Shown one piece after another: positions 1-64,000 of a stretch of DNA of 64,000 nucleotides. Each line of letters begins with the position of its first letter. Within the stretch, counting starts at the first letter, position 1. Under the pieces are notes generated by a model. It made no database searches and was not told the DNA's origin. It worked only from the letters and a program-made list of their open reading frames with translations. Source of the DNA: Sabulibacter ruber (lineage in GTDB: Bacteria; Bacteroidota; Bacteroidia; Cytophagales; Hymenobacteraceae); the NCBI RefSeq assembly GCF_017355955.1, contig NZ_JAFFID010000001.1, positions 2,542,001-2,606,000 of the forward strand, read 5' to 3'. The position numbers and the translations under genes are program-made.

Positions 1-1257
1 AGCAACGACGCCGACTGGATCAACTTCGAGACTGTGGTAAGCACCGTGCCCGATCAGATTGCGCTGGCCCCCGGTTACCTGCAGAAAGAGTGGACTAAAA
101 GCGGACGCCGTTACTTCCACTACAAAATGGATTCGCCCATCCTGAACTTCTATTCCTTCCTGTCTGCCGACTATGAGGTGAAAAAGGATAAGTGGAAAGA
201 CGTAGCCATTGAGGTGTATTACCAGAAAGGCCACGAGTACAACCTGGACCGCATGATCAAAGGCGTGAAGAAATCCCTGGATTATTACACGGCCAACTTC
301 AGTCCGTACCAGCACCGGCAGGTGCGTATCCTGGAGTTCCCGGGCTACAGTGCCTTTGCGCAGGCGTTCCCCAATACCATTCCGTTCTCGGAGTCCATCG
401 GGTTTATTGCCGATGTGGATGACAAAGACCCCGAGGACATCGATTATCCGTTCTACGTGACGGCCCACGAAGTCGCGCACCAGTGGTGGGCGCACCAGGT
501 CATCGGCGGCGATGTGCAGGGCTCCACGCTGATGTCCGAGACCATGAGCCAGTACTCGGCCCTGATGGTGATGAAGAAGGAATACGGTGCCGAGCGCATG
601 AAGAAGTTCCTGAAGTACGAGATGAACAACTACCTGCTGGGCCGAGCCGGCGAGCGCAAGAAAGAACTGCCGCTGGCGCTGGTGGAAAACCAGCAGTACA
701 TTCATTACCGCAAGGGATCGGTGGTGATGTACGCCCTGGCAGACTACATCGGCGAAGACAAACTGAACGCGGCCTTGAAGGAATACGTGCAGAAAGTGGC
801 GTTCCAGCAGGCGCCGTACACCAACTCGGTGGAGTTTTTGAGCTACATTCGCAAAGCCACCCCCGATTCTCTGCAATACCTGGTAGACGATATGTTTGAA
901 AACATCACGCTCTACGAGAACAAAGCCACTGAAGCCTCGGCGGTGAAGCAGAAAGACGGTTCCTATAAAGTGACCTTCACCGTGGACGCTAAAAAATTCC
1001 GCGCAGATAGTCTGGGCAATGAAAGCCAGGCCAAGCTTAACGATTACATAGACGTGGCCGTGATGACCCGTAAAAAGATTGACGGCAACTGGCAGGATGC
1101 CCCGCTGTACCTGCAGAAACAACGCATCAAAGCCGGGCAGAATAAACTGGAGATCATTGTGAAGGAGAAACCGCAGAAAGCAGGCATAGATCCTTTCAAC
1201 AAACTTATTGACCGCAACCCAGAGGACAACCTGAAAGAGGTAACGGTAAAATCCTAA
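1..1257 (+). CDS. M1-family zinc aminopeptidase domain, C-terminal part (5' end outside window)
   Basis: The frame is open from the first base, so the true start lies upstream; about 418 codons are visible. Zinc-binding motif HEVAH is encoded at 466-480, followed 19 residues later by the third ligand in SETMSQYSAL. This is the gluzincin (M1) arrangement with one extra residue in the usual 18-residue spacing. The stretch around QGSTLMSETMSQYSALMVM is typical of Bacteroidota proteins in which an ABC-permease-like N-terminus is fused to an M1 peptidase. That fusion cannot be confirmed because the N-terminus is missing. After the catalytic part, roughly the last 120 residues look like a beta-rich C-terminal domain. 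A strong hairpin terminator follows within 25 bp, so this is the last gene of its transcript. Expected role: peptide hydrolysis at or near the inner membrane. Confidence 0.85.
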   Translation, partial: SNDADWINFETVVSTVPDQIALAPGYLQKEWTKSGRRYFHYKMDSPILNFYSFLSADYEVKKDKWKDVAIEVYYQKGHEYNLDRMIKGVKKSLDYYTANFSPYQHRQVRILEFPGYSAFAQAFPNTIPFSESIGFIADVDDKDPEDIDYPFYVTAHEVAHQWWAHQVIGGDVQGSTLMSETMSQYSALMVMKKEYGAERMKKFLKYEMNNYLLGRAGERKKELPLALVENQQYIHYRKGSVVMYALADYIGEDKLNAALKEYVQKVAFQQAPYTNSVEFLSYIRKATPDSLQYLVDDMFENITLYENKATEASAVKQKDGSYKVTFTVDAKKFRADSLGNESQAKLNDYIDVAVMTRKKIDGNWQDAPLYLQKQRIKAGQNKLEIIVKEKPQKAGIDPFNKLIDRNPEDNLKEVTVKS

Positions 1258-1276
1258 CCGTCTCTTACCATTACAG

Positions 1277-1310
1277 AAAGCCCGGCTCCTTACAAGGCCG
1301 GGCTTTTCTT
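1277..1310 (+). terminator. Rho-independent terminator after the M1 peptidase
   Basis: Perfect 10-bp arms AAAGCCCGGC (1277-1286) and GCCGGGCTTT (1297-1306) with a 10-nt loop, followed by TTCTT. Confidence 0.85.
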
Positions 1311-1529
1311 GCCCAAAGCTGGGTACTTATCATAGGGCATGCTATAGTCAGATTGGGTTAATTGAAGGCGATAAAAGAAAGAAAACCGTTGAGAAGATCG
1401 CCTTAAAGTCTTTTTATAAACCATCCTTTTGAGAATGGTTTCGGATGTGTTTTCCGAAAATCAGGTCAGAAACGGCTCATCCCTATTACCGGCAGAAGCG
1501 TATATAAAAGTTCACCAAACTTCAAGCCT

Positions 1530-1910
1530 ATGCGTACCGAGTATAAACCGGCCATTGATGCGTTGCTGGCCTGCATTGCGGCCTGCGATCATTGCGCCAC
1601 CGCCTGTTTGCAGGAAGAAGAAGTGAAGAAAATGGCGCGCTGCATTCACCTGGACCTGGACTGCGCCGACTATTGCCGGCTTTCGGCCTCGTTCCTGTCC
1701 AAGGGTTCTGAGCATGCCCGCCTGGTCCTCCGGCAGTGTGTGGAAATCTGTGAGGCCTGCGCCGTGGAGTGCGAGCGCCACGCCCAGGACCATTGCCAAG
1801 CCTGCGCCGCCGCCTGCCGACGATGCATAGAGGCCTGCCAGGAACTGATCCCGAAGACTGATCCTTTGCGCGAACTCCTAGCCGTGGCCAACGCCTCAGA
1901 TTCTGAATAA
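1530..1910 (+). CDS. Four-helix-bundle copper storage protein (Csp-like, cytosolic type)
   Basis: 126 residues with 16 cysteines (15, 19, 22, 26, 38, 45, 49, 70, 74, 77, 81, 89, 92, 96, 99, 103), mostly in CxxxC or CxxC spacing along predicted helices. This is the hallmark of the Csp/DUF326 four-helix bundles, which hold many Cu(I) ions inside the bundle through cysteine thiolates. No signal peptide is visible, so the protein should be cytosolic (Csp3-like), buffering or storing Cu(I). The ATG at 1530 is followed directly by the family-like MRTEYKPAIDALLACIAACDHC-type start. It sits upstream of an FAD oxidoreductase and a CopA/CopZ pair in the same orientation, although a terminator separates it from them. 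That context supports a copper role; metal content is inferred. Confidence 0.9.
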   Translation: MRTEYKPAIDALLACIAACDHCATACLQEEEVKKMARCIHLDLDCADYCRLSASFLSKGSEHARLVLRQCVEICEACAVECERHAQDHCQACAAACRRCIEACQELIPKTDPLRELLAVANASDSE

Positions 1911-1952
1911 CGTTTCAGAGCCGTTTCGGCCAAAGAAGCCTAAAAACATACC

Positions 1953-1995
1953 AAAGCTCCTTCAACACACCCGACCGTTGAAGGAGCTTTTTTAT
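1953..1995 (+). terminator. Terminator after the Csp gene
   Basis: 14-bp perfect arms (1953-1966 and 1977-1990) around CACACCCGAC, followed by a T-run. It ends the copper storage transcript. Confidence 0.85.
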
Positions 1996-2014
1996 TAGCG
2001 GCACTCTCTCCTCC

Positions 2015-2038
2015 GCTGGCGCGAGCCTCCGGCTCGTG
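2015..2038. repeat. Single REP-like palindrome (GCTGGCGCGAG head)
   Basis: GCTGGCGCGAGCC followed by TCCGGCTCGTG forms a short hairpin (GCGAGCC/GGCTCG plus flanks). The GCTGGCGCGAG head is shared with the paired elements at 15655-15837, so this is a solitary member of the same family. Confidence 0.6.
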
Positions 2039-2146
2039 TCCGCACGCATTCCTAACTTTCATAGTAGGCTTGCACCTTCCCCACTGAAGCCGAAATCTTG
2101 CACCTCTTCTATAAAATTGTGTAAAGCTCCCGTTCTGACCAGTTTC

Positions 2147-2154
2147 TAGCTTTG
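2147..2154 (+). promoter_or_regulatory. Bacteroidota -7 box (TAGCTTTG) for the FAD oxidoreductase
   Basis: Exact match to the TAnnTTTG box. It places transcription start near 2160 and argues against the upstream in-frame TTG at 2152, which lies inside the box. No clear TTG-type -33 box at the expected distance. Confidence 0.55.
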
Positions 2155-2175
2155 CCTCTCCGAACAAAAAAAGAG

Positions 2176-3243
2176 ATGCAGGCGACACAGGAATCTTGGC
2201 AAACAAGAGAAATCTACGAGGTACTGGTGATCGGGGCGGGTCAGGCGGGACTGGCTTTGGGCTATTATCTGCAACAGCAGAAAAAGAACTTTCTGCTACT
2301 AGACGCCTCCCCTAGAGTGGGCGATTCCTGGCGGAACCGGTATGATTCCCTCCGGCTGTTCACCCCTGCCCCGTACTGTAACTTGCCCGGCTGGCCGCTG
2401 CCGCTCCCCAAAGACCATTACCCCACCAAAGACGAGATCGCCGATTACCTGGAACAGTACGCCCAGCGCTTTCAATTGCCTTTGACCTTGGAGCAGAAGG
2501 TAGTGGCCTTAACCAAAACAGACGGCATTTTCCAGGTACAAACCCAAAAGCAGTTCTTTCAGGCAAAGCAAATAGTAGTCGCTACTGGGCAGTTCCAGAG
2601 GCCATTCGTACCCAACTACGCCACAAATCCAGCTGATAGTGTTCTGCAACTGCACAGTTCCCAATACCGCAACCCGGCGCAAATCCCCACCGGGAAAGTA
2701 TTGATAGTGGGAGCCGGTAACTCCGGAGCGCAGCTTGCCGTGGAGCTGGCCCAAACGCACGAGGTGCACCTGTCCGTGAAAAGGCCGCCCCGGTTTTACC
2801 CGCTCCAACTGCTGGGCCGAAGCGTCTTCTGGTGGGCCTCGAAGACCGGAGCCATCTACGCGCCGCCCACTTCCTTCCTCGGGAAAAAGATGCTCAAACA
2901 AGCCGATGTGGTCTATGGCCGTGAGTTGGAAGTGCTGCTACAAAAAGGAGTGGTTCAACTCCGCCCGGAGATCAGAGCGTTTGACCAGGAACAAGTTATT
3001 TTTCAGGATGGTACCCAGTCTTCCTTCAGCAGTATTCTTTGGGCAACGGGGTTTAGGCCAGATTACAATTGGCTACAGATCCCCGGGGCAATAGCAGCAA
3101 ATGGCGCTCCTGTTCACCATAACGGCATCAGTCCGGTAGCCGGTTTGTTTTACCTGGGCCTTTCCTGGCAGCGGAGTCGAGGCTCTGCTCTGCTATTGGG
3201 TGCGGGAAGAGACGCCCGGTACATCGCGGAGCGGCTCGCTTAA
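2176..3243 (+). CDS. NAD(P)/FAD-dependent oxidoreductase, CzcO/flavin-monooxygenase-like
   Basis: About 355 residues. An N-terminal FAD-binding Rossmann motif (VLVIGAGQAGLALGYY, about residues 15-30) is followed by DSWRNRYDSLRLFTP, typical of the CzcO/ArsO/YUCCA-like single-component flavoprotein monooxygenases. A second dinucleotide motif (VLIVGAGNSGAQLAVE, about residue 175) binds NADPH, and an ATGF motif follows near residue 290. An in-frame TTG at 2152 overlaps the promoter box, so I choose the ATG at 2176. The gene lies between the copper storage gene and copA on the same strand, each with its own promoter-like box. Family members in metal-resistance clusters are often annotated without a proven substrate. 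The reaction is likely NADPH- and O2-dependent oxidation of a small molecule; the substrate is unknown. Confidence 0.8.
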   Translation: MQATQESWQTREIYEVLVIGAGQAGLALGYYLQQQKKNFLLLDASPRVGDSWRNRYDSLRLFTPAPYCNLPGWPLPLPKDHYPTKDEIADYLEQYAQRFQLPLTLEQKVVALTKTDGIFQVQTQKQFFQAKQIVVATGQFQRPFVPNYATNPADSVLQLHSSQYRNPAQIPTGKVLIVGAGNSGAQLAVELAQTHEVHLSVKRPPRFYPLQLLGRSVFWWASKTGAIYAPPTSFLGKKMLKQADVVYGRELEVLLQKGVVQLRPEIRAFDQEQVIFQDGTQSSFSSILWATGFRPDYNWLQIPGAIAANGAPVHHNGISPVAGLFYLGLSWQRSRGSALLLGAGRDARYIAERLA

Positions 3244-3296
3244 AATTATATAAATCTTGGATACAAAGCTGTAACGGCTGCGCTGCTCTCCCGCTA

Positions 3297-3304
3297 TACC
3301 TTTG
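3297..3304 (+). promoter_or_regulatory. Bacteroidota -7 box (TACCTTTG) for copA
   Basis: Exact TAnnTTTG match 37 bp before the copA ATG. No convincing -33 box seen. Confidence 0.5.
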
Positions 3305-3341
3305 TATCAGAACTTGAAACAGTACCTAATTACCTATACCT

Positions 3342-5588
3342 ATGGCAACCCTGACGAAAGAAAAGACGAAACCCGCCATAAAAAACAGTTTCCCGGTGGA
3401 AGGCATGAGTTGTGCCGCCTGCGCCGTAAGCGTAGAGTCTATGCTGCAGGCCCAACCGGGTGTGCAGAACGCCGCCGTGAACTTCGCCAACAAGACTGTT
3501 CTGATGGAATACGTCCCGGGCACCGATCTCCAAAAACTGCAAAAATCGCTGCAGGACATCGGCTATGGCCTGCTCATCCAGAAAGAGGAAGCCACGCAGG
3601 AGGCGCAGGAAGCCCGCGAGCAGGAAGCTTACGCCCGCATCAAGACCAAAACCATTTGGGCCGCGGCCTTGTCATTGCCGGTGGCGGTCATTGGCATGTT
3701 CTTCCACCATATGCCCTACGGCAACTGGATCATGCTGGCCCTCACCCTGCCGGTGGTGTTCTGGTTTGGGCGCAATTTCTACGTGAACGCGTTCAAGCAG
3801 GCCCGCCACGGCAAAGCCAACATGGATACGCTGGTGGCGCTGAGCACCGGCATCGCGTTTCTGTTCAGCGCCTTCAACACCATTTATCCGCAGTTCTTTC
3901 TGTCGCGTGGGTTGGAGCCGCACGTGTACTATGAGGCCGCCACGGTGATCATCGCGTTTATTTTGCTGGGCAAACTGCTGGAGGAAAGAGCCAAATCGCG
4001 CACTTCGGGAGCTATCAAAAAACTGATGGGCTTGCAGCCGAAATCTGTCAAAGCCCTACGAAACGGACAGGAAGTGGAGTTGCCCATTGAGCAAGTGCTG
4101 GTGGGCGATGTGTTGCTCATCCGCCCCGGCGAGAAGATTCCGGTGGATGGCCGGGTGGTGAGCGGTTCCTCGTTCCTGGACGAGAGCATGATCAGCGGAG
4201 AGCCGATTCCGGTGGAGAAAACCGCCGGCGACCAGGTCTTCACGGGCACCATCAACCAGAAAGGCAGCCTACAGATCTCTGCGGAGAAAGTAGGCGCCGA
4301 GACGCTTTTGGCCCAGATTATCAAAATGGTGCAGGAAGCGCAGGGCTCCAAAGCGCCGGTGCAGCAACTCACCGACAAAGTAGCCGGCATCTTCGTGCCC
4401 ATCGTGATCGGGATTGCCCTGCTCAGCTTCGCGGCCTGGTACTTCCTGGGCGGCGACAACAACGTGACGCACGCGCTGCTAGCTTTGATCACGGTACTCA
4501 TCATTGCCTGTCCGTGTGCGTTGGGGCTGGCCACGCCAACCGCCATCATGGTGGGGGTGGGTCGCGGGGCGGAGAACGGCATCCTGATCAAAGACGCCGA
4601 GAGCCTGGAGACCGCCCACAAACTAACCGCCGTGGTGCTGGACAAAACCGGTACCATCACCAAAGGCAAACCCGAGGTCACCGAGCTTTCCTGGGCGGTT
4701 CCGCAGGAAGCGCAGGCAGAACTGGCCTCGGTGTTGCTGGCCTTGGAAAACCAATCGGAGCACCCGCTGGCCGAGGCCGTTTCCAAATACCTCACAGAAC
4801 AAGGCGTGAAAGCCGCTAACTTGGAGCAGTTCAGTAGTGTGACCGGCCGGGGCGTACAGGCGCAGTACCAAGGACAGACGTTCTGGTTGGGCAATGAAAA
4901 ACTGATGCAGGAAAACGACCTCCGTTTTACGCCTGATTTGGAGAAAACGGCCCAAAAACTGAAATCCGAAGCCAAAACAGTGGTGTTCGCCGGAACGCAG
5001 GGCCAGGTGGTGGCGCTCATCGCCATTGCCGATGCCATCAAGGAAACCTCGGCGCAGGCCATCCGGGAAATGCAGCACCAGGGCCTGAATGTCTACATGC
5101 TCACCGGCGACAACGCCCAGACCGCCGCCGCTGTGGCGCAACAGGTAGGCCTGCAACATTACAAAGCCGAGGTAATGCCGCAAGATAAAGCCGATTTCAT
5201 TCAGGAGCTGCAGCGCCAGGGCCACGTGGTGGGCATGGTGGGCGACGGCATCAACGACTCCCAGGCGCTGGCCCTTGCGGATGTAGGCATTGCCATGGGC
5301 CGCGGCACCGACATCGCCATGGATGTGGCCAAGATCACGCTCATGCACTCAGATCTGCGGGCCATTGCCAACGCCATCAAACTGAGCAAGGCCACCGTGC
5401 GTACCATTCACCAGAACCTGTTCTGGGCGTTCATTTACAACGTGATCGGGATACCGGTAGCGGCCGGTTTGCTCTACCCTATCTGGGGCTTCCTGCTGGA
5501 CCCCATGCTGGCCGGAGCGGCCATGGCCCTGAGCTCGGTCTCGGTGGTCACCAACAGTTTGCGCCTCCGAACGTTAACGTTGAAATAA
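3342..5588 (+). CDS. copA: Cu(I)-exporting P1B-type ATPase CopA
   Basis: 748 residues. One N-terminal heavy-metal-associated domain carries GMSCAACA (about residues 20-27). The transmembrane metal site CPC is at 390-392, in the [12 protein letters not shown] context of P1B-1 copper pumps. The phosphorylated aspartate is D434 in DKTGTIT. Further landmarks are an HPLAEAV nucleotide-binding motif, MLTGDN, and [11 protein letters not shown]. The last helices hold the YN...GIPVAAG and MALSSVSV motifs expected for Cu+ specificity. The pump exports cytosolic Cu(I) across the inner membrane using ATP. A small metallochaperone gene begins 57 bp downstream on the same strand, an arrangement seen for CopA/CopZ pairs. 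Single-HMA architecture and length are normal. Confidence 0.95.
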
Positions 5589-5645
5589 TTGCTGATTGCT
5601 GATTTTTTTAAACTGATTCATAATTCTCAAATCTTAATTACCGCT

Positions 5646-5858
5646 ATGTCGACACTGAAATTCAAAACCAATATCAAATGCGGTGGCTGCGTGAGCGCCG
5701 TCACTGAATCTTTGGACAACACACCTGGCATTTACGAGTGGCAGGTAGACACCAACAACCCAGACAAGATCCTAACCGTGGAAGGCGATGCCACCTCTGA
5801 GGCCGTCATCAAAGCCGTGCAAACCGCCGGGTACGATGCCACCGAAGTTGAAGCGTAA
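5646..5858 (+). CDS. Small heavy-metal-associated domain protein (CopZ-like copper chaperone)
   Basis: 70 residues, essentially one HMA ferredoxin-like domain. The metal loop reads NIKCGGCVSA: the two cysteines of the CxxC site are present, but the usual Met of MxCxxC is Lys here. An in-frame TTG lies 57 bp upstream, but the residues it would add have no domain similarity, so the ATG at 5646 is chosen. It follows copA by 57 bp without a terminator between and is followed by one, so the two are probably cotranscribed. Expected role: shuttling Cu(I) to CopA or the storage protein. The atypical GG between the cysteines and the missing Met make a different thiophilic metal possible. Confidence 0.85.
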   Translation: MSTLKFKTNIKCGGCVSAVTESLDNTPGIYEWQVDTNNPDKILTVEGDATSEAVIKAVQTAGYDATEVEA

Positions 5859-5877
5859 TTGCTCTTTTCTCCCAAAC

Positions 5878-5914
5878 AAAAAGGCCACCTGAAAGAAAAG
5901 TGGCCTTTTTGTTT
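5878..5914 (+). terminator. Terminator after copA-copZ-like pair
   Basis: 11-bp perfect arms AAAAAGGCCAC (5878-5888) and GTGGCCTTTTT (5900-5910), then a T-run. Confidence 0.85.
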
Positions 5915-6051
5915 TAAGAAGATTCTATAGGTTTACGCTTGATCTGTTTTCTGCCTAAGGATTATTTTCTAACTCTTCCTTTATCCCACTCTTCACTTCT
6001 TACTTCTATTTAGTTTGGATTTCAGTCCTTTTCTAACAATACATTCCCTTT

Positions 6052-6142
6052 TGTCCTTCTGAAAGGATTTTGGCAGCGAACGGCAGTGCCGTTTAAGCAT
6101 TGCTTTTGTAGCTTGCCCACAAGATCCTTTCAGGATGACAGT
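6052..6142. repeat. Inverted intergenic element (TCCTTCTGAAAGGAT / ATCCTTTCAGGATGA ends)
   Basis: The gap 5859-6369 has no credible gene. Within it, TTGTCCTTCTGAAAGGAT near 6052 and AGATCCTTTCAGGATGACA near 6123 are imperfect inverted copies about 55 bp apart, and each is itself near-palindromic (CTGAAAGG/CCTTTCAG). This looks like a small non-coding repeat element. No other copy is seen in the window. Confidence 0.45.
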
Positions 6143-6369
6143 TCATTGGATCTTAGATGAACAAAGCAAGCGACCTCAGGAAATGTTTCTATTCATCTAG
6201 GTCGCTCCAATCATTGAAAAATGGCCCTTACCGCCGAGAATCTATTTTCCTTTTAAATTCCAGAAAACAGCCAGAAAACAGAAGTTCAAAGTACAGCGTG
6301 AAGCAATATCGCTTAGCTTTGGTCAATAAGTTTACTCACCCTGCGTTTTCAGGCAAACCACTCCGCGGC

Positions 6370-6936
6370 ATGACCAGATATCTACTGTTTGGGATTCTCT
6401 TCTTTTTCAGCTTCTTTTTCGCCAACAACAGCCAGGCCCAGAACAGAGATACGCTCACTACGGCTTCAGCCTCCAAACCCGGGATGTACCGGTATCTGCT
6501 GCTGGCGAAAACCGGTTCTCTGGCCCGCTATCGGATTCACATTGGAGAGACTATCACGTTCAAGCGCTTTCAGGACGAGAAGCTGCGCACGGCCGAAGTT
6601 CTGGACATCAGGGGCAATTCATTTTATATCTCCGGTTTGGAAGTTCCGCTGAAAGAGGTGGAGAAGATACGGCTCCGCAACCACACTGGCGGCCGGAAAG
6701 TGGCGGGTTTTGGCTCTGTGTTGCTCAAAGGGGCTGGCGTAGTTTTCACACTGGTGGGCGCCATTAACGTACTCACCAACTTAAGCAGCCAGGAAAAAGA
6801 TGACCGGAACGATGCCCTGCAAACCATGGCAGGAGCGGCCACCCTGTACGCCGCCGGATCGGTGCTGAACGGCCTACGGAAAGGCACCTACACCATTAAT
6901 GACAAATGGACGCTAAAAGTCATTGAGATGTACTAA
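6370..6936 (+). CDS. Secreted or membrane-associated hypothetical protein
   Basis: 188 residues from the ATG at 6370. This start is chosen because it begins a clean signal peptide (MTRYLLFGILFFFSFFFANN, cleavage likely after SQAQ). The 71 in-frame codons further upstream are polar and uninformative. The mature part starts with about 100 soluble residues, including SLARYRIHIGETITFKRF. A hydrophobic glycine-rich stretch (about 115-140, GFGSVLLKGAGVVFTLVGA) and a second weaker one (MAGAATLYAAGSVLNGL) follow, which may be membrane-spanning or amphipathic. No family recognised. It converges on selO, with a palindromic repeat between the two stops. Confidence 0.65.
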   Translation: MTRYLLFGILFFFSFFFANNSQAQNRDTLTTASASKPGMYRYLLLAKTGSLARYRIHIGETITFKRFQDEKLRTAEVLDIRGNSFYISGLEVPLKEVEKIRLRNHTGGRKVAGFGSVLLKGAGVVFTLVGAINVLTNLSSQEKDDRNDALQTMAGAATLYAAGSVLNGLRKGTYTINDKWTLKVIEMY

Positions 6937-6968
6937 CCTCACATGACTTCCGCGTCCATTTTATTTAG

Positions 6969-6998
6969 GAGCCGATTTCCTGAAATCAGGCTCAAAAC
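6969..6998. repeat. GTTTTC-core palindromic element, copy 1
   Basis: GAGCC-GATTTC (6969-6979) pairs with GAAATC-A-GGCTC (6982-6993), one bulged A, then AAAAC. It lies between the convergent ends of the secreted hypothetical and selO. Confidence 0.6.
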
Positions 6999-7007
6999 AC
7001 CGTCAAA

Positions 7008-8567
7008 TTAAGAGCTGCAAGACAGCATGGAGCAACCGGCTTTTTGGCTGGCCCAGTCCGGTCTTTTGGCGAAGAACTCATCGAAATTGCGGGAATACGG
7101 ATCTTTCATGGCTTCCTGCAGTTTCGTAAAAAGCGTGTTGTCTCCTTTTTCCAGCCCTTCAATGGCTTGGTGCAGCAGGTAATTCCGGAGGATGAACCGT
7201 GGGTTGTTTTCGCGCATGCGCTGCAAGGATTCCTCGCGAGAGATGGTATTGGCTTGCAAGCGGGTGGCGTAGTCCTTCATTAAATTGAACAACATGGCGC
7301 GCTCGCCGGTCTCCAGCTCCCGGTAAAAACTCGGTTGAAAATGTGTTTCCACGGCCTGCTCCTCTCCTAATTCCTCGGGCAGTTCTATCAGCAACTGGAA
7401 GAAGATGGTCATGTCCAGGTTGAGGGTGGCCATAGTCTCGGAGAAGCGCATGATCAGCTCCTTGTCTTCCTCTTTGGGTGCGTCAAGCCCCAGTTTGTTC
7501 GCCATCATGGCGTAGTATTTCTGGTAGAAGACTTCCTCGTAAGTTTCCAACACGGCTACCAGTTCCTCGGTGCCGGGCAAAAGCGGCGCGATGGCACTGG
7601 CCAGACAACCCAGGTTCCAATAGGCAATGTTCGCCTGCTTCCCGAAGGCGTACCGGCGGCCCGGCAAGTCTGTGGTGTTGGGTGTGAAATCGGGGTCGTA
7701 ATCGTCCAGGAAGGAGTACGGGCCGTAGTCAATGGTCAGGCCCAGGATAGACATGTTATCGGTGTTCATGACGCCGTGCACAAAGCCCACGCGCATCCAC
7801 TCCACCATGAGTTGGGCGGTGCGTTCCAGTATCTCCTTGAACCAATCCAGGATGCGGTTCTCACCCGTGATGTGCGGGTAGTAACGGCTGATGGTCCAGT
7901 CTACCAGTTTTTGCAGGTTCTCGGTTTCCCGTCGGGCCGCGGGCATCTCAAAACTCCCGAAACGCAGGAAAGTTGGGGCCACGCGCATGACAATGGCACC
8001 AGGTTCATAGGCGGGGTTACCGTTGTAGAACATATCGCGCAGCACCTGGTCGCCGGTAGAAACCAGACTCAGGGCCCGGGTGGTGGGCACACGCAGGTAG
8101 TGCATGGCCTCGCTCATAAGGTATTCCCGCACCGAGGACCGCAGTACGGCTCGTCCATCGGCCCGGCGGGAATACGGCGTCAGGCCTGCGCCTTTCAACT
8201 GCAGTTCCCAGGATTTTCCGTCCGGTGCTACCCACTCGCCTAAGGTAATGGCCCGTCCGTCGCCCAGCTGCCCCGCCCAGTTCCCGAACTGGTGTCCGGC
8301 GTAGCAGGCCGCGTACGGGTACATGGTAGGTGCCACGTAGTTTCCACCCAAGATGTCGATGTCATTTTGGGCGGTGGGTTTCTCGATGCCCAGTTCTTGC
8401 GCCAGTTCCTCAGACCAGGCTAATAACTCAACCTTGTTCACCGGCGTGGGCAGGGCTTTGCTGTACAGCATGCCGGGCGTTTGGCGCGGTTTCTGGTTGC
8501 CGCTGTCATCGCCGTCAAAAGCGTTGACAAACTCGTTTTTATATTCTTTCGTGCTTAAAGCTTGCAT
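7008..8567 (-). CDS. selO: Protein adenylyltransferase SelO (YdiU/UPF0061)
   Basis: 519 residues, full length for this pseudokinase family, which transfers AMP from ATP onto Ser/Thr/Tyr of target proteins. Recognisable blocks are GHQFGNWAGQLGDGRAITLG (nucleotide loop), PTTRALSLVSTG, RVAPTFLRFGSFE, and HGVMNTDNMSILGLTIDYGP, which carries the metal-binding Asn and Asp. The C-terminus ends in the characteristic CSS tail. In some organisms the cysteine is selenocysteine, but here it is encoded as an ordinary Cys. It starts at an ATG with no visible SD. In E. coli, SelO AMPylates proteins during oxidative stress and prevents irreversible thiol oxidation, partly through glutaredoxin. The same role here is inference. 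Confidence 0.93.
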   Translation of the reverse strand: MQALSTKEYKNEFVNAFDGDDSGNQKPRQTPGMLYSKALPTPVNKVELLAWSEELAQELGIEKPTAQNDIDILGGNYVAPTMYPYAACYAGHQFGNWAGQLGDGRAITLGEWVAPDGKSWELQLKGAGLTPYSRRADGRAVLRSSVREYLMSEAMHYLRVPTTRALSLVSTGDQVLRDMFYNGNPAYEPGAIVMRVAPTFLRFGSFEMPAARRETENLQKLVDWTISRYYPHITGENRILDWFKEILERTAQLMVEWMRVGFVHGVMNTDNMSILGLTIDYGPYSFLDDYDPDFTPNTTDLPGRRYAFGKQANIAYWNLGCLASAIAPLLPGTEELVAVLETYEEVFYQKYYAMMANKLGLDAPKEEDKELIMRFSETMATLNLDMTIFFQLLIELPEELGEEQAVETHFQPSFYRELETGERAMLFNLMKDYATRLQANTISREESLQRMRENNPRFILRNYLLHQAIEGLEKGDNTLFTKLQEAMKDPYSRNFDEFFAKRPDWASQKAGCSMLSCSS

Positions 8568-8593
8568 TCGGTTCTGCTTAATTCGTTTTTCGG

Positions 8594-8630
8594 CTGTTTT
8601 CCTGAAAATGCCTTCTTTTCAGGAAAACAG
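8594..8630. repeat. GTTTTC-core palindromic element, copy 2 (15-bp perfect arms)
   Basis: CTGTTTTCCTGAAAA (8594-8608) and TTTTCAGGAAAACAG (8616-8630) are exact inverted repeats around TGCCTTC. Each arm alone also has the GTTTTC...GAAAA core. It lies between the divergent selO and alpha-amylase genes. Confidence 0.75.
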
Positions 8631-8751
8631 GCATCTTTCTTCAACATCATTTCCCCTGGAATAGTTGGGTTTGCGGGCTCCTTCTTTTGCATGTTGCCGG
8701 GGCATAGGTCAAAAGTAGCGCATTCTCCTTCCTCCCGGCATGAGGTTTACG

Positions 8752-8759
8752 TATCTTTG
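8752..8759 (+). promoter_or_regulatory. Bacteroidota -7 box (TATCTTTG) for the alpha-amylase gene
   Basis: Exact TAnnTTTG match 76 bp before the preferred ATG (8828). Transcription would start near 8765. Confidence 0.5.
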
Positions 8760-8827
8760 GGGAAACCAGTCCACGTACGGTAATGTGCGAACCACCGCAA
8801 TTATCTTTCACCTTTAATCCCGCCCCC

Positions 8828-10270
8828 ATGCGTAAAAAGCCCTCCCTCTTTCTGCTCGCCTCTTTCTTGCTGAGTCTGTTGGGTTGTGAACCTAAAAGAG
8901 AAACGGCTCCTACCGTGACGGTGACCACTAACGCCCAGGAACAGAACGAAGATGACCCTTACCGGCCTAAGCCCTACGTGGAATTAACGCACCCCGAGTG
9001 GAGCCGGAACGCTACTATCTATGAGGTGAACATCAGGCAGTACACCCCCGAGGGCACGTTCAAGGCATTTGAGGCGCACCTGCCGCGGCTGAAGGAAATG
9101 GGCGTGGATATTTTGTGGCTCATGCCCATCCATCCCATTGGGGAAAAGAACCGCAAAGGCTCTCTGGGCAGCTATTACTCCGTGAAAGATTATTACGGCG
9201 TAAACCCCGAGTTTGGGACCAAGGAAGATTTCAAGGCGCTGGTGCAGAAAATCCATGACCTGGGCATGCACGTGATTCTGGACTGGGTAGCCAATCACTC
9301 GGCCTGGGACAACCCGCTTACCCAGCAACATCCTGAGTGGTACACCAAAACCGCCGAGGGTAATTTCCAGCCCACGCCCTGGTACGACTGGGAAGACATC
9401 ATTGATTTTGATTACGACCAGCCGGGCATTAGAAAATACATGACCGAGGCGCTCACCTACTGGGTAAGAGAACTGGACGTGGACGGTTACCGCTGCGACG
9501 TGGCCGGTTTCATGCCGCTTGACTTCTGGGAAAACGCCCGTACGGAGCTGGATGCCGTGAAACCCGTTTTCATGCTGGCCGAGTGGGAATCCAGGGACTT
9601 GCACCGGCGCGCCTTTGACATGACGTACTCCTGGAGCCTCTGGGACCGCATGCACGAAGTCTGCACCGGCAAAGAGAAAATAGGCGGATTGGTGGAGTAC
9701 ATGGCCCATGATGTAAGCAGTTTCCCCAAAAACGGTTTCCGGATGACGTTCACCGATAACCACGACAAAAACTCCTGGGAAGGCACCCAATACACCAACT
9801 TCGGGCCGGGTCTGGAGGCCGCTATGGTCATGGCCTCTACCGTGAACGGCATGCCTCTGGTGTACAGCGGGCAGGAAGCCGGGCTGGACCGTTCGCTTAA
9901 ATTCTTTGAGAAAGACACCATCACCTGGAAAACCCACCGCAATGCCGAGATCTACAAAAAGCTGTTTGAGCTGAAGCACCAGAACAGAGCGCTCTGGAAC
10001 GGTGCCTGGGGCGGCGAGATGGTCAGAATCTTCAACGACAAACCCGAGCAGGTCATCTCCTTTTACCGCGAGAAGAACGGCGACAAAGTCATCCCGATCA
10101 TCAACTTCAGCAACCAACCGGTAAAAGTGAAACTGAACGCCAAAACGCAGGCCGGTCGCTACAAAGAACTCTTCACCAACAAAAGCTACGAGCTGAAAGG
10201 CGACGATGTGATTTCCCTCGGCCCCTGGAAGTACCTGGTGCTACACAGCGGCAACACAGCTCCCCTCTAA
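8828..10270 (+). CDS. GH13 alpha-amylase family lipoprotein
   Basis: 480 residues from the ATG at 8828. This start is preferred over an in-frame ATG at 8783 because it opens a lipoprotein signal (MRKKPSLFLLASFLLSLLGC, lipobox LLGC). The GH13 conserved regions are in order: DWVANH (region I), GYRCDVA with the nucleophile Asp (region II), MLAEWE with the acid/base Glu (region III), and FTDNHD (region IV). A C-terminal beta domain follows. The enzyme should hydrolyse alpha-glucan or maltodextrin at the periplasmic face or cell surface. No susCD, transporter or second glycosidase adjoins it. A strong terminator follows. Confidence 0.92.
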   Translation: MRKKPSLFLLASFLLSLLGCEPKRETAPTVTVTTNAQEQNEDDPYRPKPYVELTHPEWSRNATIYEVNIRQYTPEGTFKAFEAHLPRLKEMGVDILWLMPIHPIGEKNRKGSLGSYYSVKDYYGVNPEFGTKEDFKALVQKIHDLGMHVILDWVANHSAWDNPLTQQHPEWYTKTAEGNFQPTPWYDWEDIIDFDYDQPGIRKYMTEALTYWVRELDVDGYRCDVAGFMPLDFWENARTELDAVKPVFMLAEWESRDLHRRAFDMTYSWSLWDRMHEVCTGKEKIGGLVEYMAHDVSSFPKNGFRMTFTDNHDKNSWEGTQYTNFGPGLEAAMVMASTVNGMPLVYSGQEAGLDRSLKFFEKDTITWKTHRNAEIYKKLFELKHQNRALWNGAWGGEMVRIFNDKPEQVISFYREKNGDKVIPIINFSNQPVKVKLNAKTQAGRYKELFTNKSYELKGDDVISLGPWKYLVLHSGNTAPL

Positions 10271-10291
10271 AATAGCCACTTACTACAAACC

Positions 10292-10330
10292 AAAGCCCGT
10301 CTTTCTTTTAGAAGAAAGACGGGCTTTTCA
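10292..10330 (+). terminator. Terminator after the alpha-amylase
   Basis: 16-bp perfect arms (10292-10307 and 10312-10327) with a TTTA loop, followed by T-rich sequence. It can also act on the opposite strand. Confidence 0.9.
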
Positions 10331-10367
10331 TTTAAGCTTTTTCTCTAGCTTCTGAGTGAAGCACTTT

Positions 10368-10407
10368 TGGTTTCCGGTCCAGTTTTCAGGAAACAGGCCA
10401 GAAACCA
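10368..10407. repeat. GTTTTC-core palindromic element, copy 3
   Basis: TGGTTTC (10368-10374) pairs with GAAACCA (10401-10407). Inside, CCAGTTTTCAGGAAACAGG supplies the core. It lies between the convergent amylase and Ca-ATPase genes. Confidence 0.65.
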
Positions 10408-10415
10408 AGACTCAC

Positions 10416-13055
10416 TTACTTTTTTCCTGAACTGCGGGGAATCAGTTTCCAAAACTCCATCAGGAGCACTGCACCTAAGGCAAGTCCGGCAGCCCGTTGC
10501 CACTCTTCCCACCCAAAATCAGGCGGAATGGAAAAGATCTCCCGGATGCCGGGTAGAACGGTAAGCCCATACAACCCGAAGCACAGCAGCACCGCGCCTA
10601 TCACGTATTTGTTGTTGAAGAAGCCTGCCCCAAAGGCAGTCTGGGTATTGGACCGGGCCGCGAAGGTCTGCAACGTACGGGCCAGAATAAGCGTGGTAAA
10701 GGCCATGGCTATGCTCATCTGCGGTGATTGCTGCAAGCCCAGGTACTGGGAAATAATCACGGCTACGCCAATGAGCAATCCCCGCATTATAACAGAGCGC
10801 AAGGTGGCCCCGGCAAAAATACCCTCGTTGATGTCTCTTGGTTTACGCTGCATCACGGTAGGCTCCGGTTTCTCCACCCCTAAGGCAATGGCCGGCAATG
10901 AGTCATTCAACAGGTTAATGAACAACAGTTGAATGGGCGTGAACGGGTTGATCCAGTCCAACGCCAAGGCGAAAAGTATGGCAATAATAGCGCCCAGGTT
11001 TCCGGCAAACAGGTAAGCAATGGCTTTCTTGATGTTATCGAAAACGGTGCGGCCCACAGCCACCGCGCTGATGATGGACACGAAGTTATCATCGGTCAGG
11101 ATCATGGCGGAGGCGTCTTTGGCTACATCGGTGCCGCTGCCCATAGCAATGCCAATATCGGCTTGTTTCAGGGCGGGGGCATCGTTCACGCCATCGCCAG
11201 TCATGGCGGTGATTTTGCCTTTCCGTTGCCAGGCCCGCACAATCCTGATCTTGTTTTCCGGCGACACGCGGGCGTACACGGCAATGTCCTCCAGTTTCTG
11301 GTCCAGTTCCTCTTCTGAGAGCGCATCCAGTTCCTGACCGGTCAAGGCAATGTCGTTCTCATCCATCAGGCCAATTTCTTTACCAATCGCGCGTGCCGTG
11401 GTTTTATGGTCGCCGGTGATCATGACGGTACGGATGCCCGCTCTCTTGGCTTCTTCAATGGAGGAGTAAACGGCTTCGCGGGGCGGGTCAATCATGGCCA
11501 TCAAGCCCACCAATACCAAATCGTTTTCCTCTTCCAGCGTGAGGGAAGCCGTTTGCAGCGGTTTGTACGCGAAAGCCAGCACCCGTAACGCCCGGTTGGA
11601 GAACTCTTCGTTCTGCTCCTGCAATTGGTTGAGCAGATTTGGGGTGAGCGGTTGCTCTGCGCCATCAATGAACACGCGGGAGCAGCGGGAGAACACCACA
11701 TCGGGGCCGCCTTTGGTCAGGAGCACGCGTTGCCCATTCAGGGTATGCACCGTAGACATGAGCTTGCGGTCTGAGTCAAAGGGTAGTTCTGCCTCGCGGG
11801 CGTACTGGTTGCGTAGTTGCTGGTAGGGTTGGTTTTTCTGGTTGCTGAAGGCGATAAGGGCGATCTCGGTGGGGTCACCTACTTCAGAGCCATCTTCGTT
11901 GATCTGGGCATCGTTGCAGAGGACAGCCACCTGCATCAGTTTCCGCTCAGATTCGGTCCATTGCGCCGGGTCTTCTTCAAATCCATTTTGTGGTTTGCCC
12001 ATTACATAGTAATCTACCACCGTCATTTTGTTTTGGGTGAGGGTACCGGTTTTATCAGTACAGATCACGCTGGTAGAACCCAGGGTTTCCACCGCCGGAA
12101 GCTTGCGAATGATGGCGTTGCGGCGGGCCATTTTGTTGGTACCCACGGCCAGCACAATGGTAACAATGGAAGAAAGCGCCTCTGGGATGGCCGCCACGGC
12201 CACGGCCACTGCAAACATAAAGGCCTTGAGGAGCGCACTGGTCATGTTCTCGGCACCCGGTTCCAGCCACACCCGGGCGGCTTCCACCCCGAAGATGAGG
12301 ATACAAAGCGCCAGAATCACCCAGCCCAGTTTTTTGCTGAAATCAGCGAGTTTGCGTTGCAGGGGAGTTTGCTTGGCCTCAGCGGAAGCCAGTAAGCCGG
12401 CAATTTTCCCGATCTCGGTTTTAGCGGCGGTGGCGGTTACCACAAAAGCTCCCCGGCCATAGACTACCAAAGCCCCGCTATATACCATATTCTTGCGGTC
12501 ACCCAAAGCAACTTCGTCGGGGATGGCATCGGTGTGTTTCTCCACGGCTTCGGACTCGCCGGTGAGCATGCCTTCGTCTACCCGCAGGGAGCCGCTTTCC
12601 ACCAAACGGCCATCGGCGGAAACGTAATCGCCGGCTTCCAGCACTACTACATCGCCGGGTACCAGTTCGCGCGCCGCAATGGTTTGGGTCACGCCATCGC
12701 GCAGCACCTTAGCCGAGGGCGCCGACATCTGCCGAAGCGCATCCAAGGCTCCCTCGGCTTTCTTGGTTTGCACCACGCTCACAATGGCGTTGAGCACCAG
12801 CACCGCAAAAATGATGACGGCTTCAATCACCTCGCCCAGGACCAACTGCACCGCGGCCGCCAATAGCAGCACAATGACCATGGGATCTTTGAAGGTTTCC
12901 AGCAGGAGCTTCCAGACAGGGTCTTTCTCGGCTTCCTCCAGTTCATTGTACCCTACGGTCTGCAGCCGCTGCTGCGCGTCTGGCAGGGAAAGGCCTCGGT
13001 CTGACGTTTTGAGTTCCTGGAGTATCTCCTGGGTGGGGCGCTGGTAAAATTCCAT
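10416..13055 (-). CDS. Ca2+-type cation-translocating P-type ATPase (P2)
   Basis: 879 residues. A cation-ATPase N-terminal domain (LPDAQQRLQTVGYNEL) comes first. The actuator domain has the GMLTGESEAVEK loop, and helix M4 contains AAIPEALSSIVTIVLAVG (the PEGLP-like ion site is PEALS). D334 in DKTGTLTQNKM is the phosphorylated Asp, followed by the hinge MTGDGVNDAPALKQADIGIAMG. The C-terminal helices carry the six-helix cation-ATPase C domain. This is the SERCA/PMCA-like family; bacterial members export Ca2+ or Mn2+, and some related pumps move Na+. Ion identity is not proven. It starts from an ATG at 13055 with no SD and appears monocistronic. Confidence 0.9.
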   Translation of the reverse strand: MEFYQRPTQEILQELKTSDRGLSLPDAQQRLQTVGYNELEEAEKDPVWKLLLETFKDPMVIVLLLAAAVQLVLGEVIEAVIIFAVLVLNAIVSVVQTKKAEGALDALRQMSAPSAKVLRDGVTQTIAARELVPGDVVVLEAGDYVSADGRLVESGSLRVDEGMLTGESEAVEKHTDAIPDEVALGDRKNMVYSGALVVYGRGAFVVTATAAKTEIGKIAGLLASAEAKQTPLQRKLADFSKKLGWVILALCILIFGVEAARVWLEPGAENMTSALLKAFMFAVAVAVAAIPEALSSIVTIVLAVGTNKMARRNAIIRKLPAVETLGSTSVICTDKTGTLTQNKMTVVDYYVMGKPQNGFEEDPAQWTESERKLMQVAVLCNDAQINEDGSEVGDPTEIALIAFSNQKNQPYQQLRNQYAREAELPFDSDRKLMSTVHTLNGQRVLLTKGGPDVVFSRCSRVFIDGAEQPLTPNLLNQLQEQNEEFSNRALRVLAFAYKPLQTASLTLEEENDLVLVGLMAMIDPPREAVYSSIEEAKRAGIRTVMITGDHKTTARAIGKEIGLMDENDIALTGQELDALSEEELDQKLEDIAVYARVSPENKIRIVRAWQRKGKITAMTGDGVNDAPALKQADIGIAMGSGTDVAKDASAMILTDDNFVSIISAVAVGRTVFDNIKKAIAYLFAGNLGAIIAILFALALDWINPFTPIQLLFINLLNDSLPAIALGVEKPEPTVMQRKPRDINEGIFAGATLRSVIMRGLLIGVAVIISQYLGLQQSPQMSIAMAFTTLILARTLQTFAARSNTQTAFGAGFFNNKYVIGAVLLCFGLYGLTVLPGIREIFSIPPDFGWEEWQRAAGLALGAVLLMEFWKLIPRSSGKK

Positions 13056-13230
13056 GGTGCGTGTTTTGGTCTATTCAATAAGAAAGCATTGATCTGGCGG
13101 CCTGCTTCCCCTCCTCTTCCCAACCCCAAAAGCATGGGGCTTCACGGCGCGGCTCCCTCTAAAATACCGATATCTTTCTCACTTGTTCAGCTTACCCGCA
13201 ACTTTTGCCCTAAAGTCTTTCCCGAACACC

Positions 13231-13276
13231 GGTCTGTTTTCTGCCTGTTTTCAGGAAAGCGGCTTGAAAACAGGCC
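13231..13276. repeat. GTTTTC-core palindromic element, copy 4
   Basis: GGTCTGTTTTC (13231-13241) pairs with GAAAACAGGCC (13266-13276). The inner GCCTGTTTTCAGGAAAGCGGC is a second nested core. It overlaps the stop codon of the YciI gene. Confidence 0.7.
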
Positions 13277-13563
13277 TACTCCACCAACCCAGTCATGTTT
13301 TCCACGGCCCGAGAGGTGACAAATTCTGTGATACGAAGCTCCACCAGATCCTGGTACACGAAAGGGTCTTCCTGCATCAGTTCCTCTACTTCAGCTTGGC
13401 TGGCGGCTTTGCAGAAAATGAGTCCGCCGGTGCGCGGCACCTTGCGGCCCGAGGCCAGGAAGTGTCCGCTGGCGTAGCCTTTCTCCACAAAGGCCATGTG
13501 CTCGGCCATGAACGGCTCAATCTCTGAGAAAGGTACTTTATAGGTGAGTTCAATCAGGAACAT
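13276..13563 (-). CDS. YciI family protein
   Basis: 95 residues from the ATG at 13563 (a TTG two codons upstream is less likely). It has the ferredoxin-like YCII fold pattern: MFLIELTYKVPFSEI at the start, then HMAFVEKGYASGHFLASGRKV. The conserved His of HMAFVEKG and the later EDPF motif match the putative active-site residues of the family. Some homologues cleave chlorinated aromatic intermediates; most have no known activity. Single gene, divergent from the His/Met-rich outer-membrane gene. Confidence 0.8.
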   Translation of the reverse strand: MFLIELTYKVPFSEIEPFMAEHMAFVEKGYASGHFLASGRKVPRTGGLIFCKAASQAEVEELMQEDPFVYQDLVELRITEFVTSRAVENMTGLVE

Positions 13564-13610
13564 ACACAAAAGGGTTTGATGAAAAGTAAAGCTACGATTT
13601 CTCTCCTTTT

Positions 13611-13641
13611 GGGGCCGTTTTCTGGAAAATAGCCTTGAAAC
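13611..13641. repeat. GTTTTC-core palindromic element, copy 5
   Basis: GGGGCCGTTTTCTGGAAAAT followed by AGCCTTGAAAC gives an imperfect core hairpin in the divergent gap between YciI and the outer-membrane gene. Confidence 0.5.
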
Positions 13642-13775
13642 ACTTGGTTATAGGTTGCCATTAAGCCAGCTACTTAATTATGCACAAGTCTTACAAAATG
13701 ATGTTAAACTCCGAGGCAGGCCGTGCGTTTCCTTTGTAGCAGAGAAAATCAAACGCAATTACTGCTTTAAATTCT

Positions 13776-15524
13776 ATGAAAACACTTCTCACCCTTGCCA
13801 TAGCTTTGTCTTTCGGCCTTTTATCGGCGGAGGCACAGCACGAGCACCACACCCCGCCACCGGTCAAGAAAGAGACTAAACCGGCCGTAAAGCAAACCGC
13901 TCCCAAGAAGACCGTAGCCCCGGCACCCAAAGCCACGCCTTCAAAAGCTCAGCCTGCCCCTAAGAAAGCTGCCCCTAAACCGGCTTCTAAAAAGCAGACA
14001 GCGCCAGCGGCCACCAAGGCTAAACCCAAGACAGTTACGCCTGCCGTTGACCACTCACAGCACCACATGCCTGCGGCAGACACGGCGCACCAGCACCAAG
14101 GCCATCAAATGACTTCGGACAGCCTGAACCGGACGAGGACTACCGGGCATGAGGGACATACCATGCCTGCGGACACCGCAAAGGGTCATCAGCACCACCC
14201 CGGCATGAACATGAACCACGGTTCCATGGCTTCTGACACTACGCAGCACGCGGGTATGAACCACGGCATGGGCGGCATGAGTCACTCGTTTTCCCGCAAC
14301 CTGCCCATGAACCGGAACGGCTCCGGAACCTCCTGGCACCCCGATGCCACGCCCATGTACGGCTACATGAAACACGCCGGCGACTGGATGCTCATGTTCC
14401 ACGGTCAGCTTTGGCTGAGATACAACAAGCAGGATATTTTCAACAAAGGCTCGCGCGGCGATTCTCAACTGGATGCCCCCAACTGGTTTATGGGGATGGC
14501 GCAGCGCGAGGTGGGCAGACGCGGTTTACTACGCTTCAGTGTGATGATGAGCCTGGACGAACTGACTATGGGTGACCGAGGCTATCCGTTGCTGTTCCAG
14601 AGCGGCGAGACCTACGGCGGCGGCAAACGCCTGGTAGACCGCCAGCACCCACATGATTTGTTTTCTGAAATCAGCGTTGGTTACACGCACATGCTGAACC
14701 AGGACATGGACGTGTACGGCTTCTTCGGATATCCTGGGGAGCCACCGGTAGGACCGCCCGTGTTCATGCACCGCATCTCGGCGTTCAACAACCCAGAGTC
14801 GCCACTGGGCCACCACTGGCAGGATGCCACGCATATTACCTTCGGGGTAGCCACGGTGGGTTTCCGGTACAAGCAGTTCAAGCTAGAAGGCTCTAACTTC
14901 ACCGGCCGTGAGCCCGATGAAAACCGCTACGACTTTGACAAAGCCCGCTTCGACTCTTATGCGGCTCGCTTATCCTACAACCCTTCGGAGAACTGGGCCC
15001 TGCAAGTATCGCGCGGCTGGCTGAAAAGCCCCGAGTCATTGGAGCCCGAGGAAGACGTGACCCGCACCACGGCCTCGGCGCTGTACAGCCGTCCGCTGCC
15101 CGGGGGCGGCGACCGGTTCTTTACTTCGGCCTTTATCTGGGGCTTCAACGGCGGCGGCCACCACAAAGAGCACTCGGCCATTGCCGAGGCCAACCTGCAG
15201 ATGGACAAAACCGCCATCTACGGTCGCTACGAGTACGTACAGAAAACACCCGGTGAACTGGACCTCACAGACCAGTTTGACCACCACGATGTCTTTGACG
15301 TGCACGCCCTCACCCTGGGTACCAGCCAGCGCGTAGCCAATTTCGCCAACACCTATTTGACCGTAGGCGTGCAAGGCACTGTCTTCTCCCCAGACCCGCT
15401 GTTGAAAACCCTGTATGGCAAAACCCCGGTTTCCGGGGAGATTTACCTTCGGCTGAATCCCGGTCTGATGATGGGTAGCAGCCGGTCCCGCACCTCCTCC
15501 CAAGGCATGCAACACCAGCACTAA
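13776..15524 (+). CDS. His/Met-rich outer-membrane protein, probably metal (copper) related
   Basis: 582 residues. The signal peptide is MKTLLTLAIALSFGLLSAEA, cleaved before QHEHH. Residues 25-95 are a Lys/Pro/Ala-rich flexible linker. Residues about 90-170 are packed with His and Met (HSQHHM, HQHQGHQM, GMNMNHGSM, GMNHGMGGMSH), patterns used by periplasmic copper or silver binders. The rest (about 180-570) is rich in aromatic, alternating strands such as WLRYNKQDIF and FGVATVGFRYKQFKLEG, consistent with a beta-barrel. A TTCCTTTG sequence at 13729-13736 is a 7/8 match to the -7 box. I know similar uncharacterised proteins from copper-resistance neighbourhoods, but the function here is inferred. 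The copA region lies 8 kb upstream. Confidence 0.7.
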   Translation: MKTLLTLAIALSFGLLSAEAQHEHHTPPPVKKETKPAVKQTAPKKTVAPAPKATPSKAQPAPKKAAPKPASKKQTAPAATKAKPKTVTPAVDHSQHHMPAADTAHQHQGHQMTSDSLNRTRTTGHEGHTMPADTAKGHQHHPGMNMNHGSMASDTTQHAGMNHGMGGMSHSFSRNLPMNRNGSGTSWHPDATPMYGYMKHAGDWMLMFHGQLWLRYNKQDIFNKGSRGDSQLDAPNWFMGMAQREVGRRGLLRFSVMMSLDELTMGDRGYPLLFQSGETYGGGKRLVDRQHPHDLFSEISVGYTHMLNQDMDVYGFFGYPGEPPVGPPVFMHRISAFNNPESPLGHHWQDATHITFGVATVGFRYKQFKLEGSNFTGREPDENRYDFDKARFDSYAARLSYNPSENWALQVSRGWLKSPESLEPEEDVTRTTASALYSRPLPGGGDRFFTSAFIWGFNGGGHHKEHSAIAEANLQMDKTAIYGRYEYVQKTPGELDLTDQFDHHDVFDVHALTLGTSQRVANFANTYLTVGVQGTVFSPDPLLKTLYGKTPVSGEIYLRLNPGLMMGSSRSRTSSQGMQHQH

Positions 15525-15542
15525 GTAAGTGGGTAGAAATTA

Positions 15543-15597
15543 TAACCGCCATGTTTTGGGCTAGTTTTACTGAAAACGGGCCTAAAACACGGCGGTT
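15543..15597. terminator. Core-element hairpin with specific outer arms after the His/Met-rich gene (copy 6)
   Basis: AACCGCC (15544-15550) pairs with GGCGGTT (15591-15597). Within it, TGTTTT...AAAACA and AGTTTTACTGAAAACGGG give the shared core. Position 20-70 bp after the stop suggests it ends the transcript. Confidence 0.65.
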
Positions 15598-15654
15598 GCT
15601 TTTAAGGTAAGTTGAGAAAGGAAGCTACTGGAAGCTTATTTAAAGTACCAAATA

Positions 15655-15837
15655 GCTGGCGCGAGTCTGAAGACTCGTGACAAAGGATGTGGCGAGTCTC
15701 CAGACTCGCCGAAAACCACCATCACTCATATTTAGTGTGCCAGTTGCATAGCAACGTGCGATGTCGCTGCTGTTGCAGCGAGGATGGTCGGAGACCATCC
15801 ATCATCTGTAGGCACGAGTCTGGAGACTCGCGCCAGT
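15655..15837. repeat. REPIN-like cluster of hairpins
   Basis: The gap 15525-15946 has no gene. The left arm (15655-15679, GCTGGCGCGAGTCT...) and right arm (15813-15837) are inverted copies matching at 23 of 25 positions, and each is itself a hairpin. Between them lie GGCGAGTCTCCAGACTCGCC (15691-15710, perfect palindrome), GTTGC/GCAAC (near 15743), CGCTGC/GCAGCG (near 15765), and GGATGGTC/GACCATCC (15782-15800). This resembles paired REP elements mobilised by RAYT-type transposases. No transposase gene is present in the window. Confidence 0.7.
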
Positions 15838-15880
15838 TGCCAGGATGGAAGCAGATGCATTTGCAGTCTTAGGCTCTATT

Positions 15881-15920
15881 CTCTTTTCAGCCCCTTTTCT
15901 TCAAAATAGGCTGAAAAGAG
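15881..15920. repeat. GTTTTC-core-like palindromic element, copy 7 (12-bp perfect arms)
   Basis: CTCTTTTCAGCC (15881-15892) and GGCTGAAAAGAG (15909-15920) enclose CCTTTTCTTCAAAATA. Located 27 bp after the stop of the minus-strand DUF748 gene, where it may terminate transcription. Confidence 0.65.
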
Positions 15921-15946
15921 ACATCAGCCAAGCCGCAGAACTCGCG

Positions 15947-17002
15947 TTACAGGCTGTTCTCTATTCCCTTGCTGAAAGCATCAATAAAGGCGTGTTTGAG
16001 TACGTTGATGAAGGTCTTCCAGCTGTTGGTCTGTGGGTTGCTGAGATTACCTTTAATTGGAATCTGGGTAGCTACCTGGTCGCGGGGCTGGTTCTCAGCG
16101 GCCTCGGTGAAGACACCAATCACGGCTTCTTTCACGGCGCTCAGGATGCCGCCTTCTTTCTTGTCTTTCTTCCAGTTCAGGACCTTTACTTCTTCAAAAA
16201 AAGGTTTGATGTAGCCGTTCAGTTGACCATCTGTTGCTTTCAATTCGGCGTACATGTCCAGCTTGCCACGTTCTACGTCAAACTTGGCGTAGGCTTTGAT
16301 AAAGTTGTTCAGGCTGGTGAGATTCACGCCCGTTAACTGACAATCGGCATCAAAATCGGGGATGCGTTTGAGGGCGTTCACCTGCATCTTCCCTTTCAGG
16401 GTGCCCCCGCCAATAGACTTACCGCTCACCGTAACCGAGGAAGGCAGCTTTTTACCCACTTCCTCCACGTTGGCCAGATTGAGGGCCACCAGTTCCATGC
16501 TGCTGATATGGAACCGGACATCGGGCGAGGCGGTGAAGTCCATGAACGCAAGCCTGCCGTTGTGCACCTCATAGCGGTTGATGGTAATGGGCATCAGGTC
16601 TTTGACTACTTCGGTCCAATGGTCCAGGCTGGGGTCTTCTTTAGAGTTGCCGGACGAGGAACTGGTCACCATGTTCAGCACCGGCCCGGTCATGAATACC
16701 TCGCCAACCAGTTTGCCTTTGAACAGAGATTTCCACTCAATGGACAAATCAGTATGCAGGATGGTCAGGAACGGGTACTTGGGATTACCTTTCTCTTCTT
16801 TCAAAACCAGTCCTTCAATCTGGTATGCCCCCCGGATGAGCGCAATGTCCACGTCTTCCACGTAACCGGTATAGCCGGGCAGCTCGTCCAGCGTTTTGTT
16901 CACGTACTTTTTCACAATGAACGGAAGCGCAATCCTGAACGCCAGCAGCAAGACCACCACAGTCAGTCCTATCTTCAATGGTTTTGTGAGCCGAATAGCC
17001 AT
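15947..17002 (-). CDS. DUF748/AsmA-like membrane-anchored protein
   Basis: 351 residues. An N-terminal membrane anchor (about residues 8-30, IGLTVVVLLLAFRIALPFIV) is followed by YVNKTLDELPGYTGYVEDVDIALIRGAYQIEGL, characteristic of the DUF748 family within the AsmA/TamB-like superfamily. The remainder is a periplasmic beta-rich domain with repeated strand patterns. Relatives are thought to bridge or shuttle lipids between the membranes. That role is inference; the match to DUF748 is by recognition of the N-terminal pattern. Confidence 0.8.
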   Translation of the reverse strand: MAIRLTKPLKIGLTVVVLLLAFRIALPFIVKKYVNKTLDELPGYTGYVEDVDIALIRGAYQIEGLVLKEEKGNPKYPFLTILHTDLSIEWKSLFKGKLVGEVFMTGPVLNMVTSSSSGNSKEDPSLDHWTEVVKDLMPITINRYEVHNGRLAFMDFTASPDVRFHISSMELVALNLANVEEVGKKLPSSVTVSGKSIGGGTLKGKMQVNALKRIPDFDADCQLTGVNLTSLNNFIKAYAKFDVERGKLDMYAELKATDGQLNGYIKPFFEEVKVLNWKKDKKEGGILSAVKEAVIGVFTEAAENQPRDQVATQIPIKGNLSNPQTNSWKTFINVLKHAFIDAFSKGIENSL

Positions 17003-17134
17003 AACGTACCTGTTTTTACCTTAGCAGATTTCTCTCGCCCAATTAATACGAAAGCCTTGGAGCGCAGTTAAACAAGAAGCCAGGATAACCCCTTGGCAAG
17101 ACATACAATACCTCTGATTCTGTAGAAGAAATAA

Positions 17135-17187
17135 AACGTGGACATTAATGTTTTCTGTGAAGAATAGAAAACACCAATGTCCACGTT
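17135..17187. terminator. Core-element hairpin between DoxX operon and DUF748 gene (copy 8)
   Basis: Outer arms AACGTGGACATT (17135-17146) and AATGTCCACGTT (17176-17187) are perfect. Inner arms GTTTTCT (17150-17156) and AGAAAAC (17166-17172) are the shared core. Placed about 55 bp after the last stop of the SusC-SusD-DoxX operon, it is the likely operon terminator. Confidence 0.7.
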
Positions 17188-17241
17188 ATGGTACGCTATA
17201 AAGAAAAGTTGAATTTGCCTTTCTAAAGCCCGGCCATAAGA

Positions 17242-18708
17242 TTATCTAGTTGCATTTAAAGGATACTGCCGATTTACTTTGTCCAGCACCACGTACAGTG
17301 AATCTTTAGTTGATGTAATCCCGGTTAGGATGATTCGGGTGGCGTTGGGCCGGGTGTAATGCAAAATCATTTTCTCTTTTTTAAGCTTAGAGGCAGCTTT
17401 TGCGTTACTTCTATTTTGGCCATTCTGGCCTCCGCCCCTTCTACCTTCTCCGCCTGCATTTCCGTGTTTATCCTGGAGGGTGAGGGTTTGGTTCAGGGTA
17501 TCGGCAGCGTAGTAGAAAAACCGCCTTCCTCCGGCGATGCCGGTGAGCTCCCAGGTGCGGGACTCGTCTTTCTTATGGGGCACCCCGTTGGAGAGATCCA
17601 GCTTCACTTTTTGGTTGACTTTGAACGTAAGGGTGGAATGTTTCTCAAACGTGGCGTCCTGCCACCGCACCGAGTCAGTGGGCGAATAAGGCAGCACTTT
17701 GTTGTTGAGTCTGAACTCGGTGACTTGATAATAGCCTTCGGCACCCGCCAAGCCCGGGGTCACGGGTACTTTGATGAGCTTTTCTTCCCGGTAGTTGAGC
17801 ACATGCAGGTAAGCCATTAATCCAAGATAGGTGAAGATGGGAATCGCTTTCAAAACGTATCGGCCGTATTGCTGCCAGGGCTTCTGGAAAGCGGGATAAT
17901 GGTACACCGGCACCACGTCCTGCTCCAGCACAAGCAATTTCCAGAGCCGGGGAAGGTCATACAGCATCAGGAACAAGGCCAGGATCACAAAATAAGCGCT
18001 GTACACGTGCACCCCGCCGTCATAGGCATGGTTGATGTACACGATGTTGGCCGAGGCTCCGGCCGTGAGCGCCGCCCCCAGAAAGGTCGTCCGGCGGAAG
18101 AAAAGAAGCGTCCCGGCCAGGATCTCCACGAAGCCTAGGAAAATTTCATAATGCGGCACGATGCCCACCGACAACCAATACAATTTCTGTGCGGTGATAT
18201 CGCCTAGGTTGGTAGCCAGCGTGCCCTGCGGCGGAAACGGCATCTGGATGAGAAACAGCTTCACAAACCCGAACTCAATCATGCCCAGCGCCACCCGGTA
18301 GCGCACCAGCACCCGCAGCCAATAGTAGAGCCTGTTGTATTCTCTGCGTCTGGCCCCACCCACCGACCAAATCACCGCCCCGGCCAGCGCCACTGCCAGA
18401 ATCAGCCCGAAATCTGCGTAACTGACCAAGCCCCAGCGGGCGCTTTCTCCCTCCAATTCCAGAAATTTAGGCGAAAAACGGGCCAGGTTGGTCAAGTCGC
18501 GGTAACCCAAATGGAGCCAGTCCAGCGCCACCAGATCTTCATAGTACTGCCAACTGGTGGGCAAACTCATGATGACGAAAAAGATGAACGCCACCCTGAA
18601 CAGGAACCGTTGCAGAGGAGTCCAGCCCTTAGGTTCTGATATAGACTCATTAGAAGAATCCCGGGACAAGGTCAGGGTTGGCGCAGGGAGCGTATCTACG
18701 GGTTGCAT
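17242..18708 (-). CDS. DoxX-like integral membrane protein with C-terminal soluble domain (second paralogue)
   Basis: 488 residues. About eight hydrophobic segments (roughly residues 35-320) with WYxxxxRYRVALGMIEFGFVKLF-like and EILAGTLLFFRRTTFLGAALTAG motifs are typical of DoxX/HTTM-like membrane proteins. A soluble C-terminal domain (about 325-488) starts at GYYQVTEFRLNNKVLPYS and contains TDSVRWQDATFEK, a low-complexity Gly/Asn/Arg insert (GGEGRRGGGQNGQN), and ends in DSLYVVLDKVNRQY. The C-terminal domain has clear equivalents in its neighbour (GCYQVREFKLNGKLLPFS, TDSVRWHDVVIEK, DSLYVVLDKVEKDY), so the two arose by duplication. It lies 38 bp downstream of the paralogue and ends the operon. 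DoxX proteins include subunits of thiosulfate:quinone oxidoreductase, but the function here is unknown. Confidence 0.75.
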   Translation of the reverse strand: MQPVDTLPAPTLTLSRDSSNESISEPKGWTPLQRFLFRVAFIFFVIMSLPTSWQYYEDLVALDWLHLGYRDLTNLARFSPKFLELEGESARWGLVSYADFGLILAVALAGAVIWSVGGARRREYNRLYYWLRVLVRYRVALGMIEFGFVKLFLIQMPFPPQGTLATNLGDITAQKLYWLSVGIVPHYEIFLGFVEILAGTLLFFRRTTFLGAALTAGASANIVYINHAYDGGVHVYSAYFVILALFLMLYDLPRLWKLLVLEQDVVPVYHYPAFQKPWQQYGRYVLKAIPIFTYLGLMAYLHVLNYREEKLIKVPVTPGLAGAEGYYQVTEFRLNNKVLPYSPTDSVRWQDATFEKHSTLTFKVNQKVKLDLSNGVPHKKDESRTWELTGIAGGRRFFYYAADTLNQTLTLQDKHGNAGGEGRRGGGQNGQNRSNAKAASKLKKEKMILHYTRPNATRIILTGITSTKDSLYVVLDKVNRQYPLNATR

Positions 18709-18746
18709 GATTGCAGGAAGTTAAATGAAAGGATGAGGGAGGAGGT

Positions 18747-20060
18747 TTACAGGGTGACCGGCTTCCGGCGACCTTTGTAGAGCAGGTAGTCTTTCTCCAC
18801 CTTGTCCAATACCACGTACAGCGAGTCTTGCCGTTCATTGCGCCCACTTAAGACTAGCGTAGCCGCCGATGGTTTCCTGTAGCGGAGTTCCCATTGCTCA
18901 ATCTTCTGGTCTTGGTGCAGGGGAAGCATAGTCAAGGTCTGCCGGAGGGAATCTACTTTCAGTTTGAAATACTGGCGACCGCCGTTACCTGCCGCCTCTG
19001 CCGGCACCTGGGTACCGGTTTTGGTGATGGGCGTAACCGCCGAATGCCCCGGCCCCCTGTTGATGCTGAGTGTCGGCCATTTCTCGATTACCACATCGTG
19101 CCAGCGAACGGAATCTGTCTGAGAGAAAGGCAGCAATTTCCCGTTGAGTTTGAACTCCCGCACCTGATAGCAACCAGCCTCCGCCGACAAAGCCCCGGAT
19201 TGGCTTTCCTGTTTTTGGGCGTTCTCCTGCAGAGCCAAATAACCAAGAATGGCTAGACTGAAAACAGTAACGCTTTTCACAGCAAGTTGAAGCAGCTTAA
19301 ACCAGCCTGCCGAAATAGTTACCCTTACTTTATTAGCGGCAGTAGGCCGTTCCAGCAGCAGCAAATTCACCACCCGTGGCACATCCTGCACCAGCAGGAA
19401 CAACGCCAAAGTCAACAGGAAAGCGCTGTACACCAGATCACCCACCTCATAAAAGAGGTTCACGGCAATCACGTTCAACAGGAAGGCGGCGGCTATGGCG
19501 GCGCCAAACGTTGCGGTTCTTCTATAGAGCAACAAAAGCCCGGCTCCCAGTTCTATCAACCCGATCACTGTTTCATAAGAGGCCGAGGCTAATCCTGTGG
19601 TGAGCCAATAGATTTTCCAGGGCAGGAAATCGCCGTAGTTGGTGTTCAGTTCGCTCAAGGTGGGAGCCGGCATCTGCAGGTGGAAGACCTTCAGAAAACC
19701 GTAGGCCATTATCCCAAGCGCCAGCCGGTATCGCACCAAGGCTTTCAACCAATAGTACTCTTGGTGGTACTCAGGCCGCCGTTTGTCCCAAGCTCCCCAG
19801 AGAATACTCCCAGTAGCCGCTCCCAGCGCCAGAATCAACCAATCCAGAAAACTTTCCTGAGCCTGGAAACGGGGCAGATAGCGGCTCAACTGTACAATCT
19901 CAGATAAATCTAGCGGCCAGTGCAGCGTAAACAAACTGTGGTAGAACTTCCAGTTGATGGGGACGATCTGCAGCAGGAAATACAGGAAGAAGAGCCGGAA
20001 GGCTGCTTTTTCCAGCGGGCTCCACGCTGTTGTCGGGGTGAGGTTCTGTACTTGCGTCAT
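18747..20060 (-). CDS. DoxX-like integral membrane protein with C-terminal soluble domain (first paralogue)
   Basis: 437 residues with the same architecture as the next gene. An N-terminal transmembrane block (about 15-300) shares YYWLKALVRYRLALGIMAYGFLKVF with the YYWLRVLVRYRVALGMIEFGFVKLF pattern of the paralogue (compared in pieces). The soluble C-terminal domain (about 300-437) carries TDSVRWHDVVIEK and DSLYVVLDKVEKDY. It starts at an ATG at 20060, 6 bp after the susD-like stop, implying tight cotranscription and possibly translational coupling. The low-complexity insert of its partner is absent. A role in electron transfer or sulfur oxidation is possible by analogy with DoxD but unsupported by any active-site residue I can name. 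Confidence 0.75.
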   Translation of the reverse strand: MTQVQNLTPTTAWSPLEKAAFRLFFLYFLLQIVPINWKFYHSLFTLHWPLDLSEIVQLSRYLPRFQAQESFLDWLILALGAATGSILWGAWDKRRPEYHQEYYWLKALVRYRLALGIMAYGFLKVFHLQMPAPTLSELNTNYGDFLPWKIYWLTTGLASASYETVIGLIELGAGLLLLYRRTATFGAAIAAAFLLNVIAVNLFYEVGDLVYSAFLLTLALFLLVQDVPRVVNLLLLERPTAANKVRVTISAGWFKLLQLAVKSVTVFSLAILGYLALQENAQKQESQSGALSAEAGCYQVREFKLNGKLLPFSQTDSVRWHDVVIEKWPTLSINRGPGHSAVTPITKTGTQVPAEAAGNGGRQYFKLKVDSLRQTLTMLPLHQDQKIEQWELRYRKPSAATLVLSGRNERQDSLYVVLDKVEKDYLLYKGRRKPVTL

Positions 20061-20066
20061 GACTTA

Positions 20067-21419
20067 TTAATACCCTTCGTTTTGGACCAGCGCTTTGTCT
20101 AGGGTGATTTCATCCACCGGCAGCGGCAGCACGTAGCGGCGGGCATCGGTGAGGCCCAGCACGGCCGCGGCCCGGTCGGTTCTCACCAGGTCAAACCAGC
20201 GGTGCGGCTCAAAGGCGAACTCTATGCGGCGCTCGTTCTCAATCGCTAACAATAAGGCTGCCTGATCGGTGATGGGAGTGAGCGCGGGAAGATCGGCGCG
20301 GCTCCGGACGGCGTTCAGGTCAGCCAAGGCTCCTTCCAGTTTAGTGGTGCCTCCTTGTTGGGCGCGGGCTTCGGCTCGGATGAGATACAACTCTGCGATG
20401 CGGATTACATAGGCGGGATCGGTGGCCGGGCTGCGGTAGTAGAGGTTTCCGTACCAGCGTCCATCGGCGGTTTTGGAGACCAGGGCACTGCGGTTCCCGC
20501 CAATGGCTGGATTGCTGACCAAGTCCACGAATGCGGTGTTTGGGGCCCATTGCCGGGTGCCGCCATTGGTGGGTGGTTGCCAGTTCCCGCGGTGGCTGTT
20601 GGTATTGGCGGCGCTGTAGGCCAGCTCAAACACTGATTCCTGCGAAGCCACCACGTTGTTGGCCCACCATGCCGAATAAGGCTTGACCAGGGTGTAGTTT
20701 CCTTCGCCAATCAACTTAGAGGCATATTCCTCGGCCAGAGCCCATTCTTTCTGGTACAGGTGGTATCGCGCCCGCAACGCCCAAACGGTTTTCTGGGTAG
20801 CCCTGATGCGGTTGGTGGTGTTGGGCAGCAGTTTCTCCGCTTCTGTTAAGTCTTTCAAGACCTGCGCGTAAGTATCCGCGACCATGCTGCGCGGGATGCC
20901 CCGGTTATCGGTGGCGGTGAGGGTGGGTTGCAAGTAAAGGGGCACGCCGCCCCACACCCGCGCCAAGTCAAAGTAAGACAGGGCCCGCACAAAGTAGGCC
21001 TCGCCCAGTAACTGGTCTTTCTTGGCCTGGGGAAAGGAAGGTTCCAAAGGCAAGGTAGGCACTTTGGCGATCACGTGGTTCGCGCTGTTGATGGTCTTGT
21101 AAATAGAAGACCATAACGTGGAGAGAATGGAGTTATCGGCGCGTACTTCATGGTTCACGAACTGCCCGGTGATGGCCTGCGAGCCGGTCCACTGGATGTT
21201 GTCGCCGGACAGGTACCCGATGGACGGAAAAGTGGTGCCATAGTACCCGTTCGCCGACAAGGTGCGGTACATTCCCCTAACGGCGGTCTCGGCGGAGGCG
21301 CCGTCCAGGATAGTTTGCTCGTCAGAGACGTATTGTTTCGGCTCCACGTCCAAAAAGCTGTCGCAGGAGACGGCGGTGAAGGCCAGGAAAAAGGCAAGGA
21401 GATATTGAGGCGTTTTCAT
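20067..21419 (-). CDS. RagB/SusD family nutrient-uptake lipoprotein
   Basis: 450 residues from the ATG at 21419. The start is chosen because it opens a lipoprotein signal, MKTPQYLLAFFLAFTAVSC, with Cys at residue 19. Upstream in-frame codons overlap the end of susC and are not signal-like. After the lipobox, DSFLDVEPKQYVSDE is the standard SusD N-terminus. The C-terminal RagB/SusD block includes RIAELYLIRAEARAQ and IENERRIEFAFEPHRWFDLV. It sits on the outer-membrane surface and caps its SusC partner. The gene begins 22 bp after susC. The substrate cannot be told from sequence: no glycosidase or peptidase is in the operon, which instead contains two DoxX-like proteins. Confidence 0.93.
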   Translation of the reverse strand: MKTPQYLLAFFLAFTAVSCDSFLDVEPKQYVSDEQTILDGASAETAVRGMYRTLSANGYYGTTFPSIGYLSGDNIQWTGSQAITGQFVNHEVRADNSILSTLWSSIYKTINSANHVIAKVPTLPLEPSFPQAKKDQLLGEAYFVRALSYFDLARVWGGVPLYLQPTLTATDNRGIPRSMVADTYAQVLKDLTEAEKLLPNTTNRIRATQKTVWALRARYHLYQKEWALAEEYASKLIGEGNYTLVKPYSAWWANNVVASQESVFELAYSAANTNSHRGNWQPPTNGGTRQWAPNTAFVDLVSNPAIGGNRSALVSKTADGRWYGNLYYRSPATDPAYVIRIAELYLIRAEARAQQGGTTKLEGALADLNAVRSRADLPALTPITDQAALLLAIENERRIEFAFEPHRWFDLVRTDRAAAVLGLTDARRYVLPLPVDEITLDKALVQNEGY

Positions 21420-21441
21420 AAAAATCGGCGGAAAATAGAAA

Positions 21442-24400
21442 TTAGAGGATGATGTCAACCCCAAACTGCACCGAACGCGGCTGTGGCGGTGTCCCGAAGT
21501 CAAGGCCTTTCACATTCTGGTCATTGGTGACATTGGTCTCGGGATCAAGCCCTGAGTAATTGGTGAGCAGCCACAGGTTGGTGCCCACCGCGTACACCCG
21601 CAGTTTCTGGGTGCGCAGCTTAGACGTAATGGCTTTAGGAAGCGTGTAACCCACGGTAAATGACTTCAGGCGCAGGAAAGAACCGTCTTCCAGCAAGCGG
21701 CTGTTCTGCTCCAGGCGGTAGTTGTTGCCCACCGTGGTGAAGCGGGGCACATCGGTGATGTCGCCGGGTTTTTGCCATCTTTTGGTTGAATTGGCAAATA
21801 ATACGCGGTCAGCGCGGGTGCCTCCGGCCATGTCGAAGAACTCGTTCATGTTATAGACCTCATTTCCGTACTGGAAGGTGAACAGCAGCCCGGCGTCAAA
21901 GCCTTTGTAGGAGAAATTACTGGTGAGCCCCCCGTAGAAATCAGGCATGGCGTTGCCCATGAGTTGCCGGTCGGCCACGGTAATCTGGCCGTCCTGGTTC
22001 ACGTCTTCAAAGATCGCGTTCCCGGTTTGCGGGTCCACGTACAGTTGCTTGTACAGCCAGAACGTGTACAGCGAGTTACCCTGCTGCATCCTGAGCCAAT
22101 CGCGGCTGTAGACATTGATGGGCGAGGCCAGCTTCTCAATCTTGTTCTTGTTGCCCGAGAGGTTGAAACTGGTGCTCCACTGAAAGTCATTGGTTTGCAG
22201 GTTCACCGTGTTGATGCCTATCTCAAAGCCGGTGTTGCTCACCTCCCCGGCGTTCTGGTAGTAGGTATTGAAACCGGTGGTACCGGGCAGCGGCAGTTGC
22301 AGCAGCAGATCGGTGGTGTATTTGCGGTAGTAGTTCAGCTCCAGCCCCACGCGGCCTTTGAAGAAACTCACGTCCAGGCCGGCGTTCCATTGCTTGGTTT
22401 TCTCCCAGCTCAGGTCATTGTTGGCCAGTTGCTGAGGCGCCGTGCCCGGCCGGTCGCCGCTGGGGGTATTGTCTGGGTAGCTGGAGCCTCCGTTCCAGAG
22501 CCCGCGGGAAGCGAAGTTGCTGATGCCGTTCTGGTTTCCGGTGGTGCCGTAGCTGGCCCGCAACTTCAGATCCGAAAGGAACTCCACGTCTTTCAGGAAG
22601 GCTTCTTCTTTCAATCTCCAGGCCGCGCCTACCGAGTAGAACGTGCCCCACTGATTCCCGCTGGCGAACTTAGAAGAACCATCGGCCCGTACAGAGGCCT
22701 CCAGCAGGTATTTGCCGGCATAGTTGTAATCGATCCGGGAGAAGAACGAAGCCAGGCTAGACTTGGTCCAGCTCTCCGAGCCGATGCGCGTGGCCGCCGA
22801 GGAAATTAGGGTAAAGGAATTATTGGCAAAGTTGGTACCCTGCGCCGAGGTTCCCGAAGTAACATCGCCCTGGATGGAATTCCCCACCAATACGCCCAGG
22901 CTGTGGTCTCCGCCAAAAGCGGTCCGGTATTGCAAGGTCTGTTCATTTACCCAGGTGGTCTTCTGCGTGATAGCCGAAGTCGCCAAGCCGTTGGTAGGCG
23001 ATGCGCCCAGCAAGGTAAGCGTGTTCCAGTACTCAGACTCGTCATAGTTGTTATAGTCCAGGCCCCAACTGGTCCTGAACTTCAGGCCGGGCAGCAGCTC
23101 CGCATCCAGGTACAGGTTGCCCAGGTACCGGATGCTGGTGGTGGTCACGTCATAGTTGTTCAGTAGCACATCCAAGTTGTCCCACGGGCCCCATTTGGCG
23201 GGCGTGCCGTCCTCGTTCACTTTGGGCAGATAGGTGGCTACTAGCAACGCCGTCTGGAACATGCCGCCCTGCGGACCATCGCCGGCCCGGGCCTGGTTCC
23301 GGAAACTCCGGGAAAGATTGCTGCTGCTCCCGATCTGGATCTTATCAGTGATTTTCTGGTCCAGGTTCAGCCGGATGCTCGCCCGCTCAAAGTAGACAGG
23401 CTTCATGATGGATTCCTGCTTGGTATAGCCACCACCCAGGAAAAACTTGGTGCTTTCCGTTCCGCCTTGTACCGACAGGTCATAGTTTTTGAGGGAGGCC
23501 GTTCGGAAGATATCACTCAGCCGGTCATAGGTCTGCTGCTCCTCGGGCAAGCCGCGCCCACCTTCTGACCCCGGACGGAAAGGCCGGTTCTCATACGTCT
23601 GTTTTAAGGCCGGATTATCCAAACCAGAGTTAATCCAGGCTTCATTGTGGAGCGCGGCATTCTCGGGACCCGAGGCAATGTCCCATACTTTGGGCGTCCA
23701 GGCCCAGCCTTGGTATGCATTGAGGTTCACCCGGGGTTTGGTGTTGTACGCCCCGCGTTTGGTGGTCACGATGACTACTCCGTTGGCTGCCCGGGAACCA
23801 TAGATCGCCGTGGCGCTGGCGTCTTTCAGCACCTCGATGCTTTCAATGTCAGCGGGGTTGATGTCGGCGATGGGCGAAGTGGATTTTCCGCCGGTGTTTA
23901 CTGTTTGCAGGCTGGTGTTGTTCAGGAACACACCGTCTACAATATACAGCGGTTCGTTGCTGGCGTTGATGGAGGTATTCCCCCTGATCCGGATGAAAAT
24001 TCCTTCGCCGGGCACGCCGGTATTGGAGCTGATCTGTACCCCGGGCGCCTTGCCCTGCAACTGAGCGTCAAAACTGCCCACCGGAATCTGCTTGGTTTCC
24101 TCGGGGTTCACCTTGGCCACGGAGCTGATGAGGTTCTTGCGTTCCTGCGTGCCGTAGCCTACCACTACCACTTCTTCCAGGGCTTTGGTGTCTTCCGTTA
24201 AGGTGATTTGAAGATTGGTCTGCGCCCCGTTGAAGGATACTTCCCTGGAGAGAAACCCGATGTAAGAAATCAACAACGTTCCTGTCTCAGCAGGGGTTTT
24301 CAGCTGGAAACCGCCGTTGACATCGGTGGTCACGCCAATGGTGGTATTCTTCACCACCACCGACACGCCCGTCAGAGGCTCTCCTTTGGAGGTAGTTACT

Positions 24401-24534
24401 TTTCCGGACAGCGTGACCTCTGGTTTTCTGAAATAAGACACCCTTGCATTATCTATGGGTGTCGCTTCGGCAGAGAACCGGAAAAGGAAAGGCAATAACA
24501 AGACAGCACTGCTGAAACGTAGCAGTTTTTTCAT
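21442..24534 (-). CDS. SusC/RagA family TonB-linked outer-membrane transporter
   Basis: 1030 residues from the ATG at 24534 (MKKLLRF, signal peptide of about 24 residues). The domains are a carboxypeptidase-regulatory-like domain at about 40-115 (LSGKVTTSKGEPLTGVSVVV), a TonB-box-like EEVVVVGYGTQERK near 120, a plug at about 130-235 including the SusC signature SIEVLKDASATAIYGSRAANG, and then the 22-strand barrel. It transports a ligand captured by SusD into the periplasm with TonB energy. It is the first gene of a four-gene operon (susC-susD-doxX-doxX). The 5' leader is about 450 nt from a predicted promoter and encodes a poly-Cys mini-peptide, suggesting regulated expression. Confidence 0.94.
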   Translation of the reverse strand: MKKLLRFSSAVLLLPFLFRFSAEATPIDNARVSYFRKPEVTLSGKVTTSKGEPLTGVSVVVKNTTIGVTTDVNGGFQLKTPAETGTLLISYIGFLSREVSFNGAQTNLQITLTEDTKALEEVVVVGYGTQERKNLISSVAKVNPEETKQIPVGSFDAQLQGKAPGVQISSNTGVPGEGIFIRIRGNTSINASNEPLYIVDGVFLNNTSLQTVNTGGKSTSPIADINPADIESIEVLKDASATAIYGSRAANGVVIVTTKRGAYNTKPRVNLNAYQGWAWTPKVWDIASGPENAALHNEAWINSGLDNPALKQTYENRPFRPGSEGGRGLPEEQQTYDRLSDIFRTASLKNYDLSVQGGTESTKFFLGGGYTKQESIMKPVYFERASIRLNLDQKITDKIQIGSSSNLSRSFRNQARAGDGPQGGMFQTALLVATYLPKVNEDGTPAKWGPWDNLDVLLNNYDVTTTSIRYLGNLYLDAELLPGLKFRTSWGLDYNNYDESEYWNTLTLLGASPTNGLATSAITQKTTWVNEQTLQYRTAFGGDHSLGVLVGNSIQGDVTSGTSAQGTNFANNSFTLISSAATRIGSESWTKSSLASFFSRIDYNYAGKYLLEASVRADGSSKFASGNQWGTFYSVGAAWRLKEEAFLKDVEFLSDLKLRASYGTTGNQNGISNFASRGLWNGGSSYPDNTPSGDRPGTAPQQLANNDLSWEKTKQWNAGLDVSFFKGRVGLELNYYRKYTTDLLLQLPLPGTTGFNTYYQNAGEVSNTGFEIGINTVNLQTNDFQWSTSFNLSGNKNKIEKLASPINVYSRDWLRMQQGNSLYTFWLYKQLYVDPQTGNAIFEDVNQDGQITVADRQLMGNAMPDFYGGLTSNFSYKGFDAGLLFTFQYGNEVYNMNEFFDMAGGTRADRVLFANSTKRWQKPGDITDVPRFTTVGNNYRLEQNSRLLEDGSFLRLKSFTVGYTLPKAITSKLRTQKLRVYAVGTNLWLLTNYSGLDPETNVTNDQNVKGLDFGTPPQPRSVQFGVDIIL

Positions 24535-24744
24535 AAGAAGGTGAAAATTATAAAGTAGATAAAGTGGGTAAAGCTGGCCTACCCGCACATTGACGGCATG
24601 TGCCTTAAGAGCTTCAAACCCAATAGAAAATCAGAGTAGAGCGAGCATCCGGCAAGCACATACCTCTCCCAGCCCACGTTTAGCTGCTTTTCGGCAAGCT
24701 GATGTGGAGTATTGGGGAACAAGAAAGGCTATAAGGATTGGTTA

Positions 24745-24815
24745 GCTGTTGTACCTGCGGACGCAGCCAAGGGAAGGCAGGTGCCTGTCACGGAAGGGAA
24801 TCAACAACAACAGCA
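24745..24815 (-). promoter_or_regulatory. Possible cysteine-responsive attenuator structure in susC leader
   Basis: The region includes the Cys-codon run, hairpin arms ACCTGC (24782-24777 on the minus strand) and GCAGGT (24758-24753), and the ACAACAGC segment (24752-24745) complementary to the Cys codons. The segment abuts the hairpin, so pairing with the Cys codons would enclose it. Ribosome position on the Cys codons would therefore change folding. No T-run terminator is obvious, so the control output is unclear. Confidence 0.4.
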
Positions 24816-24830
24816 GTACAGGCTGAACAT
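24801..24830 (-). CDS. 9-codon leader ORF ending in four cysteine codons
   Basis: Minus-strand ATG at 24830 to TGA at 24801 encodes MFSLYCCCC. The Cys codons are TGC TGT TGT TGT. It lies about 160 nt after the predicted transcription start and 267 nt before the susC start. Bases 24814-24807 (GCTGTTGT, inside the first three Cys codons) are exactly complementary to ACAACAGC at 24752-24745 of the same RNA. Between them a hairpin ACCTGC/GCAGGT (24782-24753) can form. This is the layout of a translation-dependent attenuator sensing Cys supply. Translation is not shown; no SD is visible, which is usual in this phylum. Confidence 0.5.
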   Translation of the reverse strand: MFSLYCCCC

Positions 24831-24994
24831 GCAGAGGGAATGACCTAATGGATAGTGGCTCGGCCTCCATCGGCCCAGGAAGTTTACATCCTCGGGTGGT
24901 AAAAGATGACTTTCCATATGCGTAATGTTAGTAAGTGTTTCTTCTTGGCACCTCTTCTTCTACTCACATCCCTTAATCTCTATAGAATTGGTAG

Positions 24995-25027
24995 ACAAAT
25001 AAAGAAAACCATTTCAATATCACCAAA
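24995..25027 (-). promoter_or_regulatory. Promoter for the susC operon leader
   Basis: On the minus strand, TTTG (25027-25024), 21 bp, then TTTATTTG (25002-24995), a 7/8 match to TAnnTTTG with Bacteroidota spacing. Transcription would start near 24988, giving a leader of about 450 nt. The rest of 24535-25211 holds no gene other than the mini-ORF. I looked for SAM, TPP and cobalamin riboswitch motifs and found none. Confidence 0.5.
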
Positions 25028-25211
25028 CAAAATCTTCATTAATTAGCAGAATGGCTGTAAACGCAGTGGATTACTTCCCTCATTCTCAACACAAACAGAC
25101 AAACCTTCTCATTATTTAAACATGAAAGATCCCTGCTCCACAAAGAAAAGATATTCAACAATTAGATAAAGCTCCCGACCCTTGCATCAGTACCTGAACC
25201 CAGCGCAGGGT

Positions 25212-26639
25212 CTATGGCAGCGCTGCCTCCAGCATGGCTTCGCCAAATAAAAGCAAACTGGCCAGGGAAGCGGCCTGGTGCCTGATCTCCCGTAAAGCCG
25301 TGGATTCATACAGCAATCCTTTCAGCGGAGGACCTAAAGTGAATAGGTTCTCTATGGGTAGGCCTTCGGCGTTGAGCAGGTTCCCGGCAGGGGTGGCGGT
25401 TACGCCCATTTTCAGGTCATCGGGGCAGATCAAACCCTCGCTCAGCAATTGCTGCACCAGGGGATCTTTGCTTTTGGTGTAATCGCAGAGCGGACCGGTG
25501 CAGTTGATGACCATGGCAACTTCCAGTATTTGGGTACCGGTGTTGCCCCTCTCCCTGATCTCTGCGTGGACCATTTTCCCGTTGGCGTGGAGGTCCACCA
25601 GAGAGGCGGCTTTCACCTCTAGTTGCCCTTTCTCCTGCAGTTGCCGGAGCATGAGGGAAGAGGCAAGCGGCATCCGGTGCCGGTGTATTTCCCAATAGGG
25701 TTTCACATGCCTAAGGAACTGTTTTTTCTCCTGAAACGAAAAATTATGCCAGATACCCGAGAGCGAATCCCGCAAGGCATCTACCACGCTGTGCCAGGCA
25801 TACCCTTCCTGGGCAGCTTTTCTCACCTCTTTTCTGAGGAGTCGCATCGCTTTCAAAGGAGAAAGAGGCCGCTGAAGACGCACTGGAGCCAAAGGGTAAG
25901 GCACGGCGTCCACTTGATGGGTCTGCGGGAGCAAGCCATGCCGGGAAACCACGTATATTTTGCCCTGATGCCCTTTCTTTACCAGACTGCCCACCAGATC
26001 TACCATGGTCAGGCTGGAGCCCAGCAGCAGAACGGGCGCGTGCGCCGGCAACGCGTTCAGGATTTCCGGAGACCAGGGCGAGGCTTTGTACAGAGGACTC
26101 TGGTAAAAGGCTTTGTTGGGAATGGGAAGGTCGGCGGGCGGAAGATTACCAAGTGCCAGCACCACTTTCTGGGCCATTACCTGAGAGCCGTTTCTCAGTG
26201 ACACTGCAAAAGAATAGTTCTTCCCTCTTTTCTCCACAGCCAGCACCTCCTGAGTCAGCCGCACCAGCCGAACTCCTTTCAACGCATCGGCTTCGGCCAC
26301 CGCCAGGCAATCCTCTACGTAATCGCCGAAGACACATCGCGGAACAAAAGAGTCTGGGCTTATCGGGTCCGGCAAAAGCGTTGGATAGACGGGTTGGTGC
26401 TCCGTTAACCAATCCAGAAAATGATGGGGCATCTCGGGGAACAAGGTCATGCGGGCCGCCGGTACATTCAAAGGTTGGAAAGGCAAACTGCTGCTGTAGG
26501 CCACTCCCCGGTGCATTTTCCGGGGTTCCTTTTCTATGAGATAAACCGTGGTGGCCTCCCGGGCCGTTCTCAGCAGGTGGATAGCCGTCAGGGTCCCACT
26601 TAATCCTCCTCCCACAATGGCAATGCTTGTATGATCCAT
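25212..26639 (-). CDS. FAD/NAD(P)-binding protein (NAD_binding_9 / YdhS-like)
   Basis: 475 residues. It starts directly with a dinucleotide-binding motif, IAIVGGGLSGTLTAIHLLR (residues 6-24), then GVAYSSSLPFQPLNVPAARM and HHFLDWL, which mark the FAD/NAD(P)-binding family of YdhS/HcaD-like uncharacterised proteins. An internal ALGNLPP and a later VINCTGP motif fit the NAD(P) and FAD lobes. Related genes often neighbour cysteine dioxygenase or sulfur-metabolism genes in other bacteria, but I cannot verify that here. It lies upstream of and codirectional with the susC operon, separated by about 220 bp and a predicted promoter, so it is probably a separate transcript. Confidence 0.8.
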   Translation of the reverse strand: MDHTSIAIVGGGLSGTLTAIHLLRTAREATTVYLIEKEPRKMHRGVAYSSSLPFQPLNVPAARMTLFPEMPHHFLDWLTEHQPVYPTLLPDPISPDSFVPRCVFGDYVEDCLAVAEADALKGVRLVRLTQEVLAVEKRGKNYSFAVSLRNGSQVMAQKVVLALGNLPPADLPIPNKAFYQSPLYKASPWSPEILNALPAHAPVLLLGSSLTMVDLVGSLVKKGHQGKIYVVSRHGLLPQTHQVDAVPYPLAPVRLQRPLSPLKAMRLLRKEVRKAAQEGYAWHSVVDALRDSLSGIWHNFSFQEKKQFLRHVKPYWEIHRHRMPLASSLMLRQLQEKGQLEVKAASLVDLHANGKMVHAEIRERGNTGTQILEVAMVINCTGPLCDYTKSKDPLVQQLLSEGLICPDDLKMGVTATPAGNLLNAEGLPIENLFTLGPPLKGLLYESTALREIRHQAASLASLLLFGEAMLEAALP

Positions 26640-26880
26640 TCTAATCTTGTTTAGGGCCTAGTGTAAAGTGCGAAAACGAGTTGGAAGGAGTAAGGAAAAG
26701 TAAGCCTAAAGAGTAGTAAGCAAATCAATTATGCGGGTTTGTACCTATACGAGGACAGCCGTAGGGGGTTAGTGAATTTATTCTTATTCAATCCGATTTT
26801 CATCTATCCTACCCCACTCTAGCTTCCATCGAACTCAAACGCCCGCCCGGCTGTTTTCAGAGCAAAAGTCTAGAGTTCCA

Positions 26881-26914
26881 TTTTAAGACTGATTTCCTGA
26901 AAACAGGCTTAAAA
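26881..26914. repeat. GTTTTC-core palindromic element, copy 9
   Basis: TTTTAAGACTGATTTCCTGA followed by AAACAGGCTTAAAAC pairs TTTTAAG with CTTAAAA around the core. The gap 26640-26979 otherwise holds a partial second core at 26850 and the promoter of the radical SAM gene. Confidence 0.6.
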
Positions 26915-26964
26915 CGCCTTTCCCAACTCAGCACTCCGAACTCAAGACTCAGAACTCCTTTTAG

Positions 26965-26972
26965 TACCTTTG
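26965..26972 (+). promoter_or_regulatory. Bacteroidota -7 box (TACCTTTG) immediately before the radical SAM gene
   Basis: Exact TAnnTTTG match ending only 7 bp before the TTG start at 26980, which would make the mRNA leaderless or nearly so. Confidence 0.55.
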
Positions 26973-26979
26973 CCCAAAA

Positions 26980-29196
26980 TTGAATCCGTTGACTTCCGCT
27001 CCTAAAATCCTGCTCATCACGCCGCCGCTCACGCAGCTGAACACGCCCTATCCGGCCACCGCTTACATCAAAGGTTTCCTACGCGGTCGGGGCTTTGACG
27101 TGGCTCAAGCTGATTTTGGATTGGAGTTGGTATTGCGCCTGTTTTCCCGCAAAGGCTTGAACCAGGTGTTCCAGGCCATCTTGGACGGCACTTACGAGCT
27201 ATCGGATAACAGCCAGCGGATGCTGCGCCTGCGTAAGTCGTACATGGATACCATTGAGCCGGTCATTCGTTTTCTGCAGGGCCGCGACAGCACGCTAGCC
27301 CATCCTATTGCTATGGGTTCTTTCCTACCTGAGGCGAGTCGTTTTCTGCAGTTAGCGGATTTAGAGGAAGCCTTCGGAACGATGGGCATCACTGATAGAG
27401 CCCGACACTTGGCCACCCTGTACCTGGAGGATTTAGCGGATTTGATTAAAGAGACTGTGTGCCCGCACTTCGGCTTCAGCCGCTACGCGGATAAACTTGC
27501 CATGAGCGCCACCTCTTTTGACCCGCTAGAAGAAGAACTGCAAACGACTCCTAATTTGGTAGACCAGATGCTGCTGGATTTGTTAGCCGAACGGATGCAG
27601 GAAGTGCAGCCTGAGGTGGTGGGTTTCTCCGTTCCCTTCCCAGGTAACCTGTACGGTGCGTTGCGACTGGCGCAGTTCATCAAGCAAAAGTACCCGCACG
27701 TGAAAACCCTCATGGGCGGCGGCTACCCCAACACCGAACTGAGAAGCCTGCGCGAGCCACGCATTTTCAAATACATTGATTTTATCACGTTGGATGACGG
27801 AGAAGGTCCGTGGCTGAAGCTGCTGGAGCATTTCCAAGGCCAGCGTTCTATAGAGCAACTGCAGCGCACCTTCTTGCTGCTGAACGGCGAGGTGCAGTAC
27901 CTCAACGGCTCCACCGATGCCGATATCCCGCACACAGAGGTAGGTACGCCTGACTACAGTGACCTGAAACTGCACGAGTACCTGAGCGTGGTGGAAGTGC
28001 TCAACCCCATGCACCGCCTCTGGTCCGATGGTCGCTGGAACAAGCTCACTGTGGCACACGGCTGCTACTGGAAACGCTGCTCTTTCTGCGACATTACCTT
28101 AGATTACATCGCCCGCTACGAGACCGCGCCGGCCACGCTGCTGGTAGACCGCATTGAGCAGATCATCGCCCAGACTGGTCAAACTGGTTTCCACTTCGTG
28201 GATGAGGCCGCGCCGCCACTGGCCCTCCGTGACTTGGCCATTGAACTGCTCCGCCGGGGCGTGAAGATTACCTGGTGGGGAAACATCCGCTTTGAGAAAA
28301 CCTTCTCCGCTGATCTTTGCCGCTTGCTAGCAGCTAGTGGTTGTATTGCGGTATCTGGCGGATTGGAAGTAGCCTCTGACCGCCTCCTGGCGAAGATGGA
28401 AAAAGGCGTGAGCATTGCCCAAGTAGCTAGAGTGACGCGTGATTTTACCGCTGCAGGTATCATGGTGCACGCCTATCTGATGTACGGTTTCCCCACCCAA
28501 ACCGCGCAGGAAACCATTGACTCCTTGGAAGTGGTGCGGCAGCTGTTTGAACAGAACGTGATTCAGAGTGGATACTGGCACCGTTTCTCCATGACCGCCC
28601 ACAGTCCGGTGGGTAAGAACCCTGAGAAATATGGAGTAGTAAAAGTAGGCCCGGAACCCGGCTTGTTTGCTGATAATGACTTGTGGCATGAGGACCCACA
28701 AGGAGCCGACCACGAGCTTTTCGGGGCTGGTTTGGCGAAAGCGTTGTATAACTACATGCATGGCATCGGGCTGGAGGAGCCGCTTTCGTTTTGGTTTGAT
28801 TTCAAGGTTCCTCGTGCTTCTCATCCTAAGAACATGATTGCCCAAGCCGTGGAAGCCATCGGCAAACCGGATTCTGAGAAGCAGAACCTTCGCGTACTGT
28901 GGCTGGGTAATGCCCCGGAAATAGAAGTAGTCACCAAAACAAAGAAAGGCCGCACCTTCCACAACGCCCTGCTCACCTTCACGGAGAAAACCGAGGAGTA
29001 CGAGATCAGAACCTCGCCGGAGATTGGTCAATGGCTGCACCGCTGGCTCACCCGTCTGGCAGAGGATTACGGCACCAAGTTCCTACTGAAAGATATGGCC
29101 GCTGATTACCCTGAGGGCCAGATGTTCACCTTCCAGGAGTTCCTGATCACGGATACGTGGCTGGATTTACGGGAACGGGGCTTGCTTGTGGTGTAA
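26980..29196 (+). CDS. B12-binding-domain radical SAM protein
   Basis: 738 residues. An N-terminal B12-binding-like Rossmann part (KILLITPPLTQLNTPYPATA, then VGFSVPFPGNLYGALRLA and TLMGGGYPNTELR at about 195-255) precedes a radical SAM domain. Its cluster motif is HGCYWKRCSFCD, that is CX4CX2C instead of the common CX3CX2C, at about residue 360. The following VSGGLEVASDRLLAKMEKGVS block is the SAM-binding region. The start is TTG at 26980; no ATG lies nearby and the sequence from this codon matches family N-termini. Likely reaction: radical chemistry, perhaps B12-dependent methylation, on an unknown substrate. No biosynthetic partners are adjacent. Confidence 0.85.
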   Translation: MNPLTSAPKILLITPPLTQLNTPYPATAYIKGFLRGRGFDVAQADFGLELVLRLFSRKGLNQVFQAILDGTYELSDNSQRMLRLRKSYMDTIEPVIRFLQGRDSTLAHPIAMGSFLPEASRFLQLADLEEAFGTMGITDRARHLATLYLEDLADLIKETVCPHFGFSRYADKLAMSATSFDPLEEELQTTPNLVDQMLLDLLAERMQEVQPEVVGFSVPFPGNLYGALRLAQFIKQKYPHVKTLMGGGYPNTELRSLREPRIFKYIDFITLDDGEGPWLKLLEHFQGQRSIEQLQRTFLLLNGEVQYLNGSTDADIPHTEVGTPDYSDLKLHEYLSVVEVLNPMHRLWSDGRWNKLTVAHGCYWKRCSFCDITLDYIARYETAPATLLVDRIEQIIAQTGQTGFHFVDEAAPPLALRDLAIELLRRGVKITWWGNIRFEKTFSADLCRLLAASGCIAVSGGLEVASDRLLAKMEKGVSIAQVARVTRDFTAAGIMVHAYLMYGFPTQTAQETIDSLEVVRQLFEQNVIQSGYWHRFSMTAHSPVGKNPEKYGVVKVGPEPGLFADNDLWHEDPQGADHELFGAGLAKALYNYMHGIGLEEPLSFWFDFKVPRASHPKNMIAQAVEAIGKPDSEKQNLRVLWLGNAPEIEVVTKTKKGRTFHNALLTFTEKTEEYEIRTSPEIGQWLHRWLTRLAEDYGTKFLLKDMAADYPEGQMFTFQEFLITDTWLDLRERGLLVV

Positions 29197-29206
29197 AACC
29201 TGAATA

Positions 29207-29239
29207 TGGGCTGTTTTCTGGGAAAAAGCCTGTAAACGG
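29207..29239. repeat. GTTTTC-core palindromic element, copy 10
   Basis: GGGCTGTTTTCTGGGAAAAA followed by GCCTGTAAAC, an imperfect core hairpin starting 10 bp after the radical SAM stop. Confidence 0.5.
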
Positions 29240-29253
29240 TATTGGCATAGACA

Positions 29254-29360
29254 CTCGTAGGACCTTCGGACACTACGAGGTCTTTTGAGCATCTCTATGG
29301 GGCGGAAGTAACTTAAAGGAATCTTAAAGCAAGTCACGGAAGTAACTTCCGCGCCATAGA
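29254..29360. repeat. Hairpin pair and 16-bp inverted repeat (REP-like)
   Basis: CTCGTAG (29254-29260) pairs with CTACGAG (29273-29279). Further on, arms at 29294-29309 and 29345-29360 (TCTATGGGGCGGAAGT and ACTTCCGCGCCATAGA) match at 15 of 16 positions, and GGAAGTAACTTCC at 29338-29350 is a palindrome. No coding potential; not the GTTTTC family. Confidence 0.6.
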
Positions 29361-29391
29361 AATAAAGCAGAGTAGATTACTGATTGTACAT

Positions 29392-29437
29392 AAACTGAAT
29401 CGGGGCTGTTTTGGTGAAAACAGCCCCGATTCAGTTT
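29392..29437. terminator. 21-bp perfect hairpin with GTTTT/AAAAC core (copy 11)
   Basis: The arms 29392-29412 and 29417-29437 are exact inverted repeats with loop GGTG. The inner part is the GGCTGTTTT/AAAACAGCC core and the outer part, AAACTGAATC/GATTCAGTTT, is specific to this site. It follows the minus-strand gene ending at 29443 by 5 bp. Confidence 0.8.
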
Positions 29438-29442
29438 TATAG

Positions 29443-29733
29443 TTAGTACTGGTACTCCGCTCTTTTCTGCTCCCATTCATGAAACGGCAGAAAGGTTTCT
29501 TCTCTTTCTTCGTCAAAGTAAATCCAACCATTCGCAGCCGTAGACAAGTCTTGTAATGTAGCTATGACATGGGAGGTGAACTTAAGTCTACCGTACTCTT
29601 TCATTTCTCCCTGCAGAGCTTTCCATAAATGAAATTCAAGGTCTTTCATCCAAGCAGCGCGATAGGCCTCCTCAGACAAAAAACTCATATACTCAGCCAG
29701 GGCACGTTGTGATGGGGTTAAATCAAGAAGCAT
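29443..29733 (-). CDS. Small hypothetical cytosolic protein
   Basis: 96 residues from the ATG at 29733; an in-frame TTG at 29748 is a weaker alternative. The sequence MLLDLTPSQRALAEYMSFLSEE is followed by many Glu, Lys and aromatic residues and DEEREETFLPFHEWEQKRAE near the end. No signal, membrane segment or family recognised. It begins 21 bp after the stop of the DUF6624 gene on the same strand, so it is probably cotranscribed with it. A long hairpin follows its stop. Confidence 0.6.
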   Translation of the reverse strand: MLLDLTPSQRALAEYMSFLSEEAYRAAWMKDLEFHLWKALQGEMKEYGRLKFTSHVIATLQDLSTAANGWIYFDEEREETFLPFHEWEQKRAEYQY

Positions 29734-29754
29734 CTTTTTGGACGACAAAATCCA

Positions 29755-30648
29755 TTACTGGTTGAACAGTTTCAAATACTCGCTAATCGGGCCTAAGCCC
29801 ATCTCGGCGCGGCGTTTGTCTAAGTTGGCTTCGTCTTCCACTTTGTAGAGCTCGTACTTTTTAGTGGTGGGGTTCATCTGCATCTGGCTGCCATAGAGTT
29901 GGGGCAATCCGCGGTTCATGCGCACACGGTCTTCCATGAGGGCCAGGCTGCTTTTGGAAGCTTCGCCTTTGGCAGCGGCTTCGCGCAACAGAGGCAAGTA
30001 CTTCTCCATGAGTTCACGGTCAGAGTGCTGAATTACCAGGAACGCAGCCTGGCTGGCTTGTTGCCCCACCAGGCTTTTGCCCGGCCAGCCATGTTTCTCT
30101 ATGATCTCAACTAGTTGTTGTTGGTTGATTTTGTCCTGGGCCTCCATTTTTGCCATCAGGTCTTTCCACTGCTGGGATTCCATGCCGTAGTTTTTCTGCA
30201 CAGAATCAACCATGGCGCGGTAAAGCTGATCGGTCTCAAGGATTTTCTCCAGTTGGGCTTTCAGGGGTTTGTTGTAGTTGGCTTCCAGTTTGGCGAGCTT
30301 AGCATCCAGGTCTTGCACCAGTTTAGCCCAGCGTTTATCTGTGTGCAGGCTGGCAAGATCAGTGTCTTTCTGGAGGTGGCTTTTGTTTTCCCAGCCTTTT
30401 GTCACGGCTTGGTTTAGGTAGGTGAAGGCTTTGTTTTTATCGCCGGCCAGAGCCCAGGAACAAGCCGCGTTGTAATAGTCGGTGCTGGTGGCTTTGCCGG
30501 TTTTCAGGAACTGGTCATAAAGCTGACCGGAGCCTTTGTAGTCTTTGGCCTGGTACCTGGCAAACGCATCAGAAGCGGTTTGCGCAAAGGCATATTGCCC
30601 GGGGCCAAGCAACAGCAACAAGAAGAAAGCGTAAACAAACTTTTTCAT
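29755..30648 (-). CDS. Secreted DUF6624-like protein with TPR-like N-terminal half
   Basis: 297 residues. The signal peptide is MKKFVYAFFLLLLLGPGQYAFA (cleavage before QTASDAF; the string is shown here only up to its cleavage region). Residues 25-120 resemble a TPR-like array (FARYQAKDYKGSGQLYDQFLKTG, then YYNAACSWALAGDKNKAFTYL-type repeats). Residues 140-290 carry the DUF6624 pattern: QWKDLMAKMEAQDKINQQQL, IEKHGWPGKSLVG, QHSDRELMEKYLPLLREA and LMEDRVRMNRGLPQLYGSQ. It is probably periplasmic. Members of this family are widespread in Bacteroidota and lack a known function. Good confidence in the gene, none in the function. Confidence 0.75.
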   Translation of the reverse strand: MKKFVYAFFLLLLLGPGQYAFAQTASDAFARYQAKDYKGSGQLYDQFLKTGKATSTDYYNAACSWALAGDKNKAFTYLNQAVTKGWENKSHLQKDTDLASLHTDKRWAKLVQDLDAKLAKLEANYNKPLKAQLEKILETDQLYRAMVDSVQKNYGMESQQWKDLMAKMEAQDKINQQQLVEIIEKHGWPGKSLVGQQASQAAFLVIQHSDRELMEKYLPLLREAAAKGEASKSSLALMEDRVRMNRGLPQLYGSQMQMNPTTKKYELYKVEDEANLDKRRAEMGLGPISEYLKLFNQ

Positions 30649-30756
30649 GGGGTAGGGTTTGGTGTTTTTCTAAGTGAATGTATGTAGAAAAAGCAGTTCC
30701 TACCAGAGTTTAACACTCTTTAACAATTCTGTGCGGTTGTCAACACCTCAGTTTAT

Positions 30757-31290
30757 TTAGACTGAGCGCTGCATGTACAGGTCGCGCTGCACATCCTGCC
30801 CTACCACAAAGGTTAACTCGCCCGCCTCTGCAAAACCGTATTTCTGGTAAAACCTAATGGCGCGGTGGTTGCTTTCCCACACGGTGAGCCACACCACATC
30901 ATGCCCGTTTTGCTGGGCGCGTTCTAAGCTCATTTTCATCAAAGTGTCGCCTAAACCCCTCCCTGTCCAGGCTTGCAGCAGGTACAGACGGCTGATCTGA
31001 AATGGCTTTTGGCCGGAGATCTCGGGCGGAGCCGGGGCGGTGTTCCACTTCACGTAAGCCACGGCTTCTCCTTCGGCTTCCACAATCAGGAACTCGGTGT
31101 GGGGGGCGGCTAACTCAGCGGCCTGCAATTCCGGAGAGTACATGGTGGGGTGAAACGCTTCCATGTCCTCGGGTTTGTTGTAGGGAGCAAACGTTTCGTC
31201 AAACGTGCGCCAACCCAGATCGGCGAGCAAATAAGCATCGGCGGCAGTGGCGGCCCGGAAGGTAAACTGGTCTGAAGGTAAAGCAGGCAT
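30757..31290 (-). CDS. GNAT family N-acetyltransferase
   Basis: 177 residues. The N-terminal FRAATAADAYLLADLGWRTF is a typical GNAT start. The central VEAEGEAVAYVKW and ISRLYLLQAWTGRGLGDTLM form strand 4 and the acetyl-CoA pyrophosphate loop (Q/RxxGxG/A as WTGRGLG). The end, ESNHRAIRFYQKYGFAEAGEL, is motif B. It should transfer an acetyl group from acetyl-CoA to an amine; the substrate is unknown. A CAAAGGTA box (minus-strand TACCTTTG) lies 15 bp upstream of the ATG, so the leader is very short. Divergent from paoABC. Confidence 0.88.
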   Translation of the reverse strand: MPALPSDQFTFRAATAADAYLLADLGWRTFDETFAPYNKPEDMEAFHPTMYSPELQAAELAAPHTEFLIVEAEGEAVAYVKWNTAPAPPEISGQKPFQISRLYLLQAWTGRGLGDTLMKMSLERAQQNGHDVVWLTVWESNHRAIRFYQKYGFAEAGELTFVVGQDVQRDLYMQRSV

Positions 31291-31304
31291 GCAGAAATTT
31301 TCGG

Positions 31305-31312
31305 CAAAGGTA
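31305..31312 (-). promoter_or_regulatory. Bacteroidota -7 box for the GNAT gene
   Basis: TACCTTTG on the minus strand, an exact TAnnTTTG match, 15 bp before the ATG at 31290. Confidence 0.5.
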
Positions 31313-31328
31313 CAGAGTACAATGCTTT

Positions 31329-31366
31329 AGTTTTCTGCCCGTTTTGAGGAAAGCAGGCAGAAAACT
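31329..31366. repeat. GTTTTC-core palindromic element, copy 12 (11-bp perfect arms)
   Basis: AGTTTTCTGCC (31329-31339) and GGCAGAAAACT (31356-31366), with inner CGTTTTGAGGAAAGCA. Located between divergent promoters. Confidence 0.7.
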
Positions 31367-31451
31367 CCTGCCGGTGAAGCCTAATTTAGACTGCTTCTAA
31401 GTGCACACCTGCGTATACTAGAGTTTGATTTCGCAATCCAATCTTATTCAT

Positions 31452-32105
31452 ATGTCTAAAGACCATTCCCCTGACCAGTTTCTTCCGGAAAACGAGGGCG
31501 GTCAATCCCATTCAGATGCCCGGCGCACCTTCCTGAAGCAATCTTCCATCTTAACGGCGCTGGCCCTTACCCCCACGGCGGCCATCAAGGCGGCTGAACT
31601 GAAATTTGAGGAGAAAGTGGCGGCGGTGTTCGAGAAAGTGAACATCACGCTGGACATCAACGGCAAGAAACAGAAGCTAGCAGTAGAGCCGCGCACCACC
31701 CTGCTGGACTTGCTGCGCGAGCAGCTGAACCTCACCGGCACCAAGAAAGGCTGTGATTACGGCCAGTGCGGAGCCTGCACTGTACACGTAGACGGGCAGC
31801 GTGTGTTGTCTTGCCTCACCTTAGCCGCTATGGCAGACGGTAAAGACATCACCACCATTGAGGGCCTTGCCAACGGCGACAAACTGCACCCCATGCAGGA
31901 GGCTTTCATCAAGCATGACGGTTTCCAGTGCGGGTACTGCACGCCGGGCCAGATCATGAGCGCGGTAGCCTGCATCAGGGAAGGCCACGCTGACTCTGAC
32001 GAGGAGATCCGCGAGTACATGAGCGGGAATCTTTGCCGGTGCGGCGCCTACCCCAACATTGTCAATGCCATAAAAGAGGTTAAAAACGGAGGACACAAAG
32101 TATGA
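31452..32105 (+). CDS. paoA: Aldehyde/xanthine dehydrogenase-type 2Fe-2S subunit with Tat signal (PaoA/YagT-like)
   Basis: 217 residues from the ATG at 31452; a TTG 27 bp upstream is the only alternative. A twin-arginine signal is visible, ARRTFLKQSSILTALALTP (about residues 25-43), so the complex is exported folded to the periplasm. The first [2Fe-2S] site is CDYGQCGACTVHVDGQRVLSC-like in its cysteine spacing (four Cys between about residues 103 and 126). The second site is CGYC...CRCG near 160-200. It passes electrons from the molybdenum site to FAD. An imperfect TAGAGTTTG box lies at 31419-31427. The stop overlaps the start of the next gene (ATGA at 32102-32105). Full length for the family. 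Confidence 0.9.
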   Translation: MSKDHSPDQFLPENEGGQSHSDARRTFLKQSSILTALALTPTAAIKAAELKFEEKVAAVFEKVNITLDINGKKQKLAVEPRTTLLDLLREQLNLTGTKKGCDYGQCGACTVHVDGQRVLSCLTLAAMADGKDITTIEGLANGDKLHPMQEAFIKHDGFQCGYCTPGQIMSAVACIREGHADSDEEIREYMSGNLCRCGAYPNIVNAIKEVKNGGHKV

Positions 32106-33085
32106 TACCGTTTCAGTACGTAAAACCCAGCAAGCAGAAAGCGGCCATTGACACCGTAGCCAAAGATGACACCGCCATGTTCATTGCCGGAGGCACTAAC
32201 TTGGTAGATCTCATGAAGCGCGGCATCATGAACCCTGAAAAGCTGGTGGACATCAACAAACTGCCGCTCCGCAAGATTGAGAAAGAAGACGGGCACGTGC
32301 GCATTGGCGCCCTGGCCTTGAACGGGGCCGTGGCCGAAGACAAGCTGATCCTGGAAAAGCACCCACTGTTGTCGCAAGCCCTGAACGCTGGGGCTTCGGC
32401 GCAGCTCCGGAACATGGCCACCGTAGGCGGGAACATCATGCAGCGCACCCGTTGCAATTACTTCTATGACACCAACCTGCCCTGCAACAAACGTGAACCC
32501 GGCTCTGGCTGCGGCGCTTTGCAAGGCTTCAACCGCATGCACGCCATCTTTGGGCACAGCGACAAATGCATTGCCGTTAACCCCAGCGATATGAACGTGG
32601 CCCTGGTAGCGCTTGATGCCGTGGTGCTGGTCTCAGGCCCTAAAGGCGACCGAAGAATCCCGTTTGCGGAGTTCCACCGCCTGCCCGGCGATACCCCGCA
32701 AATCCATACCAACCTGCAGAAAGGCGAACTGATTACGGCGGTTGACATACCTGAGCACCCATACACCAAACACGTGAACTACCTAAAAGTGCGGGACCGG
32801 ACGTCCTATGCTTTTGCCCTCGTTTCAGTAGCCGCGGCGCTGGACCTGGATGGCAGCAACATCAAATCCGCCAGGTTAGCCATGGGCGGTGTGGCGCACA
32901 AACCGTGGCGCCTGCAGGAGGCCGAGCAGTTCCTGGCCGGCAAACCCGCCACCGAGGCTTCTTTCCGCCAGGCCGCCGAGATTGCCATGCGTGGCGCAAA
33001 AGCATTTGAACACAACCAATTCAAGTTGAAACTAGGCCCTAACACCATTGTACAGGCGCTGAAAAATGCGGCAGCAGCCGTGTAA
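32102..33085 (+). CDS. paoB: FAD-binding subunit of periplasmic molybdenum aldehyde oxidoreductase (PaoB/YagS-like)
   Basis: 327 residues. The N-terminal FAD-binding PCMH-type fold has FIAGGTNLVDLMKRGI (about residues 28-43) and ATVGGNIMQRTRCNYF. Cysteines in TRCNYFYDTNLPCNKREPGS and the following CGAL and KCIAV (about residues 118-160) match the extra [4Fe-4S] cluster region that distinguishes PaoB/YagS-like subunits. A C-terminal CO-dehydrogenase flavoprotein domain contains VRDRTSYAFALVSVAAALDL. It relays electrons from the 2Fe-2S subunit to the external acceptor. It overlaps the previous stop by 4 bp, so translational coupling is likely. Confidence 0.9.
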   Translation: MIPFQYVKPSKQKAAIDTVAKDDTAMFIAGGTNLVDLMKRGIMNPEKLVDINKLPLRKIEKEDGHVRIGALALNGAVAEDKLILEKHPLLSQALNAGASAQLRNMATVGGNIMQRTRCNYFYDTNLPCNKREPGSGCGALQGFNRMHAIFGHSDKCIAVNPSDMNVALVALDAVVLVSGPKGDRRIPFAEFHRLPGDTPQIHTNLQKGELITAVDIPEHPYTKHVNYLKVRDRTSYAFALVSVAAALDLDGSNIKSARLAMGGVAHKPWRLQEAEQFLAGKPATEASFRQAAEIAMRGAKAFEHNQFKLKLGPNTIVQALKNAAAAV

Positions 33086-33098
33086 TCCTTCTCACTTT

Positions 33099-35348
33099 AT
33101 GAAAGAATATTTCTTCCAAGATAACATGGGCAAGCCCATGGACCGGGTAGATGGTCGGTTAAAGGTGACGGGCGGTGCCAAATACTCTGCAGAATTTGAG
33201 TTGCCCAACATGAGCCACGGGGTTCTGGTAGGCAGCACCATCACCAAAGGGCGCATCAAAAGCATTGATACAAAAGCCGCCGAGCGGGCCCCGGGCGTAC
33301 TGGCCGTTTTGCATTACCAGAATTCGCCTAAGGTGCCGGGCTACGTACAGGCCGCCCACCCCACAGAGCCTAAACCAATCGGGCAACAGCACCGCGTTTT
33401 TTATGATGAGCAGGTGTACTTCAATGATCAGCCCATTGCCATTGTAGTAGCAGATACGCTGGAGCGCGCGCGCTATGCCGCCCGTTTGGTGAAAGCGCAG
33501 TACGAAGAAGAAAAGCACGCCACCAGCTTTCCTAAACACCAGGGCAAAGCTTTCTTGCCCACGGCCGCTCAGCGTAACCCTAAGCATGGCCTTAACGACT
33601 ACGTGCGCGGCAAAGCCGATGCGTACAAAGGTGAAAACCTTAAAATAGAAAGCGAGTACGTCATTCCGTCTGAGATGCACAACCCCATGGAGCTGCAGTC
33701 CATTATTGCCCATTGGGAAGCGCCTGACAGACTCACCGTATATGACAAAACCCAAGCCGTAATTGGCAGCCAGAACGCTTTTGCCCGCGAATGGAAAATT
33801 CCGGTGGAAAACGTAAAGGTGATTGCCACGTTTGTGGGCGGGGCTTTTGGGAACGGTTTGCACACCTGGCCCCACGAGACTGCCGCCATCATTGCCGCCA
33901 AAAAAGTAAACCGGCCGGTAAAACTGATGCTCACCCGCGAGCAGATGTTCACCATGGTAGGTTATCGGCCGTTTGCCTGGCAGAAAGTAGGCATGAGCGC
34001 TACGCCAGACGGCAAGATCACGGCCATCACGCACGAAGCCATTGGGCAGACCTCTTCTTACGAGGAGTTCACAGAGTCTACGCTGCAGCAGACGCGCATG
34101 ATGTACACCAGCCCCAACGTGACTACCCGGTACCGCATTCTGCCGCTGGATGTGAGCACGCCTATCTGGATGCGCGGCCCCGGCGAGGCCACCGGTGCTT
34201 TTGCGTTGGAGTCTGCCATGGACGAGATGGCGCACGTGCTCAAGATGGACCCGCTGGAATTCCGCCTGAAAAACCACACCGATAGAGATCCTGAGCGCAA
34301 TTTGCCCTGGTCTACCAAATTCCTGAAAGAAGCTATGCTCATGGGCGCCGAAAAGATTGGCTGGAACAAACGCCAGCTGCAACCCGGCTCCCTGCGCAAC
34401 GGCGATTGGCTGGTAGGCTACGGCATGGGCGTGGGTACGTTTGGCGCGCACCGCAATAGAGCCTCGGCCAAAGCTACTATGTTTGCCGATGGCAGGGTAG
34501 TCATCCAGAGCGCCACCACTGATATTGGTCCTGGTACCGGTACCGTCATGGTGCAGATTGCCGCCGATGCCTTGGGCATTTCGCCGGACAAAATCATCTT
34601 TGAACTGGGTAACTCGCTGTTTCCGCCGGCGCCAAGCCAGGGCGGTTCTGCTACGGTGGCCAGCGTGGGCTCAGCAGTGCGGGATGCCTGTATCGCCTTG
34701 AAAAAGAAACTGGCCAGCCTTACCACCGGCAACGCCGACTCTGGTTTCCGGAACGCGAAGTACGAGGACCTGACGTTCCAGAACGGGCAGATCTCCCTTA
34801 CCAGCTCGCCGGGCACCAAGCTCTCCTATACTGATGTGCTGAAACAACAGAAACTACCGGAGATTGAGGTAACCGAGGAATCAAGACCCAGCAACGAGGA
34901 GCGGCAGAAGTATTCAATGTACTCTTTCTCCGTGCATTTTGCCGAGGTACAGGTGCACCAGCTTACCGGTCAGGTTAAAGTGACCAAGGTGGTTACCTGC
35001 GCCGATGCCGGTAAAATTGTGAACAAGAAAACGGCCGGTAACCAGATGATTGGCGGGGCCGTGGGCGGCATTGGCATGGCCCTCACCGAAGGCGCTGTGA
35101 TTGATGACCGTTTCGGGCGGTACGTGACCAAGGATTTTGCGGAGTACCACATTCCCGTTCACGCCGACACCCCTGACATTGACGTGGTCTTTGTGGATAA
35201 ACCAGACTTCATCAACAACGCCATGGGTACCAAAGGTATCGGAGAGATTGCCATCATTGGGGTAGCCCCAGCCATCACCAATGCCATCTTCAACGCCACT
35301 GGCAAACGCATCAATGAATTGCCGGTTACGCCAGATAAACTGATTTAA
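33099..35348 (+). CDS. paoC: Molybdopterin-binding catalytic subunit of aldehyde oxidoreductase (PaoC/YagR-like)
   Basis: 749 residues from the ATG at 33099; an in-frame ATG at 33066 overlaps paoB and is less likely. It has the xanthine-oxidase large-subunit architecture: an Ald_Xan_dh_C domain starting MDRVDGRLKVTGGAKYSAEF and a MoCoBD domain with ATFVGGAFGNGL and MRGPGEATGAFALES. The catalytic Glu is in GTKGIGEIAI near residue 720. It oxidises aldehydes or related substrates in the periplasm with water as oxygen donor. It binds a Mo cofactor, MCD-type in E. coli PaoABC. No adjacent PaoD/XdhC-type maturation chaperone is present, so that factor must be elsewhere. It ends the operon before a strong terminator. 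Confidence 0.92.
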   Translation: MKEYFFQDNMGKPMDRVDGRLKVTGGAKYSAEFELPNMSHGVLVGSTITKGRIKSIDTKAAERAPGVLAVLHYQNSPKVPGYVQAAHPTEPKPIGQQHRVFYDEQVYFNDQPIAIVVADTLERARYAARLVKAQYEEEKHATSFPKHQGKAFLPTAAQRNPKHGLNDYVRGKADAYKGENLKIESEYVIPSEMHNPMELQSIIAHWEAPDRLTVYDKTQAVIGSQNAFAREWKIPVENVKVIATFVGGAFGNGLHTWPHETAAIIAAKKVNRPVKLMLTREQMFTMVGYRPFAWQKVGMSATPDGKITAITHEAIGQTSSYEEFTESTLQQTRMMYTSPNVTTRYRILPLDVSTPIWMRGPGEATGAFALESAMDEMAHVLKMDPLEFRLKNHTDRDPERNLPWSTKFLKEAMLMGAEKIGWNKRQLQPGSLRNGDWLVGYGMGVGTFGAHRNRASAKATMFADGRVVIQSATTDIGPGTGTVMVQIAADALGISPDKIIFELGNSLFPPAPSQGGSATVASVGSAVRDACIALKKKLASLTTGNADSGFRNAKYEDLTFQNGQISLTSSPGTKLSYTDVLKQQKLPEIEVTEESRPSNEERQKYSMYSFSVHFAEVQVHQLTGQVKVTKVVTCADAGKIVNKKTAGNQMIGGAVGGIGMALTEGAVIDDRFGRYVTKDFAEYHIPVHADTPDIDVVFVDKPDFINNAMGTKGIGEIAIIGVAPAITNAIFNATGKRINELPVTPDKLI

Positions 35349-35363
35349 GGACTTCCTTTATAC

Positions 35364-35404
35364 ACAGAAAAGCCGCTCTACAAATTGCAGAGCGGCTTTT
35401 CTGT
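35364..35404. terminator. Bidirectional terminator between paoC and the lipoprotein gene
   Basis: ACAGAAAAGCCGCTCT (35364-35379) pairs with AGAGCGGCTTTTCTGT (35389-35404), 16 bp perfect, loop ACAAATTGC. Confidence 0.88.
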
Positions 35405-35437
35405 TTTATGCCTGTTTTCTGGGAAACGGGCTTAAAT
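35405..35437. repeat. GTTTTC-core palindromic element, copy 13
   Basis: GCCTGTTTTCTGGGAAACGG followed by GCTTAAATC, directly abutting the paoC terminator. Confidence 0.55.
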
Positions 35438-35452
35438 CAAGATTATTAAAAG

Positions 35453-36451
35453 TTAATACCGATAACCGGGAAAATACTTGATGTCTAACACCATATAGTC
35501 TTCATCATGACCGGTGTTGCTCATAGTATCACCGCCATCGTCTACTATTTCTTTAACTTCAATGATTCCATAAACCACCCATGAGGTATCAAAAGGATAA
35601 CGAGCTTTGAAAACATACACGTCACCTACCTGAACATTCTCTACCGTACTTTCATCAGGACCATACTGTCTCATGGCTAAAGCAACCTGATTGGGTTGGG
35701 TCCAGTTCTTACCACCAGCCGGAACTTTCACAAAGGTAGCCTGTCTGCCGTCATTTCTTTCACCAGAGGTAAATGCGTGGTAAAACTGGTTATCAGACCA
35801 ACTTCTGGGAGAGTAAATGTTCTGAACCAAGGCAAAAGGCGACCTCCCATTTTCATCTACCAGTGCCTGCCGGGGAAATTCACCTATCCTGAAATCAACT
35901 ATACTGAGCGAATTAGCTGAGTTACCCCAGTAGTTGTACAGTTTCATGCCCTTGTATACCAGTGGCTCGGCAATGGTCAATCTTATTTCAGGGGCTTTGC
36001 CGGTAATTGGGTCTTTGTAAATGGTGCCGTCCTCCTCCTGTGCTTCTACGGTCAGGACAATGTCTTCTCCGGGCTTGGCTTGCAAAATGTAACTGTTCAC
36101 CAGGTACTCAAGCGTGTACTCGTTCATCCATACTCCATTCTGCTGGGTAAGCTGGCCACTACCCACCATCAGGGGCCATTCCCGCCCCCGTAAGTTGTCA
36201 TACACTTTGAAGTCTTTTATTCCCTGGTTTGTCTCAAACCTGAAGTTGTACCGAATGGTGTCACCTGAATAAACCCGCATGTCCGTGGCCGGACGGTCTT
36301 TAGGCAGGTACCCGTTATTGGTGTACTTGGAGAAAACCACGGTAGAAGTTAAGGCCGAATAAGGAGCTGGTGCCGGGTCCTCCTCATCAGAACAGGAAGC
36401 CATCAGGAACGGGGCGGCAAGCAGCCAGAGCAAGTGTACTAGTTTACGCAT
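35453..36451 (-). CDS. Uncharacterised outer lipoprotein
   Basis: 332 residues. The lipoprotein signal is MRKLVHLLWLLAAPFLMASC with Cys at 20, followed by an acidic SDEEDPAPAP linker, as in Bacteroidota surface lipoproteins. The body is beta-rich, with YSGDTIRYNFRFETNQGIKD resembling an Ig-like extracellular domain (about 55-160). The second half is rich in Tyr, Asn and Trp. It probably faces the periplasm or cell surface. No partner gene adjoins it. Function unknown; the call rests on the clear signal peptide and continuous coding composition. Confidence 0.7.
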   Translation of the reverse strand: MRKLVHLLWLLAAPFLMASCSDEEDPAPAPYSALTSTVVFSKYTNNGYLPKDRPATDMRVYSGDTIRYNFRFETNQGIKDFKVYDNLRGREWPLMVGSGQLTQQNGVWMNEYTLEYLVNSYILQAKPGEDIVLTVEAQEEDGTIYKDPITGKAPEIRLTIAEPLVYKGMKLYNYWGNSANSLSIVDFRIGEFPRQALVDENGRSPFALVQNIYSPRSWSDNQFYHAFTSGERNDGRQATFVKVPAGGKNWTQPNQVALAMRQYGPDESTVENVQVGDVYVFKARYPFDTSWVVYGIIEVKEIVDDGGDTMSNTGHDEDYMVLDIKYFPGYRY

Positions 36452-36656
36452 AGGGTTTAGTAGGTAAGGAGTAGGTTCTGTTCGCCAGTTTCACTCTACC
36501 CAACTGCTTTCCCTTGCGCTCCTGGCCGAACTTGAACTCTTCAAACAAAGACCAGGCCAATCCTTTAAACCCCTATCACCCAGAAATATTTATTAAGCAA
36601 CATAGGGGTAAATCATTGTTTTATAGTCTGTTCTGAAAACCAGCCAGTAAACCCCC

Positions 36657-36833
36657 ATGTTACGCTTCTTTTTTCTTTTAATCCTGACTGCCATAGCTCA
36701 TTGCCTCACGTACGGCCAGGACGGCCCCGAAGCTTCTACAAGGACAACCCCTACCCAAACTTCCACCACAATCATCGTTCCTGGTGATTCGCTCAGTACC
36801 TCTCCATCCAATCAGCTTGAGGTTGGCAAGTGA
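36657..36833 (+). CDS. Small secreted peptide, 58 residues
   Basis: ATG at 36657 to TGA at 36831-36833. It begins with a convincing signal peptide, MLRFFFLLILTAIAHCLTYG, likely cleaved after Gly-Gln, leaving a short Thr/Ser/Pro-rich tail (about 37 residues, TPTQTSTTIIVPGDSLST). No family recognised. It lies alone in the 36452-37067 gap, between the divergently oriented lipoprotein gene and uvrB, and is followed by a core-type hairpin. Short length keeps confidence moderate; the signal peptide is the main support. Confidence 0.45.
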   Translation: MLRFFFLLILTAIAHCLTYGQDGPEASTRTTPTQTSTTIIVPGDSLSTSPSNQLEVGK

Positions 36834-36860
36834 GCCACCTTCCTCCGCCAGTGGGCAGAG

Positions 36861-36897
36861 CGTTTTAAGCTTGTTTTTAGAAATGAGGCCTTAAACG
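36861..36897. repeat. GTTTTC-core palindromic element, copy 14
   Basis: CGTTTTAAGCTTGTTTTTAG followed by AAATGAGGCCTTAAACG. Arms CGTTTTAAG/CTTAAACG pair with one mismatch. It starts 28 bp after the small secreted ORF. Confidence 0.55.
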
Positions 36898-36993
36898 GTT
36901 TCTATAAAGGGAACCAGGCTGTGTATTCTGCATTCGGTCACCAGAATACCCGCTTTGAAAATCGTAGTGGTCCTCTAAGCCAGAGCAGAAATA

Positions 36994-37047
36994 AGAAATC
37001 CTGTTTCGGGGCTGGTTTCTGAAAATCAGCTCTGAAACAGGATTTCT
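36994..37047. terminator. Core-element hairpin with 14-bp perfect outer arms (copy 15)
   Basis: AGAAATCCTGTTTC (36994-37007) and GAAACAGGATTTCT (37034-37047), inner GGCTGGTTTCTGAAAATCAG. Lies 20 bp after the uvrB stop and probably terminates it. Confidence 0.75.
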
Positions 37048-37067
37048 ATTGATAAAAAACGAGCTAC

Positions 37068-39101
37068 TTAGTCGCGTTTGCTCTTGAGCAGTTTGCGCAG
37101 TTCAGCCAGTTCATCGCGGTATTTGGCGGCTTGCAGGAAGTCCAACTCTTTAGCGGCGGCTTCCATCTGCTTCTCGGTTTTCTTGATGACTTTCTCCAGC
37201 TCGTCGCGCTTCATATACTGCACCACCGGATCGGCGGCCACCGACATCAAGCTCTCGTCTGGTCCAGCGTATACCTTCGGCTCTCTCTTGTTGGAATCTG
37301 CCACGGAGGTTTGTTCCATAATCGCCTCTTTGGACTTGTACACCGTGCGCGGGGTAATGCCGTGCTCCAGGTTGTACTCCATCTGCACGGCGCGGCGACG
37401 GTTGGTCTCGTCAATGGCGCGTTGCATGGAGCCCGTGATTCTATCGGCGTACATGAGCACCTTGCCGTTTTCGTTACGGGCGGCCCGGCCGATGGTCTGG
37501 ATCAACGACCGCTGATCGCGCAGGAAACCTTCTTTGTCGGTATCCAGAATGGCTACCAAGCTTACCTCCGGCAAGTCAAGACCCTCGCGGAGCAGGTTCA
37601 CGCCTATGAGCACATCTATTTCGCCTAAACGAAGCTCGCGCAGAATCTCCACCCGCTCCAAAGATTTCACCTCTGAGTGGATGTACTTCACCTTAATGTT
37701 GAGGCGCTCCATGTATTTGGTGAGTTCCTCGGCCATGCGTTTGGTCAGCGTGGTCACCAATACGCGGTCTCCGGCTTTGATGCGGTTATCTACCTCGTCC
37801 AGCAGATCATCAATCTGGTTCTGGCTAGGCCGAACTTCGATTTCCGGATCCAACAAACCGGTTGGCCGGATGATCTGCTCTACAATCACCCCTTCTGATT
37901 TCTGGATCTCGTAATCGCCGGGCGTGGCACTCACGAAGATGACCTGGTGCATGAGGCTCTCAAACTCATTGAACGTGAGCGGACGGTTATCCATGGCCGC
38001 TGGCAAACGGAAACCGTATTCTACCAGCGCGGTTTTGCGGGAGCGGTCACCGCCCCACATGGCGCGTACCTGCGGCAAGGTGGCGTGGCTCTCATCAATC
38101 ACCATCAGGAAATCATCGGGGAAGTAGTCCAGCAAACAGAACGGACGGGCACCGGGAGCCCGGCGGTCAAAGTAGCGGGAGTAGTTCTCAATACCGGAGC
38201 AGTAACCCAGTTCCCGGATCATCTCTAGGTCAAACTCAGTGCGCTCTTTGATGCGTTTGGCTTCGTTGTCGCGGCCTTCTTTGAGGAAATACTCGTGCTG
38301 GGCCACCATGTCATACTGAATCTCGCTGATGGCCTGGTTCAACGTGTCTTTGCCCGTCACGAAGAGGTTAGCCGGATATAGCGTGATGCCTTCCTCATCG
38401 GCAATCTTCTTGCCGCTCTGCGGGTCAATGCGCTGGATAGACTCAATCTCATCACCCCAGAAATAAATTCGGTAGGCGAAATCGGCGTAAGCCGGGAAAA
38501 TGTCTACGGTATCACCCTTCACCCGGAAAGTTCCACGTGTGAACTCCACCTCGGTGCGGCTGTACAGGATAGACACGAACTGATACAACAGGTTATTGCG
38601 GCTCACCTTCATGCCCGGGGCCAGCGGGATCACGTTCTTCCCGAACTCCTCTGGGTTGCCAATACCGTAAATACAGCTCACCGAGGCTACCACAATCACA
38701 TCGCGCCGGCCAGACAACAGGGCCGACGTGGCATGCAGACGAAGTTTCTCAATTTCTTCGTTGATGGCCAGGTCCTTCTCTATAAATACATCTGAAGAAG
38801 CAATATAGGCTTCTGGCTGGTAGTAGTCATAGTACGAGATAAAGTACTCTACCGCGTTATTGGGGAAAAACTGCTTGAACTCACCATACAACTGGGCAGC
38901 CAAGGTTTTGTTATGGCACAACACCAGTGTTGGCTTTTGCACCTGCTGTACCACGTTGGCCACGGTAAAGGTTTTACCGGTACCCGTGGCACCAAGCAGC
39001 ACCTGGGCTTGCTCCCCGTTGTTCACGCCCTCCACTAGTTGGGCAATGGCGCGGGGCTGGTCGCCGGTAGGTTTGAATTCTGATGTGAGTTGAAAATTCA
39101 T
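37068..39101 (-). CDS. uvrB: UvrABC excinuclease subunit B
   Basis: 677 residues, full length. The Walker A motif is [11 protein letters not shown] at about 37-47. The beta-hairpin region [17 protein letters not shown] is at about 92-108, helicase motifs include [11 protein letters not shown] and QTIGRAARN, and the C-terminal UvrC-binding UVR motif ([20 protein letters not shown]) is near 640. It verifies damage passed on by UvrA, loads onto DNA and recruits UvrC for incision. It is apparently monocistronic, with a TACCTTTG box 18 bp upstream. Confidence 0.98.
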
Positions 39102-39118
39102 GTACTACAGATTACAAT

Positions 39119-39152
39119 CAAAGGTAACGTTTTATAACATTAGCTTTAGCAA
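39119..39152 (-). promoter_or_regulatory. uvrB promoter
   Basis: Minus strand TTG (39152-39150), 23 bp, TACCTTTG (39126-39119), an exact TAnnTTTG box 18 bp before the ATG. Confidence 0.55.
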
Positions 39153-39212
39153 TAGAGTTTAGCACTTGGCTAAATAAACTAGCGTTTTGCCTCTATTTTC
39201 TTTAAACCAAAC

Positions 39213-39243
39213 AAAAAACGCCGCTTTAACTAAAGCGGCGTTT
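39213..39243 (-). terminator. Terminator of the small lipoprotein gene
   Basis: 13-bp perfect arms AAACGCCGCTTTA (39216-39228) and TAAAGCGGCGTTT (39231-39243), loop AC. On the minus strand it is followed by a T-run (A-run at 39213-39218 on plus). Confidence 0.85.
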
Positions 39244-39312
39244 CTGGATATACATAGTTTTATCTTGGTTCTGATTTTAATCTTTCCAACAGCAGGTGAT
39301 TCTCAGTGAAGT

Positions 39313-39669
39313 TTAGTTGCAGGAGCTTTCGCTTACGGTGAGCACTTTCACGTGCGGGTAAATGATTGGGATAAAGCCCGGGCAATCTGGTGCTTCTTTT
39401 GGATCCAGCGGTCTCATGGTAATGTATAGCTTCTTACCGGGCACCTGATACAGATGGTGTAAATCAAAAGTGTTTACATATACCGTATCATTGTCTGGCT
39501 TGGCTCCTACCATACTGGCAGCCGAGGTATCTGTGATACCCAAAACAGTACCGCACCCTTGGTCAATGACTACCGCCGGATAGCATTTGGTGACCTCTTC
39601 TTCCTCTTTACAGCTCCAACATGCAATTGCGGCGGCTAAAACCGCAAAAGCGAATCTACCTCTTTGCAT
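39313..39669 (-). CDS. Small uncharacterised lipoprotein
   Basis: 118 residues. The lipoprotein signal is MQRGRFAFAVLAAAIACWSC with acylated Cys at 20, then KEEEEVTK. Several cysteines follow (KCYPAVVIDQGCGTV, APDCPGF, SSCN), which may pair as disulfides after export. It shows a beta-strand pattern and no family I recognise. It sits downstream of a small membrane protein and the ECF-linked pair, all on the minus strand with gaps of 50-95 bp, and ends at a strong terminator. It may be the last gene of that transcript. Confidence 0.65.
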   Translation of the reverse strand: MQRGRFAFAVLAAAIACWSCKEEEEVTKCYPAVVIDQGCGTVLGITDTSAASMVGAKPDNDTVYVNTFDLHHLYQVPGKKLYITMRPLDPKEAPDCPGFIPIIYPHVKVLTVSESSCN

Positions 39670-39719
39670 TTTCTCTATATGCTTTTGTCTTTAAGTATTA
39701 AAATTAAGCAATTAAATGT

Positions 39720-39935
39720 TTAAGGCAATACCAATGCATTCTTTTTCAGGCTTTTGTCAGCCAACGCTTTCTGTGCCTGCTCCTTTAAGGAAGTAATCAT
39801 GTTCTCTTCTTTTTCACTGACAACATCTTTGATTTCTTCCTTCAGCCAAAGAGAAGCACTACCCACATACAAGGGAACAGAGAAAATCAGCGCCCAGGTT
39901 CTTACCACTTTGGGGAGAGAGTAAGTCTTGTTCAT
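39720..39935 (-). CDS. Small protein with one N-terminal membrane segment
   Basis: 71 residues. A hydrophobic segment, VRTWALIFSVPLYVGSAS (about 11-28), is followed by a charged helical tail (LKEEIKDVVSEKEENMITSL) that could form a short coiled coil. No family recognised. It lies 93 bp downstream of the ECF-linked barrel-like protein and 50 bp upstream of the small lipoprotein, same strand. Confidence 0.55.
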   Translation of the reverse strand: MNKTYSLPKVVRTWALIFSVPLYVGSASLWLKEEIKDVVSEKEENMITSLKEQAQKALADKSLKKNALVLP

Positions 39936-40028
39936 GGTTGAAAAGTACTTGGGTAAAATAATTGCTGAATTAAGTAGACCTAAAACTGAAGGTCTACCCC
40001 TATTCAGGTTATGAAAATAATTTAAAAT

Positions 40029-41636
40029 CTACTTAGTCAAGCGCCATCTGCCCCCAATGTTCACCCCTAGTTGATAAGGGTTTGCCTGTTGCTGATTCTC
40101 CCGCACCATGGGTGAAAGAGAATAAACAAATTCAGGGGCCACCAGAATACTCATTTTCCTGGTCACATCGTATCCGAGCCCAATGGAGGTAGAAGTAGCC
40201 CACTGCATGGTCCGGAAAGGGGAATCTTTGTCATTAAGACCGTACCGGATGGCTTGCACCTGGTCTGTCTCTGGCATGATACTGTTCTGTACCAGCACAT
40301 TCATGTTAATGCCACCGGAGATAAGAGCATATGCTTTCTTCATATTAAGCCGGTATGCCACCCGTACCGGCAGTCCTATCTGCTGATACTTATATCTTGT
40401 ACTGTACTGGTCTGTAGGACTCACATAAAGGGGCTGCGCCGAAGCATCTGTTTGCAGCACGTTGGCCACTAAAGGCGTACTCCTGTTAGCGGCTCCACTG
40501 TAGAAGTTTCCCGGCATGTTGGCAGCAGTTGCCCCTCCTCCGTAAATCAGGTAGGAATGGGTAGTAGTGGCTTCGGTTTGCGTGTACATGACACCGCTCT
40601 CAATCTGCCACTTCTCATTAATCCTGTAGCTTGCCCCTACTGAGGCTGAATAGGAATAAGCAGGTTTATAGCTGTCATTGTATTCCTCCACCGCCTGTTT
40701 ATACTGCTGATACGTCTGAGGCTGCGCCAAAGAAACATCTTCGGTCATTGGAGAGCTATTGCCAATTTTAACCGGTGCATAAGAATATTGGGGACTATAC
40801 GCCATGGTAACACTCCAACGGTAGAAATCTTCTTGTCCTACGCCTTTCTTTGCGGGTTCATTTGCCGGTTGGGCCTGTGCTAACGTTGAAGCTTCGGTTT
40901 CCTTCTGCACCATGATACTTTTTTTAGGGGCATCCGCTAGAGAATCTCCCTTGGCAGACAGTATTCTGGATATAGCGTAGCTATTGGCTAACTCTCTGGA
41001 GAATGGTTTCCCAACCTCGTCCTGAGACATAACTGCCTTCTCCCCTTTTTTAGTACGTTCTATTCCAGCGGCCTCATCAGTGACAGTAGATTGTTGGGCC
41101 ATTCCGCTGGTAGAGGCAGGCGCTGAAAAAGTTCTTCTGGCTTCAGCAGAAACCCTTTCACTGGCATACACAGTTTGTGAAGTGCTCCTTGCCGCAGAAG
41201 CGATCTGTCTATCTTCGTTTTGGGGCTTGTTTCCAGAAAAGGGCTCAGAAACAGGCTCTCTTTGTTCTGCTGGCTCCTGATTTTTGGGGCTTGAACTAGC
41301 CAAGCCTGCATTGCTTTTTGCTCCCTTGAAATCAGCCGGAAGGCTTTCACCTGCTTTTACCTGCTCAGAAGCCAAGGAACTTCCCTGCCCGGTTAGGCCT
41401 GTGTTCTGCTGCCAGAGAATCACTCCTGCAGATAACAGGAGCAAAAGGAAAGCCGCCGCGATAGAACGGTACCAGAGAGCCTGCTTCTTGTACCGGTGTA
41501 ACTCATGCAGTTCCAGTTCCCTGTCTACGTTTTCCCAAATGCGCGAAGGCGGTGGGGTTTCTTTTCCAGCAAAGCCACTCCGGAAAATATCTTCCACAGA
41601 CTGGCCTTTCTTATCCTCAGCCGGAGACTTTTTCAT
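40029..41636 (-). CDS. Membrane-anchored protein with C-terminal outer-membrane-barrel-like domain, linked to ECF sigma factor
   Basis: 535 residues. A cytosolic N-terminus of about 45 residues (SVEDIFRSGFAGKETPPPSRIWENV resembles anti-sigma/FecR-adjacent proteins of Bacteroidota) precedes one transmembrane helix, SIAAAFLLLLLSAGVILW, at about residues 58-75. A long Ser/Ala/Gln-rich linker (80-270) follows. The C-terminal 250 residues show alternating aromatic strands (WSVTMAYSPQYSYAPVKIG, YSASVGASYRINEKWQIESG, GINMNVLVQNS, LGVNIGGRWRLTK) like the outer-membrane beta-barrel domain. The start codon lies inside the end of the sigma factor gene (20-bp overlap). It may act as the cognate anti-sigma factor or as an envelope-spanning sensor; this is inference. 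Confidence 0.7.
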   Translation of the reverse strand: MKKSPAEDKKGQSVEDIFRSGFAGKETPPPSRIWENVDRELELHELHRYKKQALWYRSIAAAFLLLLLSAGVILWQQNTGLTGQGSSLASEQVKAGESLPADFKGAKSNAGLASSSPKNQEPAEQREPVSEPFSGNKPQNEDRQIASAARSTSQTVYASERVSAEARRTFSAPASTSGMAQQSTVTDEAAGIERTKKGEKAVMSQDEVGKPFSRELANSYAISRILSAKGDSLADAPKKSIMVQKETEASTLAQAQPANEPAKKGVGQEDFYRWSVTMAYSPQYSYAPVKIGNSSPMTEDVSLAQPQTYQQYKQAVEEYNDSYKPAYSYSASVGASYRINEKWQIESGVMYTQTEATTTHSYLIYGGGATAANMPGNFYSGAANRSTPLVANVLQTDASAQPLYVSPTDQYSTRYKYQQIGLPVRVAYRLNMKKAYALISGGINMNVLVQNSIMPETDQVQAIRYGLNDKDSPFRTMQWATSTSIGLGYDVTRKMSILVAPEFVYSLSPMVRENQQQANPYQLGVNIGGRWRLTK

Positions 41637-42192
41637 GGTATTGCTGATTTAGCCGCAACAACGCCTGCCGTAAGCTGGCGCGGGCGCGGGAATATTGTGA
41701 CTTAGAGGTACTCTCAGTGATGTCTAACATCTCCCCAATCTCTTTATGGGAAAAGCCTTCAATGGCGTACAGGTTGAAAACCGCCTGATATCTGGGCGGC
41801 AGCTCCCGTACCAACTGCAGCAATTCTTCATAGCCAATCTGGCTATCAATCCCGTCTTGCTCAGAGGCCTCGTCCCATTCTTCTTCATGTTCGGTTACCA
41901 TCAAATGCCTGTTACTGCGCTGGTGTTTTAAGGATGTGTTGATCACAATGCGCTTAATCCAGAACTCCAGCGGGCAATCGCCTTTGAAGCTTTTGAGGTA
42001 CAGGAACACTTTCACAAATGAGTCCTGAAGAATGTCCTCGGCCTCAAAATCCGTACGGGCGTAGCGTTTGCTCACGGCCAGCATCTTGCCCGCATACTTT
42101 TGGTACAGCAAGTGCTGGGCTTCCCGCTTACCGGCTATAGCCCGCTTGATGAGGTCTTCCTCAGTAGGATCTTTTGACTTTAGAATCTTCAA
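41617..42192 (-). CDS. ECF-type RNA polymerase sigma factor
   Basis: 191 residues starting at a TTG (42192); no in-frame ATG fits. Region 2 includes YAGKMLAVSKRYARTDFEAEDILQDSFVKVF (the DED and LQ core-binding residues are visible), then LEFWIKRIVINTSLKHQR. Region 4 has LPPRYQAVFNLYAIEGFSH, the helix-turn-helix KEIGEMLDITESTSKSQYSRA, and RASLRQAL. It directs RNA polymerase to its own promoters. It overlaps the next gene by 20 bp, the normal geometry for a sigma factor and its regulator. Confidence 0.92.
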   Translation of the reverse strand: MKILKSKDPTEEDLIKRAIAGKREAQHLLYQKYAGKMLAVSKRYARTDFEAEDILQDSFVKVFLYLKSFKGDCPLEFWIKRIVINTSLKHQRSNRHLMVTEHEEEWDEASEQDGIDSQIGYEELLQLVRELPPRYQAVFNLYAIEGFSHKEIGEMLDITESTSKSQYSRARASLRQALLRLNQQYHEKVSG

Positions 42193-42360
42193 AGGAGGGT
42201 CATTATAATGATCTTCTACAGCTAAGAGTACCGCCAGCCACCAAAGGTTGCATGGCTATTTCAGCAGAACCAAATAATTTTCTCCGCTGCTGGTACTACC
42301 TTCAAGACAGATACATGCCCCAAAACCCTTATTCTGGAAAAGGAGAACGGAAATTGGCTA

Positions 42361-42400
42361 CTGTTTTAAGCGGGTTTTCCTGAAAAGAGCTCAAAAACAA
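42361..42400. repeat. GTTTTC-core palindromic element, copy 16 (degenerate)
   Basis: CTGTTTTAAGCGGGTTTTCC followed by TGAAAAGAGCTCAAAAACAA. Only the centre pairs well. Lies directly before the aroE stop. Confidence 0.4.
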
Positions 42401-42401
42401 G

Positions 42402-43139
42402 TTAGCTGTTCCAGATTTGCCAGGCTACTTCGGCCTGCAGGCAAAGCATTTCGTACCCGTTGATGGTCTTGGCCCCCATTTCTTTGCCGCGCTTCATGAA
42501 CAGCGTCTCGGCTGGGTTATACACCAAGTCATACAGGTAATGGTGGGAAGAAAGTAAATGGTAGGGAATATCTGGTGCCTCGTCTACCTTAGGATAGGTA
42601 CCTACCGGGGTGGTGTTGATGATAAGGGAAACAGAGGAAATTACGCTGGGGGTCAGTTCCTGGTAAGTTAACCCACCCGGCCTCTTCTCTCTGGAGACTA
42701 CTTTGTAAGAAATGTTCAGGTACTCCAAAGCCGCCTTTACCGCCTTAGCGGCCCCACCGGTACCCAAAATCAAAGCCTGAGACTGAGAGTAACAATGGTA
42801 GAAATTCTGGAGTGACTGCATGAAGCCCTGGTAGTCTGAGTTGTGACCAATGAGGCGGCCGTTCTCAAACTTTACCACGTTCACTGCCCCAATCCGGGCT
42901 GCGGCAGGTTCCAATTCATCCAGAAACGGAATGACTGCCTCTTTGTATGGAATGGTCACATTGAGCCCCCTCAGGTTAGGATGGGCCTTTAGTAATTGGG
43001 GAAACTCAGCAATAGAGTCCAGCTCAAAAAGATGGTAAACGCTATTGGCTATTCCTTCAGACTGGAACTTCTCTGTAAAGTATTTCTGAGAGAAAGAATG
43101 ACTGAGTCTGTACCCGATCAGCCCGTATTCATTTTCCAT
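42402..43139 (-). CDS. aroE: Shikimate dehydrogenase
   Basis: 245 residues. The N-terminus YGLIGYRLSHSFSQKYF contains the SxS shikimate-binding motif, NVTIPYKEAV has the catalytic Lys, and LGTGGAAKAVKAALEYL is the NADP site (about residues 122-138). NTTPVGTYP and YDLVYNP follow. It reduces 3-dehydroshikimate to shikimate in aromatic amino acid synthesis. It is slightly shorter than E. coli AroE (272), as usual for Bacteroidota. Last gene of the minus-strand run from 51.1 kb. Confidence 0.94.
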   Translation of the reverse strand: MENEYGLIGYRLSHSFSQKYFTEKFQSEGIANSVYHLFELDSIAEFPQLLKAHPNLRGLNVTIPYKEAVIPFLDELEPAAARIGAVNVVKFENGRLIGHNSDYQGFMQSLQNFYHCYSQSQALILGTGGAAKAVKAALEYLNISYKVVSREKRPGGLTYQELTPSVISSVSLIINTTPVGTYPKVDEAPDIPYHLLSSHHYLYDLVYNPAETLFMKRGKEMGAKTINGYEMLCLQAEVAWQIWNS

Positions 43140-43164
43140 AAAGCAATGTAGGGTTGGCTTCTGC

Positions 43165-43809
43165 CTATTGCTGTCTTGGACTCATTTTTTGTTTTACCAA
43201 CTCAATGATTGGCGGAATCACCGAGATAAGTATAATCCCGAAGATGACGAAGGAGAAGTTCTTTTTCACGGCCGGAATGTTCCCAAACACAAAACCTGCC
43301 ACGGTAAAACCTACTACCCACAACAACCCTCCAATAATATTGTAGGAGAGGAACTTTCCGTACTTCATGGTTCCCACGCCGGCCACAAACGGCGCAAACG
43401 TACGGATGATTGGAATGAACCGGGCAAAGATGATGGTCTTACCCCCGTGCTTCTCATAGAAAGCCTGTGTCTTCAGCAGATACTCGCGTTTCAGGAATCT
43501 ATAGTCCCGCCTGAAGACCTTCGGTCCGAAATAATCCCCGATCAGGTAATTCAGCGTATCTCCCAAAAAAGCGGCTATAAACAGCAGCACCAGCAGAACC
43601 CAGATATTCAAGACCCCAGTAGCTGCGAAAGCACCGGCGGCAAACAGAAGGGAGTCACCGGGCAGGAAAGGCATCACTACCACACCAGTCTCAACAAAAA
43701 TAATCAGGAAAAGGATGGCATACGTCCAAGTTCCGTAATCAGAGATAATCTGACTCAGGTGCTGGTCCAGGTGCAAGAACAGATCGATGAACTGGCGGAG
43801 TAACTCCAT
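43165..43809 (-). CDS. DedA family membrane protein
   Basis: 214 residues with about five hydrophobic segments. The DedA/SNARE-associated signature is clear: FLPGDSLLFAAGAFA (about 50-64), GDTLNYLIGDYFGPKVF, and FARFIPIIRTFAPFVAGVGTM (about 128-148), which contains the conserved Arg and Pro. DedA proteins are needed for membrane potential homeostasis, and some flip lipid carriers such as undecaprenyl phosphate. Encoded 24 bp downstream of the ComA-like gene and 25 bp upstream of aroE, so cotranscribed. Confidence 0.93.
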   Translation of the reverse strand: MELLRQFIDLFLHLDQHLSQIISDYGTWTYAILFLIIFVETGVVVMPFLPGDSLLFAAGAFAATGVLNIWVLLVLLFIAAFLGDTLNYLIGDYFGPKVFRRDYRFLKREYLLKTQAFYEKHGGKTIIFARFIPIIRTFAPFVAGVGTMKYGKFLSYNIIGGLLWVVGFTVAGFVFGNIPAVKKNFSFVIFGIILISVIPPIIELVKQKMSPRQQ

Positions 43810-43833
43810 AACGGGTGTAACTATAGTAGTGGG

Positions 43834-44616
43834 TTAGATCAATTTATCTAACATTCCTTTGTCAAGGAAATGGGTAAAAGTATCCCCTCTCAGACCTAAC
43901 CGAATGGTCTCCAACGGCACAATCTCATTTGGAGCTATATTTCCTAAGTTTACATTAGCTCCAAGCAGCTTAATGAAAAACACTTGCTGGGCTTTTTGCG
44001 GAGCCTCCCAAATGATTTTCTCAAAAGGAATTTTGGTCAGGATTTCTTCTACCAGACCGCTTCTAACCTCGCCGGTAGAACGGAAGAGCCCTACGTTACC
44101 CGACTCTCTGGCTTCACCAATCACTTTCCAGGCACCGGCATCCAGTTCAGCCTGCATAAGGCTGATCCATTTGTAAGGAGGGATGATTTTCTGGTCGTCT
44201 TTGGAACCAACCTCAGAAAGTACCGTGGCTTGCTCTGCCAAGGTGCGGATGTACTTACACTTCAGTTCATGGTCCATTTCAATGGAACCATCAGAAATCT
44301 CAGCAAAGTCAAGGCTATACTTATCCAGTAAGCGACGATAATCTTCAAACTGGCCCCGTACCACAAATGCTTCAAACAAGGTGCCCCCGAAGTACACCGG
44401 AATCCCCGCCGATTTGTAGATGGCTATCTTCTGATCAAGATTTGGCGTGACAAAGGAAGTTGCCCACCCTAATTTTACAATGTCTACGTACTCTCCGGCA
44501 ACTTCTACAAAATTCTCAGTTTCTCTAAGGCTAAGGCCTTTGTCCATGGCCATGGTAAAACCGCTCTCTCTTGGTTTAGAAGTGCGTTGGGGGAGGTGGG
44601 AAAGTTCGTAATTCAT
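43834..44616 (-). CDS. comA: Phosphosulfolactate synthase (ComA-like)
   Basis: 260 residues, a (beta/alpha)8 barrel of the ComA family. Visible blocks are SGFTMAMDKGLSLRETENFV, IVKLGWATSF, IPVYFGGTLFEAFV, FAEISDGSIEM, the later IIPPYKWISLMQAEL, and IIWEAPQKAQQVFFIKLLG. ComA joins sulfite and phosphoenolpyruvate to give 2-phosphosulfolactate, the first step of coenzyme M synthesis in methanogens. In Bacteroidota, homologues may instead feed sulfolactate or cysteate for sulfonates such as sulfonolipids; that is inference. No ComB or ComC neighbours are present. It lies 10 bp downstream of the TPR gene. Confidence 0.85.
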   Translation of the reverse strand: MNYELSHLPQRTSKPRESGFTMAMDKGLSLRETENFVEVAGEYVDIVKLGWATSFVTPNLDQKIAIYKSAGIPVYFGGTLFEAFVVRGQFEDYRRLLDKYSLDFAEISDGSIEMDHELKCKYIRTLAEQATVLSEVGSKDDQKIIPPYKWISLMQAELDAGAWKVIGEARESGNVGLFRSTGEVRSGLVEEILTKIPFEKIIWEAPQKAQQVFFIKLLGANVNLGNIAPNEIVPLETIRLGLRGDTFTHFLDKGMLDKLI

Positions 44617-44625
44617 GTAAGCTTG

Positions 44626-46029
44626 TTATTTGCGATACTGGTCAATCAAGCGGGCAAGCGCCCGCTGAGACTCCAGTTCAGGAAAGAAATCAAAGAGAAG
44701 CTTATGCTTATCGAAGTCCAAAATTAAAGCATTTTCTAAATAATTATATGCCTGTTTATACTTTCCTGCCGCTAAACAATAGGCACAGAGTCTATAATGC
44801 AGTTCTGCCTCATCTGGCTGAAGCTCCAACGCATTCATGAGCAGGTCAATAGCGCCATCATAGTTTCCTTGCTCATAAAGAATTATGGACCAGTTCAGCC
44901 AGATATCTTTGTTCTCCGGGGCAAGGGTGCTTGCCTGCTCGTACGCCTCCACGCTGGAGATTATGTTCCCCAGTTGGTATTCAGCTGCCGCAAGTGCTAA
45001 CCAATAATCGGCGTTCTCGGCGTAAAAAGAGATGGCTTTCCGGTAGTAATGCACCGCTTCCATCCATTTTCCCTGTAAATCCAGAATAATCCCAATACCA
45101 AACCAGGCCTCATCCATTTCTGGGGAGAGGTCTATTGCTTTCTTATAGTATTTGTGGGCCAGATCCCATTGCGATAGCTTCTCATAGCACTCGCCAATGT
45201 TACAGAGGATATCTGCATTAGGCTCTGTATGCTCCAAAGCTGCCTGAAATGATTCTATGGCCTTGGTAAACTCGCCCAGATAAACGTAGTTATTGGCCAG
45301 GTTTACGTATGCGGGAGCCAAATCTGGTTGAATGAGCGTGGCGTACTCATAAGCTCCTACAGCTTTCTCGTAGTTACCCAAACGACTATGTGCCAAACCC
45401 AGATTGAACCAAGCCATTGCCGAGTAAGGGTCTGCATCTACATACTCCTGGAAGAATGAAATGACATCCTCGCCCTCCCCTGTTATCTCTAGGCAGTATA
45501 GAAGTTCCTGTAAAGCCAGTTCATTTTCCATGTTCAGGCTCAGGCTCTTCTTATAATACTTCATAGCAGCCTTGAACTTGCCCCAACCCTGGTAAGAAAG
45601 CCCTATGTTGAAGTAAATATCGTCTTTTACCTCAGACTGCTCCACTGCTTGTTTAAAGCAATCAATGGCTAAGGCGAAATCCCCTTTTTGATTGAAGATG
45701 ATTCCTTTAGTGAGAGGAATATCTTCATTATTAGGCTCCATCTGAGCTACTTCCTCTACTAAGTGCAATGCCTCATCATAAGCACCAAGCATAGCAAGTA
45801 CCTGGGCTTTGTCGATCAGTAATTCAGTGGAAAACGGATATTGGGCAATACCTGCATCACAAGCCTTTAAGGCTTGGCTATAGTTAAAGTTATTGGCGTA
45901 ATAATCTATAATACTCTCAAAGTCTGAGAGATCAAAGAAAACAGTAGCATTTGACTCCAGCATGGTTTCAAACCTTTTCACAAGGTCCAAATCATCGTTG
46001 CTGAATTCGTTGTAATTATTATCGTTCAT
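44626..46029 (-). CDS. Tetratricopeptide repeat protein
   Basis: 467 residues built almost wholly of TPR units (about a dozen, 34-residue period, for example AYDEALHLVEEVAQMEPNNE, AWFNLGLAHSRLGNYEKAVG and DEAWFGIGIILDLQGKWMEA). No signal peptide or membrane segment, so a cytosolic scaffold. The N-terminal LVKRFETMLESNATVFFD is not repeat-like. It is located between the epimerase and the ComA-like gene. Partners unknown. Confidence 0.88.
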   Translation of the reverse strand: MNDNNYNEFSNDDLDLVKRFETMLESNATVFFDLSDFESIIDYYANNFNYSQALKACDAGIAQYPFSTELLIDKAQVLAMLGAYDEALHLVEEVAQMEPNNEDIPLTKGIIFNQKGDFALAIDCFKQAVEQSEVKDDIYFNIGLSYQGWGKFKAAMKYYKKSLSLNMENELALQELLYCLEITGEGEDVISFFQEYVDADPYSAMAWFNLGLAHSRLGNYEKAVGAYEYATLIQPDLAPAYVNLANNYVYLGEFTKAIESFQAALEHTEPNADILCNIGECYEKLSQWDLAHKYYKKAIDLSPEMDEAWFGIGIILDLQGKWMEAVHYYRKAISFYAENADYWLALAAAEYQLGNIISSVEAYEQASTLAPENKDIWLNWSIILYEQGNYDGAIDLLMNALELQPDEAELHYRLCAYCLAAGKYKQAYNYLENALILDFDKHKLLFDFFPELESQRALARLIDQYRK

Positions 46030-46096
46030 CTACAAGTAGGTCTCAACTCAGACCAGAATCTCTGGTCTTCTCAATCTCACAATTTCCCTTCCTAAA

Positions 46097-47071
46097 TTAT
46101 AAGCACTGTTGCTTTATAAGCTGCTCACAACTCCAGCGCAGGGTATCTTCCAACGGACGGAAGGTTATGCCAGTTGCCGCCTTAATCTTTGCATTAGAAT
46201 AGAAGTGCTCTTCTTTGGCAATCCTGGCTGTTTCTTTAGTAATAAGTGGCTTGGCTCCCGTTAGCTTTCCTCTTACGCTTTCTACCCTCCAGATTATTTC
46301 GGCCACCCAATCAGGTACTTTGATAGTAGGAGCTTTTTTACCCATTATCTGGGCAACTTGCTTAAAGAACTGCTCATAGGTAGTCTGATGGCCATTAATG
46401 ATGAAACGCTCTCCCCAATGCTTTCCGTTCATTACCCGCACCATAGCTTCCACCACATCTCGTACATCTACGAAGTTGGCAAAGCCGTGGGTATAGAAAG
46501 AATGCTCATCATGAATATACTTGAAAAGTTGTGTACTACTACGCGCAGGATCGCCGGGGCCTAATATAATGGAAGGATTGATGATTACGGCTTTTAGTCC
46601 TTCAGAGATTCCGCGCCATACTTCCATCTCGGCAAAATGCTTGGAGAAAGCATAAGCAGATCTCTCTGCCACAGGGTCCCACTTCACATCTTCATGAATG
46701 ATTTTTTCGCCTTTTTTCCGGTTAATGGCTGCAATGGAACTTACATGGCAGAGCCGAACATCGGGGTTCTCCAAGCAGACATCTACCAGGTTAGCCGTTC
46801 CTTCCACATTGATTTTCTGAAGCAGTCCAACATCCTGAGGAGCATAGGACACAAATCCAGCGCAATGGTACACCTCTTCCACCTTCAACACCTGTGATCT
46901 TAGGAATAGAGAATCCAAGATGTCACCTTCTACCCATTGAAGGTTCTCATGGGTTATAGAAGAGGCTGTTTTTCTAAATATAGCAGTGACCAGACACCCG
47001 TCTTCTAAAAGACGTTGCAATAAAAAATGGCCTAGAAGGCCAGAACCACCGGTAACCAGTACATGTTTCAA
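46097..47071 (-). CDS. NAD-dependent epimerase/dehydratase (extended SDR)
   Basis: 324 residues from a TTG at 47071; no upstream alternative and HVLVTGGSGLLGHFLLQ follows at once. The Rossmann motif is GGSGLLG (about 8-14), and YAFSKHFAEMEVW carries the YxxxK pair near 140. NPSIILGPGDP follows. The dihydroflavonol-reductase/3-beta-HSD-like subgroup fits. It may act on a nucleotide sugar or a lipid-linked alcohol. Its position 18 bp downstream of the CpsB-like phosphatase suggests a link with the polysaccharide export genes, but substrate identity is open. Confidence 0.85.
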   Translation of the reverse strand: MKHVLVTGGSGLLGHFLLQRLLEDGCLVTAIFRKTASSITHENLQWVEGDILDSLFLRSQVLKVEEVYHCAGFVSYAPQDVGLLQKINVEGTANLVDVCLENPDVRLCHVSSIAAINRKKGEKIIHEDVKWDPVAERSAYAFSKHFAEMEVWRGISEGLKAVIINPSIILGPGDPARSSTQLFKYIHDEHSFYTHGFANFVDVRDVVEAMVRVMNGKHWGERFIINGHQTTYEQFFKQVAQIMGKKAPTIKVPDWVAEIIWRVESVRGKLTGAKPLITKETARIAKEEHFYSNAKIKAATGITFRPLEDTLRWSCEQLIKQQCL

Positions 47072-47088
47072 ATGGCGGTGTAATTAAA

Positions 47089-47841
47089 CTAGAGCGAGGT
47101 ATTTAAAAGCGGCAACCTTAAGGCTTCCTGAAACAAAGGCTCGTTTACTACCCGTTCAAGCACTTTCACATGCTTCATGGAATGGGTATCTGTGCCTAAG
47201 AACTCAACCGCTTTTTGACTGATAAGTTTCCGTGCTACTTCTTTCGCGGGCTTAGAGTAGTAACCAGCCAAGGAATTGGTATTAATCTGAAAAAGTATCC
47301 CCGTTTCTCTCAAAGACATTAAGGAATCAAACTTCCCGTAGAAATAAGTGTAGCGCTCCGGGTGCGCCAAAACAGGAGTATACCCGGCAGCTTGAACTGC
47401 AAAAATAGCCTGGCGCAGGTGCGCCGGTTCATTCATGTAAGAAGTTTCTATCAGTAAAAACTTCCTGTCTCCGCCAAAACTCAAAAGTTCTTCGCCCTTT
47501 TCAATCTTTGACATAAACCATTCATCTAAGTAATATTCTGCCGCACAGGATAGCTCTACCTCTATTCCGCGTGAAGTGGCCTCCTTTTGTAATTGCTGCA
47601 GTTTACTTCTTATACCTTCCGGGGTATTCTTATAAAAATCCCCCATTATGTGTGGTGTCATACAAAGCTTCTTGAAGCCCAGCCCTTGCAAGGCTTCAAG
47701 AAGCTGTATGGAATCTTCTAGGGTAGCAGCACCGTCATCAAGACCAGGAAGCAAATGGGAGTGCATATCTGCACGTAGATCTGCGAATGAAAAAACGGAC
47801 TCCTCCTTTGTTCCCCAAAGCTTCTTGAGACTGCTCCACAT
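47089..47841 (-). CDS. PHP-type tyrosine-protein phosphatase (CpsB/YwqE-like)
   Basis: 250 residues. The metal-binding PHP signature ADMHSHLLPGLDDGA is at about 24-38. MTPHIMGDFYKN, AAEYYLDEWF, LAHPERYTYFYG and FLGTDTHS supply the other His, Glu and Asp ligands. It dephosphorylates the tyrosine tail of the Wzc-like kinase encoded immediately upstream (2-bp gap) and so controls polysaccharide chain length or export. Partner assignment follows the known CpsB-CpsD/Wzc system. Confidence 0.9.
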   Translation of the reverse strand: MWSSLKKLWGTKEESVFSFADLRADMHSHLLPGLDDGAATLEDSIQLLEALQGLGFKKLCMTPHIMGDFYKNTPEGIRSKLQQLQKEATSRGIEVELSCAAEYYLDEWFMSKIEKGEELLSFGGDRKFLLIETSYMNEPAHLRQAIFAVQAAGYTPVLAHPERYTYFYGKFDSLMSLRETGILFQINTNSLAGYYSKPAKEVARKLISQKAVEFLGTDTHSMKHVKVLERVVNEPLFQEALRLPLLNTSL

Positions 47842-47843
47842 TA

Positions 47844-50282
47844 TTACTTGAAGATTGATTTGAGTTTACTTCCAAGGGTTGGCACTTCTTCTTCATCATA
47901 GTACCCTTGTCCATAGCCATAGCCGTACCCGTAGCCGTACCCGTAGCCGTACCCGTACATATTCATGCTGCTAGCATCATTTAGAATGGCTGCCATTCTG
48001 GGAAGATGGTTTGTCCGCATTATTTTATCAATTCCTTTAAGGAAAACCTTTTTAGAGTAATTGGCACGAACAATATAAAGAGGCACATCGGCCTTTCGCA
48101 TGATCAACACCCCGTCAGTTACTAACCCAACCGGAGGACTATCTATCAAGATAATGTCGAAGGTCTGATGAAGTTCTTCCAAGACCTCATCAAAACGGCT
48201 CCCCATGATCAACTCAGATGGGTTTGGCGGTGTAGGTCCTGCTGAGATAAAACTTAGATCAGGGATAGAAGTTTCCTGAAGGCACTCAACTACTGAATGC
48301 TTTTCAATCAGGATAGTGCTCATGCCTTTACTGTTATCGCCGTCTAATGCAATGTGCACCTTCGGCTTTCGCATATCCAAATCAAGAATGGCTACCTTCA
48401 ACCCAGACATAGCAATAATCCCTCCCAGGTTCACTGCCACGAAAGTTTTTCCTTCCCCGCTAATAGTGGACGTGATGGAGATGACCCGTTTCTTCTTGGA
48501 GGCACTCATGAACTCTAAGTTGGTCCTAATTGAGCGAATAGACTCACTTAAAGCCGACTTTGGGTTCTGATTCACCACTAGTTTAGAAAATGGCATCTTC
48601 TGTTTATCGTATGAAGGCACCACACCCAGCACAGGTATGGATATGTTACGCTCCAACTCCCGAACATTGGTGACGGTATCATGCATCAGATACCTTGTAG
48701 CCACTAATCCAACACCTAAAAACAATCCGCCTGCAATTCCAATGGCATACACCATTAAAGCATTAGGAGAGATAGGATTAGATTCGCTTGGCAGGCTAGC
48801 AGGTGATAATACCTGAAAGTCTGGGGTTGTACCGGCCATAGCAATTCCATACTCAACTCTCTTGTTCAAAATCTGAGTAAAGAAACTTTCATAAAGACCA
48901 AATATTCGCTCAAGCCTTGCTCTCTCCGTCTCTTGAGCAGGAGCCTGCAAAATTTTCCCTGTTAGCTCTCCTTGTGTTCTTTCAATATTAGCAATCTGAG
49001 TTTGCACCAATCCCTTGTTGCCGTTGAGAATAGCATTCAACCTACTTTGAGCAAATGTAATTTGCTCTTCAAGCAAGTTATCCGCTACCGTGTTCCCTCT
49101 ACTGGTCATTCGAACAGTTCTAAGTCGAGCCTGTAAATCACTTAGTTCTGTTAGCTGCTCCGTTAATTGAGGGTCATTAGATTCCTGTCCCTGAAGGCCA
49201 GATACTACCAATCCAAGGTCTTCATTTCTCTGCACCTTAGCTTGAATTGTATTCAGAAGTGATAGTTGAAATCTAAGCTCAAGTTTCTCTTTTTCCAGTT
49301 CCTGGACTTGCGCTAGAGCTTCTTGTAAGTTAGCCTTGATATCATATGACTTATTCTGTCTAACGAAACTCTCGATTTCAGTTTCCGCTTTTCTAAGGCT
49401 ATCCTCGGTTTCCCTTAACTGATCATTTAAAAAGCTAAGAGTTTGTCTACTTGCTTGGTTAGAACGTTCCAACTTATGCTGTAAGTAGACCTCGTCTATA
49501 TTTCGAACAATATCATGTGCTTTAAAGCGATTAAAATCTTTAAAGGAAATCTGAATTGTTTTTGATTCAGGATTAAGGATCGCAGTTGTTAAATTATCAT
49601 TAATGTAGCCCTTCAATCTCTGATCACTATTCACGACAAAATAGTAGGTAACACCAATGTTTTCACTAGTTAACGAAGGCGTAGTACTAAGAGTAATATT
49701 ACTTCCAGAAAGGTTTGTAGAAGATCCTGTTACAGCTTTAGAAGGATTACCGTTTTCACCAATATAGATATCTGCTTTGGTGGGAGTGGTAAACTTAACA
49801 AAGATTTTTTGATCATAATGATGAAAAGCCGCCGTATCATAACTCACAGTAAATGGGCTATTTTTATAAAGCTCAGCATCTAGCACCCGTGCTTTTACAA
49901 AATAGCTTATCTGTAAAGGCATTGTATTCTTAAGCCTTTCGAATACAATGTCTGACTTGATTAAATCAACCTCTCCTTGCAGCTTTCCAATACCAGACTC
50001 TACTTTGAGTCCATTATTTTCTAATCCAAGAACGCCAGCTTCAGACTGTTCATCTAGTTTTATAGTTGAAGAAGACTCATAAACTTTCTTAGTGTATCTT
50101 AGATACAGATAAGCTCCTGCCCCTCCTAAGAGAAGAAGCAATATGATCCAGATGATGCTCCTGCGTACTACATGTAAAAGAGTAACAAAATCTATACTTG
50201 TTCCGCCATCCTCTTCTTCCTCTTCACCGCTCCCCAAACGATGATCCAGTTCATCCAGATCATTGGCTGTTTTTACACTCAT
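47844..50282 (-). CDS. Polysaccharide co-polymerase and tyrosine autokinase (Wzc-like)
   Basis: 812 residues. A Wzz domain with TM helix IIWIILLLLLGGAGAYLYLRY at about 38-58 precedes a long periplasmic coiled-coil region (about 270-480, many Glu/Leu/Gln heptads) and the second TM MVYAIGIAGGLFLGVGLVA near 515. The cytosolic BY-kinase has Walker A SGEGKTFVAVNLGG, A' LDLDMRKPKVH and B IILIDSPP. The C-terminus is a tyrosine cluster, eight consecutive Tyr-Gly pairs then QGYYDEEE, the site of autophosphorylation. The tract is encoded by a 12-bp repeat. It works with the Wza-like outer channel and CpsB-like phosphatase. The DNA is AT-rich compared with the rest of the window. Confidence 0.93.
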   Translation of the reverse strand: MSVKTANDLDELDHRLGSGEEEEEDGGTSIDFVTLLHVVRRSIIWIILLLLLGGAGAYLYLRYTKKVYESSSTIKLDEQSEAGVLGLENNGLKVESGIGKLQGEVDLIKSDIVFERLKNTMPLQISYFVKARVLDAELYKNSPFTVSYDTAAFHHYDQKIFVKFTTPTKADIYIGENGNPSKAVTGSSTNLSGSNITLSTTPSLTSENIGVTYYFVVNSDQRLKGYINDNLTTAILNPESKTIQISFKDFNRFKAHDIVRNIDEVYLQHKLERSNQASRQTLSFLNDQLRETEDSLRKAETEIESFVRQNKSYDIKANLQEALAQVQELEKEKLELRFQLSLLNTIQAKVQRNEDLGLVVSGLQGQESNDPQLTEQLTELSDLQARLRTVRMTSRGNTVADNLLEEQITFAQSRLNAILNGNKGLVQTQIANIERTQGELTGKILQAPAQETERARLERIFGLYESFFTQILNKRVEYGIAMAGTTPDFQVLSPASLPSESNPISPNALMVYAIGIAGGLFLGVGLVATRYLMHDTVTNVRELERNISIPVLGVVPSYDKQKMPFSKLVVNQNPKSALSESIRSIRTNLEFMSASKKKRVISITSTISGEGKTFVAVNLGGIIAMSGLKVAILDLDMRKPKVHIALDGDNSKGMSTILIEKHSVVECLQETSIPDLSFISAGPTPPNPSELIMGSRFDEVLEELHQTFDIILIDSPPVGLVTDGVLIMRKADVPLYIVRANYSKKVFLKGIDKIMRTNHLPRMAAILNDASSMNMYGYGYGYGYGYGYGYGQGYYDEEEVPTLGSKLKSIFK
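47910..47958. repeat. 12-bp tandem repeat encoding the Tyr-Gly tail of the Wzc-like kinase
   Basis: On the plus strand the unit GTACCCGTAGCC is repeated, in part with CCATAGCC variants. Eight Tyr-Gly codon pairs result. Copy number could change by slippage without shifting the frame. Confidence 0.7.
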
Positions 50283-50295
50283 GAACTTATTCGGA

Positions 50296-51135
50296 CTAAT
50301 TGACTAAATTTCTAATTACAACGTAAGAGGTTAATACATTAGTAACAGCCCCTAACACAGTAAGCACGTCTCTCAAAGATTCGTTGAATACCCTTCTCAC
50401 CGGCTCAACATAAACTACGTCGTTTGGCTGAATCCTCAAATTTGCCTTCTGCAAACCGCCTATGGTCGTAAGGTCTACCACTTGAACAATGGGCTTATCA
50501 GAAGCGATGTTCCTTATCAATCTTATGTTCTGGGCTTTTCCATTTTCAGGCATGCCTCCTGCTAGAGCCAGAACTTCAATCAAATTCATGTTTTCATTGG
50601 TAAGAGGAATAACACTCCCTCCTGTTGCTCCAAGGACGACTACTCTGCGACTTACTACTTGGGAATAAACATAGGTGTCTCTATAATAAGTTTCAAACCT
50701 GCTCTGGAACATGCTATCTGCTTGGTTGAGAGTATATCCTTGCACCTGCACAAATCCAATCATAGGAACTTTTACCTCTCCATTGGGCAAGACAGTATAA
50801 TCTTGCCGCTCCTGTTGTTGACCGATTTGCTGGTTTCCTGAACTACCACCGCTACTTCTACCTGCACCTTGTGTCAACTCGCGACGTAAAAAATTATTTG
50901 GATCAACCAAAACTTCTCCCTTGTTTGTATAAATTCTGATACTCAATATATCATTTGGCTGAATTTTGTAGTTACGTCCAACTTCTGCTACTGACGCACG
51001 GAGCAAATCTGCATTTACGTCTCCTTCTGTGCGGAACATTATATTCTGCCGGTAAACATTACAAGAGCTTAACCATATCAACAAAGCACAAAATGAAGCC
51101 TTGGTGATGCACTGCAACTTCCTAGATTGGAACAT
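50296..51135 (-). CDS. Polysaccharide export lipoprotein (Wza-like)
   Basis: 279 residues. The lipoprotein signal ends in LIWLSSC with Cys at 25. The Poly_export domain includes YKIQPNDILSIRIYTNKGE (about 55-73), GEVKVPMIGFVQVQGYTL and SQVVSRRVVVLGATGGSVIP. Later SLBB-like strands include LRIQPNDVVYVEPVRR. It forms the outer-membrane channel for capsule or exopolysaccharide, joined to the Wzc-like protein whose gene starts 13 bp downstream. No glycosyltransferase or flippase lies in the window. Confidence 0.92.
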   Translation of the reverse strand: MFQSRKLQCITKASFCALLIWLSSCNVYRQNIMFRTEGDVNADLLRASVAEVGRNYKIQPNDILSIRIYTNKGEVLVDPNNFLRRELTQGAGRSSGGSSGNQQIGQQQERQDYTVLPNGEVKVPMIGFVQVQGYTLNQADSMFQSRFETYYRDTYVYSQVVSRRVVVLGATGGSVIPLTNENMNLIEVLALAGGMPENGKAQNIRLIRNIASDKPIVQVVDLTTIGGLQKANLRIQPNDVVYVEPVRRVFNESLRDVLTVLGAVTNVLTSYVVIRNLVN

Positions 51136-51411
51136 ATTAAATCTTTAACTCTTCAGAGATTGGCTAACACTTATTTATCTATTGTACACTTAAAGCCAAT
51201 CACAAAGTAAACTAAAAGTAATGGGCGCGCCAAATTGTCCAACTTACTTACTGCTATTCCGGTTGAATTAAAGTGTATTCAGAAAAAGAGGCAAAAAAAT
51301 AAACGAAGAAAATATTCTACTAACCTATTTAACTAACATACGTTAGGCTAGCTACCATAACTTTTGTATATTTATTCTGAAAAAGAACAAAGCTCTACTC
51401 AGCAATCTCCT

Positions 51412-52551
51412 ATGCAACTTAGTTACAATGAAAACCAGCAGATGATCGCGGACATGATACGTGATTTTGGTGTAAAGTTTATTAAACCTGACATGATGAA
51501 ATGGGATGAATCACAGGAGTTCCCGGTTCAGGTATTCAAACAACTAGGAGAATTGGGGTTAATGGGTGTTTTAGTGCCTCAGGTATACGGTGGGTCAGGT
51601 TTCGGATACTTGGAATACGTGACTGCTATCTCTGAACTAGCCAAAATCGATGGCTCTATTGGTCTATCCATGGCGGCGCATAACTCATTGTGCACGGGGC
51701 ATATTCTACAATTCGGGAGCGAAGAACAAAAGCGGAAATGGCTCCCTAAACTTGCTACTGCAGAATGGATAGGAGCTTGGGGCCTTACGGAACCTAATAC
51801 TGGTTCTGATGCGGGAAACATGCGAACGGTAGCTGTAAGAGACGGAGATCACTGGATACTAAACGGAGCAAAGAACTTTATCACTCATGGCAAATCCAGC
51901 AATATAGCCGTGGTAATTGCCCGTACAGGAGAAGTAGGTGACTCTCACGGAATGACGACCTTTGTGATCGAGAAACCAACAGAAGGATTCTCGGCTGGCC
52001 GCAAAGAAGACAAGTTAGGTATGCGTGCCTCTGAAACCACAGAACTCATCTTCCAGGATTGCCGGGTTCCCCATGAAAATATCTTAGGAGAAGTAGGTGA
52101 AGGATTCATCCAGGCAATGAAAGTGTTGGACGGAGGTAGAATTTCCATCGCGGCCCTGAGTTTAGGAATTGCACAGGGAGCCTATGAGGCAGCGGTTGCC
52201 TATTCAAAAGAGCGACAGCAATTCAACAAACCTATTTCACAGTTCCAGGGAATTGCTTTCAAACTGGCGGACATGGCCACTGAAATTGAAGCTGCTGCCT
52301 TATTAACCTACAGAGCTGCAGCCATGAAAGACAGAGGAGAAAACGTGAACAAAGAATCTGCCATGGCTAAACTCTATGCCTCTGAAGTAAGCGTGCGGGC
52401 AGCCAATGAAGCTGTCCAAATCTTTGGCGGATACGGCTACACCAAGGATTACCCGGCTGAAAAATATTACCGCGATGCCAAGTTGTGCACCATTGGCGAA
52501 GGAACTTCAGAAATTCAGAAACTTGTTATTTCCAGAGCAGTATTAAAATAA
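51412..52551 (+). CDS. Acyl-CoA dehydrogenase
   Basis: 379 residues from the ATG at 51412; an upstream in-frame TTG at 51364 adds unrelated residues and overlaps a TAACTTTTG promoter-like box. It has the classic fold: LSYNENQQMIADMIRDF at the start, EWIGAWGLTEPNTGSDAGNMRTVA (FAD and substrate loop), then KLGMRASETTELIFQDCRVP. The end holds QIFGGYGYTKDYPAEKYYRDAK and the GTSEIQKL signature; the catalytic Glu is in IGEGTSE. It oxidises acyl-CoA to 2-enoyl-CoA and passes electrons to ETF; short-chain/butyryl-type subfamily likely. Monocistronic. Confidence 0.93.
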   Translation: MQLSYNENQQMIADMIRDFGVKFIKPDMMKWDESQEFPVQVFKQLGELGLMGVLVPQVYGGSGFGYLEYVTAISELAKIDGSIGLSMAAHNSLCTGHILQFGSEEQKRKWLPKLATAEWIGAWGLTEPNTGSDAGNMRTVAVRDGDHWILNGAKNFITHGKSSNIAVVIARTGEVGDSHGMTTFVIEKPTEGFSAGRKEDKLGMRASETTELIFQDCRVPHENILGEVGEGFIQAMKVLDGGRISIAALSLGIAQGAYEAAVAYSKERQQFNKPISQFQGIAFKLADMATEIEAAALLTYRAAAMKDRGENVNKESAMAKLYASEVSVRAANEAVQIFGGYGYTKDYPAEKYYRDAKLCTIGEGTSEIQKLVISRAVLK

Positions 52552-52565
52552 TTGGGAATAAGATA

Positions 52566-52596
52566 TTGACACACAAATTATTTGTTAATATCTTTG
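52566..52596 (+). promoter_or_regulatory. rpsU operon promoter
   Basis: TTG (52566-52568), 20 bp, TATCTTTG (52589-52596), the full Bacteroidota promoter consensus. Start near 52602, 34 nt before the rpsU ATG. Confidence 0.75.
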
Positions 52597-52635
52597 CACT
52601 CCTTAAAACAACTGACTTTAAAATCAATCTATTAT

Positions 52636-52830
52636 ATGATCATCATCAACGTAAAGGATAACGAGTCTGTAGACAAAGCCCTTAAAAGATTCAAGAAGAA
52701 ATTTGAGAGAACCGGTGTGTTGAAGCAATTGCGTGCCAGAACTTTCTTCCAGAAGCCTTCTGTAACTAAGAGAAAGCAGAAAGAAAGAGCTATCTACAAG
52801 CAGCAATTGTTCGCCAACGACAACTACTAG
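52636..52830 (+). CDS. rpsU: 30S ribosomal protein bS21
   Basis: 64 residues from the ATG at 52636 (MIIINVKDNESVDKALKRF); in-frame codons upstream lie in the promoter and leader. The basic C-terminal half (KPSVTKRKQKERAIYKQQ) is typical of Bacteroidota bS21. This protein lies by the anti-SD of 16S rRNA and in Bacteroidota is thought to contribute to masking it, which fits the lack of SD sequences here. First gene of rpsU-xer-hpf. Confidence 0.97.
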   Translation: MIIINVKDNESVDKALKRFKKKFERTGVLKQLRARTFFQKPSVTKRKQKERAIYKQQLFANDNY

Positions 52831-52904
52831 TCTCCATCCATAGAATTTACGTGGTAATTCCATAAATTAGTGGTTCTCCGCTTTTCGGCGGTAATCATTA
52901 ATTT

Positions 52905-53783
52905 ATGGAATTATTCTTTAAATACCTCCAGTACGAAAAGCGCTTCAGTCCGCATACCATTGTTTCGTACCAGACCGATCTGCAGCAATTCCAAGAATAC
53001 CTGCAGGAGGTTTATGAACTTGAGGACCTCAAGGCAGCAGACCATGCCATCATTCGGTCATGGGTGGTCACGTTGGTTCAGAAAGACCTGGACACCCGTA
53101 CTATCCACCGGAAAATAGCCTCTCTTCGTTCTTATTTCCGCTTTTTGGTGCAACGCGGAATTTTGGATACCAACCCCACGGTAAGAATCAAAGCGCCCAA
53201 ACTAGCCAAGAAACTTCCTGCCTTTATCCCCGAGGATGCTTTCACCCAACTTTTAGACCAAAGCGAATTCCCGGACAATTTAAAAGGTCAGCGCGAAAGA
53301 TTGATCTTAGAGTTGCTGTACGGAACCGGCATGCGTCTGGCAGAACTCACCAACATCAAAATTGAAGACATCAGTCTCTCAGCCAAGACGTTGAAGGTAC
53401 TGGGCAAAGGCAATAAGGAAAGAATCCTTCCTTTGAATACATCACTGGTCAATGCGCTGTCTGATTACCTACAGAAGCGAGGAACAGTTTTCAGCAATAA
53501 CAATTCTTCTTTTCTCTTCGTTACGGAAAAAGGGGCTCCCCTCTACCCTAAGTATGTGTATAGAGTGGTGAAAAAATACATAAGCACCGTGTCTACTGCC
53601 ATGAAAAACAGTCCGCACGTGCTTAGGCATTCTTTTGCCACGCATTTGCTCAACCGAGGTGCAGATTTGGGAGCGATCAAAGATTTGCTGGGCCACTCCA
53701 GTTTGGCGGCCACGCAGGTCTACACCCATAATTCTATTGAGAAACTCAAAGCGGTCTTTGAGAAAGCTCATCCCAAAGCGTAA
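52905..53783 (+). CDS. Tyrosine recombinase XerC/XerD-type
   Basis: 292 residues. An N-terminal SAM-like core-binding domain (about 1-85) precedes the catalytic domain. The active-site Arg is in GTGMRLAEL near 150. HVLRHSFATHLLNRGADL carries the HxxR, and the tyrosine is in LGHSSLAATQVYTHNS near residue 278. It resolves chromosome dimers at dif; C or D cannot be decided from sequence alone. Downstream of rpsU by 74 bp and upstream of hpf by 27 bp, a common Bacteroidota order. Confidence 0.93.
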   Translation: MELFFKYLQYEKRFSPHTIVSYQTDLQQFQEYLQEVYELEDLKAADHAIIRSWVVTLVQKDLDTRTIHRKIASLRSYFRFLVQRGILDTNPTVRIKAPKLAKKLPAFIPEDAFTQLLDQSEFPDNLKGQRERLILELLYGTGMRLAELTNIKIEDISLSAKTLKVLGKGNKERILPLNTSLVNALSDYLQKRGTVFSNNNSSFLFVTEKGAPLYPKYVYRVVKKYISTVSTAMKNSPHVLRHSFATHLLNRGADLGAIKDLLGHSSLAATQVYTHNSIEKLKAVFEKAHPKA

Positions 53784-53810
53784 TTCGTATCACCCTTAAA
53801 GAAGTAAACT

Positions 53811-54110
53811 ATGAAACTGCAAATCCGATCTGTACACTTCACCGCAGACCAAAGCCTGTTAGACTTCCTTCAAAGAAAAGTAGACAAGCTAGATACTTTT
53901 TTTGACCGAATAGTGAGCGGTGAGGTAGTACTGCGTGTTGAAAGGCCTGAAACCCATGACAACAAATTGGTAGAATTGAAGCTGTTTGTGCCAGGCGCTA
54001 CTCTTTTTTGTAGTGAAGAAGCAAATACGTTTGAAACGGCTACAGATAAAGCCGTAGAAGACATGAAGAAGCAGTTGATCAGGTACAAAGACAAACTGAC
54101 CACGCACTAA
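53811..54110 (+). CDS. hpf: Ribosome hibernation-promoting factor (HPF/RaiA family)
   Basis: 99 residues, short form without the C-terminal dimerisation domain. It starts MKLQIRSVHFTADQSLLDFL. The beta-alpha fold of the S30AE domain follows, with conserved basic and acidic residues (ERPETHDNKLVELKL, ATDKAVEDMKKQLIRYKDK). It binds the 30S A/P-site region during starvation. Third gene of the rpsU operon, followed by a strong bidirectional terminator facing metK. Confidence 0.95.
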   Translation: MKLQIRSVHFTADQSLLDFLQRKVDKLDTFFDRIVSGEVVLRVERPETHDNKLVELKLFVPGATLFCSEEANTFETATDKAVEDMKKQLIRYKDKLTTH

Positions 54111-54124
54111 TCACCATAGACTAT

Positions 54125-54155
54125 AAAAAAAGAGCCCCGTTTTGGGGCTCTTTTC
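54125..54155. terminator. Bidirectional terminator between hpf and metK
   Basis: AAAAGAGCCCC (54128-54138) and GGGGCTCTTTT (54144-54154), loop GTTTT, A-run and T-run on the two sides. Confidence 0.9.
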
Positions 54156-54181
54156 GTTAAAACAGATCAGAAACAGGCCTA

Positions 54182-55486
54182 CTACAGATTGAAGGCTGCT
54201 TTGATTTTGTCTACGTAGTCTAACTTCTCCCAGGTAAAGGTCTCAAACTCTCTTACTTCAGATTTTCCGTTCAACTGGTACTCCACTTTCTTCACGCCAG
54301 ACTCACGGCCCATGTGTCCGTAAGCGGCAGTATCTGAGAAAATAGGGTTCTGCAGCCCGAAACGCTTCACTATGTCATAAGGACGCATTTCAAACAGTTG
54401 GTTTACTTTCTCAGCGATCTCACCATCGGTCATCACGTCACCGTTGGCACCTTTCACGTTAGTGGTACCGTAAGTAGTCACGTATAAACCAACTGGCTCG
54501 GCTACGCCAATGGCATACGCAACCTGCACCAAAGCTTGATCAGCAACTCCGGCGGCAACCAGGTTTTTGGCAATGTGGCGAGCGGCATAGGCAGCAGAAC
54601 GGTCTACTTTAGAAGAATCTTTACCAGAGAATGCTCCCCCACCGTGAGCACCTTTACCACCGTACGTATCTACAATGATTTTACGGCCCGTCAAACCGGT
54701 GTCTCCGTGTGGTCCACCAATCACGAATTTACCAGTCGGGTTGATGTGGTAAGTGATATCATCAGCAAACAGATCTGCGGTACGCTGTGGCAATTTGCTT
54801 TTCACGCGGGGCAACAGAATGTTCAGAACATCTTCTTTGATTTTAGCCACCATCTTCTCCTCGGCTTGCTTGGAGGCAGCGCGGTCATTGGCATCTGAAC
54901 TTTCAAACTCATCGTGCTGGGTAGAGATCACAATGGTATCAATCTTCTCCGGCACGTGGTTGTCTGAGTAACGGATGGTCACCTGAGACTTGGCATCCGG
55001 ACGCAGGTAAGTCATTTCCTTGCCTTCTTTGCGGATAGCCGCCAATTCTTTCAGCAACAAATGCGAAATCTCCAACGCCAATGGCATGTAGCTATCGGTC
55101 TCGTTGGTGGCGTAGCCAAACATCATTCCTTGATCACCGGCTCCCTGGTCTTCTGGGTTCTCGCGCTCTACACCCTGGTTGATATCACCGGACTGTTCAT
55201 GGATGGTGGAGATAACTCCGCAGGCCTCGGCATCAAACTTATACTCTGATTTGGTATAGCCAATGCGGCGGATCACCTCGCGGGCTACTTTCTGCACGTC
55301 AACATAGGCGTCTGACTTTACCTCGCCACTTAGTACCACCAGACCGGTAGTTACCAAGGTTTCGCACGCCACTTTAGACTGAGGATCTTGTTTCAGGAAC
55401 TCATCTAACAGCGCGTCAGAGATTTGATCGGCTACTTTATCCGGATGTCCCTCCGATACCGATTCAGATGTAAAAAGATAAGGCAT
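54182..55486 (-). CDS. metK: S-adenosylmethionine synthetase
   Basis: 434 residues from the ATG at 55486 ([20 protein letters not shown]). The longer in-frame version starting at 55537 would overlap the promoter box. Signatures: [12 protein letters not shown] (methionine/ATP site) and [19 protein letters not shown] (P-loop-like, about residue 280). It makes S-adenosylmethionine from methionine and ATP. It has its own promoter, and no S-box riboswitch is visible in its short leader. Confidence 0.97.
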
Positions 55487-55541
55487 TATCTGAAATTTTA
55501 TTACAACGTTAAGGCGGCTCCGCCTTTGGTGCCGCAACAGA

Positions 55542-55571
55542 CAAAATTAGTTTAAAAGCCGGATTTGCAAA
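55542..55571 (-). promoter_or_regulatory. metK promoter
   Basis: Minus strand TTTG (55571-55568), 18 bp, TAATTTTG (55549-55542). Leader of about 50 nt with a GGCGGC/CCGCC hairpin at 55514-55524. The rest of 55572-55789 holds no recognised feature. Confidence 0.55.
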
Positions 55572-55789
55572 AACTTGCCCTTCAAAGAAAAGGCCTCACG
55601 CTCTTTTCTTCTAACTAAGTCTTTTTACCGCTTCCTGTTTTTAGGTCAATTTCTGTAAACCACCCCAAAAACGTTTAAAGCGTTCTCTTACAGCAGGAAA
55701 AAGCTTCCTGTAGTGCTCAGCAGCAACCTTTTAAACCTTCGGCCGTTTCAAAAACAACTTTAACCGTTCTGCAATTTTACCTACAAACT

Positions 55790-56605
55790 ATGAAAAAATA
55801 CATTTGTACCCTTGTCATAAGTCTTTATGCCTTCACGCAATCTTTCGCGCAATCTGAGTCGCCTTACAAGACCTCTTTTAAGGTAGATGCCCCCATTACC
55901 GTGGCTGGAATGGGCCTCAGCGGGTTAGGTTTATACCTGATGCAGCAAAAAGACCCTTACACGCAGGAAGAAGCGCTGGCTTTGCGGAAGTCTGATGTCA
56001 ACAGCTTTGACCGTTTTGCGGCCGGTAACCACAGCGAAAGCGCTAAAAAAGTAAGCGATGTGATGTTGTATAGCTCCATTGCTGCCCCTGCGCTGCTGCT
56101 CTTTGATTCCAAGATCAACGACAATACGGGTCAACTTCTGGCCCTTTACGTGGAAACCATGGCGGTAACCGGAACCATCTTCACGCTGAGTTCGGCGGCT
56201 TTCCCCAGAGCAAGGCCGTTGACCTATAGCCCAGAGGTAGAGATTGGCGAGAAAACCCGGGCAAATTCCCAGAACTCCTTCTTTGCGGGCCATACGGCGG
56301 CGGTTTCTACCATGGCGTTCTTTACCGCCAAAGTGTTCCATGACTACAACCCAGATTCACCGGCTCGTCCGTTCGTTTGGGCAGGTGCGGCGCTGGTGCC
56401 CGCTGCAGTAGGCTATCTGCGTTTAGAGGCCGGTAAGCACTTCCTCAGCGACAACCTTGTAGGCTACGGAGTTGGTGCCGCCGTTGGTATTCTGGTTCCG
56501 CAGCTGCACAAGAAAAGCAATATGACAGGTTTCTCCATCTCACCTAGCGTGATCCCGGTGCTTGGCCAGAATTTAGATGGCGTAACCCTTCAATATAAGT
56601 TCTGA
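55790..56605 (+). CDS. PAP2 family membrane phosphatase (first of tandem pair)
   Basis: 271 residues. The signal is MKKYICTLVISLYAFTQSFA. The PAP2 signature triad is modified: RARPLTYSPEV (KxxxxxRP type), NSFFAGHTAAVSTMAFF (PSGH replaced by FAGH), and YLRLEAGKHFLSDNLVG (SRxxxxxHxxxD replaced by R....GKHFLSD). The core His, Arg and Asp are kept, so phosphatase activity is plausible. Likely lipid phosphatase or undecaprenyl-diphosphate-related in the envelope. Its stop overlaps the start of the paralogue by 1 bp (TGATG). Confidence 0.82.
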   Translation: MKKYICTLVISLYAFTQSFAQSESPYKTSFKVDAPITVAGMGLSGLGLYLMQQKDPYTQEEALALRKSDVNSFDRFAAGNHSESAKKVSDVMLYSSIAAPALLLFDSKINDNTGQLLALYVETMAVTGTIFTLSSAAFPRARPLTYSPEVEIGEKTRANSQNSFFAGHTAAVSTMAFFTAKVFHDYNPDSPARPFVWAGAALVPAAVGYLRLEAGKHFLSDNLVGYGVGAAVGILVPQLHKKSNMTGFSISPSVIPVLGQNLDGVTLQYKF

Positions 56606-57444
56606 TGAACTGCTTCAAGAAATCGTCTCGGTGGCTGTTGCTTTTTGCGGTGCTGTTTCAGTTCTCTCTGCAACCCGTAGCCGCCCAGGATACGCAACGC
56701 CTGTACCACACAGATCTCCTGCGCGATGGACTGATAACTGCCGGCGGAGTGACCATGGCCGTAACCGGCTCCACGCTGCTGACAAACAAAAGGCAATTAA
56801 CCGAGGCTGACCTGGCGTCCATCAACAAGAACCAGGTAAACAAATTTGACCGATGGGCGGCCGGCAACTACAGCAAGAAAGCCAAAGACGCCAGCGATGT
56901 GTTTTTTTACACCTCTTACGGGTTGCCTCTGCTGTTTTTAGCCGATAAAGCAGCCACTCCGCACGCCAAGGACATCTATTTTCTCTATGCCGAGACTATT
57001 TCTCTGGCAGGCGGAATCTACGCCTTAACCGCCGGACTTACCAACCGCAAGCGGCCTAACGTCTACGCCACAGATGCTCCTTTAGAGGAAAGATTGCATA
57101 AATACGCCGAAAACTCCTTCTTCGCGGGACATACTGCCGCCACGGCCAGCGTGACGTTTTTCACCGCCAAGGTCTTCCATGATCTGCACCCAGACTCCCC
57201 CTGGCGACCGGTGGTATGGGGAGCGGCGGCGGCGTTTCCGGCCACGGTGGGTTACCTTCGGCTAAGGGCCGGCAAGCACTTCCTGAGCGATAACATTGTA
57301 GGCTACGCCGTAGGCGCCAGCATCGGGATTCTGGTTCCTGAGCTGCATAAGCGAAGCAATGAACTTGGCTGGCGCGTTGTTCCGGCAGCTGAACAGCTAC
57401 AAGGAGAGATGCTACAAGGCGTTGCCTTGACCAAACGATTTTAA
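56605..57444 (+). CDS. PAP2 family membrane phosphatase (second of tandem pair)
   Basis: 279 residues, clear duplicate of the preceding gene: NSFFAGHTAATASVTFF, AKVFHDLHPDSPWRP and YLRLRAGKHFLSDNIVGYAVG are shared. The N-terminal signal SRWLLLFAVLFQFSLQP differs in sequence. It is translationally coupled to the first copy through a TGATG overlap, so the two are made together. Substrate unknown; divergence outside the catalytic motifs suggests separate substrates or a heteromer. It ends at an unusually long perfect terminator hairpin. Confidence 0.82.
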   Translation: MNCFKKSSRWLLLFAVLFQFSLQPVAAQDTQRLYHTDLLRDGLITAGGVTMAVTGSTLLTNKRQLTEADLASINKNQVNKFDRWAAGNYSKKAKDASDVFFYTSYGLPLLFLADKAATPHAKDIYFLYAETISLAGGIYALTAGLTNRKRPNVYATDAPLEERLHKYAENSFFAGHTAATASVTFFTAKVFHDLHPDSPWRPVVWGAAAAFPATVGYLRLRAGKHFLSDNIVGYAVGASIGILVPELHKRSNELGWRVVPAAEQLQGEMLQGVALTKRF

Positions 57445-57456
57445 CCTCTTTTTAAT

Positions 57457-57520
57457 AAAGCAGCCCTAAAACAGAAGCGCGAGCCATAACTGGTTCGCGC
57501 TTCTGTTTTAGGGCTGCTTT
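57457..57520. terminator. Bidirectional terminator, 26-bp perfect stem
   Basis: Arms 57457-57482 and 57495-57520 are exact inverted repeats, extended by 3 more pairs (GCC/GGT). Convergent genes end 12 bp on one side and begin their stop at 57521 on the other. Confidence 0.9.
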
Positions 57521-59911
57521 TTACTTTCTAGCCGTATTGTTCAGATTTGTCTCAAAGAGCTTGAGGATGCGTTTGTACTCATCGGTCCAGCTGCTGGGCT
57601 CCACAAAACCGTGATCTTCCACTGGGTACACGGCCAGTTCCCAATTCTCTTTCCCCAACTCAATCAGCCGCTGTGACAACCGCACAATGTCCTGGAAGTG
57701 CACGTTGGTGTCTACCATGCCGTGGCACATCAGCAGCGCACCTTTCAGCCCCTCGGCAAAGTAAATAGGCGAGCTGCGCACGTAGGCCAGGCTATCGGTT
57801 TGTGGTTCGTTCAGGATATTAGACGTGTAGCCGTGGTTGTAATGCGCCCAATCGGTCACGGAACGCAGGGCTGCGCCTGCCGCAAAAACATCTGGCTGCG
57901 TGAACATGGCCATGAGCGTGATAAAGCCGCCGTACGACCCTCCATAAATCCCGATGCGCTTGGGATCAATGCCGTGTTTTTCCACTAGCATCTTAGCTCC
58001 GTCTACATGGTCGCTCAGGTCTTTGCCACCCATGTGCCGGTAAATTCCGGTTCTCCAGTCGCGACCATACCCGGCGCTGCCACGGTAGTCAATGTCCAGC
58101 ACGGTATAGCCTTTATCAACTAATAGGTTGTGGAACATGTATTCTCTGAAATAGGTGCTCCACCACTTATGGGCATTCTGAAGATAGCCCGCGCCATGCA
58201 CAAAGATGACGGCTGGTCCGCCGGGAGCAGCATTGGCTGGTTTGTATAACCGGGCATGGACATCGGCCCCGTCGGCGGCTTTATAAGTGATCACTTCGGG
58301 CTCGCGCCATGGATATGCATTGAACTCAGCAGTGGTAGATTGGGTGATTTGCACCGCCTTGGCCCCGGGTTTGTTGTCCATGAGGTACAGTTCCCATGGT
58401 TTGTTAGAGTAGGAATACCGAACGGCCAGGGTTTTCTCATCCGGAGACATAGTGACTTCATGCGCCCCGGTCATTTTGGTGATTTGCTCCGTTCTACTGC
58501 CGTTCAGAGACATTCGGTAGAAGTGCTGCTCCCCAGGGTGTACCTGGTTGGTGATGAGGTACCAGTACTTCTTGTCTTTAGACATCTGCACATTCTGTAC
58601 CTCAAACTTTCCGCTGGTAAGGGTGGTTTTCTGCCCAGAACCTGCATGAACGGTGTACAAGTGCGCGTAGCCGCTTTTTTCAGATACAAACCACACGTTC
58701 TGGTTATCGGGCATCCAGCCAATATCGCCGGCGCCGTACCCGTTAATCCAGGCCTCGTCATGCTGACGGTCCAGCACGTTGATGACACGGGTAGCCGGAT
58801 CGAAACTCATGATCCAACGGTCTTTGTTGTCATTTGAGCGGGCCACCAACACGGCTTTCTTTCCGTCTCCGGAATAGAAAGGCCCAAACATGGTGATCTT
58901 TCTGGTTTCGGAGGCTGCACTTCCTGCCTCTGCCCCGCTTTTCTTTTGGTTTTCCTGCAAATAGGTGGGCTTGTCCTGAATGCCGGGCAAACTTTTGAAG
59001 GAGATCAGATAAGTGGTGTCCTGTTTAGTATCATAGAGGCCCAACTCATACGATGCTTGGGCATCTCCCACCTTGGTTCTGGTTGGGATCTCTTCTGTGT
59101 AGCCGGAGGCCGTAACATAGTTGGGCACTTGCGCAATCTTGCTGTTCGCTGGTCTGGACACCAACCGATAGGTAATATAACGTTCATCGGGGCTCAGGAT
59201 AATGTTGTCCACACTCCTGTCCTCAATGTAGATTTCCTTCGGCCGGTTTCGTTGCGCTTCTTTCTGCGCCAGTCGCTGCTGTTTTCTCTCTTCTTCCCGC
59301 TTCTGGATAATCTGCAGCAATTCTACTTGCTGGTCCCGCAAAAAGCGGTCTTGTTTGTCATTTACCGCATCAGGGTCAGCGGGCTTTCTCCCTCTCCGGA
59401 AATCGGTGAGTTGTTTCGTCTGGCCGTTGGCGATGTTCCATGCGTACAGATTCCCGTCTTTCAGAAAGGTGATCTCCTGCTCATCAAAGGTGAAGGCTGG
59501 CGAAGACTCTCTTTCAACAGTCTTGGTGAGCTGCCTTAATTTATTGGATTTCACTTCCACCAGAAAAATATCTCCCCCGCGCTCATACACTCGGTGGGTT
59601 CTCTTTTGGTTGTATGTGCCACCGGGCGTGAAAAGTGTTCTGCGCTCCGCCGCCGATACTTTGCTCACCTTTTTACTGCCAGCCTGCACTGTGTACAGCG
59701 AGTCTCTTCGTGCTTTCTCAGGATTCCACTGGAAATACACCTGTTTGCTGTCATCAGACCAGTAAATGTTGCTGGGCGAGGTCCCAATCCATTTGGCTGG
59801 GTCCTGCATGATTTTCTCTACGGTAAGCGTAGGCTTGGTTTGGGCGTGGCTATAACAGAATGGCAGCAACGCCATTGCTGCGGAAAGCAGTGCTTTTGTA
59901 CTGAAATGCAT
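57521..59911 (-). CDS. S9 family prolyl-oligopeptidase (DPP4-like)
   Basis: 796 residues. The signal peptide is MHFSTKALLSAAMALLPFCYSHA. The N-terminal 7- or 8-bladed beta-propeller (about 40-540; WSDDSKQVYFQWNP and YVTASGYTEEIPTRTKVGDA lie in it) covers the active site. The alpha/beta hydrolase catalytic domain has Ser in GIYGGSYGGF (near 670), Asp near MVDTNVHFQD, and His in PVEDHGF. It cleaves Xaa-Pro or similar peptides in the periplasm. Upstream is the amidase, same strand, 43 bp apart. Confidence 0.93.
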   Translation of the reverse strand: MHFSTKALLSAAMALLPFCYSHAQTKPTLTVEKIMQDPAKWIGTSPSNIYWSDDSKQVYFQWNPEKARRDSLYTVQAGSKKVSKVSAAERRTLFTPGGTYNQKRTHRVYERGGDIFLVEVKSNKLRQLTKTVERESSPAFTFDEQEITFLKDGNLYAWNIANGQTKQLTDFRRGRKPADPDAVNDKQDRFLRDQQVELLQIIQKREEERKQQRLAQKEAQRNRPKEIYIEDRSVDNIILSPDERYITYRLVSRPANSKIAQVPNYVTASGYTEEIPTRTKVGDAQASYELGLYDTKQDTTYLISFKSLPGIQDKPTYLQENQKKSGAEAGSAASETRKITMFGPFYSGDGKKAVLVARSNDNKDRWIMSFDPATRVINVLDRQHDEAWINGYGAGDIGWMPDNQNVWFVSEKSGYAHLYTVHAGSGQKTTLTSGKFEVQNVQMSKDKKYWYLITNQVHPGEQHFYRMSLNGSRTEQITKMTGAHEVTMSPDEKTLAVRYSYSNKPWELYLMDNKPGAKAVQITQSTTAEFNAYPWREPEVITYKAADGADVHARLYKPANAAPGGPAVIFVHGAGYLQNAHKWWSTYFREYMFHNLLVDKGYTVLDIDYRGSAGYGRDWRTGIYRHMGGKDLSDHVDGAKMLVEKHGIDPKRIGIYGGSYGGFITLMAMFTQPDVFAAGAALRSVTDWAHYNHGYTSNILNEPQTDSLAYVRSSPIYFAEGLKGALLMCHGMVDTNVHFQDIVRLSQRLIELGKENWELAVYPVEDHGFVEPSSWTDEYKRILKLFETNLNNTARK

Positions 59912-59944
59912 TTTAGGCTTGTTTTCGGGGAAATAGGTCTAAAA
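59911..59944. repeat. GTTTTC-core palindromic element, copy 17
   Basis: TTTTAGGCTTGTTTTCGGGG followed by AAATAGGTCTAAAA. TTTTAG/CTAAAA arms pair around the core. It fills the gap between the amidase stop and the S9 start codon. Confidence 0.55.
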
Positions 59945-59954
59945 CTGAATAAGG

Positions 59955-61631
59955 TCAAAGAGACAAAGATGGGTGCTTTTTGTGGAAATCAGTACCGTCC
60001 TGATACTCTTTTACAAAGGCCAGCAACTCCGCTTCGCCAAATAACTTCCCGATGAAGGTGATGGTAGTGGGCAAGTTTCGGTTATTGAATCCGTTGGGTA
60101 CCACCACACATGGATGGCCTGTTAGATTGGTCACCACCAAATTGCTGCTGGCAAAGGAAGGCGACACATACACATCTACCTGCTGCATGACCTTTTGCAT
60201 CTCCTGGATCAGCAAATAGCGCACCCGCTGCGCCTGTATATATTCCACTGCCGGGATGAACCTGGCGCTACGGAACGTGTTAGGCCAGGCGTTCCGGTCT
60301 TGGTTCACCATTAGGTCTACCTTGCCATTGCGGGTGATCTCGTCAAAAGCGGCCGCCCCTTCCACCGAGATAGTCATGACCAGATCATTGACCGGTAGTT
60401 TTGGCAATTCAATAGGGATGAGTTCATGTCCCGCTTTGCGCAGGGCTTCTAAAGTAGCCTGATCTTGTGGCTTGGTAGGATAGTTGCGCTCAAAATCTGT
60501 TTTCAGGTATCCTATTTTAAGCTTTTTCAGGTTCAGTTTCGCATCATAATTAAAAGGCGCATCATACACCGATTGGTCTTTGCCGTCTGGTCCGTAGATA
60601 GCATTGAACACAATGGCACAATCTTCTACCGTTCTGGCAATAGGCCCGATCTTATCCATGGACCAGCTCAAAGCCATCGCTCCATGACGGCTCACCCGCC
60701 CGTAAGTAGGTCGCAAGCCTGTGGTGCCACACGCAGTTGAAGGTGACACGATAGACCCCAAAGTCTCCGTCCCGATGGCGAACGGAAGCAACCCTGCTGC
60801 CACCGCAGAAGCCGAGCCAGCCGATGATCCGCTAGAGCCTCTTGTGAGGTCCCATGGCGTGCGGGTTTTCCCACCGTACCATACATCGCCCATGGCCAAC
60901 TCGCCTAAGGTCAACTTTGCTACCAGTACCGCTCCAGCCTCTCTCAACTTTACTACCACTGTGGCATCTTCATCAATCACCTGATCTTTGTAGGTCACCG
61001 ATCCCCAGGTGGTTTTGTAGCCCTTAGTACTTAACAAGTCCTTCACCCCATAAGGAATACCGTGCAAAAGGCCTTTGTATTTGCCTGCTTTGATCTCGGC
61101 GTCTGCTTGCCTGGCTTGTTGCATGGCCAGTTCCTCTGTAAAGGAGGTAACACATAGCAACTTGCTGTTATACTTCTTCAGGCGCTCCAGGTAGAACTGT
61201 GTTAATTCAACAGAAGTGATTTTCTTCGTTCTCAGAAGCTCAGCCAATTCCCTTACCGAATAAAACGCCAGATCTTCTTTGTTGGCCGGAAGTTCTACTT
61301 TCTTGCCAGCCGATGGCTTGAACTCCTCTTTCTTCCGCTCAAACGAAAAGCCTACGGGTATTGGGTTAAACAGCAGGGCTAGTGGTACACTGTTCTCCAG
61401 CTTTACTTCTCTTAGCCTTGCGTAGCTATTGCGTAAATCAGTCAGTTCAAACAGCGCTGTATCTAGTTGGGAATTGGTAAAATTAAGACCCAGCAATTTC
61501 TGCGCACTCTGCACAAGCGGGACAGTAATTTTATCCATTTGCGCCTGTTTTCCGAAAAACGCCCCAGAAACGAATATCAGCGCGCCGGAAGAGGCAAGGG
61601 TTAGAATTCTTTTTGTTTGTTTTGAAATCAT
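59955..61631 (-). CDS. Amidase-signature family enzyme, envelope-anchored
   Basis: 558 residues from the ATG at 61631 (MISKQTKRILTLASSGALIF). The hydrophobic N-terminus (about 8-28) suggests export or an anchor. The catalytic Lys is in HGIPYGVKDLLSTKG; the Gly/Ser-rich loop GSSGSSAGSASAVAAG and the nucleophile region GTETLGSIVSPSTACG follow, then GLRPTYGRVSRHGAM. It hydrolyses amides through a Ser-cisSer-Lys triad; the substrate is unknown. The pairing with an S9 peptidase hints at peptide or amide breakdown. Confidence 0.9.
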   Translation of the reverse strand: MISKQTKRILTLASSGALIFVSGAFFGKQAQMDKITVPLVQSAQKLLGLNFTNSQLDTALFELTDLRNSYARLREVKLENSVPLALLFNPIPVGFSFERKKEEFKPSAGKKVELPANKEDLAFYSVRELAELLRTKKITSVELTQFYLERLKKYNSKLLCVTSFTEELAMQQARQADAEIKAGKYKGLLHGIPYGVKDLLSTKGYKTTWGSVTYKDQVIDEDATVVVKLREAGAVLVAKLTLGELAMGDVWYGGKTRTPWDLTRGSSGSSAGSASAVAAGLLPFAIGTETLGSIVSPSTACGTTGLRPTYGRVSRHGAMALSWSMDKIGPIARTVEDCAIVFNAIYGPDGKDQSVYDAPFNYDAKLNLKKLKIGYLKTDFERNYPTKPQDQATLEALRKAGHELIPIELPKLPVNDLVMTISVEGAAAFDEITRNGKVDLMVNQDRNAWPNTFRSARFIPAVEYIQAQRVRYLLIQEMQKVMQQVDVYVSPSFASSNLVVTNLTGHPCVVVPNGFNNRNLPTTITFIGKLFGEAELLAFVKEYQDGTDFHKKHPSLSL

Positions 61632-61666
61632 ATTAGTCAACCAAATTATTTTTAGAACTGCATTGA

Positions 61667-61699
61667 ACTAAAAAGCCCCAGAATATTTCTGGGGCTTTT
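61667..61699 (-). terminator. Terminator of the SusD-lipoprotein operon
   Basis: 12-bp perfect arms AAAAGCCCCAGA (61671-61682) and TCTGGGGCTTTT (61688-61699). On the minus strand it is followed by a T-run. Confidence 0.88.
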
Positions 61700-61721
61700 C
61701 TCTAAGTTAAGGCTTTCTAAA

Positions 61722-62243
61722 TTACAGCTGGCTAATTCTAACACCAATTCTTCTGTAATTTTCATTTGGACCTATTTCTTCATTTCCATCAAGTTCTAAA
61801 ACTAAATCAACAGGCGTTGCTGAAGATACACCTGGATCCAGAATCTGAATTTCCAGTTCACCAAAGCTTGAGTTAGCCGGAATGGTTACTTTACCACTCA
61901 AAGGTGCATAGTGAGTACCTGCAACGGCAGTAGTCTCTGAGGTCAGCAATTTGTAGTTGATCTCCTGAGCAGTGCTTCTTTGCGCTCCAACCAGATTAAC
62001 GCGCAACCTGATTGCACCAGAAGCGCGTGTGATAGCGGGTCTGGAAGTTGTAACAGCAGCACCGTAAGCCGGTACTCGAGTCAGCAGAGTATAGTTTTTA
62101 GCCACACCATCCACCACTGATTTGGCATTGTAAGTAGCAGCATCAAATTCTACAACAGCTTTTTCATAAACAATGTCATCGTTTTCTATGCAAGAGTTCA
62201 GGAAAAATACTGCTAAGGCAAATATATAAAGTAGGTTCTTCAT
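61722..62243 (-). CDS. SusD-associated lipoprotein (DUF4843-like)
   Basis: 173 residues from about 62243 (MKNLLYIFALAVFFLNSC, lipobox NSC). An in-frame TTG at 62255 is less likely. A beta-rich Calx-beta-like body is visible: EFDAATYNAKSVVDG, VAGTHYAPLSGKVTIPANSS and FGELEIQILDPG. This resembles DUF4843/BT_3987-type accessory lipoproteins of SusCD loci, which may bind substrate at the cell surface. It follows susD by 12 bp and ends the operon. Confidence 0.7.
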   Translation of the reverse strand: MKNLLYIFALAVFFLNSCIENDDIVYEKAVVEFDAATYNAKSVVDGVAKNYTLLTRVPAYGAAVTTSRPAITRASGAIRLRVNLVGAQRSTAQEINYKLLTSETTAVAGTHYAPLSGKVTIPANSSFGELEIQILDPGVSSATPVDLVLELDGNEEIGPNENYRRIGVRISQL

Positions 62244-62255
62244 TTTTAATAACAA

Positions 62256-63770
62256 TTAATAACCGCTGTTTTGCTTCAAATTAGGATTCCCGTCAACATC
62301 AGCCTGAGGTACTGCTGGCAGAATCACATCTTCAGTGAAGGCAACTGTTGCACCAGTAGCAGGCTTCAGAATATCCAATCCTAATCTCTTCAGGTCAAAG
62401 AATCTGTGTCCTTCAAACGCGAATTCTAATCTGCGCTGCAGGAGAATCTCATTTTTCAGATCCTGACCTAAGGCAAGAGACGGCTCCAGCCCTCTGTTAG
62501 TTCTAATTCTGTTGACGTCTAGCAGGGCATTTACGTCACCGCCAGCAGTATTCGCATAAGCCTCAGCTCTGTTTAAATACATCTCTGCAATGCGAATCAC
62601 TGGAATGTTATCCACGTTGATGAACCCACTTTTTCCTAAGAACTTGGTAGTCTCCACGTATGGAGCACCTCTACCCGCAGTTCCTAACTCAAACAGTAGA
62701 TTCCTAACATCGGAAGAACGAGCTGTGATGGCCGCGTTAGCAGTACCGTTACCAGTAACAGTGATACCTAAAGCAGATAAAAGAGATGGAGTAGGAACTA
62801 GGTCACCAAATCCACCAGTCTGGTTACGGTTTCCTCTTTGAACCAAGGTAGTGAAAGCAGTCTGCAGAGACTCGTTCACCCCATTGCTTTCTGCTTGAGC
62901 AGAAAACTGGATTTCAAAGATGGATTCTGGATGCACAGCACCACCCCAGGCAGCAACATAGTTTCCAGCATTGGTCAGAGAAGCACCTCTCGTATCAATT
63001 GCCGCAGTAGACATTTCAATTACCTTAGGATAATCCTTTCTGTACAAGGCTACCCGTGAGTACAATGCCTGAACCGCCACTTTAGAAGCTCTGCCTGGTG
63101 TAGAAAAAGCACCGCCAGTACCATATTTGGCAATAGCATCATCCAAGTCAGCATAGATGGCAGTATATACATCCTCAATAGCTGGTCTGCTTGGTTTGAA
63201 TTCCAATGCCGCTGCTGGAGTTTTGAAGGCAGTAGTAACAACAGGAACGCCTCCTCTGTTTTTAGCATCTACAACTGCTCCAGGAATGTAAGCATAAGCT
63301 CTTACCAAGTCAAAGTGATACAAGGCTCTCAAAAACTTAAGTTCAGCTATGTAACTGTTCTTCAGATCTTCTGTAACGGTAGCTCCTTGCAAAGTTGGGA
63401 TAGCATCCAGAATATAGTTAATTCTGGCAATAGCGTTGTAGGAAGTTGTCCAATGGGTAAAATGGTTGGCTGCTCCTCTAATGTTAGCAGCTTCGTTTAC
63501 CAAACGGCCAGACTTACCAGTAGCCATTCCATTATCAGCTAGTGCTTCAGGCAAAGTAACTAGTCTGTTACCGTACTCAGTTAAGCCTTTTAGTGGCACA
63601 TATACGCCAATGATAGCCGCTTCTACGTTTTCTCTTGTGGTAAGCGCAGTACTGGCGTCGATTGCTGTTTCTGGATTGATTTCGATCAACTCATCGCAAG
63701 AGATGGAAGAGAAAGAAATACACGCAGCAAGAGCAATCGTATTTATTTTATATAAAAAACTTTTTTTCAT
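62256..63770 (-). CDS. RagB/SusD family lipoprotein (second system)
   Basis: 504 residues. The signal MKKSFLYKINTIALAACISF leads to a Cys in SISCDELIEINPETAID, the SusD N-terminal motif. Later IRIAEMYLNRAEAYANTAGG and LLQRRLEFAFEGHRFFDLKRLG are RagB/SusD C-terminal blocks. It is the lid of the SusC transporter whose end lies just upstream. The DNA is AT-richer than the SusD at 20 kb. Substrate unknown; the only other gene in the visible operon is a lipoprotein. Confidence 0.93.
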   Translation of the reverse strand: MKKSFLYKINTIALAACISFSSISCDELIEINPETAIDASTALTTRENVEAAIIGVYVPLKGLTEYGNRLVTLPEALADNGMATGKSGRLVNEAANIRGAANHFTHWTTSYNAIARINYILDAIPTLQGATVTEDLKNSYIAELKFLRALYHFDLVRAYAYIPGAVVDAKNRGGVPVVTTAFKTPAAALEFKPSRPAIEDVYTAIYADLDDAIAKYGTGGAFSTPGRASKVAVQALYSRVALYRKDYPKVIEMSTAAIDTRGASLTNAGNYVAAWGGAVHPESIFEIQFSAQAESNGVNESLQTAFTTLVQRGNRNQTGGFGDLVPTPSLLSALGITVTGNGTANAAITARSSDVRNLLFELGTAGRGAPYVETTKFLGKSGFINVDNIPVIRIAEMYLNRAEAYANTAGGDVNALLDVNRIRTNRGLEPSLALGQDLKNEILLQRRLEFAFEGHRFFDLKRLGLDILKPATGATVAFTEDVILPAVPQADVDGNPNLKQNSGY

Positions 63771-63781
63771 TTGAAGAAATA

Positions 63782-64000
63782 TTAGAATCCTAATTGAACA
63801 CCAACGGTGACGTTTTTACCATTAGGGATGATCCCTAAAGCGGTAGAATAAAATTCCGGATCGTACCCAGGGAAATCTGTGTAGGTGTACAGGTTCGTAC
63901 CTTGTACATACACTCTGCCGCTTGTTAAGAATCTAACTCTTGAGATCAGACTTTCAGATAGGTTATAGCCAATCTGAACGTTTTTCAATCTGATATAATC
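63782..64000 (-). CDS. SusC family TonB-linked transporter, C-terminal end (truncated by window)
   Basis: Only the last 72 or so codons are visible: IGYNLSESLISRVRFLTSGR, VYVQGTNLYTYTDFPGYDPE and VTVGVQLGF at the very end, all typical barrel-end strands of SusC proteins. The frame runs off the right edge. Stop is 11 bp before the susD start. Confidence 0.9.
   Translation of the reverse strand, partial: DYIRLKNVQIGYNLSESLISRVRFLTSGRVYVQGTNLYTYTDFPGYDPEFYSTALGIIPNGKNVTVGVQLGF

Follow-up and report, generated by a model that had tools for sequence, protein, structure and literature searches.

The SusC-SusD operon on the minus strand of the window (the whole 64,000-nt stretch of DNA analysed here) is probably a sulfur-acquisition operon governed by a cysteine-responsive leader, a reading to which we give a probability of about 0.85. 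It builds on three features seen in the sequences of this and related genomes: a short upstream open reading frame (uORF) whose last codons form a Cys run and which recurs in homologous operons, a link between such uORFs and cysteine or sulfur genes, and a palindrome at the promoter.

The operon and its leader

The operon (window features lie on the minus strand unless stated otherwise) encodes a SusC/RagA TonB-dependent outer-membrane transporter (21442..24534; TIGR04056 at 886 bits against a cut-off of 368, and Pfam CarbopepD_reg_2, Plug and TonB_dep_Rec_b-barrel), a SusD-family lipoprotein (20067..21419; Pfam SusD_RagB and SusD-like_3, with a query that started one codon 5' of the ATG) and two membrane proteins (membrane protein 1, 18747..20060; membrane protein 2, 17242..18708) that are 37% identical to each other. 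Pfam and NCBIfam bore out the identities of SusC and SusD, and with them a SusCD system in one operon, as the initial annotation had it. The name DoxX that it gave to the membrane proteins found no such backing: neither had a family at E ≤ 0.001 in Pfam or NCBIfam, and at E ≤ 1 protein 1 had one unrelated match (0.18) and protein 2 none. One homologue of the membrane protein had a sub-threshold match to MauE (0.04), and AlphaFold gave no confident model of the membrane protein (mean pLDDT 37). Of 390 genomes in the order, 83 had a match to membrane protein 1 at E ≤ 1e-20. The DoxX-like genes found in the same genus (L023-L027) belong to a different locus, without SusCD.

Transcription is predicted to start near 24990, so that about 455 nt of leader precede the SusC ATG at 24534. 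This start follows from a promoter read by eye, with a -33-like TTTG (25024..25027) and, 20 nt from it, a -7-like element TTTATTTG (24996..25003) that agrees at 7 of 8 positions with TAnnTTTG, which we take to be the Bacteroidota-type promoter consensus; the Bacteroidota-type promoter and leader of roughly 450 nt that had been described are therefore found in place.

A nine-codon ORF, MFSLYCCCC, had been proposed within this leader. It is indeed present (ATG at 24830, TGA at 24803-24801) and its Cys run is real, but no stop interrupts its frame upstream as far as an ATG at 24917, and the nine codons are therefore probably the tail of a uORF of 38 codons plus stop (MESHLLPPEDVNFLGRWRPSHYPLGHSLCMFSLYCCCC; 24801..24917), a reading frame that has counterparts in the Cys-run uORFs of homologous leaders. 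The shorter form, started at 24830, may nevertheless be the actual uORF. In both forms four Cys codons (TGC TGT TGT TGT; 24804..24815) stand directly 5' of the TGA. The ATG at 24917 lies 77 nt past the start of the promoter palindrome and about 70 nt inside the predicted transcript, and relative to this predicted start the uORF is probably not leaderless. Directly 3' of its stop comes a C-rich stretch (24756..24800; C 0.42, G 0.22), a candidate Rho-loading region, and the untranslated leader beyond the uORF amounts to about 270 nt. The window leader thus has the make-up by which leader peptides are recognised, i.e., a short ORF with several Cys codons in a row close to its stop and, downstream on the same strand, an operon.

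No Rfam 15 model matched the window at its gathering score, nor did any at E ≤ 1 in 24500-25050. Because the leader DNA of the window had no match in 58 relatives besides its own genome, we examined the leaders of homologous operons instead.

Cys-run uORFs recur in homologous operons

We assembled two sets of homologous loci. The first (n=49) comprised the window, 40 high-scoring operon loci and 8 more; one locus (L243) was left out as it had no SusC-SusD pair, as were some further matches. All 40 of the 40 fetched loci contained SusC, SusD and two such membrane proteins, with SusC split into two ORFs in L120. For the replication set, named genomes were scanned with an alignment of membrane protein 1, which yielded 80 loci; we removed 16 whose leaders the first set had already contributed and 7 that offered no usable SusC leader, and 57 remained. 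In each leader we scanned 800 nt for a Cys-run uORF, defined as at least three consecutive Cys among the last six codons with an ATG no more than 70 codons from the stop, and compared the counts with dinucleotide shuffles and the reverse strand. As controls we took the 30 best-scoring TIGR04056 paralogue loci of 8 genomes with a uORF-bearing operon, a choice that was not random and in which one leader measured 420 nt rather than 800.

Cys runs were found in this operon class far beyond chance. Specifically, a Cys-run uORF was present in 9 of 49 first-set leaders (shuffles: mean 0.03, maximum 1 in 300 rounds; reverse strand: 0/49) and in 30 of 57 replication leaders (shuffles: mean 0.035, maximum 1 in 200 rounds), compared with none of the 30 paralogous SusC leaders from the 8 genomes. 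The idea of a Cys-codon leader thus survived the alignment that had been suggested as its check, namely whether homologous leaders keep the run near a stop. Under the same criterion, Leu gave 4 uORFs (of 49) and 7 (of 57), and the remaining residues 0-1. A looser rule that asked for two Cys among the final five codons was satisfied by 13 of 41 leaders against 3 of 41 reversed ones (shuffle mean 1.1, maximum 6), and across the 106 leaders an in-frame stop followed within three codons of a TGY run in 40 of 50 forward cases but in 0 of 7 on the reverse strand.

The uORFs of the replication set come from Pedobacter, Mucilaginibacter, Chitinophaga with two nearby MAGs, Dyadobacter, Pontibacter, Spirosoma and several other MAGs (e.g., MKNSSHNGRFEMLNIGISIYSCCMCCCC, MKTALVFTTRSRSETDSIQINLKQQLMVQSCCCCG, MNQLLLFTCCLRCCC and MKNIYSIRSHEGLSTFESNDIVLMQNRICCCC, each followed by a stop). 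Peptides of different genera have little in common except the Cys run. Its codons vary (98 TGT and 37 TGC, in 14 distinct codon strings among 39 uORFs), so that it is the amino acid which has been conserved. Several Pedobacter leaders are closely related, five of them almost identical, and the 30 uORFs therefore do not represent 30 independent events.

Altogether 39 of 106 leaders have a Cys-run uORF and 67 have none by the same criterion, so the control would be common in the operon class without being universal. These 67 leaders are what could be cited for a chance ORF in the leader of an operon unrelated to sulfur; the replication set (30 of 57 against a shuffle mean of 0.035) refutes this, barring an error in the set, and we regard it as scarcely credible.

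Near SusC, six loci (L088, L094, L095, L108, L122 and L238) also have a small ORF of one cluster (ACT_4 by Pfam in L094), which in L088, L108 and L122 sits between the Cys uORF and SusC.

Cys-run uORFs ahead of cysteine and sulfur genes

Similar uORFs precede other genes in the same genome. One, MVYTSYIKRMRFCCCSSCCCCF followed by a stop, lies 5' of cysH (the cysH model matched, and cysD adjoins by eye); a second, MKTDVFLKRAKKRMQGQFAGFGCCCCR, which ends in FGCCCCR before its stop, stands ahead of a TonB receptor and 3' of a tRNA-Cys gene; a third precedes an ATP-grasp gene, behind which lies that of a luciferase-like monooxygenase (best model SfnG, below cut-off). Two four-Cys patterns matched 9 distinct places of this genome, 3 of them free-standing uORFs and 6 within or against longer ORFs; the cysH uORF, with its TAG stop, was missed by the pattern and found by reading.

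Pattern scans of other genomes gave a four-Cys match in at least 51 of 59 related genomes and a five-Cys match in at least 129 of 395 genomes of the phylum. Among the matches listed we read 60 loci, 30 per scan. Most of the poly-TGY matches read fell inside or opposite longer ORFs or had no ATG and were discarded; twelve entries (11 distinct places) were free-standing ATG uORFs by our filter, among 59 loci (L140 had no entry), and L040, which failed the filter through an overlapping mechanical ORF, was kept by eye. One uORF, MFFLSHTCCCCCCC plus stop, lies directly 5' of cysS (L139, ORF 1-1440, minus strand; TIGR00435 above cut-off). Free-standing Cys-run uORFs also precede cysH in three congeners, in one of which the operon continues, by eye, with look-alikes of cysD, cysN, siroheme-synthesis and sulfite-reductase genes. 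Others stand ahead of a gene of OAH-sulfhydrylase type (L040, L128) and of a gene that by eye resembles uroporphyrin-III methyltransferase. In L127 a CCCCCC-stop leader is followed by SusC-SusD and three sulfatase-like genes (two tested with Pfam), a locus that from its layout looks cysteine-regulated. Finally, leaders with 6-9 Cys codons precede a PhyH-type dioxygenase gene in four loci of one genus (L150, L152, L155 and L157; L150 tested), and these PhyH-type genes perhaps serve sulfur scavenging.

The same distribution bears on whether the product is a functional Cys-rich peptide, metal- or thiol-binding or matured into a modified natural product, instead of a regulatory leader. Cys-run peptides can bind metals or be modified, which speaks for such a role; outside the Cys run, however, the sequences differ among genera, and a place ahead of cysH and cysS or behind a tRNA-Cys gene is what one expects of a Cys sensor. 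We therefore consider a functional peptide highly improbable.

The tRNA gene has a context of its own. In this genome a tRNA-Cys(GCA) gene (L163:1348-1419, minus strand) lies between a palindrome promoter and the poly-Cys uORF of the TonB receptor, and the order tRNA, Cys-run uORF, TonB receptor was seen by eye in 7 of 8 congeneric loci read (L204-L211); by the filter L207 has no Cys-run uORF, and ARAGORN assigns the tRNA of L211 to Phe. In three genomes of one genus (L214, L219 and L220/L234) a tRNA gene similar to this tRNA-Cys gene, with anticodon GCC by ARAGORN, precedes a peroxiredoxin-like ORF and a second SusC-SusD-membrane-protein operon, and in L214 and L219 a palindrome lies upstream of it. 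In one further genome, eleven matches to the four-Cys-stop pattern are spaced at multiples of 234 bp (G050:C5:10746-14270); the one read lies opposite a long ORF, and the array probably encodes a repeat protein.

Sulfur genes around homologous operons

In the window the operon is limited to the four core genes, and Pfam and NCBIfam identified no sulfur enzyme among its tested neighbours. Its link to sulfur comes from the neighbours of its homologues together with the genes found behind similar uORFs. Around the 49 operons of the first set (12-kb stretches), recurrent neighbours, counted as clusters in both sets, were S51 peptidase (10), ACT domain (6), Rrf2 (5), OAH/OAS sulfhydrylase (4), PhyH (4) and DUF4395 (4). 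Around the 57 of the replication set (mostly 19 kb) they were an FAD oxidoreductase (41), a YeiH-like transporter (31), SoxC-type sulfite dehydrogenase (25), cytochrome c (25) and S51 peptidase (15), with one or two members tested per cluster. BLAST of the replication set added Rrf2 (3), sulfhydrylase (2) and PhyH (1), while cysH, SfnG-like, sulfatase, ACT and peroxiredoxin queries found none. Representatives scored above cut-off with TIGR04555 (sulfite dehydrogenase SoxC; L307) and with a sulfhydrylase model, and the YeiH-like representative of L301 was above cut-off for Pfam PF03601 and below it for TIGR00698. Redox, peptidase and sulfur genes made up the recurrent neighbours that we tested.

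Partners of sulfhydrylase, SoxC and YeiH-like type suggest that the substrate is a sulfur compound. The initial proposal that a Cys leader on a SusCD operon points to a sulfur-containing substrate is in this respect borne out by homologous loci, from which the substrate of the window operon would follow.

A palindrome shared with cysH and a tRNA-Cys gene

The window promoter overlaps, at the predicted start, a palindrome CTACCAATTCTATAG (24980..24994) that matches CTAYYAAWTNNRTAG exactly and is a candidate operator, perhaps of an Rrf2-family protein. In its own genome CTAYYAAWTNNRTAG has 8 matches at 6 places, compared with 2 matches for the reversed pattern. The places are the window, cysH, the tRNA-Cys/TonB locus, a region with oxyR, dps and peroxiredoxin-like genes (by eye) and two sites within ORFs. 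Allowing one mismatch, we found it in 22 of 49 first-set leaders (shuffles 0.87, maximum 3), in 38 of 57 replication leaders (shuffles 1.5, maximum 5) and in none of the 30 SusC control leaders; since the consensus was drawn from some of the first 49, the replication set is the fairer test. At the same tolerance, 34 of the 39 leaders that have a Cys uORF contain the palindrome, as do 27 of the 67 that have none, and no palindrome was found 5' of the uORF in L108, L122 and L307. An Rrf2 gene lies near the operon in 5 of the 49 first-set and 3 of the 57 replication loci (by clusters and BLAST, three of the five tested with Pfam), and the palindrome is perhaps the operator of an Rrf2-family (CymR-like) regulator.

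Pairing, termination and translation

The initial annotation went on to describe a cysteine-sensing attenuator for the SusCD operon. Its Cys-codon leader ORF and its pointer to sulfur stood, the response to cysteine being what these would imply; its pairing switch did not. In an attenuator of the trp type, the Cys codons would pair with ACAACAGC (24745..24752), and a ribosome stalled on them would free that strand to disrupt a terminator. The letters are as described: GCTGTTGT at 24814-24807 is an exact 8-nt complement of ACAACAGC at 24752-24745, and the hairpin arms ACCTGC (24782-24777) and GCAGGT (24758-24753) are present, with ACAACAGC just beyond them. A 111-nt piece also folds with this pairing, though no better than shuffles (z -0.42), and the duplex itself is not above chance in the window (z -0.35, or -1.0 with a shorter strand). 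Nor was conservation of the complementary strand supported, an anti-Cys hexamer between uORF and SusC being found in only 2 of 8 first-set Cys-run leaders (the window and L108). Across 38 leaders the mean z of the duplex between Cys run and downstream sequence was -0.30 (sd 0.96), which for independent leaders would be about 1.9 standard errors below zero, so the pairing tendency is slightly in favour of the attenuator and at most slight. When the whole leader is folded to minimum energy, ACAACAGC has another partner, with the Cys codons free or occupied by a ribosome; blocking these codons leaves both the pairing of ACAACAGC and the accessibility of the SusC start unchanged in the predicted fold.

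As for terminators, none with at least 4 G-C pairs was found in the window leader or in five more of the 9 operon leaders (6/9 in all), and the other three had weak candidates. A laxer scan picked out a weak site at 24584-24566 (7 pairs, 3 G-C), one of 6 such sites found when 24200-25700 was scanned on both strands (1.5 in shuffles), and in L159, another poly-Cys leader, a strong terminator lies 22 nt past the stop. These two sites count for the attenuator, but the mutually exclusive antiterminator and terminator hairpins with a U-tract that define the classical trp type were not found, and we judge this mechanism improbable.

On the opposite strand of the window (24508-24526, plus strand) a terminator-like hairpin lies over the SusC start, and by eye an A-rich stretch and then a hairpin can be seen at this start in several homologous leaders, resembling the terminator of an antisense RNA. 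In Sphingobacteriaceae a conserved two-hairpin RNA lies 5' of SusC, and 3' of the uORF where one is present (L248:4313-4428 and homologues; L099:7547-7663, minus strand); its first stem covaries, and its second (TCAG/CTGA) closes a nearly invariant loop AACGCCAATCAC. A model of it retrieved 25 loci above 65 bits (18 in or near its own set), the next match in 1.95 Mb scoring 28 bits, and the copy of L248 had no match in Rfam. As it was not found in the window, we set it aside as a candidate for the mechanism. An Rfam scan of 12 homologous loci returned one SAM riboswitch (L099:8403-8506, plus strand), on the strand opposite to the operon and about 0.9 kb from the SusC start.

Control could also act without early termination, the position of the ribosome on the uORF setting mRNA structure, decay or re-initiation at SusC. 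Most of these leaders are without a strong terminator, the Flavobacterium-type PhyH leaders have a spacer of only about 45 AU-rich nt before the main gene, and PMC9031893 describes mycobacterial poly-Cys ORFs as controlling translation of the downstream genes. Against this stand the spacers of the operon leaders, which range from 64 to 603 nt between uORF and SusC, and a predicted access to the window SusC start that is the same with a stalled ribosome. We see such translational control as a rather unlikely, if serious, contender.

The composition downstream of the stop codons fits Rho loading. C exceeded G in the 45 nt past the stop in 21 of 21 poly-Cys uORFs (20 distinct; 9 operon leaders and 12 other poly-Cys leaders, picked to thin near-duplicates), compared with 42% of 184 other mini-ORF stops. 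The bias was weaker in the larger set of 39 operon leaders, with C above G in 31, the reverse in 3 and equality in 5, against 48% of 256 controls. For leaders of the window type we put forward a Rho step tentatively, at slightly less than even odds.

A proposed model of cysteine-responsive control

The cysteine-responsive leader that we favour would work as follows. Transcription would begin near 24990, and a ribosome would translate the 38-codon uORF up to its four Cys codons. With ample Cys-tRNA it would reach the stop and leave, exposing some 270 nt of untranslated leader, and most transcripts would then yield no SusC, SusD or membrane proteins; our best guess for this step is Rho-dependent termination, with Rho loading at the C-rich stretch just past the stop. 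With scarce Cys-tRNA the ribosome would stall on the Cys run and cover that stretch, so that the operon would be expressed and a sulfur-containing compound imported. The palindromic operator, common to the cysH operon and the tRNA-Cys gene, would probably form a second layer, perhaps with an Rrf2-family (CymR-like) protein. The stalling, the direction of the response, the Rho step, the regulator and the substrate are what we infer from the arrangement of these loci. Counting against the model are the 67 leaders that have no Cys-run uORF, the weaker C bias of the larger set, the distance of about 490-600 nt that separates uORF and SusC in Spirosoma-type loci, and the palindrome missing 5' of the uORF in L108, L122 and L307.

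On a wider scale, the odds seem to us about even that Bacteroidota possess a two-layer cysteine regulon in which a palindromic (Rrf2-type) operator is combined with a poly-Cys leader, probably Rho-dependent, and which spans sulfate assimilation through cysH, cysS, a tRNA-Cys gene co-transcribed with a TonB receptor and a widespread SusCD importer for organosulfur compounds, not glycans, often coupled to SoxC sulfite oxidation.

SusCD systems are usually taken as glycan importers. A cysteine-sensing leader that recurs on one SusCD class suggests that this class probably serves sulfur supply; the leader is also a handle for finding its substrate. Moreover, the combination of Cys-run uORF and palindrome offers a sequence signature for listing the sulfur regulon of the phylum, and nothing of the kind was among the literature matches listed. 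These matches, which covered few subscription papers, included no paper recognisable as being on poly-Cys leaders in Bacteroidota and none with SusC, SusD and DoxX together.

Comparison with known leader systems

In the tnaC leader of the E. coli tryptophanase operon, free tryptophan is sensed through the nascent peptide. The proposed logic is alike in that a stalled ribosome would mask a Rho site just past the uORF, and it differs in its signal, which is free tryptophan there and presumably charged tRNA-Cys here. PMC1262725 names tnaC and describes candidate Cys leader peptides in Actinobacteria, upstream of cys operons and cbs, for which its authors suggest Rho. Those leaders resemble ours in having Cys-codon runs near the stop and no conserved terminator hairpin. 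In the window, too, no clear intrinsic terminator precedes the gene (the laxer scan gives the weak 3-G-C site), and cysteine or sulfur target genes are seen for cysH, cysS and others and would, judging from homologues, include the window operon. They differ from the present ones, which occur in Bacteroidota with uptake operons, a TonB receptor behind tRNA-Cys, cysS and cysH.

The uORFC-8-2 of Rhodobacterales likewise places Cys codons before cysS, but, according to PMC8632094, its two tandem Cys codons are part of a stem, and a U-run is interpreted as an intrinsic terminator. The CymR/Rrf2 cysteine regulators (PMC9338935) share with our system the target, cysteine metabolism, and a family found beside some of the operons; the palindrome here is a candidate operator for such a protein. 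A further likeness is to the leaderless poly-Cys ORFs of mycobacteria (Canestrari et al. 2020, as cited in PMC9031893 and PMC13236596), which are also short ORFs with contiguous Cys codons before an operon, with cysteine sensing by ribosome speed proposed. In contrast to these, the uORFs described here belong to another phylum, are probably leadered, share a promoter palindrome and stand before a SusCD uptake operon as well, and they would carry poly-Cys leader control beyond Actinobacteria, into Bacteroidota and to genes of uptake.
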